Below are positions 1-64,000 of a DNA stretch of 64,000 nt, in pieces. Each line of letters starts with the position of its first letter. The first letter of the stretch is position 1. Source of the stretch: Lobulomyces angularis (taxonomy: Eukaryota; Chytridiomycota; Chytridiomycetes; Lobulomycetales; Lobulomycetaceae); the NCBI GenBank assembly GCA_027604685.1, contig JADHYX010000064.1, forward strand, positions 1-64,000, in the 5' to 3' direction. Both the position numbers and the translations under genes were made by a program. The notes under the pieces are model-generated. The model was not told the origin of the DNA and did no database searches. It was given only the letters and a program-made list of their open reading frames with translations.

Positions 1-770
1 AAACTCAATATGTTTGAAACCTCATTCAAATTTAAATCCAAAATCTAAAAGTAATTTCATTATCTATATATTAAATCATTAAAAAATTATTAAATTTTTT
101 TTGTTGAATTATTAAAAAAAAAAAAAAAAAAAAAATCAAACTTAATAACTATTAAAAACTATATAAAAATAATATCTATTTTTTTTTTTTTTTTTCAATC
201 TTTAAAGAATTACTACATTAAAAATTTTTTTTTTTTTTTTTCCTATTTTTATTGTAAATATACAATTTCTAATTAAATTTATTTTATTCTTTCTTTTGTT
301 TTTATTTTTTTTTTTTACAAAGAATTTTAATTTTTTTTTAAGTTAAAATTTTTTCGAACTTACTTATTTTAATTTTCTTGCATTTAATTTTGGATAAAAA
401 AAAATTTTAATTTTAAAGAGTTTATTATATTTTTTATATCTAGTTCCTTCTGCAGCGTAAAGTTTATTGGATGGTAATTTAACATCTAGGGCTTGTTCTT
501 CTTCTTGAATTTTGCAATTAACTTTGTTTAATAGTAAACTATTTTTTTAAAACTATGAAAGCTTCAAACTTTCTACAAAAAAATTATATAAAATGTTTCT
601 ATTTTTCTTCCTTTTTTTATTATTTGATAAGCTATTCTACAGTAAAAATTGAAAATAAATAAATAAAATTAAATTAAATTGGATGCTTGAACCAATTACT
701 TAACTAACTTCCAAGTCATAAAAAAAAAAAAAACAAGAAGAAAAAAACTCTTAAAAAAAAATTAGGATTT
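1..770. other. AT-rich intergenic stretch, no assignable gene
   Basis: This stretch is extremely AT-rich with many homopolymer A and T runs. On the minus strand an open frame of about 57 codons ends at a TAA at 364-366 and is preceded by a possible AG splice acceptor near 543. It could be the last exon of an unidentified gene, but I see no upstream exon and no family resemblance, so it is not called. Nothing else is visible. Confidence 0.4.
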
Positions 771-2513
771 TCAATAACTAAATGATTCACTAAATACTTG
801 AACAAGACAACTTTTATCACTTAAATTTCTAGAGTCATTCAAAATGTTATTACAAAATTTTGGGGGCCCACAACAACCAATGGAGATATTTTCTTTTGGA
901 TACTCGTTTTTCAAAGTTAGAATAATTTTTTTCAGATTAGGTCTTCCAGACTTAACTACGGGTATTAAAAATGCTTCTTCAGCTAAGTCTATTTGCTCGT
1001 CCTCCACTTTCCTTAAACTTGTTAAATTGACGACTATTTCTACACCTAGTTTCTTAACTTCGAGCAGCGATTTTTCAAATGCTTTTACTATATTCATATC
1101 ATTTGTTGATACAACCAATCTGAATTTGGTGGATTTATAATTTGTAACACCATGTTTTAGAATATAGAGTAATGGTGTGATTCCTAAGGTTACATATAAC
1201 GTTAAAAATTAAAAGAAATTCGCGTTCAAATAATACCTATTCCTCCTGCAAAAAGAACTACAATATTATTTTTGTAAATCCCCTCAAAGGAATTTCCGTA
1301 AGGGCCATCCAGTTTAACATTAATTTTCGACTTTAGTAGCTTCTTTGGTAAAGAAGTTTTTCTAGATCCAGCAGCAAAGATCAGCGTTGAACCTCCATCT
1401 AAGTCGAGTGTAACATCTACAACTGACAGTGGATGAGATTCAACTCTTGATACTAAAAAGATGTTGTACCACTGCCCAGGAGCAATTTTTGGTTGGTAAT
1501 TCAGCTTAACTGTAAGAATTGTAACTGTGCCAAACCTTTCCGCTGCACTAATTGTTGGCAGAGCAAATCGATAAGTTCGAAATAGTGAATCAACCAAATA
1601 GAAAATAAATGGTGGTACTGTATAATACAAACTGCTATGACCTGAAACTGCCGTGTGAAAGTAAAGTAGTATAATCACAGTTGGGTAACTAATGATATGA
1701 ATCCACTTGTGCATATTAAAAAAGTAATGCCGAAAAATGGGTAAACTCGTCACCAGCACAAGGGAAAGTATTCCTATGATTACTATCCCAATTACATTCC
1801 TAGGAGTATCTTGTAAAATTTCAAGAAGCATCTCTGCTTCGCTGTATAGATAAAGGTACAAGGATCCCTTCAATAATGAAAAATTGTAAAAATAAAAAAA
1901 AAAAAAAAAAAATACATGAATTATTGCAAAAGCGATACCAATTGTTGAAAAATAGGTATGAAACTTTATTAAATATTGATAGTCAAATCCAAAAATCAGT
2001 ATTAACGGTGAATTCTATTTCAAAAAAAAAAAAATAAATACATTAAAAAGTTTTTATTTGAAGTTAAATAGATCTTAATTGGAGCAAGGTATTATAAAAA
2101 ATAACTTTTTTTTTTTAACATAAAAATTAAGTATTCCACCTTTGCCACCAAAATGGGACTAAAAGCAAAATGTATTAATGCAATGTATCCAAATCTAATG
2201 TATTCACTGTCGTGTTTTATATTAAAGTACAGTACTATATGAAAAAGGAAAACAAAAAATTAGGAAAACTAAATTTCACGTTCATAAAACCAGAGTTGAA
2301 TAGGAGAATTGTAATATATATCAATAAAAAGAAAATCCATCCTAAAGACCAATAAGGGTAAAAACTTAACGTGAATTTTGATAATTTAAAACATTGTAAA
2401 GTAAAATCTTGTCTAAGTAACTCTGTCAACTTTCTCTTCTTTGAACCGAATGTTAACAGTAACACCAGCATCGGAAAAAAAAGTGAATAAGTTAAGGTCG
2501 TTGCATCTAACAT
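771..2513 (-). CDS. Ferric reductase-type transmembrane oxidoreductase (FRE/NOX family)
   Basis: This is a multi-exon gene for a membrane flavocytochrome that would pass electrons from NAD(P)H via FAD and haem across the membrane, typically for ferric or cupric reduction. The first called exon encodes hydrophobic helices. Later exons carry two pairs of membrane histidines spaced HX13H (FHTYFSTIGIAFAIIH, and a second pair around HKWIHIISYP...YFH), the usual bis-haem arrangement. The 1226-1873 exon then has a PGQW segment, an FAD-type HPLSV motif and a GGIGITP nucleotide-binding motif that spans a splice junction. The C-terminal exon has the expected CGPP motif. I start at the ATG at 2513; an open frame further upstream (to 2634) is not clearly joined. 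A NADPH oxidase is the alternative, but no EF-hand or p47-type region is seen. Confidence 0.8.
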
Positions 2514-2793
2514 CTAAAAATCTATAACTATTTGAAGAAATAATATTAAAATAAGAAAATAGGCTTGAGGTTTTTTTGCGCAACCAAATTTTTTCTGTAG
2601 ACATTGTGTAATTTGTGGCCAATGACCCTTTCAAAAATTTATATTCAGTATTGTTATAAAAAAAAAAAATTTTTTAGTTTCAATCTTCATTTAATAATGG
2701 GAAGCTTCTATAATTTTTGCTTTTTATAACACAGTAAAAGAGTGCCATATGTTTCAAGAGATTGAAGTTCCGATTAAAAATCTTGTTTTTTTT

Positions 2794-2887
2794 AATATGG
2801 AGGCATTTTGAACTAGATATAGTTGTTAATAGTGCTCGCGCGATATATTTTTTATATGGAGCTAGACCACTTTATTTAAGTAGATAA
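2794..2887 (+). pseudogene. Fanzor C-terminal tail remnant (copy 1)
   Basis: This is a short coding relic on the plus strand. The last codons read GARPLYLSR followed by TAA, matching HGVRPIYLSR-stop at the end of the Fanzor gene at 24339. Upstream, in the same frame, ELDIVVNS aligns with NLKDVVQS of that gene. A little further back, across a frameshift, NMEA resembles the end of the RuvC-III region. No zinc ribbon or catalytic block is visible upstream, so only the extreme 3' end survives. It lies between the ferric reductase and NUDIX genes and is joined directly to the conserved 3' module. Confidence 0.6.
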
Positions 2888-3000
2888 TCCATAGGTTTTT
2901 TTCCTAAATAGTTTTCGCTATTTTAATTTTAATTGGAGTTTGATTTTTTTGAATCACTTAGCAGTTAATGTTCAAAAGGATAATCTCCAAACACTTAATA
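2870..3000 (+). repeat. Fanzor 3' module, copy 1 (orphan)
   Basis: This is about 130 nt of mostly non-coding sequence following the YLSR-stop codons. Its first 80 nt or so are nearly identical to 30994-31120 and clearly alignable to the reverse complement of 24235-24352. A 15-nt block, GTTTTCGCTATTTTA, is identical in all three (here at 2911-2925). The tail has GTTAATGTTCAAAA and TCCAAACACTTAA, which corresponds to the hairpin arm and inverted repeat of the Fanzor element. It is inferred to be a solo transposon end or guide-RNA scaffold copy. Confidence 0.75.
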
Positions 3001-3112
3001 CTTCAAATTTTTAAAAATAAAAAAAAAAAAAAAAAAAATTTACAGACTAGGTGAAAAATTTTTTTTACCTATTTTTTTTATGATAAAAAGAAAAGAATAT
3101 TTTTAAATATTA

Positions 3113-4097
3113 ATGTTAAAAAACACCAAAATTTTTCAAAGGATGACCAAGGTTATATCAAAAGCTACCTTAAATGATTCAGATGCGAAGTGGATAAAGT
3201 TAAAGAAAATTACTTGGCAAGATCCAAATGGGAAAGAAAGATTATGGGAGTGTGCTGAGGTACTTCTTTATAATGATATAACATAGCTATCTTTCTTGTA
3301 ATTAACTATTGTTTTATTTCATTCCCTTTAACTTTAGCGAACTACCAGAAAAGGCGACTGTGATGCCGTAGCTATATTTTCAGTTTTAACAAAAAAATCT
3401 GACCCAAATTACAAACCAGAAACAGTAAAAAAAAAAAAGGAGGTCTCATTTTTATTTATTTATTTTTTTTTTTTTCAATAGATTTTAGTCACTCAATATC
3501 GACCACCAGTAGAGAGTTTTTGTGTTGAATTACCTGCAGGATTAGTTGATGAAGGTATGGTAAATTCTTTTATTTCGTTTATTTTACGAAAAATTAATGA
3601 CTCAAAGGTGAATCTTGCGAAGAGGCTGCTTTACGAGAATTGAATGAAGAAACAGGCTATATTGGAAAAGTTATCAAATCATCTAAAATTATGGTAAATG
3701 ATCCTGGTAAGCATCAATTGATTTTATTAATATTCTACTTGTGTTATGAACCTTTCTTTGTTTTTTGTCAATTGCATTTTATAAAATTTTAATTTTTTTT
3801 AGGAATGACAAATGCCAACATGCGAAATGTAACAAAAACGTCGTATAACAAGATACTCAACAAATAATTTTTATTTTATAAATATAATTCAATTAGGTAA
3901 CTGTTGAAGTTGACCTGGATAATGCAAATAATAAAAAAGTTGAGCCAAATTTACAGGAAGGTGAATTTATCGAATTGCACTTGGTTGAAATTGACACATT
4001 ATTGAGCACCCTGAATGAATTTTCAGAGAAGGGTATTTCAGTTGATAGCAGACTTTATAATCTTGCAGAAGGAATAAATTATGCCAGAAATTTTTAA
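3113..4097 (+). CDS. YSA1: NUDIX hydrolase, ADP-sugar pyrophosphatase type (NUDT5/Ysa1-like)
   Basis: This gene would hydrolyse ADP-ribose and related nucleoside diphosphate sugars. Exons joined by eye give a protein of roughly 215 residues. It contains ILVTQYRPPV and CVELPAGLVDEG, then a complete Nudix box (G-x5-E-x7-REL-x-EE-x-G) as GLVDEG/ESCEEAALRELNEETGY, split by an intron before ESCEE. Later segments MVNDPG, MTNANM and LQEGEFIEL follow the NUDT5/Ysa1 pattern. The ATG at 3113 opens a frame running without a break into the conserved exon; a second in-frame ATG lies ten codons in. The first residues could be a short organelle-targeting extension, but that is weak. The gene is convergent with beta-tubulin, 189 nt away. 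Confidence 0.85.
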
Positions 4098-4286
4098 TAC
4101 AAGTATTAGTTAGCTATTTCTTTTCATTTTCTTATTTTGGTAAAATTATTCTCATTTGTAAGAGAGAAATATAACTTCCCATAATAAAAAAAATAGCATG
4201 GACAATGTTTTCAAAAACTTTTTTACTTCTTAAAAAATTAAAAAAAATTATCTACTTAAATGAACATTTTTACAAATTAACAACAC

Positions 4287-6832
<2,546 letters not shown>

Positions 6833-9159
6833 ATGTTAAGCTCATCTGATTCTGAAAAAACAGTCATGGATTATTCTTTGGGTTTGAAAAATAAAATTAT
6901 ATCACAATTTCCTTTGATTTAACATTATGTTCAGGTCAGGTGATTGGCCAAGTATGTTATATGTAGAATAATTGAATTATGAATATATTTATGTTAGGGT
7001 TCTTCTGGTTTAGTCAGAATCGGGTTTAACAAAAAAACTTCTAAACTAGCAGCTATAAAGATTTTGTCAAAAAGAGTTAAAATTTCTGACAACAAGGATT
7101 CGTCTTTGGCAGTGGAACGTTGTAAAAATTTTAAAAAGGAAATTCTAATTCATTATAGTTGTAAACACAAAAACATCATTAAGGGTTACTATATAACATT
7201 TTTTTGTTTCCTTAAATGATTATATCTTCTTATTAGCATTTGGTGCAATTGAAGACAAGGAAAACATGTATTTCGCTATGGAGTTTGCTGCTTCAGGTGA
7301 ACTATTTGATAGAATAGGTGATGCATCAATGTTTTGTCGACTGTTCTTTTCAACTTAAAATTATAATGTATATTAAAAAACTCTTTCTTAATTAGAACCG
7401 GATGTTGGACTGGAGATAAATTTAGTGCATCTTTATTTTAAGCAATTAATATCGGGAGTTGTAATTATTAAAATATCCACAAATTTTAAACTTAAATGTT
7501 TTATATCATCTCTCTTTTGAAGGCTTACCTGCATCAGAATGGAATAGCGCATCGAGGTATATATTATAAGCTTCATATTATTTTTATTAATAAGAATTAG
7601 ATTTAAAGCCTGAGGTATACACAGAAAAAAAAAATAAAACAAATCTGAAAATTCTTTTAAAAACACAGAATATGCTTTTGGATGAGGATGGTTTAAATTA
7701 AAGCATTTTAATATTTTGCTTATTTCGATTCAATCTAGCTAACCTAAAGATTTCTGATTTTGGCTTATCAACGAAATTTACAGACAAAAATAATGCTATA
7801 AGAGTTCTTGTTACGGCTTGTGGAACACCTCCTTATGTTGCCCCTGAAATTTACAAATACAAATATTTCGGCCATGAGGTTGATATTTGGTCTTGTGGGG
7901 TTATATTATACGTCATGTTGATGGGAAGTATGTTTGAAATTTTTTTAGTGATATACTTAATATAATAGATACCCTCTGGGCTGAACCTACCGAAAATGAT
8001 CCTGAATATGTTGACTATTACAATAATTACAACAATGTTCAGAAGAAACCATGGAAAAATTTACCAAAGGATATTTCTGGTATTCTTGTAAACAGTTTAA
8101 GCTTGAGTAACATTTTTAAACACCCAATTAGCTCTTTTGGTAGGGATGCTTAATCCACACCCATCTGCTAGACTATCATTGAATCAAATATTAAATAACA
8201 ACTGGTTTTCCAAGTAACTCATTAATAAAACAAAATTAATTTTTCTCTTAATTTTATTAAATGTTTTTTTTTTTTAGGCCAAATAAGTTTTTATCAACAG
8301 AGGGTAATTGTAATGACCCTGCTGAAATTGCAGGATTAATGCTTCAAAATTTTAAACTAGAAGAGACTGCTGAACCTCAGCATTTGTAACAATAATTTGA
8401 ATTAATTTTTTTTTTTTTAATTAAAAATATTTCAAACAATCTAGTATTTCGTTTTCTCAACCACAGGAAATGCGATTTAATATGGAAAATGATTTCGACA
8501 TCTCGCAACCAAAGCGCACAATATTTTCATTTTCTCAACCTCAAAACATTCCAGATCAAAATAGTCTTTCTCCCGTTGAACAACTGCAAGATAATTTTAG
8601 TGTAGCTCTGGTAAGCAACGAAATGAAGATTACATTATTTAACTTTTTTATTTCTTTAGTCACAATGTAGAGAGAAATTCTTGGATTTTCTTCCTAGTGA
8701 TAAATTAACCAGATTTTATAGTAAATTTAGTGCAAAAGAAATATTAAAAGTCATTTCTGAGGTATTAGTGGAACTTGTTGTACCATATAAAGCCAGTGTA
8801 ATTGCTCAGAGATTACAGTTTCAAACAGGTATTTCATTTCTTCTTACCCTTTTCATATTTTTTTTTTTAGTTGATAAAAGAATGTGTCCTATTCATGGTG
8901 AAATTAATGTCCAAATAATAGCTTCCTTAGAAGCTAATGTAGTGGTATTTAAAAGAAACAAGGTAAAATACAATATATGATTATTTTCATATTTCTTAGC
9001 AAATTTTATTGTAATTAAACTATTTTGTTCTCTTCTCTTCTATTTTATATTTTTTTTTTTAATTTTAACTTTTTTTTTTGTTAATAGGGTGATCCAATCG
9101 AATTTACTAGATTTTATAGAATAATACTTTCTCAAATCTCTAATATTATTTTAAAATAA
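6833..9159 (+). CDS. CHK1: Checkpoint serine/threonine kinase CHK1
   Basis: This is the DNA damage/replication checkpoint effector kinase. The spliced protein has an N-terminal kinase domain: glycine loop IGQGSSGLV, VAIK-type lysine AAIKIL, catalytic loop AHRDLKPEN, ISDFGLS, and [10 protein letters not shown]. The last two match the CHK1 pattern, as do [13 protein letters not shown] and the KPWKNLP substrate-lobe segment. After the kinase comes a linker with several Ser-Gln sites in SFSQP-like contexts, then a C-terminal KA1-like region ([10 protein letters not shown]...[13 protein letters not shown]). There are about ten short introns, several inside the most conserved motifs. The start is the first ATG in frame with the glycine loop. 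SQ sites suggest ATR/ATM-type regulation. Confidence 0.92.
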
Positions 9160-9423
9160 TAATGAAAAAAAAAAAAAAAAAAAAAAGAGTTTTATTAAAC
9201 TTAAATTAAATTAAAATTTTTTCTTTTTTCAACAAAAATTTTTTTAGTTTAGTTATTCCTTTAATAGTAACAATATAATTTTAATTTTAATTTTTTTTTT
9301 TAATAAAAAAATCAATTTTTTTTTTGGAAGTACATTTAGTTTATATGAAGGAGAAAAAAAAAATTTAAAAAAAAAAAATTTTCTATTTTATTTAAAAAAT
9401 TAAAATGTAGAGTATATATAATA

Positions 9424-12400
9424 TCAATTCCAATTAATAACAGGTTTTACAAAGATACTTATATCTTGGCTGTTAAATTTAATTGGACATGGAATATCTT
9501 CAGCTTTACTTAAATCGTTAGAATAGCTCTTTCTAGTGCATGTTAACTTCGGTAGTATCAATTTTCCTGAATTTATGGCAACCAGGTTATAACTGAGGTA
9601 AACAGTGGAAAAAGGTAAAACTTTATGTAAGCTTTGTTTTAGGCCGCTATAAATAAACCCTTCATTTGATTCCATGAGGGTTTGCAATTCCATGACATGC
9701 ATTGTGGTATTTTGAATCAGATAAATGATGGAAGTTAAGGATCCTTGATTGATCTGAGCAGGTAAATCTGCAGTATTTTAAGTTAAAAATGATGCATGTT
9801 TTTAATATTTTTTATTACCAACGACGATATTAATAGGATCGCTTCCAATATTTATGGGAGGTATTGCAATAGAGGAAGTACCATACATTTCATCGTTTTT
9901 CAAATTGTCAAAAGATGTAGGTTTTCTAAAAAGAAGTAAAAAATGAACTTTCTACGCTTCTAAAGAAAGGTACCTTCTCCAAATAATGTTTAATGTCCCA
10001 GCCAGAAAATTTTTATTTTCATCTTCAACATGCTTCTTGATTTTTACTCTATACAAAAAACTATGTGATTGATGTGCTAAAACTTTAAAATATAATGTAA
10101 AAAAAAGAAATTGATAAATAAATTACTTTGATTTTCAATTAAAGCGGAAGGTTCCTGAGGAGTAATCGGTATCACTTCTACACCAGCCTCAAAAAAATTA
10201 AATTTCTTTTTAAAAGCATCTTAATTATACCATATTCGCGCTAGTTAAATACACTTCTTTGAATACAACATCCCAAGGTCCTAAGCATTTCACACTAATG
10301 GATATAATTTTTTCAAAATAAAGAAAAAGTCCACTCTTTTCCAGTGTTGCATTCTCTTCAGAAAAAAAGTCTTCTTCAATAGTAAACAACCCTAATTCAT
10401 TAATTACTCTTCCGTTGTTATCTTTCGTAGTTCCAAAGCTATTGCACGTTTGAGAAAAAAATTGAAAATTATATTCAAAAGGGATACAAAATTCCATTTT
10501 TAAGACCTCCTCCTTTTTGAAGGAAAAATTTTTTTCTATAAAGCCAGTATAATTATTATTCTCTTCCTCCGAAGAGATTAAGTCTCTGCATTTTTTGGTA
10601 AAATTGTAATGTATTTTAGCTTTGAAGCATTTTTCAGCAGGGTTAAGCTTTATGTAAGTATATAACACCTTTTCTGAAGTTTTTCCGGGTAATATGGTTC
10701 CTAAATTTATTCCACCTACAAAATTTACGGCTTTATCTTCCTTCGTAAAATTTTTTGAAGAGTTATAATTTGACGAAATGAAGCAAGAATTGTCTAAAAT
10801 TTGTTTAGTATAATTAATACAATTGAAAATAGTTACCATTTCCTTCACTAGTTACCCCTTTAAATTCTGCGTCTAAAAAGACATCAATTTCTTCATTTTC
10901 TTCGTTAGTCACGAACACTGACACAGGATGTACTTCTTCAATATAAGCAGGAGTACAGTGCTTTAGTACAATATTTACTTTAGGTTGTCGCTGATTGATC
11001 CTATAAAAAAATTTGATCAGCAATAATAATTTTTTCGAGTAGCACACTGTAATGCGGAGACTTCACCAATTCCAGGTAATACCAATTTTTTCACAATTTC
11101 TAAAAAAATTTAGATAAATGAAGGGATAGGTAACAAGAAGAAGATTTATATACCATTATTATCCTTTGTTATCCAAGTTCTTAGTTTTTTTTCGTTGTCA
11201 TTTATATGATCCTTCACTCTAAAATTTAAAATAATTTCTCGACTTTTCAGAGAATTTTGCAAAATTGCCTTTGCTTCCGTAAATTTTAATTCCAGCATGC
11301 TATCTTTTGGCTTTATTAAACCTTGAAAAGTATACTTTTGTCCAGACTGGAAATACAAACTCCTAACTTGAAAATTCTTTTCATTGTTAGCATTTTTGCA
11401 CATATTGTAAAAATTAATATCAGATATGCTTTGATCATTAGTATCTACGTCATCAATATTAGATGAAATTTCAACATCATAGTCAGATTCACTAAATTTA
11501 ATAAGAAGTTTACTAAACTTTAATGCAGAGGTAAACTCTATTCCTTTTCTAGCCCAGAAATTTACTTGATATTCCATCGATTCCCCAGCAACACATTCAG
11601 GATATTTAAATTGAAAAGAGCAATCTATAAAAGAATTTATTGTGTTCATATCAATTTCAACAGAGGTGTTTTCTGGGTCAAAAGAATTAAAATACACCTT
11701 CTCCCTGCCTTGAACTGGGGTAAATAAATCCATAGAGCTATCCATCGATGGCAGCTTCTCAATGCCATTTTTTTGTAAAAGCTGTCGTTCATTCAAGTCC
11801 TTTCCATCCAAGAGGAAGAGTAATTCATCTACTACATCTTCTCCAAGGCCAAGCAGTTCAAGTAAACTTTCAATTACCACGTTAAAAACCCCAAGTTTTG
11901 ATGCGCATAAAATAGTTTCTCTTAAAATATGTTTTAATATGTAAAACCAGCGGTCTTTTCTATAAGTTTTATTGATTCTGTCAAAGAACTTTAGAGCCAT
12001 GTCAAATTTTCCACCTAAGTAATATAATCTTGCTATTTCACCTGCTAAATAAAGGGACGTTCTCCCACACTTTCGAAATTTGAATTGTTCATACGCTTTA
12101 GTCAGAAGCTCGATAACTAAAACACTATGTTCAATATTTTTCTCGATGTCTGCTGGTTCGGAATATAAAGTTTTTACTTCAGCGGTAACACGAGCTGATT
12201 GTACTTAAAAAAAAATATTATTTAGCGATCTTTATTTATACCATCGAATTCATTTCTTCCCACTTGACTAGAGCGAGCAGCCGGTGGTGGGGATATTAAT
12301 GAAGAGGTATTTTCTGCTTCACGACTTTTATGCCATCTTTCTTCTGCACACCGGGCTGAGGCTATGTAATAAAATCCAGCGTGTTGAAGCACAAGTGAAG

Positions 12401-14245
12401 CTAAAAATTAAAAAATAATTAACACTTCTCTTAAATATGGAGAAATATACTATTAGTAGAAGAGAATGGACCAAACACGTTCGTAGAAAGTTCGCCACCG
12501 GTAATTGAATGCGCGCCTGCACTACCGGAAAGTGTATTCATAATTGCTGTCGCTTGACCTGCCAAACTTCCTAAATTTGGAAAAATAAATAAAAATTAAA
12601 AACAAAGCTTGTAGCACCAGGAGGAGGATACGGAAGTTTCAAATTCAGTTTATTGGTTGCATGTTCAACCAATTCCCCAAAAAGTCTAAATTGCTTTCCT
12701 AACCAAGCCCAGCATTCAATGGAACCTCCTCCAACGAATTTTCTAGCCAAATTTTGCACTTCAGGTAAAAACGTTTTTCCTGTGGAAATTGTAGAAAATT
12801 CAGGTAAAACTTTCACATTAGTTAAATGCTTTTGAAATTGAGACAATGCAGAAATTGGGGTATGTATATAGAAATATAATTTGCAGATCTTCAAACGAAG
12901 ATTAATGTAAAATTATGGGATTGCAAAATAATACCATACTTTATAATTTAAACAATCCAGCAACCCTTTAGCTTCTTCCCATCTTGTACTGTTAACATTT
13001 AAAAATTCTCCACTGCTACTATAGCTAGTTCCTCCTCCAATAGTTGAAGTAGCAACGGAGTTACTTAAAATTTCTTTGAATAAGCAATAAAAAATTTTTT
13101 ACTAAATATTCTTATTATACCTAGTAATATTTGATAAGCAGTTTCATAATGCTTCACTGAAGTATCAAATTCTTGACGAAATTCAGCAAGTACACCTAAT
13201 TTAAATTCATATCTAGTATTCCAGCCTAAAAAATTTTAAAAATTGGAAAAACCTTATATGGAATACCATATATTGTTATGGATTTTGTGGTTCTACTGAA
13301 ATTTCCACTTTGCAAAACTTTGGCTTTTTTTTTTTTAATTCTTTTCGAAATTTCTCGATAATATATTATTGCTGACTCATATAAAGCTTTCTGAATGCTA
13401 GATTAATAAAAAAATTATTTAAATTGTTATAAAATTGATTTCTTACTTCAATATGAACTCAGAGAACACCGAAGAGTTAAAATCCTTGACTGGGTTTAAA
13501 ATAAATAAGCTACGCACATCAAGTTGGCAGTTTTTCCGGATGGTGTTAATTCTTTCATCGATTTTATGATTTTCTAGTTCCTGTTTAAAAAATTGTAAAT
13601 ATACTAAAATTCATACCCACAGAATTGAATTTTAGAATTAAAACAACAGCGAATTTAATTCCCCGATCAGTTATAGCACGCCTTCTCTCATTGATATCTG
13701 AGCACAAAATGATGTCTCTCTCTCTTTCCATCTCAGCACTTAATCCGTCTTTCTCAAATAAATCAAAAAATCCAACAACCACTGAGGGTGATAATTCTCT
13801 ATGTTTAATCAACCACAGTGTAGATATAAGTCCATCAGGATATAAAGGTGAGGAGGGAGTTAATGGTGATAAAGTGGAATGTTCATGATTTTGATTTTTT
13901 CTAGGAAATACATGTGACTAAACAAAAAGAATTTTTTAAATAAACTGCATGAATTTACTACTGTTAAAATGTAGAAATGCACTGTTAACAAAAACTCACC
14001 TTTTCAAAATTATTTAAATGAAAAACTATTTGAGAGTTATGCGAAAGATGACTATTTTGGGTAGAATTCAAAAGCGCCTCTTTTACTGTAGTTAAATAAT
14101 TCACTGCTTCAACTGATTCTTGATTTGGTGAAGGATCTTTCAAACCTTATCATTTTTTAAAAATAAGATTACAATTCAATATTTTACCTATCGTAGCCAT
14201 CAGAGGAATATGATTTAGGAGATGCTCTGCTGGATACTGGTCCAT
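9424..14245 (-). CDS. TRAPPC11: TRAPP complex subunit TRAPPC11 (foie gras / gryzun protein)
   Basis: This is a large tethering-complex subunit acting in ER-Golgi and autophagic membrane traffic. The N-terminal exons encode a segment with SVVVGFFDLFEK and a region ending ITDRGIKFAVVLILK, as in TRAPPC11 before the foie gras domain. The next exons have ALSQFQKHL and ECWAWLGKQFRLFGELVEHA, corresponding to the foie gras helical repeats. The C-terminal two fifths are beta-rich with long charged inserts, fitting the gryzun domain. About a dozen introns are present. The start is the ATG at 14245 (MDQYPAEHLL); the stop is TGA at 9424-9426. The total is about 1,400 codons, longer than the animal protein. 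Exon borders in the C-terminal half are uncertain. Confidence 0.8.
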
Positions 14246-14796
14246 GTTGTCAGCTTAACTGCCCTAGCAAAAATTTTTGGGAGTATGGAAATTTTTGCCA
14301 AAAGTAATATAGTATATCTGTGACAAAAAAAGGACCATTTTATTAACAATTTTGATATCAATTATTGATAGGTAAAAAATGATGAAAAATATGCAATTAG
14401 ATGCTGTTAATATTGGTAAACAACAATTTTGCTTAATTTTAGCTTTACATATTATAACATAGGGCTTCGTTAAAAAAAAAAAAGTCTATAGATAATATAA
14501 TGTGTTTTTCTTCATTTTTTAATTTTTTTTTAATTACACTAAATGTTTTTATAGCGATTTTTAAAATCACAAAATTTATAACTTTGAATCTTGATTTTAA
14601 GCAATAAAAATTCGTTAAAACGCAGTCTTCAGAAAACAAATTCAAACACGCTCCAAAAGTGACTCTTGCAGAATTCATTTTTGCTAAATATTTGTATTTT
14701 CACACATTGATAGAAAATCAATTGATGATATTATTTCTTCAATTTAAAGTTTTGTACAACAACAAAAAAAAATTAAATTTGATTAATTCATTGAGT
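14246..14796. other. Divergent promoter region, TRAPPC11 / COX12
   Basis: This is an AT-rich spacer between divergently transcribed genes. Open frames here are short and unlike any family. No repeats or RNA genes are recognised. Confidence 0.5.
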
Positions 14797-15404
14797 ATGA
14801 GCGACGAACAAGGTATTCATCATTTTTTAGAATACTTTTATTCACAAATCTTTATTTTTGATTTAATATGTTTTTTCTTTTATGATATCAATACTATTAT
14901 TTATCTTTCACAATATGACTTAATACTCCTTTTTTTTTCAAACTATTTTTTAGAAGGTAGACCAATTGATCGCATTAGAACTGTTGGATTTGATGCTAGA
15001 TTCCCAAATACCAATCAAGTATATTATTTATTTTTTTTTGGATTCTATAATTAACTTTCTTTTTATGTTAACTATTTTTATTTTTTTAGACGAAAAATTG
15101 CTGGCAAAATTATGTTGACCGTAATATATTTTAACTAAAAACTTAAATTTTTTATTTTTTTTTATTTTTATTTTGAATTATTTGTAGATTTTAGATGTGT
15201 CAAAGCTAAAGGGGAAGATTATCCTCCATGTCATCAATTTAAACTAGCATATCATGCTTTATGTCCTTCCAAATGGGTAAAATTTATTGATATTTTATTT
15301 AATTTATTAAATTGCAATTTTAGGTTGACAAGTGGAATGAACAACGTGAAGAAAACTTATTTCCAGCGTTATATGAAAAGCCGGAATCAGATTCCCATCA
15401 CTAA
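14797..15404 (+). CDS. COX12: Cytochrome c oxidase subunit VIb (COX12)
   Basis: This small nuclear-encoded subunit of respiratory complex IV faces the intermembrane space. Five exons join to about 94 residues. A 16-nt first exon encodes MSDEQ. DRIRTVGFDARFPNTNQ follows, then a CX9C pair (CWQNYVDHFRC) and a CX10C pair (CHQFKLAYHALC). Both Cys pairs are intact, as needed for Mia40-dependent import, and the CPSKWVDKWNEQREE tail is typical. Introns are 40-160 nt and T-rich. Its presence shows a respiring mitochondrion. The first exon is assigned by splice phase only, so the exact N-terminus is slightly less certain. Confidence 0.93.
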
Positions 15405-15723
15405 AATATAAAAATCAATATTTAGGGAAAAAGTAGAGATTTTTCAAACTTTTTTTTTTTTTTTTTTTCAAAATATTAACATGATTTTTCTAATACTTCT
15501 TTTTCTTTAACTTTAGTTTATTAAAAAAAATAAAAATAAAAATAAGACAAGAATTGCAGATAACAAAATTTTTTTTACACTATCTATCACTAAAAAAAAA
15601 AAATAAAACAATTTGAATTACAAAAATCAATATTGAAATTTAATATATTAAAAATAAAAAAAAAATAAAAAAATGATTTATTTATTAAAATTAAATATGG
15701 TGAGTTATCCTTACACTTAAAAC
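15405..15723. other. Convergent intergenic spacer
   Basis: This is an almost pure A/T spacer between the 3' ends of COX12 and RAE1, with long T and A runs. No gene is seen. Confidence 0.5.
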
Positions 15724-17170
15724 TTATCTTCCTAACTTTTTTGCCCGCGGTTTTATATCGTCCTCTTTAACAGCATGTAAAAATATTTTGTTCGTTAACT
15801 GTTGCGTATTATGCTCTTAATGATAGATAAATATTTATAGTGTATTGTGTAAATATAGTACCGTGTCCTTTAGACCAGTCATACGAGGCAGCGTAAGCAA
15901 AAATTGATCCATTTTTGTTGAAAGCCGTACAACTAATAGGAGTTCCGATACTTGAAAACGCCTAAACATAATATAAAGAACTAAACAATAAATATTCGAA
16001 TTGTTGGCTACCTTTAATCTGCACTTCGCCTCTTTATCCCAAAAATTAAAAGTGCCATCAGCACCAGCAGTAGAAAAAGTACCATGTATGGGATGAAATG
16101 ATATGTCATTTACACAGTAAACGTTTTTTTTGTCATCTTCTCTGTGGCATTTGAAGCTAAAATTTTGACTTTGATCCTTATCTTCAACATATTGAATTCC
16201 CACTCTTCCCTCGACCGAACCAATTGCAAATCCAGATGCGCTAGGAAAGCATGAAACAACTCTCGTTTGCCATTTTAAAGGTGATAAAATTTGCTAAAAA
16301 TTAAAATGAAAAACTATTTTAACATTTAAATAACAGATGTTTTGATTTAAAATGATAGTCTGATAAAATTTATGTAAGGGGAATAATTTTCTGCACATAC
16401 TACTTATTTCTCTAGCATTGCTAAATAAATGGCCATTAAGTAGTGCAAAAATTTGAGAGAAAAAATTCGAGAAGAACTTGATAAAAAATAAAAAACAAAC
16501 CTTGAATACTACTGTTGGATTAGTCAAATTATACAAAAATAAATGTCTTTCTGCAGTGCCGACTACCATTAAAGGGTAAGTAACGTCCATAGTATAACAC
16601 CTTTCAGGAAGAGACCTTGATTTGAAAAAAATTTTAAAAAATAATAATAATAACGAAACTAACAGTTGACTAATAGGGGCTTGCGATCTAAGATCCCAAT
16701 ATCGAACTGTTTTATCCCAACTTGCTGTTACAGCAACGTTACTCATATTTCCTCCATCTATAAATCTTACACACTTTATAGGAGCATCATGTGCCGCAAC
16801 CTAAAAGATAAAATAATTGAATTAAAAATTAAAACTATGTGATACTAGATTTTAATTTATTTTAATATACTTGAGTAGTTTGGCCGGTATTTAAGTCCAT
16901 TAACCTTCCAGCTTTGTCACAACCAACCGATAACAATTTGGTACCATCTTTTGACCAAGCAGAACTTAATGATGGACCCTCATGCTGTATTGCGGCTTTA
17001 GGTTCAGTTGAACCATTTGGTAAAACTTGGTAAATTCTAGTTTGACAATCCCAACTTGTTGCTGATAATAAGTCTTGCTGGCCATTAAATACTAAATTGG
17101 ATATTCCATCAGTTGGCGGGGAACTTACTTCAAAATCTGAAGTTTTTGGTGTGGTAGAAGATGAAAACAT
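15724..17170 (-). CDS. RAE1: mRNA export factor RAE1/Gle2 (WD40 protein)
   Basis: This is a seven-bladed WD40 beta-propeller that binds the Nup98 GLEBS motif and serves mRNA export and mitotic spindle assembly. Exons encode WD-type blades in order: [88 protein letters not shown], then [20 protein letters not shown]. The last short exon (about 15724-15790) gives [18 protein letters not shown], the characteristic RAE1 C-terminus. Blade order and the SWD/YWDLRS motif separate it from BUB3. The gene is intact, with five or six introns. The start at 17170 gives a Ser/Thr-rich leader before blade 1. Confidence 0.93.
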
Positions 17171-17808
17171 TTACAATGTAAGGTTTGTAGAATAACAGGG
17201 TTTTCAATCTATATATTTTATTTGAGAGAAAAAATCAGTAAAAATCGCAGTACATAAGTTTTTTTCAGATTTCTTACTTGCTCATCAAGATTTGTGACAA
17301 TTAAATCCTTTGCAGAGAAATATTATTACAGAAATGAATTAAATTGTTTTTATTTGTCTTCTAAATTTCAATATTTTTGTAAATTTAGTTGGTTTGACAA
17401 TGAATTTTCAAAAAAGTTTACAAATGGAAGGTGATATTTGTTTATGCCATAATTGGATAATTAATTTTTAATTAATGTTCATCACAGTTGGAAATTGGAA
17501 GAATTAAAATTAAATTGTCAAATTAGAAAGTCAAAAGCATCAAATAAATTTAACCGCAGTTCACATTAGTGTGAAATTTTTAATTAAAATTGAACAATTT
17601 AATTTTAGTAAGCAAGGTCCTTATTTGCCAAAATAGTTACTAAAAAATGTTATGGAAACCCAAAAAAAATTTAAATTTTAAAATTTTATGAAAAAATAAA
17701 TTATAACTTATTCTACATATATGTGCTACTTGTATGCTTTATAATCTAACTCAATTTTAATTAAATAATAATTAATAACAACAACATTAAAAATAAAAAC
17801 AGGAACCT
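17171..17808. other. Intergenic region upstream of RAE1
   Basis: This is AT-rich sequence between the RAE1 start and the chitinase stop, both on the minus strand. It would hold the RAE1 promoter and the chitinase 3' untranslated region. No ORF or repeat is supported. Confidence 0.45.
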
Positions 17809-19345
17809 TTATTTGCACATTCCTTTAGAAGTGGAATACTTCTTACCAGTATTACAGCAACATCTGGAGTTAGGAACTAATGGGTTTTTCTTTTTATTTG
17901 GAGACTTTCCTCCACAATCAAAAGCATTGACTGGACATTTTGTTGGAGTTGGTGTAGAAGCAGCAGACTTAGTTGTAGACGTTGTGGAAGGCTTTGTTTC
18001 ATTTGTTGCAGTAGGTGTCCCGGGAGTGTTACTTGCAGTAGGGGTGGAAGGAGGGTTAGTAGCGGTAACGGTCGTTGGAGTAGTAGACCCACCTAAGGCT
18101 TCTAAAAATTTTTTTGCAAATCCTAAGGTCCCTGCTAATCCGTAGGTATTGCAGTTATATTGCGCAGCACCTTCAATATCGAAGAAAAAAAAAAATTATT
18201 CAATCAATAAAACATGAATTAATACCTAACGGACAGTCATAATCTCTGTCATACGACCAATAATGGATTCCTCCCAACTTATTTTGCAAAGCAAATTGAG
18301 AAACTGTTACAACGTCTTCAATAGTGAAAACTTCACTAATTACATCATTTCCACCGATCATTGGAGTTAATTCAATTTGGGAAAATGGAATGCCATAATT
18401 TTTGTTTAAATTTTTAGCAGCTTGAATTGCAGATTTTCCCATATCACAAACATTACCAGTTTTAAGTATACAGGCCGTAGGGTCAGTAGAACCTAAAACA
18501 TTAAATAAATAAAAGAAAAAAAAAAAAAATTTTATTTAAATCACCGTAATCCATGACCATCAAGTTTATGAAATAATTTTTTAACCCAGAAAGTTTCAGT
18601 TGATCAACTACTATTTTTCCTTTAGAATTTAGCCCATTTGTTGAAATTCCCCCAAGAGTGGCAATTGTAAAACTAAATCTTAAGTGGGGAAAAACAGTTT
18701 GAGCATATATTGCTCTGTTAATTATTGAGATAATTTGAGCATCAGTTTGACCGCCTTCTATATCAAAATCAATTCCAATTAACTTTGGTGAATAATACGT
18801 ATCAATAAATTTTTTCATCCCAGCATCTGCAAAAAAAGTTAATTCAAGTATAATAATATATGAAACGTACCAGAAGAGCAAGTCCAGATACCTGCAGCCC
18901 CGCCAGTACTAATAATGTAATTTTTATTGAGTGCTACAAAATTATCAACATTAGGTTTTATCTGTGTAGGAGTTAGCGATGCCCATTTTTCGCTTCCACA
19001 TTCACCTTGTTTAAGAGAAAAATTAACATGATTTAACTACTTAATTTTTGTTAGTACCAGTTGCAAAAGCCCAGGTAATAGTATCCATATTCTTTGGCAT
19101 AGAATTAATGAGGTCACCAGTTTTGGTACCAAAGATGTAGGTATTCCAATTGAGAAATATAGATACATCCTTGTAAGCACTAAATGAGAAACTAGGAGGC
19201 TCTTTATGAATTAAAAATTTAAAAAGAAATTAGACAATGTGATGCTGGGTAACTTACGAGATAGAGCGCGCGGAGATAGAGATATAGCGCTGCACAATTG
19301 AAGTAAAAGAATTGCAAAAGTTGCTATGAGATTTGACTTGAACAT
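17809..19345 (-). CDS. Secreted GH18 chitinase with Thr-rich linker and Cys-rich tail
   Basis: This is a class III-like glycoside hydrolase family 18 enzyme that would cut chitin, in cell-wall remodelling or attack on chitinous material. It begins with a clear signal peptide (MFKSNLIATFAILLLQLCSA). The catalytic region includes WNTYIFGTKTGDLIN, NYIISTGGAAG and the active-site motif IGIDFDIEGG (DxDxE), then LMVMDYG and GGIHYWSYDRDYDC. The catalytic Glu is present. After the domain comes a Thr/Pro/Ser-rich linker and a short Cys-rich C-terminus (NAFDCGG, SRCCCNTGKKY). The latter could be a small carbohydrate-binding module, but I cannot name it. About seven introns are present. Loss of activity is not indicated. 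Confidence 0.88.
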
Positions 19346-20265
19346 TTTTTTTTTGTTTTGTTTTTTTCTTTTTAGAAGTGGTTGTTTGAGGCTTTTTGGT
19401 GCAAAATTGTATTCACTAAAGTGCCTTATTGTACAATTTAAAAATAAATCAAAAAACTAAATACTTGATACTTTATGAAAGAGTACAGAAGGAATTTTAT
19501 TTATCAAGACAGATAGATATTTGTTGTAAAGTGGGATTGTAAACTCAAACTTAAAGTAAAATTTTAATTTTTGTTATACATCACCAAAACCAAAGATAGT
19601 TATGAGAAAGAATAATTTGAATTCTATGTTTCATTTTTTGAGCACAGCAACATTTTTAAGGTGTAATTCAAAAATTTTTATTCTACTTTGGGTATGAAAC
19701 AAACCTTAAACTTCCTATAATTCATATTGCAACAAAACTCTCAATGGTCGACCGCCTCTCACAGTTAATTCATGAAACTAGTCTTCAATACACATTTATA
19801 AAAACAAATTCTAAATATTATATTTCAAAGATGTAAAGCCAACAATATGTAACATAGTGAACTTAAAGTTGTTTAATTAATTTAATTGGTCACAAATGCT
19901 GATGACAAAAAAAAAAACCTTATTTATATTTTTTAAATTAATTTTAATTCAATTAAATTTTTATTATATATTCCTTTCTGTTTGTAGGTACCTATTATTA
20001 ATATCAAGTATACCTTGTTCTAGATTTTTTCTTTATACTTTTTTAAAAGAATTTGTATTTTTGTGTAACAGTATTATGGTATTTTTTGTACTTTAAAAGA
20101 CAATCTAATTAAAATTTAAATCAACTATGAATTTATTAAGTATTAGACAGTTTGAAAAAGAAACTGACTTCACAAAAAAAAATATTACTGAAAAGTAAAA
20201 AAATTTAGTTTATTTAAATTCCTTTTTTTTTAATCCAATCTTTTCTTACTAAATCTACAGTTGGC
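19346..20265. other. Divergent intergenic region
   Basis: About 0.9 kb separates the chitinase and the small coiled-coil gene. It holds AT-rich sequence and a short open frame near 19896-20096 that reads as low-complexity hydrophobic residues and is not called. No RNA gene is seen. Confidence 0.45.
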
Positions 20266-20784
20266 ATGATCAAGTAAAGTATGGCCAGCTTTTATATTGT
20301 TATTAAACCCCTTATAACAATAACTCGAGGAAACTCAACAATTTTTTAAAAATTACTTTAATTTAGGTGTTTGAACTCTAATATAAAGCTAACTGAGGAG
20401 TCTAATATTGAATTGCAAGATTTGCTGCTAAAAATAAAAACTGAGATGGCAAATTTTAAAGTAAGTGCAAAATCCTTTTATAGCAAAAAGTTAGAGGAAA
20501 TCCAGTTAAAAAATGATTCAAACTTGAATGAAATAATAAACAAGTCATTCATCGCAATCGACTCTCATACTGAGTCTTTATCCTCTTTAAATTTCAAAAA
20601 TTTTCAAAGTTTGACCACTCATGACGACAAACAAACAGAGAAAAACTCAGATTTAAATTCGGTTACTAATAGTTTTGATCAATTTTTTGAATCCTATCAA
20701 ATACCTTTTTTAAAAAAACGTTACTTGGAATTTGAGATTGAAAAACAAAATTTAACTATGAAAATTAAAAAAGCAAAAAGGTAA
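20266..20784 (+). CDS. Small coiled-coil protein of unknown function
   Basis: The main exon (about 20367-20784) encodes some 139 residues rich in Glu, Lys, Leu and Asn with heptad-like spacing (IELQDLLLKIKTEM, KKLEEIQLKNDSN, KKRYLEFEIEKQNLTMKIKK), so a helical coiled coil is likely. It has no ATG at its start and is preceded by a splice acceptor. An 8-nt first exon, ATGATCAA at 20266-20273, would join in frame to give MIKCLNSN. That first exon is a guess. I do not recognise the family; a small kinetochore or cytoskeletal subunit is possible but not supported. Confidence 0.5.
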
Positions 20785-21116
20785 TTAAAATAAAAAAAAA
20801 TTCGTAACTTGAAATCACCAAAAAATTTTAGAGATGCAGACAAAAGTTAAATTTAACAACTGAATCTTTTTTTTTTGTTTATTACGCTTTTTTGTTTACT
20901 TTCTCAGCTTTCACAGCTTTCTTTTTGTTACTTTACTTTTCTTTTTAATACATTAAAATAATTTCCCTATTTAAATTACGTATTGAATTGTAGCTTTTTC
21001 TTTTATCCAGATCTTCCATGTATTTACCAAAAATCCATTTTAGGTGTAGTTGTAATTTTAACTTTTTTTTTTAAATCAAAAAAAAAAAAATATAAAAATA
21101 AAAATAAAAATTACAT
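20785..21116. other. Pyrimidine-rich spacer
   Basis: This region of T- and C-rich sequence and A-runs lies between the coiled-coil gene and MTR3. It probably contains the MTR3 promoter. Confidence 0.4.
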
Positions 21117-22280
21117 ATGAATTTTGATAAAAAAAGAATTTTGGGACCAGATGGATCAATAGAACCACCTTATGAGATTAAAAGTGAAAAATTAAATATC
21201 AATAATAGAGAATTTAATAGAGAATCGAAACAATTGAGACCATTATGTAAAAAAAATAAGTGAATAAAAATTTTGAAATAAAGTCACATATTGTTAAATT
21301 TTTTTAAAAGAAAAATTTGGATTGTTTTTATATCATTGTAAAAAAAAACGAATTAATATGCCAAAAAAAAAATGTTTAAATGTTAATCTTTCAAACTAAA
21401 ACTTTTAAAAACTTTTTTTAGGTATGAGAATTGACACAATAAAACAAGCTAACGGCTCAGCTTACGTGGAACTTGGTGATTTGAAAGTAGTTTGTGCAGT
21501 GTACGGTCCAAGACAGTCTCTTAAACCAGGAAATTCGAGTGCAGGGTAATTATTTTACATATTTTAAGTTGAAATATATTCATGTATTATTGGCTGTCAT
21601 TTTTTAGTTCACTAAATTGTGATTTCAAATTTGCTCCATTTTCGTGCAAAAAACGAAGACCATATCCTAAAGATACACAAGAAAAAGAGTACGGATTGTT
21701 ATTAAACCAAGCTTTGGTTCCTAGGTATGTGACCATTATACCATTTCTAATCTTATTTTTTTATTTTATCTCAATTTTTAGTTTGAGATTGGATTTGTTG
21801 CCGAAATCAGTAATAGATATATATGTTCAAGTTTTGGAAGCTGACGGTATGGTTTCTTCGCTTGCAGCTGCTGTAACCTGTGCATCATTGGTACTTCACT
21901 ATTGATTTTTTTCATTTCCAATACCTCTTTTTGTTAGGCCTTAGCGAATGCAGGTATCGAGATGTATGATTTTGTTTCTGGAGCTTCAGCTGGATATGTT
22001 GATAATTCAATCATTTTAGATTGCGATTTAAGTGAGGAGGAAAAAATTAACTTTAATGGATCTATTTTTTTATCATACATGCCTGCCTCAAATGAAGTTA
22101 CTCATATTGTACAATGGGGCGAAGTGAACTATGCGAATTCCGCTAAAGTAAAAAAATTAAACTAAAAACTAAAAGATAAAAAATTTAATTTTTTTTTAGG
22201 CAATTGAAATTTGTGTTGATGCTTGTTCCCAGATACATTCTGTGATGTCCCAAACATTATTAAACTCAATTAAAGATTAA
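21117..22280 (+). CDS. MTR3: Exosome core subunit MTR3 (EXOSC6-type RNase PH protein)
   Basis: This is one of six RNase PH-like ring subunits of the RNA exosome, acting in 3'-end RNA processing and decay. The spliced protein has KQANGSAYVELGDLKVVCAVYGPRQ, then CDFKFAPFSCKKRRPYPKD and EYGLLLNQALVP. SSLAAAVTCASLALANAGIEMYDFVSG follows, and near the end a short VDACSQIHSVMSQ helix. The VYGPRQ and CDFxxAPF...RRR pattern matches MTR3 more closely than RRP41 or RRP46. Catalytic phosphorolytic residues are not expected in this subunit. About six introns, all short and T-rich, interrupt it. It is intact and lies tail-to-tail with actin, 248 nt away. Confidence 0.88.
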
Positions 22281-22528
22281 ATTTAATTAGGGATTATGTT
22301 AATAATGTTTTTCTTTTACATTTTTTATTATTATAGATTAATTTCAACAGTATCCTTTTTCCTTATGAATAAATTTAATAAATAAATAATTTAAAAAATA
22401 ATTTAAAATTTCAAACTTCAGATTCAAAGGTTTGCTTACTTTTTATATTTAATTATTATTTCAAAACAAAAATGTAGTGAATATCTACTATTTCAAAAAT
22501 TAAAATGAACACAAGAAAATTAAAGTAT

Positions 22529-23856
<1,328 letters not shown>

Positions 23857-24203
23857 TTCAATTTTTTTCTTAATCAATGGAGGGTTTAAGGGTTTACATT
23901 ATAAAAATAACCAGAGTTTATTTTCACACTGAAGTTAGGCATGGTATTTAAAACATTAAAAATAATGAAAACCCAGCTATAATTTTCGATCTGTTTTATT
24001 TTTTTAAGTTTTTATGCCAATGTTGATATATGTATAAAAATTCTTCCAAGTATAATTTTGGTTTGAAATAATAAATGTATTGAAGTTACGAAACAGAATA
24101 TATTAGTTATATTAACTCAACGTACTATTTGCCTCAACGTACTATTTGCAATACTGTTTTTTAAAAAGTTGTCTTCTTTGATTGAAAAGAACCATTAGAG
24201 TTA
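23857..24203. other. Actin upstream region
   Basis: This is an AT-rich spacer of about 350 nt between the actin start codon and the outer edge of the Fanzor element. It should carry the actin promoter. A direct duplication of CAACGTACTATTTGC occurs at about 24119 and 24135. Confidence 0.45.
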
Positions 24204-24234
24204 CACTAATAAAAACCTATCACCACTTTTGTTC

Positions 24235-24273
24235 ATAGTGTTTGGGCATTAAGTTTTTGAACATTAAATATTC
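24235..24273 (-). repeat. Right terminal inverted repeat of the Fanzor element
   Basis: This 39-nt segment matches the reverse complement of 26386-26424 with five mismatches. It also forms one arm of the 3' hairpin described for the element. Confidence 0.85.
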
Positions 24274-24341
24274 AAAAAAAAAACCCAAACACCAATTAAA
24301 AATAAAATAGCGAAAACTCTTTAGGAAAAACATATGGTTTA
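24235..24341 (-). ncRNA. Candidate Fanzor guide-RNA (fRNA) scaffold / conserved 3' module
   Basis: This region starts at the stop codon of the Fanzor frame and runs to the element end. It holds a two-part hairpin: GTGTTTGGG (24238-24246) pairs with CCCAAACAC (24284-24292), and TTTTTGAA (24254-24261) pairs with TTCAAAAA (24271-24278) around a nine-nt loop. The adjacent block TAAAATAGCGAAAAC (24303-24317) is identical in the other two copies. TnpB and Fanzor guide RNAs are known to derive from the 3' end of their gene and element, with the guide just beyond. That this is an fRNA is therefore inference; transposase-binding DNA is the alternative. Confidence 0.55.
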
Positions 24342-26306
24342 TCTACTTAAATAAATTGGTCTAACTCCATGAAGTGAAGTACTTTGAACTACATCCTTCA
24401 AATTTAGAGTAGCAACGTCATCGCTATTTAATCTTTCAAGTGATATACCATCATTATTCAATGTTTGCTTACAGTTTTTGTTTTTACAACAAAGCAATCC
24501 ATGAACTTTGATAAGTTTTTCTTTTTTATTAGGATTAGGATGCTCTCTTTCTTTAAATGTTTCTAAAGTTCTACTTTTACATTTAGGACAGATTGAAGAG
24601 GTTAAATATTCATTCACCAAACATACTTGATATCCTGCCTTTTTAAACATATCCCTAAATCCTTTTCCTTTTGTTGGAACTTGGTATTTCATAGCTGTCC
24701 TTGACCATTCTCCAATTAACACTGTTGTGATTTAGCACCAAATTTTTCTTTGAATTTTTTTAAAATTTAGTTTCAGATTTTTGAGTACTTATGAAAGCAT
24801 TTAGTTTTTCAATTTTGTAAATAGTGAGTTCCGATAGTGTAATTCTAATTAAGAAAAACGGTACAAGTAATCCTTTAAATAAAGATAATATGCAACTAGA
24901 TCAAGTAGCTTTCGCGATGGTATAGGTAAATTAAAATTTTTTAGATCATTCTTTTCGTAAACATCTTGTTTTGTTAAAAGTTTATTATTATTTCCAAATT
25001 TTTTCTTATAAATTCGTAATGTTTAGATCTACTTTCACGTCTTCTTTGCATTTGAGTATATCTAAGTTTCTCATCATTCCATCCTATATAAAAAACATAT
25101 TTAATAATTTATTAAAAATTTGTCTTTACCGAAACAATATAATAAATCTCTTTTATTTGGATCAATGTGAACATGATTTTCCTTTAAAATATTGTCTTGA
25201 AAATATTCTGAAGGTAAATCTTTTTTTTTGGTTTAATACGATTGGGTTGTTCTTCTTTCTTGGTTTATGGTCTGGTTTTTTCTTTTTTTTCTTTTTCTAT
25301 TCTTTTTTTTATTGTTTGTTGTAATGTCTTCCAAACAAACAGTAATTGAAACTCCATCGGTTTCAGTCGCACCTGAAAAAACCTTTCCATTTCTTGATTT
25401 GAATGGTTTTTTTTCATATTAAATAATAGGTTCCAAATATCTTCCAGATTATCTTTTATTTTTAGAGTTCCCATTGTTAATTCACTGCCTAATCCTAATA
25501 CAACTTTTATTAAAATGTTAGTGTCGAATCGAATATGTCTTGGTATAGTTGAAGTAGATAATGGAAATACAAAGTTTTAGTTGATCTTGTTGAAACAATA
25601 AACCAAGTTTATAGTACGGTTCAAAATGTTTAAAAGTATTACAAACATCATAAGGAATGGAATTTTTTTCAATTGTGTCAGGTAATATAACTCTTAAAGA
25701 TTAACAACACTAAGCTCATATTCATTCAACTCATTAGTAACTGTAACGTTTTCCAAAATTATTTTTTGCACTAGCCATTCTTGCTTGTAAAACTTTTATC
25801 CAATCATTTTTTAGCATGTTTTCAGGTATTAAAGATAATTGTTTTTTAATAATCAAGTTTGAAATAAATGTTTTTAGCTTATAGGAAAAAAAATGTTCTT
25901 GAATGTTGACAGTATAAATTGTAATTATTTTATTAGCTTGGTAACGAGCAATTTGATCAAAGTACTTGACATTTTCTTGTATGTAGCCAATTTCAGTTTT
26001 TTTATTCTTCAATATATTCCATTAGTAATTCGTTACTAATAGAAATATATCCTGAACTATTTTTTATTGTTTTTATTGAATAATTTGGAAACTTGCATAT
26101 TCTAGTAAAAAAATCAACATTAACCCTATCCATTTGTTTTGGTTAGGGTAGTTTAACATAAAATACTTAAAAAAATGGGTTGTATGAATAGTTATTCGAT
26201 TTGCGATGTAAATCAAATTTTGTATTTTTTCAAATTGATTAGATGTTCCAATAAATACTTTAGTGAACTTGGTTTTATTACAGGAATGTTTTTGCATTTG
26301 GTACAA
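24339..26306 (-). pseudogene. Fanzor RNA-guided nuclease (TnpB-like), decayed
   Basis: Segments in order on the minus strand match a Fanzor protein, but lie in shifting frames. An N-terminal helical part (ANRITIHTTHFFKYF) is followed by TVNIQEHFFSYKLKTFI at about 25860-25910. Next come RHIRFDTNILI near 25520 and a TDGVSI strand near 25350. RuvC-I follows as IDPNKRDLLYC (about 25131-25165), then an apparent 46-nt intron (25084-25129), then KLRYTQMQRRRE. The C-terminal part has IGEWSRTAMKYQVPTKGKG at about 24720-24660, a CPKC...CCKNKNC zinc ribbon and LNSDDVATLNL before PIYLSR. At least six frameshifts or in-frame stops separate these blocks, so no full-length protein can be read. The TnpB family is RNA-guided; activity here is not expected. 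Confidence 0.85.
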
Positions 26307-26385
26307 TTTAATTGAAAAAAAGTTTGATTTTTTCTTCCCTTTTTATAGTGTTTTTTTATGAATTTTTTTGCGTTCTTGTTAATTA

Positions 26386-26424
26386 GAATATTTTTTGTTC
26401 AAAAATATAATGCCCAAGCACTAT
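26386..26424 (-). repeat. Left terminal inverted repeat of the Fanzor element
   Basis: Inverted partner of 24235-24273 (34 of 39 matches). It sits about 65 nt upstream of the RNR1 start codon. Confidence 0.85.
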
Positions 26425-26489
26425 AAAAACCAAACCAGGAACAGGGTTTTAATTAAAAAAAATTTATAATTAACAATCGAATCCAATAC

Positions 26490-29400
26490 ATGTTTGTCAT
26501 TAAAAGAGGTATAGCTTCACATAAACAGACTTACATTGAAATTTGTTTATGTTAGATGGGAGAAAAGAACGGGTCGCTTTTGATAAAATCACCAGTAGAA
26601 TTAATAAACTATGCTACTCACTTGATATGAACTACGTTGGTAATTTAAAACGAAGCCTACAATTACTTCACTTTCAGCTCTAATTGCTCTATTAACTTAT
26701 TATTTTTAATGTTCCTAGACCCTACAAAAGTTGCCCAAAAAGTAGTGACAGGGATATATCAAGGTGTCACCACCGTTGAATTAGATAACTTAGCAGCTGA
26801 AACTGCTGCATATTTAACTGTACGTTTCTTTTTTCATTTTATTATGTTATACAAATTACTTAATTTCGCTATAGACAAAACATCCAGATTATGCATTGCT
26901 CGCAGCTAGGATTGCAATTTCTAATCTACATAAGGAAACCAAAAAGCAATTTTCCTCTGTTTGCGAAGACTTATACAACTGGATAAACCCTAAAACGAAA
27001 AAGCATTCACCCATGATATCAGAGAGTACATATGCTATAATTACAGAGTTTGATTACATATAAAAAAACTAGCGCTTATATTTTTTTCTTAGAAATGCAG
27101 CTCGTTTAAATAGTGCCATTATATACAACAGAGACTTTAACTATAACTACTTTGGGTTTAAAACATTGGAAAGAAGTTATCTTCTAAAGATTAATGGTGT
27201 GGTGGCTGAACGACCGCAACATATGCTAATGAGAGTTTCCGTTGGTATTCACGGGCATGACATTGACGCTGCAATCGAAACCTACAACTTATTATCAGAA
27301 AAATACTTTACGCATGCTAGTCCAACCTTATTTAATGCTGGCACTCCTAGACCACAGTTAAGTAGCTGTTTTTTGCTTACTATCAAAGACGATAGTATAG
27401 ATGGGATCTACGAAACATTGAAGACGTGCGCTTTAATAAGCAAATCTGCAGGTGGTATTGGCTTAAATATTCATAAGGTAAAGTTTATCAAATATAAATT
27501 GTACTGTAATTTGACGCCTTTCATGCATAGATCAGAGCGATGGGATCCTATATTGCAGGAACTAACGGTCATTCCAACGGTATTATTCCTATGCTCCGAG
27601 TTTACAATAACACTGCTCGCTACGTTGATCAAGGAGGAAACAAACGGCCTGGTGCTTTTGCCATCTACCTAGAACCTTGGCACTCAGACATTTTTGAATT
27701 TTTAGACTTAAAAAAAAATACTGGTAAAGATGAAAGCAGGGCAAGAGATTTATTTTATGCCTTATGGATTCCCGACCTTTTTATGAAAAGAGTTGAAGAA
27801 AATGGGGATTGGTCCTTATTTTGCCCTGCCGAAGCACCAGGGTTGGATGATGTTTGGGGAGAAAACTTTGAGGTAAAACATTGCAGCTAAAAAAGTTTAC
27901 ATTTTTTAGGCCTTGTATGCCCAATACGAAAGAGAAGGACGAGCAAGAAAAGTAATAAAAGCTCAAAAATTATGGTGGTCAATTGTTGATGCCCAAATGG
28001 AAACTGGCGTTCCATACATGCTTTATAAAGATGCTTGCAATCGCAAATCTAACCAGCAAAACCTTGGAACTATCAAATGTAGTAATCTTTGCACAGAAAT
28101 AGTGGAATACTCTGACCCAGATGAAGTTGCTGTTTGTAATTTAGCGTCACTTTCATTACCAGCCTTTGTTCATAATAAAAGATTTGATTTCGACAATTTA
28201 AGAAAAGTAATACATTAAATATAAATGTGGGTTATAAATTTTTTTTTTGATTTTAGGTCACAAAAGTCGTTACGAAGAACTTAGACAAAATAATAGATAT
28301 TAACTATTATCCAGTTCCAGAAGCAAAGCGTTCAAACACTCGACATAGACCCATTGGATTAGGTGTTCAAGGTCTAGCAGACGCTTTTATTAAAATGCGA
28401 TTGCCTTTTGATAGCGATGCAGCTCAACAGCTTAACAAAGACATTTTTGAAACTATATATTTTGCGGCGTTAGAATCTAGTTGTGAAATGGCTAAAGAAC
28501 GCGGTCCATATGAAACTTACAATGGGTCACCCGTTAGTAAAGGAATCTTGCAGCCAGATATGTGGGGAGTTACTCCAAGTGATCGTTGGGATTGGCATAG
28601 CTTGAGAGAAAAAATTAGTCAATATGGAGTTAGAAATTCACTACTAGTAGCTCCAATGCCAACAGCCTCTACAAGTCAAATATTAGGGAACAATGAATGC
28701 TTTGAACCTTATACTAGCAACATTTACACTAGACGAGTTTTAGCAGGAGAGTTTCAAATAGTGAATCCACATCTTTTGAAAGACTTAACAGAATTGGGAC
28801 TTTGGAATGACCTAATGAAAAATAGAATTATTAGTGAAGGCGGATCTATACAAAACATTAAATCCATTCCAGAAGACTTGAAAAAAATATATAAAACTGT
28901 TTGGGAATTAAGTCAAAAAAAATTAATTGATATGGCGGCCGCTCGTGGTGCTTTTATTGGTAAAAAATCAATATTCGATACTGCTTTATTAATAATTTTA
29001 ATTTCCTATTAGATCAAAGTCAGTCATTGAATATCCATATGAAGGAAGCTTCACACGGCACTATGACATCCATGCATTTTTATGGGTGGAAGCAAGGGTT
29101 AAAAACAGGAATGTATTATTGTAAGTTGCAGTAACGCGGGTTTCAACTTTTTTTTAATAACTAAAATTCTTTTTGCAGTACGTACTAGGCCAGCAGCAGA
29201 TGCAATTAAATTTACTGTTGATCAAGCGTTGGTAGAAACAACGAAGCAAGCAAAAGAAGCTGAGGAATTGATTCAATTAAAGAAGAAAAATGTTAATGGT
29301 GCAATCAGTGGCAAAATTTCAAGCATAAAAATTAAATCTAGCAATGTCATATCTGATGAGGAATCCTCATCGTCATCATCAGATGGAGAAAATATAATTC

Positions 29401-29507
29401 AGAGAGGAAAAGTAGGTGGTATGGTTGGGGTACAGATTAGTTTAGAAGATAGAGTTTTGGCATGTTCAATTGAAAACAGAGAAGCATGTGAGATGTGTTC
29501 TGCTTGA
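26490..29507 (+). CDS. RNR1: Ribonucleoside-diphosphate reductase large subunit (class Ia)
   Basis: This gene makes deoxyribonucleotides from ribonucleoside diphosphates together with the small subunit. A 19-nt first exon (MFVIKR) splices at 26509/26556 to [15 protein letters not shown], the N-terminal ATP-cone. Active-site features are present: the redox Cys in SSCFLL, NLCTEI (Asn-Cys-Glu), VCNLASLSL, and the C-terminal shuttle pair in ACEMCSA. Motifs such as [17 protein letters not shown] and [15 protein letters not shown] are typical of eukaryotic RNR1. About ten introns interrupt it. The Ser-rich acidic stretch before the C-terminus is a flexible tail. The 5' flank abuts the Fanzor element. 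The enzyme appears intact. Confidence 0.96.
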
Positions 29508-30993
29508 GTAAAAGTCATACATAATTTCATTTTTAATCTAGTTTCAATTAAATTTTTTCAGTTTACCAGTTTCTTTAATTTATAAAAATTTATCTTTTTG
29601 GTAAAAAGAAAAAAAAGTATCATAAATATATAATTAGTTATTAATTTTGTACATTTGAATCCATAATTAGTATCAAAAGTGGAGAAGTAGTAGCAACCAT
29701 ATTGTTAAAAGCTGAGGAAACTTGAAACAAAATGACATAAACCTCAAACAAAGTGGAGTAAAAAATGGAACAGCGATAACTGATCATAACAACAAATTGA
29801 GTTTTTAAAAGGTTCATCCACCATTGGACATTGGCCAGATAATACCTATCATTACCATCTTGTAGATTTTTTTGAAAAGTCTTTGTTTCATTTTTATGAA
29901 AACGATGGATTCCGTCACAGCAATCGTGATTGTGTATTTCCTTTGTTTAAAAACATAATCATCTTTTGTTTCTTCGAGTATTTTTGAAAGCCTTTATTAT
30001 ATTTTCTTTGTAATCCAATGTGTTTAAAATTGTAGTCCTTTATGTAGTTTCTTCGTGTTTCCTTACGATATTCCTATGAAAATAAAATGAGAAAAAAAAT
30101 GATTGCTGAAAGTACGAAGTCTTTAAAAAATCAGAACAATATCTTTTGCAAACCAACATCAGAACAATTAATTATCTTTCTAATTTTATTATTTGGAATC
30201 ACTTCAAAAACGTTGATTTCTCATCCTTAAGCAAAAAGATATAAAAAAAATCTTAAACCTTTTTCTAATGTATTAACATTTTCCAAAAAACCATCTAAAA
30301 AACTTACGGGAAAGACTTCATCAACCTTTTCGCAAAGCAAGAAAGGTGAAGAAAGAAGTACCTTCGAAATAAAAAGAAAAACCTCAGAAACAACCTCATT
30401 TTTACAATATATAAAAGCTACTCATCCTTATTCCACAATCAACACAGTATGAAGGAGTTATTATTAAATTTAAACTAAAAGATAAAAAAAGTAATGCTCT
30501 CTCAGAATCAAAGTTTGCCAACTGCAAAATAACGATCAAAACAACAATAACAACAGCACTTCAAGCATTTCATGAAGCAACCGTTGGTTGTAGTACTGCT
30601 CTTGGTCTTGTTGTTGAATATCGAATTAAAACCTCTTGAATCAGTGTTATATGGTGAAAAGCTGACTGTGACTGAAAACTGTTTTATACAGCTACATAAT
30701 ATCAATTACTTTTATTACCAATGGAAAATCAGATTACACTATATCAGGTAATTGAAATCGTTGTAGACAAAGTAGTTAATTCTGAAGTGGGACCATAAAA
30801 TATAATAAGAACAAATGCGGTGAGACTTTAACTCTTTTTTGATAAAAGAAAAAAACCATTTCAAAAGACAGTGATTAGAGGAAGTATGAATAAAAATTAT
30901 TAACAAAATTGGAAAGAGTTGGAAAAATTTTTAGCATCTGCAGGATTGCTGCAAACACAGTTTGTTGATGGTTTGTCAATAGCTTAAATGCCA
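29508..30993. other. Non-genic region with decayed reading frames next to Fanzor copy 3
   Basis: About 1.5 kb without an intact gene. On the plus strand, open-frame fragments include one at about 29805-29990 (around STIGHWPDNTYHYHLVDFF) and one at about 30080-30450. A third runs at 30440-30640, where ALQAFHEATVGCSTALG is followed in another frame by VLYGEKLTVTENCF. They are separated by stops and frameshifts. They are not recognisable Fanzor blocks and I cannot name their family. Since the Fanzor 3' module follows directly, they may be cargo or an older inserted gene of the same element. Confidence 0.4.
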
Positions 30994-31120
30994 CGTTATT
31001 TAAGTAGATAATCCACAGATTTTTTTCCTAAATAGTTTTCGCTATTTTAATTTTAATTGGTGTTTGATTTTTTATAATCACTTAGCGGTTAATGTTCAAA
31101 AAGATATTGCCTAAACATAG
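30994..31120 (+). repeat. Fanzor 3' module, copy 3 (orphan)
   Basis: This segment begins with codons for PRYLSR and a TAA stop (31009-31011), as in the Fanzor C-terminus. It then continues with non-coding sequence about 95 percent identical to copy 1 over the first 80 nt, including GTTTTCGCTATTTTA at 31035-31049. The distal hairpin portion (TTGGTGTTTGATTTTT ... GTTAATGTTCAAAAA) is more diverged. No zinc ribbon or RuvC segment precedes it. Confidence 0.75.
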
Positions 31121-31289
31121 GGAGTTGCCACAATGAAAATTTGAAAAAAAGAAAAAAAAAAAATTTTTGTAAAAAAAGTTTAATCCAATTTAATTTTATG
31201 AACTTTTATTATTAACTGACACTAGAATTCAAAGCTATTGTATTAGCGTTAATCCTCATAAAATTATAATATTATTTAAGATTCTTAAG

Positions 31290-32971
31290 ATGCTTTTGAA
31301 AAGAAAAACAACAAAAAGAGCTACCTCTTCTCCTAGTTTAACAACTTTTAAACAAACTCAAACAGAAGGCGTCATTTTTGAAACATCCACTAGTAAATCA
31401 CAAATATCTGAAAAGACAGTTACGGTTTTTCAAACCATTTCTTCTCCATCCTCCTCCTCCACCACGCTACCATCCGCAACACCATCTCAAACTTCTGCGT
31501 CATCTATTTTATCATCTGAAAAAACCATTACTCAAACTTTAATTTCCACACCAAGCTTGGATTCAAGTTTAATAAACCAACAACAAGGCAATCGAAGTGA
31601 TTCTTTTCCTCAAAATCAAACCGTTATATACACCTCAATAATATTAATTTTGATTTTCTTTGCTCTGGGATTAATATTTATAGTTTTTTATTATAAAAAA
31701 AAAAATAAAAAAAATAAAAATTTGAACGCACAAAGCAGGAATATAAAAGGTGGATTTTCTACTTTAAACAGTCGGTTTTTCTCTGGGTTACCTGGTTATT
31801 TTAATGCTAATATGCGGTATTTTTCACATTAACTTTAAAAATAGATTTTACTTTTTTTCATTGTGAAAGAATAATTAACTTCTCTTTTTTTCTTATTTAA
31901 TTTTTATTTTTCCTCTAACTTAAAGTGAAAATGGATCTAGGCACGCGAGAGGAGATATGGAAAATTCATTATATACACAACCTGAACCTTATTATACTTC
32001 TAACGAAGCAAATTCAGGTTATGATTTTAAGCTTTCCAAGGATGCTATTCCAGCTTTTGAAAAAAAATTATCTTTATCGCCACCTGTAGTTTCAACTCCC
32101 TCCAAAGTGCCGGAAGCCAATAATGGGCATGTTAAATCTGAAATTGAAAAGCTATTTAGACTTTCTTATCAAACGAATGTAACAAAAGAGGAATTAATGG
32201 CACTTGTAAAAACCTTAGATTTACAAAGTTAGTTTTAATTTTTTGTGTAATTCAATTTTTTTTTTGCTGCCTTTCTTTTTTTTTAAGGCAGATCTCTCAA
32301 TGGCACCAATGCAAAAGCCAGAAATGAGGATTCTCCTTTAACAGTTTATCTACAAAATCTATTTTTAGATGCAAAAAATCATCAGGCGTTGGAACATAGT
32401 TTAAATAAAGATATGGGTATTTATATTTAATAAATATTAAATTAATATTTCTAAAGGATTGCCCAGTAATCTTAAAAGGGAACTTTTAGATGAAATTAAA
32501 CGTATTCAAATTGAGTTGGAATTGAAATTAGAATCCATGGAAAGTGACGATGAGGGAAATGACAATGCAAGTTTAACTGCTGCGACAATTAGAAAAAGTA
32601 AGTTTGGTCGAGAAGGGATTAATGAAGAGTGGAATATTAGTTATTATTTAGAGGAGCCTTATGGAACGGAATTAGTTCCTAGTCAAGTTAACAGCAGCGG
32701 TTCTAGTGAAGTGAAAAGAGATCTTAGTTTACCATATACCAATGACATTAATGTTAAAAAAAGTATCAACAATTCATTTAGCGCACAGAGTGTAGATTCT
32801 GGCCGTAACATAAGCCACAACAGTGTTTCAGGTGGTCATAACGCTAAATACGAAAATGATAATTGCGCTAATCATATTTCAAATGATTCAAAGCCGCGAA
32901 AAAATGAAGAATATATGACATCAGCTAATCGTTATATGAATTCATACATTAATGAAAATGTTATCAGTTAA
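31290..32971 (+). CDS. Single-pass membrane protein with Ser/Thr-rich stalk and coiled-coil tail
   Basis: This is an unrecognised protein. The first exon encodes a Ser/Thr-rich region (SSPSSSSTTLPSATPS) that would be O-glycosylated if extracellular. One strong transmembrane helix follows (VIYTSIILILIFFALGLIFI), then a Lys/Asn-rich stop-transfer segment. An intron (about 31815-31924) leads to a cytoplasmic part with the short helices EIEKLFRLSYQTNVTKEELM and LLDEIKRIQIELELKLESM, then a Ser/Asn-rich tail. No cleavable signal peptide is seen, so the start may be further upstream or the helix may serve as anchor. The layout resembles fungal wall-stress sensors of the Mid2/Wsc type in organisation only. 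Confidence 0.6.
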
Positions 32972-33108
32972 ATTGAAGCGTAGTTATAATGCCTTAGCTT
33001 ATTAGTTCTATATTAATACAAATAATGATTTCTCGATTTTTTTTTTATAAAACTTTTTAAGGCTTTAAATAAATCGGGAGTCGAAAAATCAACCTACTAA
33101 AGCACCAT

Positions 33109-34756
33109 ATGAATACTTTGGAAAGATTTGATAGCGGAAAAGATCTGATTGATCTAAATTGCAAGAAAGTATTGATAAATATTTTTGTTCAAAATCTCAC
33201 TTCATTTCTTGCTCTCAATTTCTATAGTTTTTTGATATAGAAAGAAATGATCTTCAATACAAAGTTCTAGAAAAATATTACGGTATAAAATCTAGAATAC
33301 AATTCTTATGATTATTTTTGCAAATTTTAAAAAAAAAAAGTAAGCTTAATGTTTAATTCTTTTAGATACTCTATCTAATGATCCCAAAACCGTAGTTTGG
33401 TTCTATTATCCTAGGTAAAATTTACAATGTTTTTAGATAAAAAAAGTATTAATGTTCACTGACAGTTGTCCAGCAAAATCTTTATTTCTTAAACAAGATA
33501 ATAAAGATCAAAAAGAGCAATTGGCTAAGTGTGAGGTTTTATTCTAAATAAAAATATTTTTTTTAATCGTTAACATAAATCATTTTTATAAAAATTAGGA
33601 AATTCAAGAAAGAATTAACAAATACTTCAGCACCCACCACTACAGCAAAAACAGTAACCAGAATATTATCAACTCAAATATGAATAAAATTAAAGAAAAT
33701 TATAAATTTGAGATTACAAATTTGATTGGGACAAATCTAGTAAGTTCAACTTGGATTTTGGTTTGCAGAGGAAAAATTCTAAAAAATTACAGATTTTTTA
33801 AATATTTTGAACAAAAATTTGAAATAAAAAGTCAATTTGGGGGATTTTTTATTAAAAATGATTTTTTTACATTTTTGGATTATGAACATCAAGGGAAAGA
33901 AGACTTTGAAAAAAAAAGCAACATAATCTACGCGTCAAAAAATAATAACAGCAAAAACCTCGATATTCACAATAATGAAAATATATTGCAAAATAATAAT
34001 TTGAAAAAAGAGGATAATAAAATTAATTTTTTAAATGCAGATGAGCGTAATTTGGAATGTGTTGAAGATAGAAGTTCTTCCACTATCTTCTCTGCTAGTG
34101 AAAATCTCAATATTACTTCCGTGAAAAATAAAAATAATTTTGAGCAGTTGTCCAGTGAAAGTCTTCAAGAAGAATCAAAAAAAAAAATTGATTTAGTTGG
34201 AGTGGCGGAAAATTTTGCATCTTTTTCTACCTATAAAATTTCTGATGAAAACACTACAGTTGATAATGAAAATATCTATTATACTTCTGGGAATTATAAT
34301 AACACTTTAATTAATAATAAATTTCCACAACAACAAAGGTTTCAGCGCAGCCCTTTAACGTTAAACTCAGGATCAAATGGTATTACAACTATTTTTTTTG
34401 AAAGGTGGTGTTCACAAAGTGTAATTATTTTTTTTTGAATTGACTAGTTCTCGAAATACTTGACGAAAACACAATATTTTTGAAAAATATTCCAAATGGC
34501 ACTACTTTGCAAGATTTGCAATCCGTTTTTAAAAAAATTGGATTAATAAAAGATATCCGAATTAAAGAGGAAAAGGTTTGGATTAGTATATTTTTAAACC
34601 CTCCTTAAAAGTAATTAATTTTTATTGTGCTTATAGAAAATCGCTTTTGTTGAGTTTATTGATAAAAATTCGGTCAGTAATTGCAAAGGAAAGAGGGTAT
34701 ATAGTGAAAATGGGATAGTTTATTTCCCTGAAGAATGCCGTAGAAAAGTCAAATAA
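33109..34756 (+). CDS. G3BP/Bre5-like protein: NTF2-like domain plus RRM
   Basis: This is a stress-granule and deubiquitinase cofactor-type protein. The N-terminal exons form an NTF2-like fold: VLEKYYDTLSNDPKTVVWFYY, EIQERINKYF, then FEITNLIGTNL and SQFGGFFIKNDFFTFLD, matching the order of G3BP strands. A long Asn/Ser-rich, low-complexity linker (about 33900-34380) follows. The last two exons give an RRM: ENTIFLKNIPNGTTLQDL with an RNP2-like strand and KIAFVEFID as RNP1-like strand. The combination NTF2 + disorder + RRM defines the family. Short introns fall within the N-terminal domain. Ends were set by in-frame splice joins. Confidence 0.75.
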
Positions 34757-35130
34757 AAAATAATTGTATATCTTTTTCAAATAATTATTGTTGTAAGTTT
34801 TTTTAATTCAAATTAAGGACACAATTTTAATTAATTGTGAATATTGCTATTAAAATTTTTTTTCTTATTTTTATGATTGATATTATATTTCATTACTCTA
34901 CACTTCTTAACATAATACCTCAGTAATACTGTTTGAAATTTGATTTTCTGACATTTAAACATAATCCAATGACGATTCAAAATTCAAAAATTTATGAACA
35001 CTTAGTTTGTAAGTATTAGTAAATTTTAAGAAAATAAACCATATAACATAACTTAACTAGGGTATAGGATATTAATTAACATTTTAAATAATGAATATGA
35101 AATAATAAAATTTGAAAAATAAATATTAAA
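34757..35130. other. Convergent AT-rich spacer
   Basis: This is the region between the 3' ends of the G3BP-like gene and RCY1. It contains no open frame of note and no repeat shared with other parts of the window. Confidence 0.45.
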
Positions 35131-38100
35131 TTATTGTATAATGCAATCACTGTTTTCAACAAACTTTTGAATTTTTTTGTAATCAGTTCTGCTTTGCAAG
35201 AGTTCCAAAACCTCTTCCAATCTTAAAGCACCTTGATACATTTGCGTATCGTGAATTAATTCTTTCAATTCGCTCCCGCCATCAGCCAAAAATAAATTTC
35301 CTATCTCCTTTAATACTCCAAACAACCTCGCCACTGCTGAAACTCTTAATGAGTTGGCCCACTCAAAGTATTTGTTCAGATCACTATTTCAAACAAGAAA
35401 TGAATTGTAAAACGATATTAGGTTTTTTAAAATAAATACCAAATCAACTGCATTGCCCCAAGTTGGCTAACGTGGTGATTTTTAATATTTTTGATGATAA
35501 CACTATTGGGAGAAATAAAAAAAACATTCAAAAAATACACAGGATTAATTACCTAAAAAACCTTGTGGCTATTTCTCCATAAAAAACTTCTAAAGTATTT
35601 TTGTCGGCAACCCCTGCTAATAACTTTGCGTGGCTATCAATAGTTTCAATAACTTTAACACAAGCCTTAAAATTTTCAATTTTAAATTTTTAAAATATTT
35701 AACAAACATCATCCTTACCTTAGTAGGTTTAATATCAAATATCTTTGGACTATTTTCTGGTGGACAAAAGTCATTTTTTCCTTGTTCCGCAGTCATTATA
35801 TTTTCAACTTGCGCAACCAAAACTTGTACGGACTTATCCATCCCTAGAGCTATATTGTCATCCAATAATCTTGTAAAAGCTTTTTTCTCTATTACAATAT
35901 CGGAAAAAGCATCATTTTCATCAATCCATGGTTTCTTATTAACAATGAATAAAAACAAAAATATAATATTATCAAGCATACAACATCGGCATTGTAGTAA
36001 ACATCCACCATTTGTGTAACTAAATCAGCAATGTGAATTAATTCAAAAAATTGAAGTGAATCTAAATTTTCTGTGTCTGATTTTTCACAAGCAGCACTTA
36101 ATTTTTCTTGAGCACTAAACGCAAAATAAAGATTGTTAAACAAAACCGATGTTATCCACATATTCTTTACTTGTTAAAAGCAACTTTAATATGTTTTTGA
36201 CCGATAACCTTTAAAAGAGAGCAAAAGACTTTTTCGACATTTGGTTTACTAAATAAAAAAAAAAAAAAATTAGTAAATGTACATCACTACAGGCGTAGAT
36301 TACATTTTTGATATATCTGTACATGCAGTAACAACCAATACTCTTCCTAGGCACTCTTTATCCATATGCAAAACATTAATGCAAAATTCCAAGCTAATTT
36401 GGGAATTTAAACTGTCATCCTCCAAATAATAAGAGCTTTCAGGTATATTTACTTTATTAATAAAACTTGTAGGTGACATTCCGGAAGTAGGTGAGGTGGG
36501 TTCATTTGCATCTGTGAGCAGTGATTGCTTCAGTGGTGAGGTACTCTTACCGCCAGTAACAGTATTAGTTACGGATGTTGTTACTGCTTGAGTAATGGCT
36601 ACTGGTGCCCATAAAACTGACATCATTGTATTCATTTTTTTTTTCTCTCCTGCAGCCTTTACTCCACCATTGCACTTAAGCATCATATTTTCTTTCTAGA
36701 AGGGAATAAAAAATTCAAAAAAATTTATATGATTAGTGATACCGATTTATTCCATTTATCCATTTCCGTTTTATATCTCGATTCCAAATACTCAATTTCC
36801 GTAGCTATATATCTTTCAGTATATTTTTTAAAAATAGCAGACATATTGTCTTTAATAACTTCAGTGTTTACTGGAACTTCCTTATTTTTTCCCAAAAAAT
36901 CAATAAATTGTAAGCATGAGTGAATGGAACTTGCAAGAGTATGTAGATACATATTAACTCCTTCTCTTTCTCTAGCAGTGATTAAGACGGCGTTTAAATA
37001 TTCAGCTATGGAATCATCAAAAACTTTATTTACAAAAAGTGTTAAAGCATCCATTTCTGCTGGAAAAACTTGGGAAATAATAGAAATCTGTTTTCTGCAA
37101 TTACTTAGTAGATGCTCAATAAATTTTGCAAAGTCATCCGCCAGTGCATATCCTAGTAATACAACAAGAAACAATAAATATATATTAAACTTAAGCTGCA
37201 TCACCTTGCGGACCAGTAGTTGCAGTAGGTAACTTGGATCCAACTAAGGTTGGGTTATAAGTTTCATCAAAAAATAAAGGATTTTTTGAAATGAATATCT
37301 GCACACAAGCAGCTCCTTTATTAAGATGGTATAATATAAAAGCATTTTTTCTCATTTCGCCAATTTTTTCTTTATCATATGCAGCTTCAAATTGACTTAG
37401 AATCATGGACTCAAACCATTCAATTGTAGTCTCTAAGGAAAAATTAATATCTTCCACGTCATCAATAACTTTTGCTTTTCCAAATAACCTCAATCGTCTA
37501 AGAATGGTAGCAATTTCCACCAAATCTGAAAAGTCTCTAAATAACTTACTATCTCTTTGTCTTTTCCGAAAATCAATGAAGTAAGGTTTTAATTCAACAA
37601 AAACTTGTTTAAATGTTTCTCTACCACATTTATTGATTGTACCGTATTTGGAAGAAGATTTTTTCATCCCACTGTTACCAGTAACTGAGGGACTCTTTTT
37701 CATTGCGCCTACTTGTAAACCGGAAGTTTTTTTCTGTAAAGCTTTCAGCCCACCTGAACCGATAATTATAGATGAATTTTTTATATCAGGTAAAGAAGGA
37801 TTTATTGGGGAGTTTTTGATGTCTGGTAAAGCAGAAGTAATTTGTTGTACTGGTGCTTCGGTAGTTACTGAAATTTCAACAGGGCTTAATCCCTTCGTTT
37901 CTTTAATGGAAACCTCCGCTTCCGAAGAACTGTCTCCTTCCGATTCTTCATTTTCGTCTTCTTTTATTCCTCCCCATAAAGTTCCTGTTTCTAAATATGT
38001 AGTGTTTGCTGGGAGAAAGTGACCTGAAATAAAAAAAATCATATTACAAAAAGTAACTTCAGAGCAATTTACCTCCAGGGAGTTGTTTTAAACGAGAAGC

Positions 38101-38592
38101 AAGGGTTTCAACTTGATCAACAACTTTGGCTTTATTCATACTATTATTTAGCGAATCAGATCCTCCCTTTTCCATTTTGTTTCTCGCTTCAAATAGGGCA
38201 TCAGAAAAACTTTTGTTGAAGGATGCGGAGTCTGACATACTCATCGCTTCATCTACTGTTCCGGTAATTCCCATACATTTTAATTTTTCCTCATAAACAT
38301 TATCATTGTATGAAAGAATTTTAAATCTTCTACTAACTGAAGCTAAGAATTTTTTTAAAAAAAAAAAAAAAAAAGGATTAGGCGGTTAATTTATTTAAGA
38401 GTATTTTTTAAATTAAAAAATCTGACGGTTTTAGTATTATAAAAGAATAACAAGTAAACTTGTTCACAATTGAAAAAAATTAAAACCAATACCTAAACTA
38501 GCAAGATCTCTTGCAGGTAATAGTGAAAAAATTTTAACAATAAGGTCAGGAGGTAGTGATAAAATATTTTTTGATTGTTTCTTAGGTACCAT
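35131..38592 (-). CDS. RCY1: Recyclin-1: F-box plus Sec10-like exocyst domain
   Basis: This is an F-box protein of endocytic recycling with homology to the exocyst subunit Sec10. The first exon starts MVPKKQSKNILSLPPDLIVK and continues IFSLLPARDLASL, a clear F-box. After a Ser-rich linker come helical exons typical of the Sec10/Rcy1 family: ETFKQVFVELKPYF, ALADDFAKFIEHLLSNCRKQISI, FELIHIADLVTQMVDVYY, and DDNIALGMDKSVQVLVAQVENIM. The C-terminus has MARLFGVLKEIGNLFLADGGSELKELI. Ten or more introns are present. The F-box plus Sec10 layout separates it from plain SEC10. The Ser/Thr-Pro-rich insert at 36450-36600 is presumably a phosphorylated loop. Confidence 0.85.
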
Positions 38593-38907
38593 TTTGATAA
38601 ATAGTTGACTAGTTTTTTATGAGATAAAAATTTTTTTTTGCAGTTTGAAATCTGTGACTTCAGAAGTTTCTGGAACCTTGATTGAAGTTCTTCTATTTTG
38701 TAGTTTAATTAGGTGTTCTAGATTAAGGTTTAGCATAAATCCTGCCTTAGTTAAGCGTTATTAAACGAATTAAATTGTTACTGTAATAAATTTAATGTTA
38801 AATCTATATCTTATAAAAGAGGAAAATGTTATCAATACATTGGAAAAATAACGTTAAAAGACTTAGTTCAAAAAGTGAAGTAAAATAAAATTATAGGTTG
38901 GATTTAG
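38593..38907. other. Spacer between RCY1 and COQ1
   Basis: About 315 nt of AT-rich sequence upstream of RCY1 and downstream of COQ1. No feature is seen. Confidence 0.4.
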
Positions 38908-40508
38908 TCATTTTTTTCTGTTAATAACAGAGTGGGTTAAATAAATTAAGGCATCTTTGGCTTGACTTGGAGGAAGTGGTGATATCGAATCCACGGCTTC
39001 TTTTATATATTTTTCAGCAAGTTCTTTAGTTCGCTTTATCCCATCACTTTTTAATGCTAGGTTTAGTGCCTAAAAATAAGAAATTAAACCCAGCTATTCA
39101 TTTATGCTATTAATTACAAGTTTTTCATCTCCTTCCTCAGCAAACTTTCTTTCGATAAGAGCCCATAATTCTGGATATGTTTCTGCTGCGTATAATATTG
39201 GTGCTGTAGCAAGACCTAGTTTTAAGTCAGCATTTACTGGTTTTCCCATTTGATCTGCAGTAACAACAAAATCCAACATATCATCAATCAGCTAACAGCA
39301 ATGAAAACAAAATTATTTTATAATTTATTAAACAAAGAATTAAAAAATACCTGAAAAGCTAAACCAACATTTTTACCATAATTAAAGGCCATCTCCGAGT
39401 ATTTATCTCCCGACCCACCTAAAACTACACATGCTTTACAACTTAAAGCAATTAAACTTGCTGTTTTTAAGTAAGTTTTTTCTAGATAATAATCAAATTT
39501 TCCAATTTTTGAATCTCCCTCAACAGATGAATTTCTCAATTGCATGAATTCTCCCTCCACCAAGTTTGAAATAACAGTCGCTAACAACTCAACAACTTCG
39601 ACATTTCTTAGTCTATTAACAAAAAATAAAAATTAAAAAATATGCTTCAACAATTTCAACCTAGCTAAAGCGGTGGAGGCTCGAGCAAGCAAAAAATCAC
39701 CAGCCAATATAGCCATTTTATTGCCAAACTCCGCTTATTTTTTTTATTTAGCAAAGAAAAATAAGAACAAAAAATACCATTTGCACTCGGCTGGGATCTT
39801 CTTTGAAAAGAAGTATCGATGACATCGTCATGTAATAAACTAGCAGTGTGTATCATTTCAGTAATTTCTGCTAGCCTTTTTTGACTGGGTAGAATTAAAG
39901 GATTCCCAGTGTTATTTAATAATGAATTATCTAAACTTGATATAGGTGTATCTAAAGTTTTTTGATCTAGTTGAAATTTTTTATCATCTCTTGTCATTGA
40001 AGTTGCTTGGGACATCAATAAAACAATTAAAGGTCTGATATGCTTTCCTCTTTGAGAAAAATAGTAGTTTGATATTGTATTTAAGACTGGGTGACCACTA
40101 CCCAATAATTTTGATATGTTTTTTGTAATTAATTCTAAATCACTTCCAAGTAACTCCCTAGGATTAATGACTGATCCAGTTGATCTTGCGGGTAAAACTA
40201 GCTCTTCTGCCTAAAAATTGTTTAATTAAATAACTGAAAGTAGATAAGCATTATTAAAAAATTAGAAACAAAAATGCCGAGTCATTGTAAAACAATGAAA
40301 TAATATAACTTATTCAATATTAAAATAAAAAAAAAATTTAAGTTTAAAAAAAATTTACCGTTGAAAGTGCTCTATTCCAATTGGGAGTACTTGTATCCTT
40401 AGAAAATATGTTAAAAAGTGACTTCTTTGGTTCAATTTTGAAATGCCGAAAACATATTTTATTTTTTATTATAATTTTTTTAGATATATGCAATGAGGAT
40501 CGTAACAT
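38908..40508 (-). CDS. COQ1: Mitochondrial polyprenyl-diphosphate synthase (ubiquinone side chain)
   Basis: This trans-prenyltransferase makes the isoprenoid tail of ubiquinone. The first exon is basic and aliphatic (MLRSSLHISKKIIIKNK), as expected of a mitochondrial presequence. The catalytic part includes SQRGKHIRPLIVLL, the first Asp-rich motif LLHDDVIDTS and the second LIDDMLDF, both intact, plus KTASLIALSCKA and GKPVNADLKLGLATAPILYA. This order is the polyprenyl synthetase fold. About six introns are present, one large (40220-40360). Together with COX12 it indicates aerobic respiration. Product chain length cannot be told from sequence alone. Confidence 0.92.
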
Positions 40509-41044
40509 TTGTTTAATTTAAAATCACTTGTAAGTAATTCCTTAACTTAATGTGTAAAAAATGTTTCGTTTCTTTTTTTTTTTTTTTTTAATAATAAAAA
40601 TAATTTAAATAAATAATTAAATGAAATTATTAAATTTATATTATTTTCTGTTAAATACTGTTAATATTTTTGAAATTTTTATTGTTATATTTGTATGAAT
40701 AATTTCAATGTTGCCAAAAAAAAAAAAAAAAAAAAAAATGATTAAAAATTAACACGACAAAAAACAAAAATTTCAAAAACATGAAAACAATGGAAAATAA
40801 AAAGGAAAAAAAAAAAGGAAAAAAAAAAAAGTTTGATAATTCTGTGAAAATATAACATTTGCAAGACAATAAAATAAATTGAGGTTGCTTAATATAAGGT
40901 TTGATTAACTAAAACTTTCCTAGAATTTTTTCAAATGAAACTAAGTGTGAAAAGTAATTTAGAAATACTAGGGTACTGCAAAAATTATTTATTTCTACAA
41001 AAAAAAATTTGCAATGTATATATAGTTAAAATAACAACACAGTT
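40509..41044. other. AT-rich intergenic region
   Basis: About 0.5 kb dominated by A and T runs (for example 40720-40740 and 40810-40830). No gene is visible. Confidence 0.45.
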
Positions 41045-41903
41045 TTACGATTTCATCATTGCTACAAAACTTTCAAAAGAAACTTGACCATTACCTTCCA
41101 TATCCACATCACGAATCATGTCAAGTACCTATTTTAACTGTTAACTAAACATAATAAAAATGACATACTTTTTCAGCACTAGCATCTTGACTTAATCCTT
41201 TCAAGACACTGCGTAGATCAGCTGGACTAATCATTCCATTTCCATCAGCATCCATAGCCCTAAATGCCTCTACTAAAGCTTCGTCTAGAAAAAATTATTA
41301 TATGTAGGACAATTGTGTTTACTGCTTTGGGTATCAATTGAGTTTTCATCCCCAGAAAGTTTTTGAAAGTGAAATTGAGATATAGAATTATTTTGCTGCT
41401 GTTTCCTATTTTTTTTTGTTGTCTCCATAACAGCTATAAACTCATCAAAATCAACTTTACCAGTTTTATTGAAGTCTATATTATTTATCATCTATGAATA
41501 ATTTTAAAAAATGATTAAATTATTTTAATTTGTTTTATTAATAATTACAAGTTGCAGTTCACTTTCACTGGATTCCTCATTCAAAGATATAAAAATTTCT
41601 TTTAATTCTTCGTAGTCAATGCTTCCATTGCCGTCTTTGTCAAACAATGTAAATGCCTGAAATGCCATGATATCAGTATAAATAAGTATTTTTTATTATC
41701 GAAATTGATAAATACTTCTCTATAAAAAGCCATTTCGTCGGATCCAAATGTTTGGTGATCAAACTTTTGCTCCTTTTTTTTAAAAAAAAATTCAAAGAAT
41801 AAAATATGTATATGATTACGAGAAGAAAGTTCTTGACAGAATCAATTCTATCAGTTCTCTCAAGGTCTTTTTTAAATTTGTTACATCTTTCTTCATTTTT
41901 CAT
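41045..41903 (-). CDS. Calmodulin/centrin-like four EF-hand protein
   Basis: This is a calcium sensor with four EF-hands. Loops read DKDGNGSIDYEE, DFNKTGKVDFDE, DADGNGMISPAD and DMEGNGQVSFES. The first and third keep the standard calcium ligands; the second and fourth have substitutions. It is preceded by a divergent N-terminal exon (MKNEERCNKFKKDLERTDR) and ends FVAMMKS, calmodulin-like. A Gln/Asn/Ser-rich insert lies between loops 2 and 3, unlike true calmodulin, so it may be centrin-like or a specialised light chain. Five short introns occur. The start at 41903 depends on the first exon being correctly joined. Confidence 0.75.
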
Positions 41904-42315
41904 ATCGATTTTCCTTTTTCAATTCCAGCAAATAAATATCAAAAGCCACACACATTATACATTTGAGAGATTTGAATATCTTACAACAAGTATGGTCTCA
42001 AATATACAAATAAATAACTGAATATCTATTAATTCTATGATAACAGTAATTTTTTTTTATACAGTGTAATTATAAGATTTTTTATTAAGTTTATCGAAAA
42101 TTTGTTTTCAGTTAATTAAACTAAAATTTTTTAAGAAATATATAAATATACACATTCTAATCAATGAAACAATACCTTTTTTTTTTTTTTTTTTTGTTGC
42201 AAAATTCAACCTTTTTTTTTTAATTTTTTTTTTTTTTTTTTTCAATAAAAATAAAAAAATATAAGAATTATTGTTAAAATCAATTAAAAATTTTTATTAA
42301 ACAAAAAGAACCTCA
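41904..42315. other. Divergent AT-rich spacer
   Basis: This spacer between the EF-hand gene and the TPR/metallo-beta-lactamase gene has T-runs of 18 nt or more at 42180-42245. It likely contains both promoters. Confidence 0.4.
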
Positions 42316-44213
42316 ATGATTTCAGAAGTTGAAGCTTACAAAGCAAAAGGAAATTTGGCTTTTCAAGCTGGAAAATTTGAGCAAGCTGTTGCAGGTAGCT
42401 GTTATATCCCAAATTTTTTTCACTAAGGAATTGTTTTACATTGTAGAATATACAAAAGGTATTGAATTCTTAAAATCAAATAAGCGTCCAACTTCTATTA
42501 TGGTATGAATTGTGGTTTTTTTTTTTTTTGATTTTAATTCGAAGTGGTAAAAGTTAAAGTAACTTTTAACATTTTTTTGTTTTCGATGATTTATTTTTTA
42601 TTTTTTATTTTTTAGAATACAATGTACAATTTCATATCCTTACAGGTGAATATATTCCATTTTAAGTGTAAGGATGATTTAAAAAATAATTTTTTTCTGT
42701 AGGAAAATATTGAAAAATCAATTCCTCCACCATCAGTAAAAAATCAACTGTTAGCAGTACTTTATTCGAATCGATCAGCTGCAAACTTAAGCAAAAAGAG
42801 CCTGATAGAAGCAAGTTTGGATGCACAGCAAGCAATAAATTTAAACCCCAGTGAAGTCAAATATATTTACAGATTAGCAGAGGTTAAATTTCAGCAAAAT
42901 TTGTACCACGAATCATTAAAACTCTTTATCCAATGTTCAGAATTAATGCCTAAAGACCATATTAGTTACTCTAATATTATAGAAAAGATTACATTGATAA
43001 ATTTTACTTTAAAAGACATGGATAGTGGACTGAAAATCTTACAAATATCTCCTGGAAAGGATATTTGTTTTAAAACGTTGCTGGCGCCAATTCAAAGTGC
43101 AATTTTTGACTATGCCATTCAAATGAAAAATTTTATCTATTTCATATCTCACAGAGCGTCAAAACAAGCTCTGATAGTAGACGCTTGCTGGGATATCGAT
43201 GGTATACTTAAATTTGCCACTGAAAATGATGTTGAAATAGTTGGTGGTAAGAAATTCTCGAGTTATTGTAATTTATCTACACATTTTAGCAATACTGACT
43301 CATTATCATGTTGATCACGCTGGTGGAATTCCTCCTCCGCCTTTCGATAAGTATGGTATTCGGTAAATATATCATAGAACTTTTATTTTACTTATTAATG
43401 TTGATACATGTAGTGTCGATGGTTTAGCAAAATTACTTAAAAAATTACCGCACATCAAAGTATTTATAAATGAACATGAGGTATATTTATTTTATTTTCA
43501 TTTTTTTATTATTATCATCATTTAGATACCCCAAGTCATTGCTGGAAATCCTGATATTTCTCAAAAACAAATAGTACCTACAACAGATGGATTTGAAGTT
43601 TCTTTACCTTTGGAAATCAAACCTAAAAATCATCGGCATTCATTTTCTCCCATGATACGTCAAAATACTGCAACACGTCGCAATACCCTTAATTCACCTT
43701 TAAATTTTCAACAACGCATACCTATTAAATTTATTCATACACCAGGTCACTCTCGTGGAAGTCAATGCATTCTTGTTAACAATAACAGACTATTTACTGG
43801 TGATACTATGTTTATTGGCTCTTGTGGCCGTGTGGTAGGAGCAAAAAAATTTTACATATTCATAATTTTTAAAGGATTTTCCCGATTCTTGTAAAAAATC
43901 TATGATACATTCATTAAATGTTAAACTTGGAAGGCTACCTGGGGACACCATGGTAGATTAACAAACAAAATAATTATACACAATTCAAACTTGAAAAAAA
44001 ATTAGGTTTTACCTGGCCATGCTTATGGTGGAAAATTTACTACTATTCAGTGGGAACGAGAAAGTGGAATATTATCAATAGAAGGTAATGGATTATAAGG
44101 TTCTGTTTTAGAAAGTCTCCCTTCAAATTTTTATTCATTTTTTATTTTTATGTATTTGATTAGCATTTGGTGTTCAATTAATTATTAGAGGCCCCAATTC
44201 ATATAAAATATAG
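42316..44213 (+). CDS. TPR domain fused to glyoxalase II-like metallo-beta-lactamase
   Basis: The N-terminal exons encode TPR helices (EAYKAKGNLAFQAGKFEQAV, LLAVLYSNRSAANLSKKSLIEA), then KYIYRLAEVKFQQNLYHESL, as in HSP90/HSP70 co-chaperones. A metallo-beta-lactamase domain follows with the metal motif THYHVDHAGG (HxHxDH), then FIHTPGHSRGSQCILV and LFTGDTMFIGSCGR. The last part is LPGHAYGGKFTTIQWERESG. All main zinc/iron ligands are present, of the hydroxyacylglutathione hydrolase/ETHE1 type. Domains are read through one series of exons with compatible phases, so they appear to be one gene, not two. About eight introns interrupt it. The substrate is unknown. Confidence 0.75.
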
Positions 44214-44462
44214 TAGTCATGATTCAATTTAAAAAATTATAAAATTTTTTTAATTTCCTAAATCATGATTTGAAGATTAACCATACAAATATCAAATCAT
44301 TTTTAAGATAGCAATTCTGAGATAACAGTATGTTGGTTTCAATTATTCTAAATTCTTCACAAAAAATTAAAAAATGGATATTTTTTTTAAATTAAATCTT
44401 CTTTTAAAATGTAGTGTTGTATCAATGTTAATAAAAAACTAAATATATTGTAGATTACAATT

Positions 44463-45069
44463 TTATTGACGTTGACTTCCACGACCAAGACCACCACGCT
44501 AAAAGAAGTCAATTTTTTTAAAAAAAAGGACTAAACTTACGAATTCAGGTTTGAAATCACCAGAAGCTCCTTCTTTCTTATCACCGTCATCTCTTCTACG
44601 GTAATCACGATCATCTCGATCCCTTTGTTGTCGTTGTGGTCTATCACCATCTAAAATAAAGAGTTATGAATTGATTAGAAAAAAGCATTTAAGAATTAAA
44701 TAATGGTATACCTGATCTACCTGGTCTTCCACTAGTTTTTTGGGTCTTGATGAAGGTTCTAGGAACAATTTCAGCTGGTAAAGCCAAAAAAGTTCTTAAA
44801 TATTCAATACCTTCATTAGTAAGATAGTAGTAGTAATATTGCCAAGAAAAATTAGTTTTGACTAAGCCTCTTGAATTCATTGATTGTAAAGCTTTGATAA
44901 CTTGTAAATTTGGAACATCAATGTCTTGGTGCTTAGATGCATTGTAATCTTTTTTTGCAACCAAAACACCTTCTTGGAAAAGATATCTAAAAAAATTTTT
45001 TAAAACTATATTTAGAAAGCTTTTTTCTTACTGATAGATTAGTTTTCTATTTTCCTTTGGAATTAACAT
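44463..45069 (-). CDS. RPS10: Ribosomal protein eS10
   Basis: This is a small-subunit ribosomal protein. Exon 1 gives [13 protein letters not shown], followed by [14 protein letters not shown] and [20 protein letters not shown], then [19 protein letters not shown]. The C-terminal exons hold the basic, Arg/Gly-rich tail ([19 protein letters not shown] and LGRGSQRQ). Three introns are present. The sequence is intact. Confidence 0.95.
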
Positions 45070-45689
45070 GATGCTTTAATAAAACAGAAAAAAATAATTA
45101 AAATTTTTAAGAATTTATATTTAAAATAATAATTGAACGTTGGATAGGAATTCTATTAAATTTCTTTAAAAAAAGGACGTTGTTAATAAATTTTGTAAAC
45201 TTGTTAAAATAAATATCAATCCAAATATAGATGAAATTGGTTTAACCACGTTATCAAGTTCTTCGATTGGATTGTGAAAAGATCATTCATTTAAAGATGG
45301 ATGGAGTGACATTATGAATTAAAGATGTTGGCTTACCTAGGTTTTGAGAGGGGAGAAAATGATGTTACACAAGATTTGATTGTAATGTATTGAAATACTG
45401 TTCTAATTACAACTTTGATTGTAAACACTTTTAAATTGATAAAAATTTTTTTAAGTTAGTGATCTTTAATTTTTTTATACTATTTAGGAAGTTGATATTT
45501 TGAAAATATTCATCTTAAAATGGGATTAAAATTAATCTTCAATGGTGTCAATAGTTAAAAAAAAAAGTTTTGGTTAAGAATTCTGCAAATTATAGTATCA
45601 ACTACTATTAAAGCACTTTGATTGATATTGGTTATTTAAGTTGTCTTGCATCAAATAAAGGATAAAAAGACACGTGCAAAGGGAGATGG

Positions 45690-45734
45690 GTGCTTCAAGC
45701 CATTGTGCTTCAGGCCATCGTGCTTCAGGTCATC
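45690..45734. repeat. Three tandem 15-nt units (GTGCTTCAxGyCATy)
   Basis: Units at 45690, 45705 and 45720 read GTGCTTCAAGCCATT, GTGCTTCAGGCCATC and GTGCTTCAGGTCATC. A shorter GTATTTC unit follows. Confidence 0.85.
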
Positions 45735-45742
45735 GTATTTCT

Positions 45743-45780
45743 TGCTGTGATAGCGCTTCTCATGAAGGGCTATCACAGCA
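45743..45780. other. Strong hairpin (12 + 4 bp stem)
   Basis: TGCTGTGATAGC (45743-45754) is perfectly complementary to GCTATCACAGCA (45769-45780). Inside, after one mismatch, CTTC and GAAG pair around a TCAT loop. It could be part of a structured RNA or the end of a mobile element; there is no run of Ts directly after it. Confidence 0.75.
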
Positions 45781-45984
45781 CTGGCTGTTTCCTCCTCACA
45801 TTCATTTTACCTTAGTCACACCAAATAAGGACTGACGCCAGTAGCTCGGTGTAACAATCGTTTTGGAAAAAGCAGACTTTTGGTTAGAATTTTCCAAATT
45901 AGCCTTCTCTAAAAATTTATTTCTAAATCTCTTGTTTCTAAGTAAATCCTTTTTTCAACCTATATTCCAATTATTTCGATAACT

Positions 45985-47220
45985 ATGAAAATTGATCCTG
46001 GTATAAAAATACTTACAGCGAAGATCTCCTTCTAACTTTAATTTCTTCTCTACTTTTTATAGCTCCTAGAGAAGACCAAGTTTATATGGCTAAATTAGCC
46101 GAACAAGCTGAAAGATATGATGGTATGTTTTTATTATAAATTCTTCTATCTTTAACTTCTGCATTTTTAAAACCTTATAATTTATATGCTACTATTCTTT
46201 TCACATCTTCCTTCTTTACTTATCATACATTTCTTTCTATTGAATTCTGTCGTTATATTTTTTATTCTAATAATTATTTTTTCCAGAAATGGTTGCTTTC
46301 ATGAAGGTATAAGTAATAAAATCAAACTCGATTGTAATTAATTTTTTCGACTAAAAATTTCTTTAAAATTTAAAGGAAGTTGCAAAGGTTTGAAATTAAA
46401 TTGAGACTTTTCTTTTTTACTTTTGTAACTGCATTTTTTTTTTACTTAGCTTGGTGTAGAGTTGACTGTTGAAGAAAGAAATTTATTATCAGTTGCGTAC
46501 AAAAATGTTATTGGTGCTAGGCGTGCCTCTTGGAGAATAGTTTCATCAATTGAACAGAAGGAAGAAAATAAAGGGAATGAAGGTCAAGTTTCAAAAATAA
46601 AATCATATCGAAATAAAATTGAAAGCGAACTTGGTGATGTTTGTTCTGATATCCTTTTAGTCCTTGACGATCATCTGATTCCAGCTGCCGAAGCTGGTGA
46701 ATCTAAAGTGTTTTATTATAAGATGTAAAATAAATTTTTTTTGTTATTTAAAAAGTTCCCAACTATTCCGTTTATAGGAAAGGAGATTACCACAGATATC
46801 TTGCTGAATTCGCAATGGGAGACAAAAGGAAAGAAGCTGCAGGATTCGCTCACGACGCTTATAAAGCTGCTACTGATATTGCACAAACAGAACTTGCTCC
46901 AACCCATCCAATTAGACTTGGTCTTGCATTGAACTTTTCAGTGTTCTATTATGAAATTCTCAATTCTCCTGATCGAGCTTGCCATTTAGCAAAACAAGCC
47001 TTTGATGACGCCATCGCAGAATTAGATACTTTAAGTGAAGAAAGCTACAAAGATTCGACATTAATTATGCAATTACTAAGAGACAATTTAACCCTTTGGA
47101 CTACAGATCTTCAAGATGGTATATTTTATTAATTTTCTCAATAATTTTTTGTTAATAGCTGAAGGTGAAAAAGCAGAAGAAGGCAAAGCACCAGAAGAGG
47201 GAGAGGAAGTATCCAAATAA
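45985..47220 (+). CDS. BMH1: 14-3-3 protein
   Basis: This phosphoserine/threonine-binding adaptor is seen in conserved exons: [74 protein letters not shown] and [25 protein letters not shown] is followed by an acidic tail. A 16-nt first exon (MKIDP) at 45985-46000 joins the APREDQV exon in frame; this is assigned by phase. About six introns are present. All phosphopeptide-groove residues seen are standard. Confidence 0.95.
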
Positions 47221-47573
47221 GAAAAGCTGCATTTCTTTTATTTTTAAGCTTTTAACTTTTTACATTTTAAAGAAGGAGTTATTGTTATTTGTTACGAAAT
47301 TCATTTAAGAAGTTTTTTTTTTATTTAGAAAAAAATTTTTATAAATTTGTTTTTTTATTACTAATAAAAAATTTTTTATTTTTAATTTTTTAATTAAAAA
47401 AAAATTAAAGTACTATCATTAATTCAAATGTTTATTCATTGAAGAGTAAATTTTTTTATTATTTGGTACTTCGGATTTAATTTAAATAAGTATTCTATTA
47501 TACATATTCATCAACTGTTTAAAATAATTAAAAAATCTGTTTAATGTATTTGGATAAAAATCAAACATAAATA
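47221..47573. other. Convergent AT-rich spacer
   Basis: This spacer lies between 14-3-3 and the WAPL-like gene. T/A runs only, no gene seen. Confidence 0.45.
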
Positions 47574-49917
47574 TTATTGGTATACATAGTTAAATAAAAA
47601 ATTTATACAAAAACGAAAAAATTTCAGATATCGGAAGGTATCATGGAAGTTAAAACCTAAAAAAACAAGAAATAAAACACTTTCAGCCAAAAAATTAAAA
47701 ATGAATATTTTTTTTATTTTTTTATTTGCAATAACTGTTGCATCTACCTTAATATTTTGTTCAAATTCTAATTCTTTTTCAGCTAGTTTTGTTAACGCCG
47801 ATAAGTATTTAAGCCCCAGGTTTATTAGTAAAAAGTTTTTTCCACTGTAATTAGAAACTGAGGAGAGTTTTTTTTTTTTTATAAAACTGCACAAAATTAA
47901 TCCGATTTCTAATAATTTTTGAAATATGGTTTTTAAAATGGACTCTTTTTCCTCTTCATCCTCTTTAATAGTCTTATCCAAAAACTCTTCGGAATAACTC
48001 ACACATTTGTATTTTTTATCCGATTTAATAAATTTTTGATGTAACATAATCACCTCCAAATCCTGAACAAGATTGGTTAAATTTTCAAAAATAAGCACTA
48101 TCTTAGCTTCGCCTCCACTTGCACTATTTTTTCTAGTTTCCAATTTTTCCAGAATTGATAAGCAGTACCTGCAGTACACATTAGATAATAGCAGACTTTT
48201 ATCCACTAAATTTTTCGGTGTTGCTGTTACTTCATTAAATGCAACACAAGTGGCAGTAAAATTTAAGACGTTTAAGATTAACTTCATCGTCTAAACAAAA
48301 TTTATAATGTATCAGCAAAGTAAGTTTTTACCTTCGTAACTCTAGCATCAGATAAACCGTTTTCATAAAAACCTTTATTAAATTGATTCTCAAACAGTAA
48401 AAAAACAATAAGGTTAATATTAAAAATCCAGCTTTTAAAATTATCTAAAAGTTCCTTGTTCATAGGAAATCCCAATGATATCCATTGTTCTCCACCATTA
48501 GATACAAAGTCCTTGAAGTATGACTTTTTTTCTTTAAAAATTTCCACCAAACTTTGAAAGTTCAATTCAAATTCTTCTATTGTATAATTTTGAGTGTTGT
48601 CAACTAAGAAATTCAAATTTAAATTAATTTTTATAGTTTTTTTCATTTCTTCTACTAGGTTTATATAAGTCATAAAATTTTTGATGTTCGACTACATTTT
48701 AGTGTAAAACAACATTTAACCTATGTTCAAACCTGTAAGGTTTTCCAGAGGGGAACCAAATGTACAAGGTTATCAAGATCATTGTTAGATAACCATTCCG
48801 CTGACTCCACTATCTTTTTTACCAAGAGAAAAATATCATCATAAGAATCACTTGCACCTGTTAAAACTCCAAAAGTATCATTTTGCAAAAATCCTGAGTA
48901 AAAAATAGATAATAAAATTGAAGGTTACTGCTATAAGATAAAAAATAATACCCAAATTATGCTCCAGTTCTAATTTTTTGGCCATCCAAGTCTGGAAAAA
49001 AAATTCTTCTGGTAATTTTTTTTGTAAGTTAATGGCTTTTAACATCCTAATCTGCTGATCAGAAAACGCATTCTCAACTTGATAGAATTTCTCAAAGTTT
49101 TGCGGTGATGCTGTAGTATCTGCAGAGGCTTCCACTATAAAAAAGTAATAAAATAAAAAAAAAAAATTCAGATACAAACTTTACCATTTTTAAAATTGAT
49201 CTGAACATCAGAATTACGCTTTTCAAATACAATATTGCTAAGTTCCAATAATTCTTCGGAAATTTTTTGATGGCTTTCATTGCCAGCAAAAGAACCTTCT
49301 CCTAAACCAATGTTAACGAAATTTTTTGTGTCCTCAGTATCAATTTCTTCCACATGCAACCTATCTAATCTCGATGTTAATCCATTTGTAAGTCTTCTAG
49401 TTTTGGCATCAACAACTATCATTTCAAAATCTCTTTTCCTCTTGTTAAACGCGGAGTTGCAAGAAAGATTATATAATGAAGCATCAGATGTAGTGAATGG
49501 GGGTGTTTGAGGAGTTGTAGGAGATTCATCTGGAGAATCTATCTCCATATAATCCTTTGAATTGGACTTTATGGATGATAGTGAAGATTTTTTTAAATTT
49601 TGCTGTTGCTTTTCATTAAAATTTTCTAATAATTGTCCGGTTTGTTCACTTTGCTCATCTAATATTACTAAGGGAAATAAAGTTAATTGGAGTTTCCTCA
49701 ACATATTTTTTTTCATTTTGTAGTAGAAAGCAAAAAAATTAACAAAAGCACTTTATCATAACACCTTTTGAAATATACCTGTTCTTAATGCAAAATAAAG
49801 GGTAGATAGTTCAGTTAATTTTGAAGTTTTTGGTGGTTCCTCTAAAATAGCTTGGAAATCATTAGGTTCAGATATTAACGAATTTGTTGATGAAGAAAAC
49901 GAAGGAAGTCTTCTCAT
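47574..49917 (-). CDS. Helical-repeat protein, possibly WAPL-like
   Basis: Five or more exons encode a protein with an N-terminal segment (MRRLPSFSSSTNSLISEP), a Ser/Pro-rich, acidic part, then helical segments. These include LVKKIVESAEWLSNNDLDNL with LVHLVPLWKTL, and MKLILNVLNFTATCVAF. WAPL cohesin-release factors have comparable blocks (a KVKE...LSxD...LW run and a later LNLTN helix), which is the basis of the tentative name. The resemblance is loose and the length shorter than animal WAPL. The last exon is hydrophobic and Phe-rich after about 47720, so the true stop may be earlier. If not WAPL, I would call it an unknown armadillo-type protein. Confidence 0.45.
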
Positions 49918-50190
49918 GAGAGTAATTCTTACTAAATACAACGGATAAGAAAAATAAAAGTAATTTAAAGTCCGATGTTCTTAAGTTTTTAAAACAACAA
50001 GAAGTTATTTATATCTACTATATAATGTATCCCAAAAACTATTTTTAAAATGAAACTATGTTAATTAGTGGGTAAAGTTTTCTTTGTAAATTGTGGTAAA
50101 CATAAAATGATTTCAAATTTTTTTTTTTTTTATTATAGAAATCAACAATAAATCCTAGCCTAATTTCTTTACCAGCTGCCATATAACTAG

Positions 50191-52348
50191 ATGGGAGTAA
50201 GAGGCCTTACCACTTTTGCAACGAAATATCATTCTCAGTTGTGTATCGATCTCAAATTTGTAGTAAATGACTCTGAAACTGAAGCTGAGACTAAATTAAA
50301 TAGAAATTTGATTGTAGATGGATATAGGTAACTAAATACTAACAGTTTAATTAAAATACTGTAATTCTAGCTTTCTTTATCACATTGCAAACGATATAAA
50401 CTGGATTTTGGGGGCATCTCAACAAATTTACTTTTCAAACTTAATTAGAAACTACTTATTCAACTTAAAAAAGTTTTTTAATTTTATAGTTTTTGTGTTT
50501 GATGGACCGGAAGCAGAGTGTAAAAAAGAAACCAAAATTCAGAGAGAACTGCAAAAAATCGAAACTTTAAAGACTTTACGAAACAACTTAAACAAAGGCA
50601 TTTCATTGGTGAAATCCAATGGTAGTAATGATAATGTAGCAAGTTTTATGACTTTAACTTCAGTGGACATTTTTATGGAACTCGCATCTGTTGAATACCC
50701 TGACATTAAATTGATTACTCCAGATTTTGAAGCTGATGCTTTTATTAGTCAAATTGCATCAAGTTTTGGTGGTGACATTGAAGAAACTTTTGTGTTAAGC
50801 CAGGATTCAGGTTCCCTTTTTTTTTATCCGTTCTTAAGTTTATGCTACTTTAGATTTTTTTATTCACCACACGGAAAGATATCTTCCATTTGAATATTTC
50901 ATTATGGAAAAGTTTCCAACTTCAACGGTTTTGAAATCTAAATGTTTTAATTCAAATAACTTGCTAGCGTTACTAAACTTAAATAAAACGTCGATACCCC
51001 TTCTTGCAACTTTAGCTGGTTGTGATTATTTTTTCAGTGACATTTTCTTTAAAAGATTGTGCTTAGAAATGAAAATGTCAAAAAGAGATTGTAAATTTTT
51101 GACAATTTCTAAGTTTTTAAATAAATTTGACAGTCTTTTTAAAGTTAATGTTGAAGATCCCACGAATACAATTGAAGTGGTGTTAAATTTGATGTTTCCC
51201 GAAGAAACAGATTTTGAAATTAAGAAATTATTGGTGGATTCGTGTTTGGAGTATAAAAATACGCAGAAAATTACTTTATTCGAATTAGAAAAATACTATA
51301 TGAAATATGATGACGAATCAGATAGTGGCTATTTTCACTCTTACAAATTGTTGGAAGGTACAAGGAAAATGATCTGTAAAACATAATTCTTTTTTTTACT
51401 TTAGTACGGAAAAATAAAGTTTTTTGGTGTAATGTATTAATCTCAGATGTTGGAAAACGGTCAGTTTGGTATATTTCTAGGTTTATTCGCGTTTGGATAT
51501 ATGCAATTTTATGTGCAAATACTTTGGATTCCAAAGAATACAAAGAATGGCAGGGTGATGTTTACGAGGTCACAGAATATATGAGAAAAGGCTTTAATTT
51601 TCAACCTGAAATGGTGAAACCTGTTAGCTTCGGAGAATTTTATGCTGAATTATGCGAAAAGGAACAAAATGTTGACATAAAGAATTTCAGCAAAGAAAAA
51701 AAATCATTGCTGCATTTGAAGATTATGTATTCAAAAACTGATATTATTCTTGAAAAACAAAATAAACTTGATCCAGTGATGTTATCCTTAATCGTTGCCT
51801 TGAGAAGCTTGATAATTGAAGTTAATTTAAAAGAATCGAGGAATATTTGCAATTTTGAAGTTGTTTCGTTTCTAGTAACCTTTTTAAAGGTTAAGAATAT
51901 AAATGAAGTAGAAAACGCGTCAAATCCAGAAAAAGATGTTTTTGTAACATCAAACCCATTGCATCGATTGGCACAGTTTGAAACAATATTATTTAATCAA
52001 GACTTATTGTTAAAAAGTTTGCATCTGCGTTTTGCAAAAAACTACCACTTTTCTTCCAAAATATTTTTTGAATATTATAATTTAAGTAAAGGAGGAAGTA
52101 GTTTGAAGAGGCTGCTGGTAGGTTTAAACATTAAAGAATTCGATGAACTGCACGACTTATTTTCTGATTTAACTGATAAAATTGATGAGATTTTTAATTA
52201 CAAATACTCTGATTTGGAAACAGCCCCAAAAGTAAAAAATAAAGATGATTTTGTTTTTAAAGAAAAAAAGAGAAAAATAGCTCCAAAAAAAAAAGTGTTG
52301 AAAAGCAATAACATATTTGATGTGTTGACTTTAGGTTGTGAATTTTAA
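50191..52348 (+). CDS. Asteroid/ASTE1-like PIN-XPG nuclease family protein
   Basis: The protein begins MGVRGLTTFATKYHSQL, like XPG/FEN-type nucleases, followed by NRNLIVDGYSFLYHI (Asp in the N-terminal active-site strand) and IVFVFDGPEAECKK. LITPDFEADAFISQIAS and a spliced LSQDSDFFI come next; the DFEAD and SxDSDF motifs are the acidic cluster of the asteroid-domain group. The remainder is helical with LATLAGCDYFF. The last exon carries a long basic tail (EKKRKIAPKKKV). Four or five introns are present. Asteroid proteins act in DNA repair and signalling; the substrate is unknown. Mkt1 is a less likely alternative, because of the ASTE1-like internal order. Confidence 0.7.
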
Positions 52349-53042
52349 CATAAATTGATTTTCATTATTATTTATTTTCAGCATTGTTTTTTTTTAATTA
52401 TGTAAAATTAAATAAATTATGTTTGATATTAATGGAATTGGGAATGCCTTATTCTCAGAGAAATTAACAAAATGTCAACCTTCAATACATCATGTTTTAT
52501 AGAAACCATTTTTTGTTTAGAGAATTTGAATTTTAAATACAGTAAAATATTAACATTGCAATAAAAATTACTTACAGTTTAAAGGTTTTTTCTATTTGAT
52601 AAAATTTAAAATGAGTGGTTGAGTGTTGTACTGAGAAGGAAGAAGCAAGTGTCAGAAGAATTTTGGGCCAACATTACTACTCAATTTTGTGTTAAGTTTT
52701 GTATCAGTTAAAAAATTTTTTTTATCAATTTAATATTTGGTTATTAAAAGACCCTTATTCATGGCTGTCACATTTTTAAAATTCACCTTTACAACCTTAA
52801 ATCTTCTTTTATCATTCATTGGTAAGTTTTTTCTTTATAAAGTTAAATCAAATTTTTTTTTTTTTATTTGTTTTTTTATTGTTGATTTGTTTATATTTTT
52901 AATTTTTTTTATTTATTTTTTCTTTGTTTTTTCTTTTTTTTCTTTGTTATTTTTGTGTAACAGATGTTGGAATTTTTATTAAAATATAAAAACTAAAATA
53001 ATTATTTTAAAATTTAATTTAACATCAATTTTTTCAATTAAA
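52349..53042. other. Intergenic region
   Basis: About 0.7 kb, with very T-rich sequence at 52850-52960. The open frames there are low-complexity Phe/Leu runs and are not genes. Confidence 0.45.
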
Positions 53043-53686
53043 ATGGGAAAAGCTCGTTCAGGTAGGCTATTTTTCCTTGGAAAAAAAATAGTTTTAAACC
53101 TAAAAATTTATTTAAAAGAAAACTTTGTTAAAACTTTTTATATTTAAATTTAACGAAATATAGCAACTGTTAGTGGAGTTTCACCAAAATTTAATATTCC
53201 AGAAAATGATCCTAGTTTATCTAGATTTGGTGGATTCGATAACTTAGAACAACAATTCCAAAACCGACCAAGTCAAGAAAGACTAATCGAACAAAATATT
53301 TTAAAACGTAAGTTGTTCATTATATCATTCACTTTACCTAAAATTTTAGCACTTGGCTCATTGGCTCCACAAGCAGAACAATTAGAAAAAAGCTTTATTG
53401 AAGTAAAACTAAATCAAAAATTCAGTAACAGACCATCCGAAAAAGAATTGATGGAGCAAAACATTTTAAAAGCTCAATCAAATATTGCAATTTCCCTAGT
53501 AGTAAGTTCTTTCATTCTGTAATACAAATTATTAAAAAAAAAATATACATTCTTTGTTAGGGAAAAGCTGAAGAATTGAAAAAACATCAACTTCAAGATA
53601 CCATTTCAAAATCATTATTACACAGACCTTCAGAGAAAGAACTAAAAGAAAAATGTTTACTTACTGAAGTTGATAATGAGGAGTAA
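53043..53686 (+). CDS. RPEL-repeat protein (actin-binding motif)
   Basis: A protein of about 145 residues from four exons: a 19-nt first exon (MGKARS) followed by exons with RPEL-like units. These read QNRPSQERLIEQNIL, SNRPSEKELMEQNIL and LHRPSEKELKEKCLL, each starting with an L..(K/Q)(F/L) helix. In other eukaryotes the RPEL motif binds monomeric actin (MRTF, Phactr). Almost the whole protein consists of these units plus a short acidic end (TEVDNEE). No phosphatase-binding or DNA-binding domain is seen. It may be a small G-actin buffer. The function is inferred. Confidence 0.8.
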
Positions 53687-53925
53687 AAGTAGTTAATTAT
53701 AGTTAGAAAGAATTTTTTTTTATAATATCTTTTCTTTTAATTTCAAGTTTTGCTTTTAAGTTTTTTTTTAATATTGCATTAATTTATTTTCCTTTATTTT
53801 AATTTTAATTTTATTTAATTTCTAACGAAATCCCTACTGTTTTCAAAGAATAATGTATTTTAAAATATGTACTGTATATAAAATATGATATGAAAATTAT
53901 TAAATTTTAATACAAAGAAAAAAAA

Positions 53926-55157
53926 TTAATCATAGATGTGATTTGTAACTAACAAACTAATACTAAAGCTTACTAGCATGAAAGGTACAAGAGTAAATGA
54001 TACACTGTAACATATTCTGATATAAAATAAACCTATATTAAAAAACAAAAAAATACAGATAATATTTTTCTTACCTTAAATATTTCGAAACAAACCTACT
54101 CCATTCGTTATGGCAGGCAGGAGTAGAAACGACTTGGAATGGCTTCTTCTCCACGTCGCCATTGACTTCTCTTTTTGTTAAGATGCTGTTCTCTGAATTT
54201 GTAAATCCATGGCATCTTCCATTTACAAATGGTCTGTCAAAGTGACTTAAATAGCCACAGCAACCATACTTGAAAATATAGAAATTAGAAGCTTATAATT
54301 TTTATAACTAAAACCTTTGACTGTATTAGATTTTTTTCAGCATTGTAACTGTTCCACTGATTGGATATATTTATCTCAAACTCTGAACTATTTACTTCTT
54401 TAAATGTAAGGTATCCCAAAGTAACCCATCCAGCAAATACTGGTATGTTTAGTATAACAAAAAAAGTCAAAATAAACTTTTTATGAGAGAAGGCACCCAA
54501 AAACCCAATTAATCTATATTGTAAAAATAAACTTTAAAAACCCAATAATAAACAAATTGTTTTTACCCAGTTAATGCCATTAATGTTGATACTACTGTCA
54601 ACAAAATCAAAAAGACAATACTAATTGCTTTATATAATACAGCATCGTAATAATTATTTAACCTTAATTTTATTAATTAACAAAAAAAAAATTTTAATAA
54701 ATGAAGATAAATACCAGGTGGAAATTGAAAAAATTGTTAATGCACATCCAAAAAAAGTAAACTAATAAAGAAACAAAAGGAAAAAAACAATTGTAATATT
54801 TTAGATTGGATAATTAAAAAAAAAGTTTTTTTTTATTTTCCAAACCATTGCATTGAAAAAAAGAAAAGTGACTTTTGATCTACCAAATTTAAGAAAGTTT
54901 TCCTTATTCACAGCACTAAAGTTACTAAAGTAACTTCTCATACTAAATTTTGATATGGTGGTTTTTTTACTTCTGGCAGCTTGACTTTTTTGACTATTTA
55001 ATCTCTTTATTCCAAAGTTAAATAGTGAATTATTTGTTCCAGTAGTAGATCTACTGTGAGGTACTTTCTTTTCCACATCTCCTTGAGCAATTACTGAGCT
55101 AATCTGTATAGAAATTTAGCAATTTATTTAATTTCATATTTTACGTACTTCAAGCAT
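53926..55157 (-). CDS. Tetraspanin
   Basis: This is a four-helix membrane protein. A basic N-terminal exon is followed by TM1 and a helix containing AISIVFLILLTVVSTLMAL. TM3 is FILTFFVILNIPVFAGWVTLGYL. The large extracellular loop has YGCCGYLSHFD (CCG motif), NGRCHGF and PACHNEW. A final TM reads ICYSVSFTLVPFMLVSFSI after a short intron. The CCG plus further Cys pair is diagnostic of tetraspanins. A 9-nt first exon (ATGCTTGAA) is inferred from splice phase. In fungi, related proteins act in infection structures or septa. Confidence 0.75.
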
Positions 55158-55374
55158 TGGATGATATATATATATGAGAATAACCACCAATTTTTGAAAA
55201 GAATCTTATTTGTTTTATTTTATTTTTTATCTCAATGGGTCTACTAAAAGCTCTCTTTGTTTTAAACTCCGAAGTTCTTATTAATCGCGAACTGCTGCAA
55301 ATGAAAAATTTATTAAAAAATTTTCTGTGCATCAACTTTTTATTATTTACATTAAATTATATACATTTTTTTTT

Positions 55375-57177
55375 TTATATTTCACAATCAGAGCCGTCTG
55401 TATCAGACAGATCCAAGAACAAGTTTATTATTCTAGCTGAGTTTTTACATTTGCACATCGAAGTTGGCAAATTTTTAAGTTCCAAAATGTCATTAAAGCT
55501 ATTTTTCTTCAACATCCTAGCTTTGTAGAGCGCTAGATTATTTTGTGCATTAATGTCAACCCTTTTATCCTTTAACAATTTTTCTACAATATTATAATTC
55601 CCTTCACTTGATGCTTCTATAAGAGCAAGATTGTCTTGATCTGACGGATCAACTCGATTATCCTTCAGTAATATGTCAACCACTGGTCCGTAACCTCGCC
55701 TGCAGGATTCTATAAAAACAATATTTTTCTGAGCAGAAGGGTCAACTCTTTTATCGTGTATTAGATAAGTCAATATATCATAAAATCCTCGTTTTGACGC
55801 CTCTATAACGGCTAAATTGTTTAATTCAGAAGGATCAAATCTGATGTCAAGTAAAAGTCTTTTAACTATTTCACTATGTCCATTAACAACAGCTTGAATT
55901 AAAGGGTGATATATTCCAGAAGAAAATTTAGCATTCTGATAGTTTAAGATAAGCTCTAATATTGGTAGACTCCCTATCTCGGACGCCAGATTAGCTAAAA
56001 CAGAAAAATCTAGCCTTCTTTTCACTCTATCATCTTCCAGCAATAACATAACAACTACTATATTTTTGTATAGGCAGGCTCTGTTTATTGCCAAATTATC
56101 GTGTAGCGAAGCGTCGATTTCCTTTATTGCTAACAGCTTTTTCACAATTTCTTCTTTTCCATACCGTGCAGCACTGATCAAAATTTTGCTGCCATCTAGC
56201 ATTGCACAAAAGCCTGGTTCTTTCAAAATTCTTTCCAATGATCCAAATTCTCCATCTTCCATGTTAAGTAAAAATAATTCTTTTAACTTAGCCGATGTCA
56301 AATGATTGCGTTGTAATAACAAATCGACACCTTGTACAGATTAAAAGTGAAGTACATATCAAACGTTACCAACAGTATAATTATTTTTCAAGGAAAACTT
56401 AACCAAATCCTCCAGCTGATTCTGTGGAAGTTCCAATCTGTCGTCCTGCATTAAAACTTTTATAGATTCCGTACAATAATTTTCCACTGCCACCTTAATT
56501 AACGAATTTCCAAATAAATGAGCACTTGGAAGCTCGAGTAACTTTTTTAAAACGAAGTGATGACCATTTAATACAGAAAACCATAAAGCGAAGCCGTATG
56601 TAGAGCCCCAATCTAGATCTTGCAGATTTTGCAATAATAACTTAATAATAGTTAAATGTCCTTTTTCCGCAGCGACGACTAGGAGATGTTTTATGTTATC
56701 CAATATCAAAACTTTTGGTTCTCCTAAAAATCTTCTTACAATCTGGATATGACCATTTTTACATGCAAGACAAAATGATTCTGCTAATACACTTTGGATA
56801 TCAATTTCCTGCAAAAGCCAGTCAACTATAGAAGCGTGCCCAAATTGCGATGCAGACTTCAGCGCAGCAGATTTTTCTAAAATAGGATTGTATACAAAAG
56901 TATTCATTAGCTCTTTTAGTAACACTACGTATCCACCACTCGCTGCCCAAACTACAATCTCACGAAGTGAAGGTTCCAAACAAATATTCTTGTTGACAGA
57001 TAAAAACTTTACACAAAAACTAGGATTATCTTTTTTTGCTGCGATTTTAACCAAATTCTTATCTGTAGACAAATATAAGGGAATGTACAGATGATGTGCG
57101 GCTAATGCAAAATTCAAAAAATCATCAGCATTCAAATATTGAGCAACTAAGATAATAATTTCTTTAGGTATCTGCAA
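55375..57177 (-). CDS. F-box protein with ankyrin repeats
   Basis: Two long exons separated by a 39-nt or so intron near 56330. Exon 1 begins MQIPKEIIILVAQYLNADDF, an F-box, and continues with ankyrin repeats such as SASQFGHASIVDWLLQE and VAAEKGHLTIIKLLLQN. Exon 2 continues with a run of units of the type SEIVKRLLLDIRFDPSELNN and NYNIVEKLLKDKRVDINAQN. The layout suggests an SCF substrate adaptor with a long solenoid. Similar repeat-rich F-box/ankyrin proteins are common in amoebae, large DNA viruses and some chytrids. No break is seen. Confidence 0.8.
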
Positions 57178-57445
57178 TATTCTAATTCGAAACTAAAATT
57201 TATTAAAAATGACTTTAATTAATCTAGATTTCTAATTTATCTTATTTCTATAAAATTTTAATATTAAAATATATCTGCGTTGTTTCTGTTACCTGTTTAC
57301 AAGATGTAAGTAGATTGTACGAGAGCATACAGACAGGGCTGCTGGCTGGATGTAAATTCAAGGTTTACCAAATTACTGATCAAAATTGATTCAAAAAAAA
57401 TTTTTTTTTTGACAATTACTGTAACAAAAATTTATGTTTTGAAAG

Positions 57446-58392
57446 ATGACGAAAGCATACGAAGGTTTTATTCATAAGTTTGCGTTAGTATTGTTATAAT
57501 TGTAACTTTTTTTTAATTATTTAGCTTTGAAGGAAATGTTCAAAGCATCAAAACTCTAGTGGAGGCAGAACAAAATTGCATCAACTCAAAAGATGAAGAT
57601 AAAAGGTTTTATGATTTATTGATAATCCTAATCTTAATTGCGTTGTAGAACTCCCCTTCACTCTGCATGTTCTGGAGGTAAATCAAATGTGGTAGAATAC
57701 TTAATTTCAATGAAAGTGGAAGTAGATGCTAAAGATGACGCTGACTGGTTTTTAAATTATTAAATTACATTTTAATTCCATAAATAGGACACCTTTATTA
57801 ATAGCAGCATCAGTTGGAAATTTGGAAATAGTAGAAATGCTTGTTAAAGCAGGTGCTGATATTAATCACCAAAATGAACAAGGAAACACTCCGTTGCATT
57901 ATTCCTGCTCAAAAAATAGATACGAAGTTGTTGAGTATTTATTAAATTCTAAAGCCGATCTTGGTGCATCCAATAAACTTGGACAGTTGCCCATTCATAG
58001 AGCGGCTTCCTTGGGTACAACATGACAAAATAAAATTTTTATATAACCCTTTTTAGGAAATAATAAAATAGTTGGATTACTTTTAGATAAGGGTTCTAAG
58101 TTAAACGCTAAAGGTTTTTTTTGTTTTATTTTTTTGATTTTGCGAAATTTCTATTCCCTTACTTGTAGACAATGTCTGGAATACCCCTTTGCATTTAGCC
58201 TGCGAAAGTGGTTTTGGCGAAACTGCCAAATTTTTAATTGAAAGAGGTAATTTTTTTTTTNNNNNNNNNNTAAAAATTTATAATTTTTTAGGTGCTGACG
58301 TTGAAATTCAGAATAAAGAAAAAAACACTTGTTTTGATGTCATTGGAGACAATAATTTGAAAAAACACTTAATGCTTTTTGTGAACGGATGA
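57446..58392 (+). CDS. PSMD10: Gankyrin / 26S proteasome regulatory subunit 10-like (ankyrin repeats)
   Basis: This all-ankyrin protein of about 225 residues chaperones proteasome base assembly (Nas6/PSMD10). The first exon gives MTKAYEGFIHKFA, followed by FEGNVQSIKTLVEAEQNC and then ankyrin units: RTPLHSACSGGKSNVVEYLI, TPLLIAASVGNLEIVEMLV, TPLHYSCSKNRYEVVEYLL, LPIHRAASLGNNKIVGLLL and TPLHLACESGFGETAKFLI. It is split by six short introns. One intron contains an assembly gap of ten Ns at 58261-58270 beside a T-run; the coding exons are intact. Confidence 0.8.
58261..58270. other. Assembly gap (10 N)
   Basis: Ten Ns follow a poly-T run inside an intron of the gankyrin gene. The gap size is a placeholder. 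Confidence 0.99.
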
Positions 58393-58501
58393 AATTAAAT
58401 ATTCTTTAAAAATTTATTTTACTGTTGAATTACAAAGTTACTATAGTGTTTACATCTATTTAAACTAAAAACCCTCTAAAAATAGTCATCGTTTGGTGTT
58501 A

Positions 58502-59657
58502 TTAAATGTCATCACTTTTTAGAAGTATATAGTTATTATCAGAGGCAGTATCAAATTTTGAAATTTTTATGTGCTTTATTGACCCGGAGTCATTTTCGGT
58601 GTTAAAATAGAAGGTCCGGTTAGGAAACTGTCTCCAAACTTTTCCAGACGCCTAATTTTGAGAAATAAACAGAAAAGGCAAAAAAAAAAATAAAAAACCT
58701 ACTGGTTTTAAAGGAAATTTTGAATTACTACTATCTTCTTCCTTTTGGTCAAAATTATTTTTTACCGCAAAATTTATTGTCTAAATTTTAAATAATTTTT
58801 ATGTACAATTTTTTTTAGTTACCAGTATTGCAAAGTTTTTATTGTAACAACATCTTTTCATTAACAGCCCAGTTTTATTTACAAAGCTCGCACCTAAAAA
58901 AAAAAAAAAATTTAAGAGCGGATTTTTTAAAATATACTTTGTGAATTTAATATAGGAGATAGCAGACTAGCAATTGCGTCCACAACAACCAGTGATAGTG
59001 TGGATAGAAATTGGTTATTCTAATAATAAAAAAAAATTAAGTAAACCTTAAAAAAAAATTAATGCCTCTTGGGATTCTAAATTTTCAAAAAATTGGATAA
59101 AATCGAAGATACAAAATATGGATATAATTTTTAACCTTTCAAGAATTGAATTTTCACTAAAACAATATTTATTATGTTGATTAGATGTCAATAGTTTTTT
59201 TTTTAAATTGCTAATAATTTCTAGAAATCTTTTGAAAGTAAAGGAGTTTGAATTGTCAATAAATATAACCGTTGATGTGGGTGAAGATATTAAAGTGAAA
59301 GCTGTTATAAGAATTGAAAATTGAGTCCTACATTTTAATGTGTAAAAGATGAGTATGTACTATTTCCGAAACTAATCTTACTTTAAAGTGCCAGGATTGC
59401 CTAATGACGAGAGCTTAAAATTAGTAACTATAATAAGAAGACATACCAAAAAACTCAGTGATGCTACCGATTTTCAAACCACCTATTAATATTAAACACA
59501 TATTTTAGTTTTAAATTGTAAAAAGTATGAGGAGACCCTCCAACAATTGATCTAAAGAATCAAATCCACTTTTGACTCTACTTTGATTTTTAATAGCAAG
59601 TGATATGGGATCCTTTACTGGTTCAAGATTGTTCGTGTCGGCTGACAGAGAAAACAT
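58502..59657 (-). CDS. RAD51 paralogue, RAD51D-like
   Basis: This is a RecA-family recombination protein. Exon 1 gives MFSLSADTNNLEPV...KSGFDSLDQLLEG, as in RAD51D before its P-loop, then GGLKIGSITEFFG. The P-loop is spliced over three exons and reads GNPGTLKTQ, with Leu where Gly is usual (consensus GxxGxGKT); Lys and Thr remain. After it come VIFIDNSNSF and the Walker B strand SLVVVDAIASLLSPIL. The C-terminal part has NFAILVTKNTINFAV, and KVWRQFPNRTFYF, similar to RAD51D. Introns are many and short, some with stop codons. The call rests on order of motifs. Confidence 0.72.
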
Positions 59658-60029
59658 TTATTTAAATAGTTTTAACTTTTTTTTTTATGTTTTTTTTTTC
59701 TTTTTTTAAAAATAGAATATATATTTTTTTTTTTTTCTTTGTAACAAAGGAACAAGATTTTACAAAATCAAACAACTAAAATTTTTTTGTGAATTAGATT
59801 AAGCATGAATCTTTTTAAATTTTTTTAAAAAATTTTATTTAGTTTTTAATTTTTATTATCTATAATTTCTTCAAAAAATTTTTTTTTTTTTTTTTTTTTT
59901 TTAAAAAATAGAAAAATATCAATAATAAAAAAATAAAATAAACTTTTAATATTATAAGATTGAATAAAAAATTTTTAATCAAGAAAAACGAACATTAACT
60001 CCTTGAAAAAAAAATTAGTTGTGAAAAAG
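59658..60029. other. Divergent AT-rich spacer
   Basis: T-rich sequence with a run of over 20 Ts at 59879-59902. It separates the RAD51D-like gene and MDM12 and probably contains both promoters. Confidence 0.4.
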
Positions 60030-61212
60030 ATGAGTTTTGATATTAATTGGAATCTATTGGATGATAAAATAGCTGATAGTTTAAAAGAATTTTTAAACAA
60101 TCACTTAAAGGACCTTGAAACCCCAGAATTTTTAGGTCCCATTAGAGTATCGACTTTTGAATTTGGCTCTGGTATGATAATTATTACATAAATTTTTTTA
60201 TTCAATTGAACGCTAATGAATTTTTCATATTTTTTAGAACCTCCATCAGTAATAATTAAAGACATTACGGAACCAGTTTGTTAATTTTTTTACTTTTTTA
60301 AAAAATTTTTTGAATTAAAAATTTCCAAAAAAAAAAAAAAAAAAAAAAATTTTTAGTTAACAGAATTTTATTTATCCGATAATGAAGTAGAGCATAGAGA
60401 AATTGGTAATAACAGTAACGATAAAGGCTGGGAAGATCAAGAGAAGCCTGAAAATTTCAATAGTTATTCTTCAAAAGGAGGGTATTACCCAATTCAGCAA
60501 AACTTCAGTGTAAATAATGGGTCTGGTAGTCCGATTGAACTAAGTAGAACAAATAGTGCCTCTAACTTTTTCTCGCAGCAAATTCTCTCCAGAGAGGATT
60601 CTTTTGAAGACATCCAAAAAAATAACAGCTTCAGGGGAGAAGAAATAATTGAAAAAAAAGATGAGGATGTTCAAATTGAAATACTGATAGAATACTATGG
60701 TAACATGAAACTAACTATCACCACCGAACTACATATCAATCAACCAACACCCTCCTTTATGGTCTTACCAGTTACTCTATCGCTAACAGGTTTTTCATTT
60801 TCAGGTAATCTGATTTATTTCAAAAAAAAAGTTTTAATATACTTTTCCTTTAATTCAAGCTATTGCGATTCTTGCATATTTAAGGAAAAGAATTAATTTT
60901 TGTTTTAAGGAATCTGATACAGGAGAAAGGTCTATTTTGTTTGAAAATACTAAAAAGTGGGACTAATTTTTTTATAAATTTTATTTTTTTTAATAATATA
61001 GCTTATTGAAAGATATTAATATAGATTCTGAAGTTGGTGATACTAGCAGACAAGGTAATATATATCCATAATATAATAAAATCTAGAAATGATGATTTTT
61101 AGTTTTAAAAAACGTTGGTAAAATTGAAAGATTTATTGTTGAGCAAATTCGAAAACTAATTGACGAATTTTTAACTTTTCCATCATATCACTCAATAGAT
61201 TTAAATCTTTAA
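60030..61212 (+). CDS. MDM12: ERMES subunit MDM12
   Basis: This SMP-domain protein links the ER and mitochondria and transfers phospholipids. The start is MSFDINWNLLDDKIADSLKE, the diagnostic MDM12 N-terminus, then LGPIRVSTFEFGS, SVIIKDITEP and LTEFYLSDNE. After a Ser/Asn-rich insert the SMP core continues with QIEILIEYYGNMKLTITTEL and PSFMVLPVTLSLTGFSFS. AIAILAYLRKRINFCF follows, then VLKNVGKIERFIVEQIRKLI. Introns are about five. Most ERMES genes are typical of fungi and some protists. Confidence 0.93.
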
Positions 61213-61427
61213 AAAAAAAGAGTTTTTTAATTTTAATAATATACGTCTATTTTTTTTTCAGCTTGATTTCTAATTATAATTTTTTAACTTAACAAAAATA
61301 AGAAAAAAAAAAACTATATTACAAATTTTAAGATTAATAAATTGAGAAATTAATAAAAAAAAAAAATTTCGCAAATTTTCAGGTTAAGTTAAAAAAAAAT
61401 TTTTCAAAATTTGTTGCAAAAAATATC

Positions 61428-63352
61428 TTAAGTTTTTTTCCCAAAATGCTGTGAATTTTTAAATTCTGAATACAATGTAAATAGTAGGTGCAGGGATTCA
61501 ATGTAAGAGTGTGATTTGACTTTTGGGGCGGGGCTGTTGTCCTTTTGTTGTATTGGATACTTAATGTTTATTGGAATATCCAAAATATTACAACATATTT
61601 TGGTAAATTGTTCTAATTTTAAGTCGATATCGGAAGTAGGAAGTTTTATCTTAAAAAAAAAAAAAAGAGTTATTTTTTGTTAGCCATTTTATAAACTTAC
61701 TGAATTTGTATGTAGAGCTTCTTGAATTTTTTCTGGCCATTCTTCCATTAATGTTTCCACATCCGGCATGCGTTTCGAATATTCAACTTTATCAGGAGGT
61801 TTATGAACATGCAAATCATACACATTCTGTACCCATTGTTCTAATGCTTTTTTTCCTTTTTGGGCATTTGGGTCAGTAACATCGAAGTTTAACTGAATGG
61901 AACGGATATTCTGATGACCAGAAGTAGGGGAACCTTTTGAAATGGCTCTTAATTGTAAATCCAATACTATAAAAAAAAAAAAATTTATTTTATGAAGCAA
62001 CTTATACATTTTTTTACCTGCAGGATCACTTTGCTTTGTTGCAGGTTCGTCTAATACACTTAGTCCTAAAGCCAAGACCGGAGAAGATTTTGAACTTTTT
62101 TGCCCTTTTGGAAAATTCATAGGCTGTGGTATCTAAGAATAACAAACAGTTTAAAAATTTAGAACCATTTTTTTTTGATACTTTAATCATAGGATCTATA
62201 TCACCAATAGCAGGTATAAAATCAGGAATAAAGCATTTAAGTTCAGCAAACAGTTCAATTGTTTCAGGTTGAAATGAAGTGGTATAAGTAAAAAGTTTTT
62301 GAATTTGCTGTTGTAAAGGAGCATCATCATCGTTTGTTTTCTCCATATATTCTCTACAAAAAATATTGAAATAAAAAATTATTTATTAAAATATATGCTT
62401 TTTATGCATCAATTTAAGTGTCAATAAAAATTAGAAATTTCTTTGTGTAAAAAAAAATGAAAAGATTACCTGCCATCTTCGTCACTCTCACTCTGATCAT
62501 CCTCATCCTCTGTATATGGGTGTGTCCGAGTGCTATTAGTTGGTGAATGTGCAGAAGCCTGATGTAAATTTATTGCAGGACGTTTAGTGTCATTCTAATA
62601 TCAAAAGGTTTTTGTAAATTTTTTTTGGTAAGTCAAATGTTAAACACACCTTTGCATTAACCAAAGCTGCTTCATTAATTGCGGCCTTGGTTACCATATT
62701 AATAATGTGATCCTCTTCTTCTGAGTCTTCTTCCCTTTCACCGTCAGATCTTGATTCGCTTTCAATTTGATTGTGATCATTTATTAAATTTTCTACTTTT
62801 CCAGATCTCGGAAAATTTTTTTCTAATATTAAGTTATTGTTATTGTATAAATCATCATGACTTTTTGTATCTTCGAAATTATTTGATCCAATAAAATTAC
62901 TTTTATTTTTTTCAGCTAACGTGTTCATTGATTGTTTTGGCGAAACGTAAAGACCTGTGTCACTTTTGTGTATATTCTGACTTTTACTTAAACCTAGATT
63001 AGTATTATTGGTAGTCGAAAAATTTTTATTGGTATTAATTTCCATCTCATTAGTAGAGTTCACTAAAGCGGTAGAGGTAATTTTTTGCTCCCTTCTCCTA
63101 GCAGAGCCAGTTGGTCTAGGTTTTTTTAAATCTGAATTAGAAGATGTTCCTATCATTTCTCTTATTAAGGCAGAAGCATTTGTTAAATTTCCTCCTCGCT
63201 CTAAAGCTGTGGATAAAACACCTATATCAACTCCTGGAAATGAAGCGATTAATCGAGGTAAGTCGTTATTTTCATCGTCCTATTACAGATAAAATTTTTT
63301 TTATTTTAGTTCGAAGATTATTTTTATTTTATTTTATTTTTTTTACACTCAT
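61428..63352 (-). CDS. IFT46: Intraflagellar transport protein IFT46
   Basis: This is an IFT-B subunit needed to assemble flagella. A 6-nt first exon (MS) joins DDENNDLPRLIASFPGVDIG. A long Asn/Ser/acidic N-terminal region follows. The conserved core reads LFTYTTSFQPETIELFAELK, FIPDFIPAIGDIDPMIKV, LGLSVLDEPATKQSDPAG and LDLQLRAISKG, then KRMPDVETLMEEWPEKIQEAL. The final exon gives IKLPTSDIDLKLEQFTKICC and YIESLHLLFTLYSEFK. Core order and motifs match IFT46. It implies that the organism makes a flagellum. Introns are about six. Confidence 0.92.
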
Positions 63353-63932
63353 ATTCTTAAAAACTTTTTTATTTTACAGCAACAACACTTTTCTTTTTTA
63401 AACAGTTGAAATTCTTTTAAAATCTTTTGCTGTTTATCAATATTTTCTGTTATTAACTCTAATAATAATTGTTTCTAAACGTTTTTTCTTTTTTATTTTA
63501 TTTTTTGGTTGTTTTGTTGATAAATTTATTAGAACAAAAAAAGAAAAAATAAAGTTTGGTTTCTTTTTACTTTTTACTTTTTTTTTATTTTTAAACTCCG
63601 ATTTTCAGAAGAGAGCTCAACTTTAAAAAAAAAAGAAAAAACTTTACGCGATATAAATTGAAAAGAAAAAAAAATAAGAAGAAAAAAAAAATTGATCTTG
63701 TCTTATATAAAATTAATTTTGTATAAAAAGCAAAGTTTAATTCATAAATTTGCATAAAACTAAACATCTCTTCTTCGGAGCTTCAAAATCAACCTAAAAA
63801 TAAAAAAAAAAAACAATAAAAGGTATATAAAATAAAAATAAAATAAAATTAAAATTAAAATAAAAAAAAAAATTAAAAAGCTAAATAATTTTATTCACAT
63901 AAAGTTTAAATAAAAAAAAAAAAAAAAAAGCG
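63353..63932. other. AT-rich divergent spacer
   Basis: About 0.6 kb of A- and T-rich sequence between IFT46 and the gene entering at the right edge. Confidence 0.4.
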
Positions 63933-64000
63933 ATGGTTTTACGTTCACCATCTCATTCAATATATTTATTTAAGCGTACAAAAAGATTGATTTTAGTGAT
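63933..64000 (+). CDS. 5' end of an unidentified gene (cut by window edge)
   Basis: After a poly-A tract, an ATG opens a frame that runs to the window end (MVLRSPSHSIYLFKRTKRLI). Base composition is richer than the spacer around it, which supports a coding start, but no family is visible. Confidence 0.35.
   Translation, partial: MVLRSPSHSIYLFKRTKRLILV

Follow-up and report, generated by a model that had tools for sequence, protein, structure and literature searches.

A transposable element that carries a Fanzor gene and no transposase poses two questions, namely what moves it and what its nuclease does for it. Both are raised by a locus of the chytrid Lobulomyces angularis, within the 64,000-nucleotide stretch of contig JADHYX010000064.1 analysed here (the window), where the remains of such an element lie between an actin gene (22529-23472, minus strand) and a ribonucleotide reductase gene (27073-29012, plus strand). 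The actin, which is highly conserved, was identified by a search with the larger piece of the gene, and the ribonucleotide reductase gene was named by eye. The biological role of Fanzors is given as unknown in the 2023 Nature paper (Saito 2023, PMC10432273). From left to right, the element is made up as follows.

26422 to 26423, minus strand: TA target duplication on the left, where the four outside bases are TATA.
24238 to 26421, minus strand: decayed Fanzor1-only transposable element, 2,184 bp, with terminal-repeat matches at 24238-24262 (+) and 26397-26421 (-) and TA on both sides.
26376 to 26421, minus strand: left terminal inverted repeat, GTGCTTGGGCATTATATTTTTGAAC..., from arm alignment and the end-motif search.
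26342 to 26348, minus strand: CTATAAA, TATA-box-like, upstream of the Fanzor gene, by eye.
26073 to 26342, minus strand: Fanzor N-terminal block (KHSCNKTKF...IHTTHFFKYFMLNY), clade 1, from translation; the N-terminal part of the sister copy L015 matches SpuFz1 (E 1.3e-7).
25734 to 26021, minus strand: REC-like block with YFDQIARYQ, whose D-Q aligns to SpuFz1 Q129-Q130 by way of the L015 alignment.
25265 to 25576, minus strand: IPRHIRFDTNILIKVV... block in the other frame; the homologous piece of the sister copy L062 matches SpuFz1 (E 1.7e-27).
25134 to 25169, minus strand: RuvC-I, HIDPNKRDLLYC, with the catalytic Asp kept; the same motif in L062 aligns to SpuFz1 IDPNKRDILYC.
24339 to 24731, minus strand: end of RuvC and zinc ribbon (IGEWSRTAM, NEYLTSSICPKC, CCKNKNC, LNSDD), from translation and PDB sequence match.
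24236 to 24338, minus strand: 3' non-coding region, a candidate omegaRNA scaffold from its fold, the comparison of right with left ends and pair counts, with a stem of GTGTTTGGG (24292-24284) and CCCAAACAC (24246-24238).
24238 to 24283, minus strand: right terminal inverted repeat, GTGTTTGGGCATTAAGTTTTTGAAC... (inward reading), from arm alignment and the end-motif search.
24236 to 24237, minus strand: right TA target duplication.

The original prediction had described a decayed Fanzor-only transposon with its own inverted repeats, and this description holds up well. The Fanzor motifs that it quoted do follow one another on the minus strand in the order given, from the N-terminal block to a C4 zinc ribbon, with the matching frame switching four times between two frames and stops lying between; the inverted arms (24232-24283 and 26376-26427) are 52 nt long and 81% complementary, and no transposase was found inside 24238-26421. 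Matches to RuvC-I and the zinc ribbon, on which the Fanzor identity had been staked, were both obtained. In this regard, the zinc-ribbon piece of the window copy, written for the PDB search with an X at the junction of two frames, finds PpFz1 of Parasitella parasitica as its best match (PDB 9cf0, E 6e-23; PMC11423790) and also SpuFz1 of Spizellomyces punctatus (8gkh, E 1.5e-17), while the better-preserved L062 finds SpuFz1 as the best solved match of its RuvC piece (8gkh, over the RuvC-I region, E 1.7e-27). In one frame, the window copy also aligns over 598 columns, at 33% identity, with a metagenomic relative of 572 aa, the E-values relating to a tiny database. Against Pfam, the window zinc ribbon reaches 20.5 bits with Cas12f1-like_TNB, below the cut-off of 26.3, and the two remaining window pieces match no Pfam family; in the sister sequences L012, P0001 and L028 only the zinc-ribbon model appeared, again below cut-off. 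A Pfam match of L062 to TOM20_plant was sub-threshold and was judged spurious.

Membership of Fanzor1 in particular can be read from the pattern D-X(125,275)-[TS][TS]-X-X-C4 zinc finger-X(5,50)-RD given by Bao and Jurka 2013 (PMC3627910). The sister L012 carries it in full, with 159 residues from D to TS, then the C4 finger and 11 residues to RD, and the window copy retains the D, TSS and the four cysteines, with RD changed to SD. An alternative catalytic Glu and a DED triad are described as Fanzor1 traits (Yoon 2023; Saito 2023, PMC10432273), and candidate residues for them, namely the D of IDPNKRD, the E of NEYLTSS and the D of NSDD, matched by eye, are present in the window copy. At the level of sequence comparison, the window element is confirmed as a decayed Fanzor1-only element.

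The element is far from alone. Searched against its own genome it gives at least 69 DNA match rows, including six other near-full-length copies at 81-88% identity, and a 332-aa C-terminal frame and an N-terminal piece of Fanzor give at least 139 and at least 104 rows, respectively, in which rows overlap and one copy may give several. The end motif GTGYTTGSGCATTATCTTTTTGAAC, allowing up to three mismatches, occurs 148 times in the genome (77 + 71) and its reversed control not at all (0 + 0). With the PDB matches and the copies, this shows that the window element is no chance resemblance. Copies with the same ends, whose absence would have told against the original prediction, therefore exist, and its search for intact ones was answered in part: other copies share the ends, and no intact full-length Fanzor frame was found among the genome matches. 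A clean TA duplication is seen in 10 of the 13 near-complete elements examined, the window element included. Two Fanzor clades carry this same end motif, clade 1 (MEKHSCNKTKF..., to which the window copy belongs) and clade 2 (MEQKHSTNKTNF...). Two of the groups into which left ends were sorted, LA and LG, are cut short where their contigs stop: the LA ends have a near-identical interior, with one copy (C42) whose N-terminus is open up to the end of the contig, and the LG ends are near-identical, with just 14 gene residues assembled. From this similarity we take both to be young families. At a position comparable to that of CTATAAA in the window copy, sister left ends read CTATAAATAG or similar, by eye. 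The annotated protein P0017 (hypothetical protein HDU92_007081) is 100% identical to contig C59 over 129 of its 307 aa and 48-88% identical over other stretches, as would be expected where a gene has been predicted across a broken element.

What moves elements of this kind? Pieces of one DDE transposase family are found on contigs C276, C280, C288, C89 and C70. The C276 copy matches Pfam DDE_3 in two pieces, one at 29.5 bits (above the cut-off of 28.6) and one at 16.6 (below it); the family gives 30 match rows in the genome, none of these genome matches being stop-free over most of the query, and the C280 copy is 62% identical. The latter sits between ends at C280:11221 and 13729, GTGCTTGCGCATTATCTTTTTGAAC. 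One base in 25 separates these from the commonest Fanzor end, and the same 25 bases recur in most left ends of group LH and in most right ends of group R3. The ends of the window element differ from the C280 ends at 2 of 25 bases (left) and 4 of 25 (right), and many other Fanzor ends at 0-1. In other words, the Fanzor elements, which duplicate TA, share their terminal inverted repeats, exactly or nearly so, with a transposase-encoding element of the same genome. Classic Tc1 and mariner families have a DD(34-41)D/E catalytic spacing. The second D and the E of the C276 copy are 44 residues apart, and the transposase is for this reason filed only as DDE_3, Tc1/mariner-like, and not as a member of a classic Tc1/mariner family. 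Judged from the shared ends, the DDE_3 element is a likely mover of the Fanzor elements. The mode of mobilisation, left as inference by the original prediction, is thereby narrowed to a DDE_3 element with nearly the same ends, with movement in trans still a matter that we infer. The element at C280:11221-13729 also has a 158-aa open frame on the opposite strand (L068 508-981, plus).

The right end has a further property that the left end largely lacks. On the minus strand, 24236-24360 folds at -26.8 kcal/mol (z -4.0), and 0 of 200 shuffles are as stable. The fold z averages -3.7 in the 22 right ends compared (0.1 to -7.1), as against -0.8 (1.1 to -3.1) for 11 left ends read outward through the same repeat; there are exceptions on either side, in that the fold of two right ends does not exceed chance and a single left end has a z of -3.1. 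In a hand-drawn structure 90.1% of 505 cells pair, compared with 45-55% when it is slid, and one A-U pair is switched to C-G in seven sequences. Cells with a change on both sides number 9, which 2 of 500 shuffles reach, and pairs with a change on both sides number 3, which 203 of 500 reach; RNAalifold on the right ends returned one 7-pair stem with no compensatory pair, and an Rfam search of the window returned no family. The outermost pairs of the structure include the TA, and guide RNAs of Fanzor1 are predicted to hold TA within their outermost pairs (Yoon 2023). From this modelling the right end is a candidate guide-RNA-like scaffold.

Bacterial TnpB proteins of IS200/IS605 and IS607 elements, which have TnpA partners, suggest how such parts could work together: the TAM lies at the left edge of the element, the guide is taken from its right flank and the nuclease favours retention of the element. 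The same working mode is proposed for the Fanzor element here. Unlike the TnpB elements, however, the partner in this case is a DDE transposase that targets TA, and any TAM bases beyond the TA therefore need another cause. The proposal runs as follows. A Fanzor1-only element with the ends of a TA-duplicating Tc1/mariner-like (DDE_3) transposon would be moved in trans by that transposase. In a live element the right end would be transcribed into a guide RNA, with a scaffold ending in the right inverted repeat and TA and a guide formed by the host sequence that follows. Fanzor would then cut the insertion-free version of the same site, using the NNTA at the left edge as TAM and the right flank as guide, and repair from the filled copy would restore the element or copy it in. 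Elements that had by chance inserted next to a fitting NN would be kept and multiplied, leaving a left-flank motif specific to each subfamily. Taken as a whole, i.e. a dead Fanzor1-only copy, DDE_3 trans-mobilisation, a guide RNA and a footprint of TAM-dependent retention, we put the probability of this account at roughly two in three.

The footprint is where the account can be confronted with the genome. To this end, 100 of the 148 ends were fetched with 30 outside bases, comprising 38 Fanzor left ends, 48 right ends, 10 transposase-type or other ends and 4 that were set aside, and searches blind to the flanks added 13 left and 4 right ends, giving 51 left and 52 right. Groups were built from the inside sequence alone; LB was then formed by joining four clusters before counting, and LH was split into two and one single end added after its flanks had been seen. 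The search pattern behind the first end list contained TATA and was thus biased on the flank, and ends present only in that list (L040, L045, L048, L051, L055 and L067) were excluded, as were L176 (6-base flank, TATA), L178 and L184 (junction unclear or truncated), L190 (TATG), L119 (single ATTA end) and L134, L169 and L171 (no TA).

Among the 51 left ends the dinucleotide before the TA is AT in 19, CA in 14, TA in 9, AA in 5, AC in 2, and CT and GT in 1 each, and it is far from evenly spread. CA stands in 13 of the 18 clade-2 flanks (LA 7/8; LB 6/10, with TA in the other 4) and AT in 19 of the 33 clade-1 flanks (LC 4/5, LD 5/8, LG 6/6, LH2 4/4 with one reading ATTT), with LH1 having AA in 3 of 4. 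Against the window background, where CA precedes TA in 3.9% of cases and AT in 12.6%, binomial probabilities are 1e-9 for LA, 6e-7 for LB, 4e-6 for LG, 0.0013 for LD and 0.0011 for LC. Since the motifs had been seen before testing, a label shuffle is the fairer test: 82 of 144 pairs within left groups are identical, which none of 20,000 shuffles reaches (best 61), and the original flank-blind clusters give 68 of 129, again reached by 0 of 20,000 (best 59). The right ends behave otherwise. All 52 together show 15 different dinucleotides, with CA in 3 and AT in 4, and in the same test on the three right groups 49 of 541 pairs are identical, a value reached by 1,764 of 20,000 shuffles. The left ends mark separate insertions: among the 45 flanks compared (of 51), identity over 24 bases never exceeds 71% between any two.

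The motif might, of course, be an oriented target preference of the transposase, since the left and right ends differ within the repeat and bases on the left side could be read alone. Some preference of wider reach does exist, since 32 of the 52 right ends, and all but one of the 33 clade-1 left ends, have T at -6. Nevertheless, left subfamilies with near-identical first 25 bases carry different motifs (CATA, ATTA, AATA), the mixed right ends do not fit such a preference, and the transposase-type and other ends do not have the motif (CA 0/10, AT 1/10); moreover CATA is the biochemically measured TAM of a relative. We consider this explanation unlikely. More improbable still is that the two bases outside the TA belong to a longer left end and are simply inherited, as the near uniformity of the families with near-identical ends (LA and LG) could be taken to indicate. 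TA meets GTG at both ends and likewise in the transposase element, most near-complete elements being bordered by TA on either side as noted above, and this reading is hard to credit. An empty-site search with 8 of 13 joined-flank probes found, for a CATA site, a single diverged paralogue free of the element (C187, 73% identical), which reads CCAAAAAG against the joined flanks CC-ATAAGG; the C and A are in place without the element and the TA is not kept, a weak point against inheritance.

Retention by Fanzor gives the motif a direct meaning. At an element-free site the left NNTA and the right flank together are precisely a TAM and a guide, such that a motif at this position points to Fanzor. 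In SpuFz1 the TAM is CATA, of which no base can be changed without loss of cutting, Q129 contacts the base at -3, and CA is conserved outside the left repeat of Spu-1 (Saito 2023, PMC10432273); the Cell 2024 paper (PMC11423790) has a passage in which the SpuFz1 and GtFz1 motifs appear in swapped order. The clade-2 flank CA plus TA gives CATA, identical to the SpuFz1 TAM. At the position of SpuFz1 Q129, found with a search pattern that required Q at the next position, Q is present in all 5 clade-2 peptides found, every one from LB, and D in 14 of 15 clade-1 peptides, with H in the remaining one. Where a D peptide could be assigned to a left group, that group is LE, LF or, for a single copy flanked by AATA, LD; a lone LC copy in the sample has N in place of D, and LA, LG and LH fall outside it. 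PpFz1, with TAM ATN, has Q at this position and A at -3, on a reading of the L015 alignment. Replacement of Gln by Asp or Asn at this contact with -3 may mark a switch away from CATA; the residue can at most signal 'not CATA', and does not encode ATTA.

The subfamily of the window copy is the exception. Its own left flank is TATA and there is no footprint on this copy; group LE, to which it belongs, and its sister LF have AT in 0 of 3 ends each and CA in 1 of 6 combined, and two further LE ends that were set aside read TATA and TATG. Age alone would hardly have erased a motif here, since near-full copies still share at least 81%. Either the TAM of this subfamily was less strict, or its spread owed nothing to Fanzor. 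The absence of AT from these six ends also lends something to the notion that Fanzor travels as a passenger and contributes nothing to the spread, the motif arising from effects independent of it such as chromatin or hidden element classes, and the statement in Saito 2023 (PMC10432273) that the role is unknown leaves room for it. Set against this notion, the motif tracks the Fanzor clade (Fisher 2e-7 for CA, 3e-5 for AT) on nearly the same repeat, and we regard it as very unlikely.

Under the retention account, the flanks hint that Fanzor cutting helped to decide which copies survived. We also think it somewhat probable that RNA-guided selection has left a fossil record in this genome, whereby the NN of the landing site decided between keeping and loss according to whether it completed the TAM of the subfamily, with the TAMs readable from left flanks as CATA in clade 2, ATTA in several clade-1 families and AATA in another. 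As to the route, homing into empty homologous chromosomes seems to us more likely than repair after excision, because an imprecise excision footprint would spoil the TAM.

The closest known system is SPu-1/SpuFz1 of Spizellomyces punctatus (PMC3627910; PMC10432273), which is alike in its size of ~2.1 kb, a Fanzor1 gene only, inverted ends of 30-33 bp, putative TA duplications, a right-end guide RNA (a candidate in the present case), CA outside the left end, the TAM CATA and many copies in one chytrid genome. It differs in that Saito 2023 (PMC10432273) reports no transposase flanked by Spu-1 repeats in S. punctatus, whereas here a DDE_3 element has nearly the same ends, and in that one left motif is reported there, whereas here two clades share ends and several clade-1 groups have ATTA, not CATA. 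PUl-4 and other Fanzor-only Mariner elements likewise have Fanzor1 only, terminal repeats identical to those of a Mariner family and TA duplications (Bao and Jurka 2013, PMC3627910); they come from another host, and a flank motif does not figure in the description given there. PpFz1 has ATN as its TAM and carries an extra cyclophilin-binding insertion, FRI (PMC11423790). Fanzor1-only elements with Mariner ends have indeed been known since Bao and Jurka 2013 (PMC3627910). What we believe to be new is a second left motif on the same ends within one genome, from the comparison of two clades, together with the transposase; by title and abstract, no report of the two-motif pattern or of this host was found in the open-licence literature. 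One genome thus provides an internal comparison, with nearly the same ends, two clades, different left motifs and mixed right flanks. The idea of retention becomes testable, TAMs of uncharacterised Fanzors are predicted, and a candidate is supplied for a transposase of the kind that was not found for Spu-1. If the reading as a fossil record is true, the genome itself would provide evidence, in a eukaryote, that transposon persistence is driven by Fanzor cutting.

Several smaller observations concern the ends and their surroundings. The clade-1 left ends L007, L008, L022 and L024 are altered to TAGTGCTCGCG...ATGGGCATTATC or similar, as if by a short insert within the repeat, and in right group R2 a C at -3 is commoner (8/22) than in R1 (2/25). 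A 1,038-bp element (L066, G000:C280:303-1340) has nearly the same ends and other short open frames, with no Fanzor or transposase frame seen by eye. In the window itself there is a single weak match to the end motif, with three mismatches, at 42944-42961, and a 17-bp unit, CTCAACGTACTATTTGC, stands in two tandem copies at 24116-24149, ~90 bases outside the right end.
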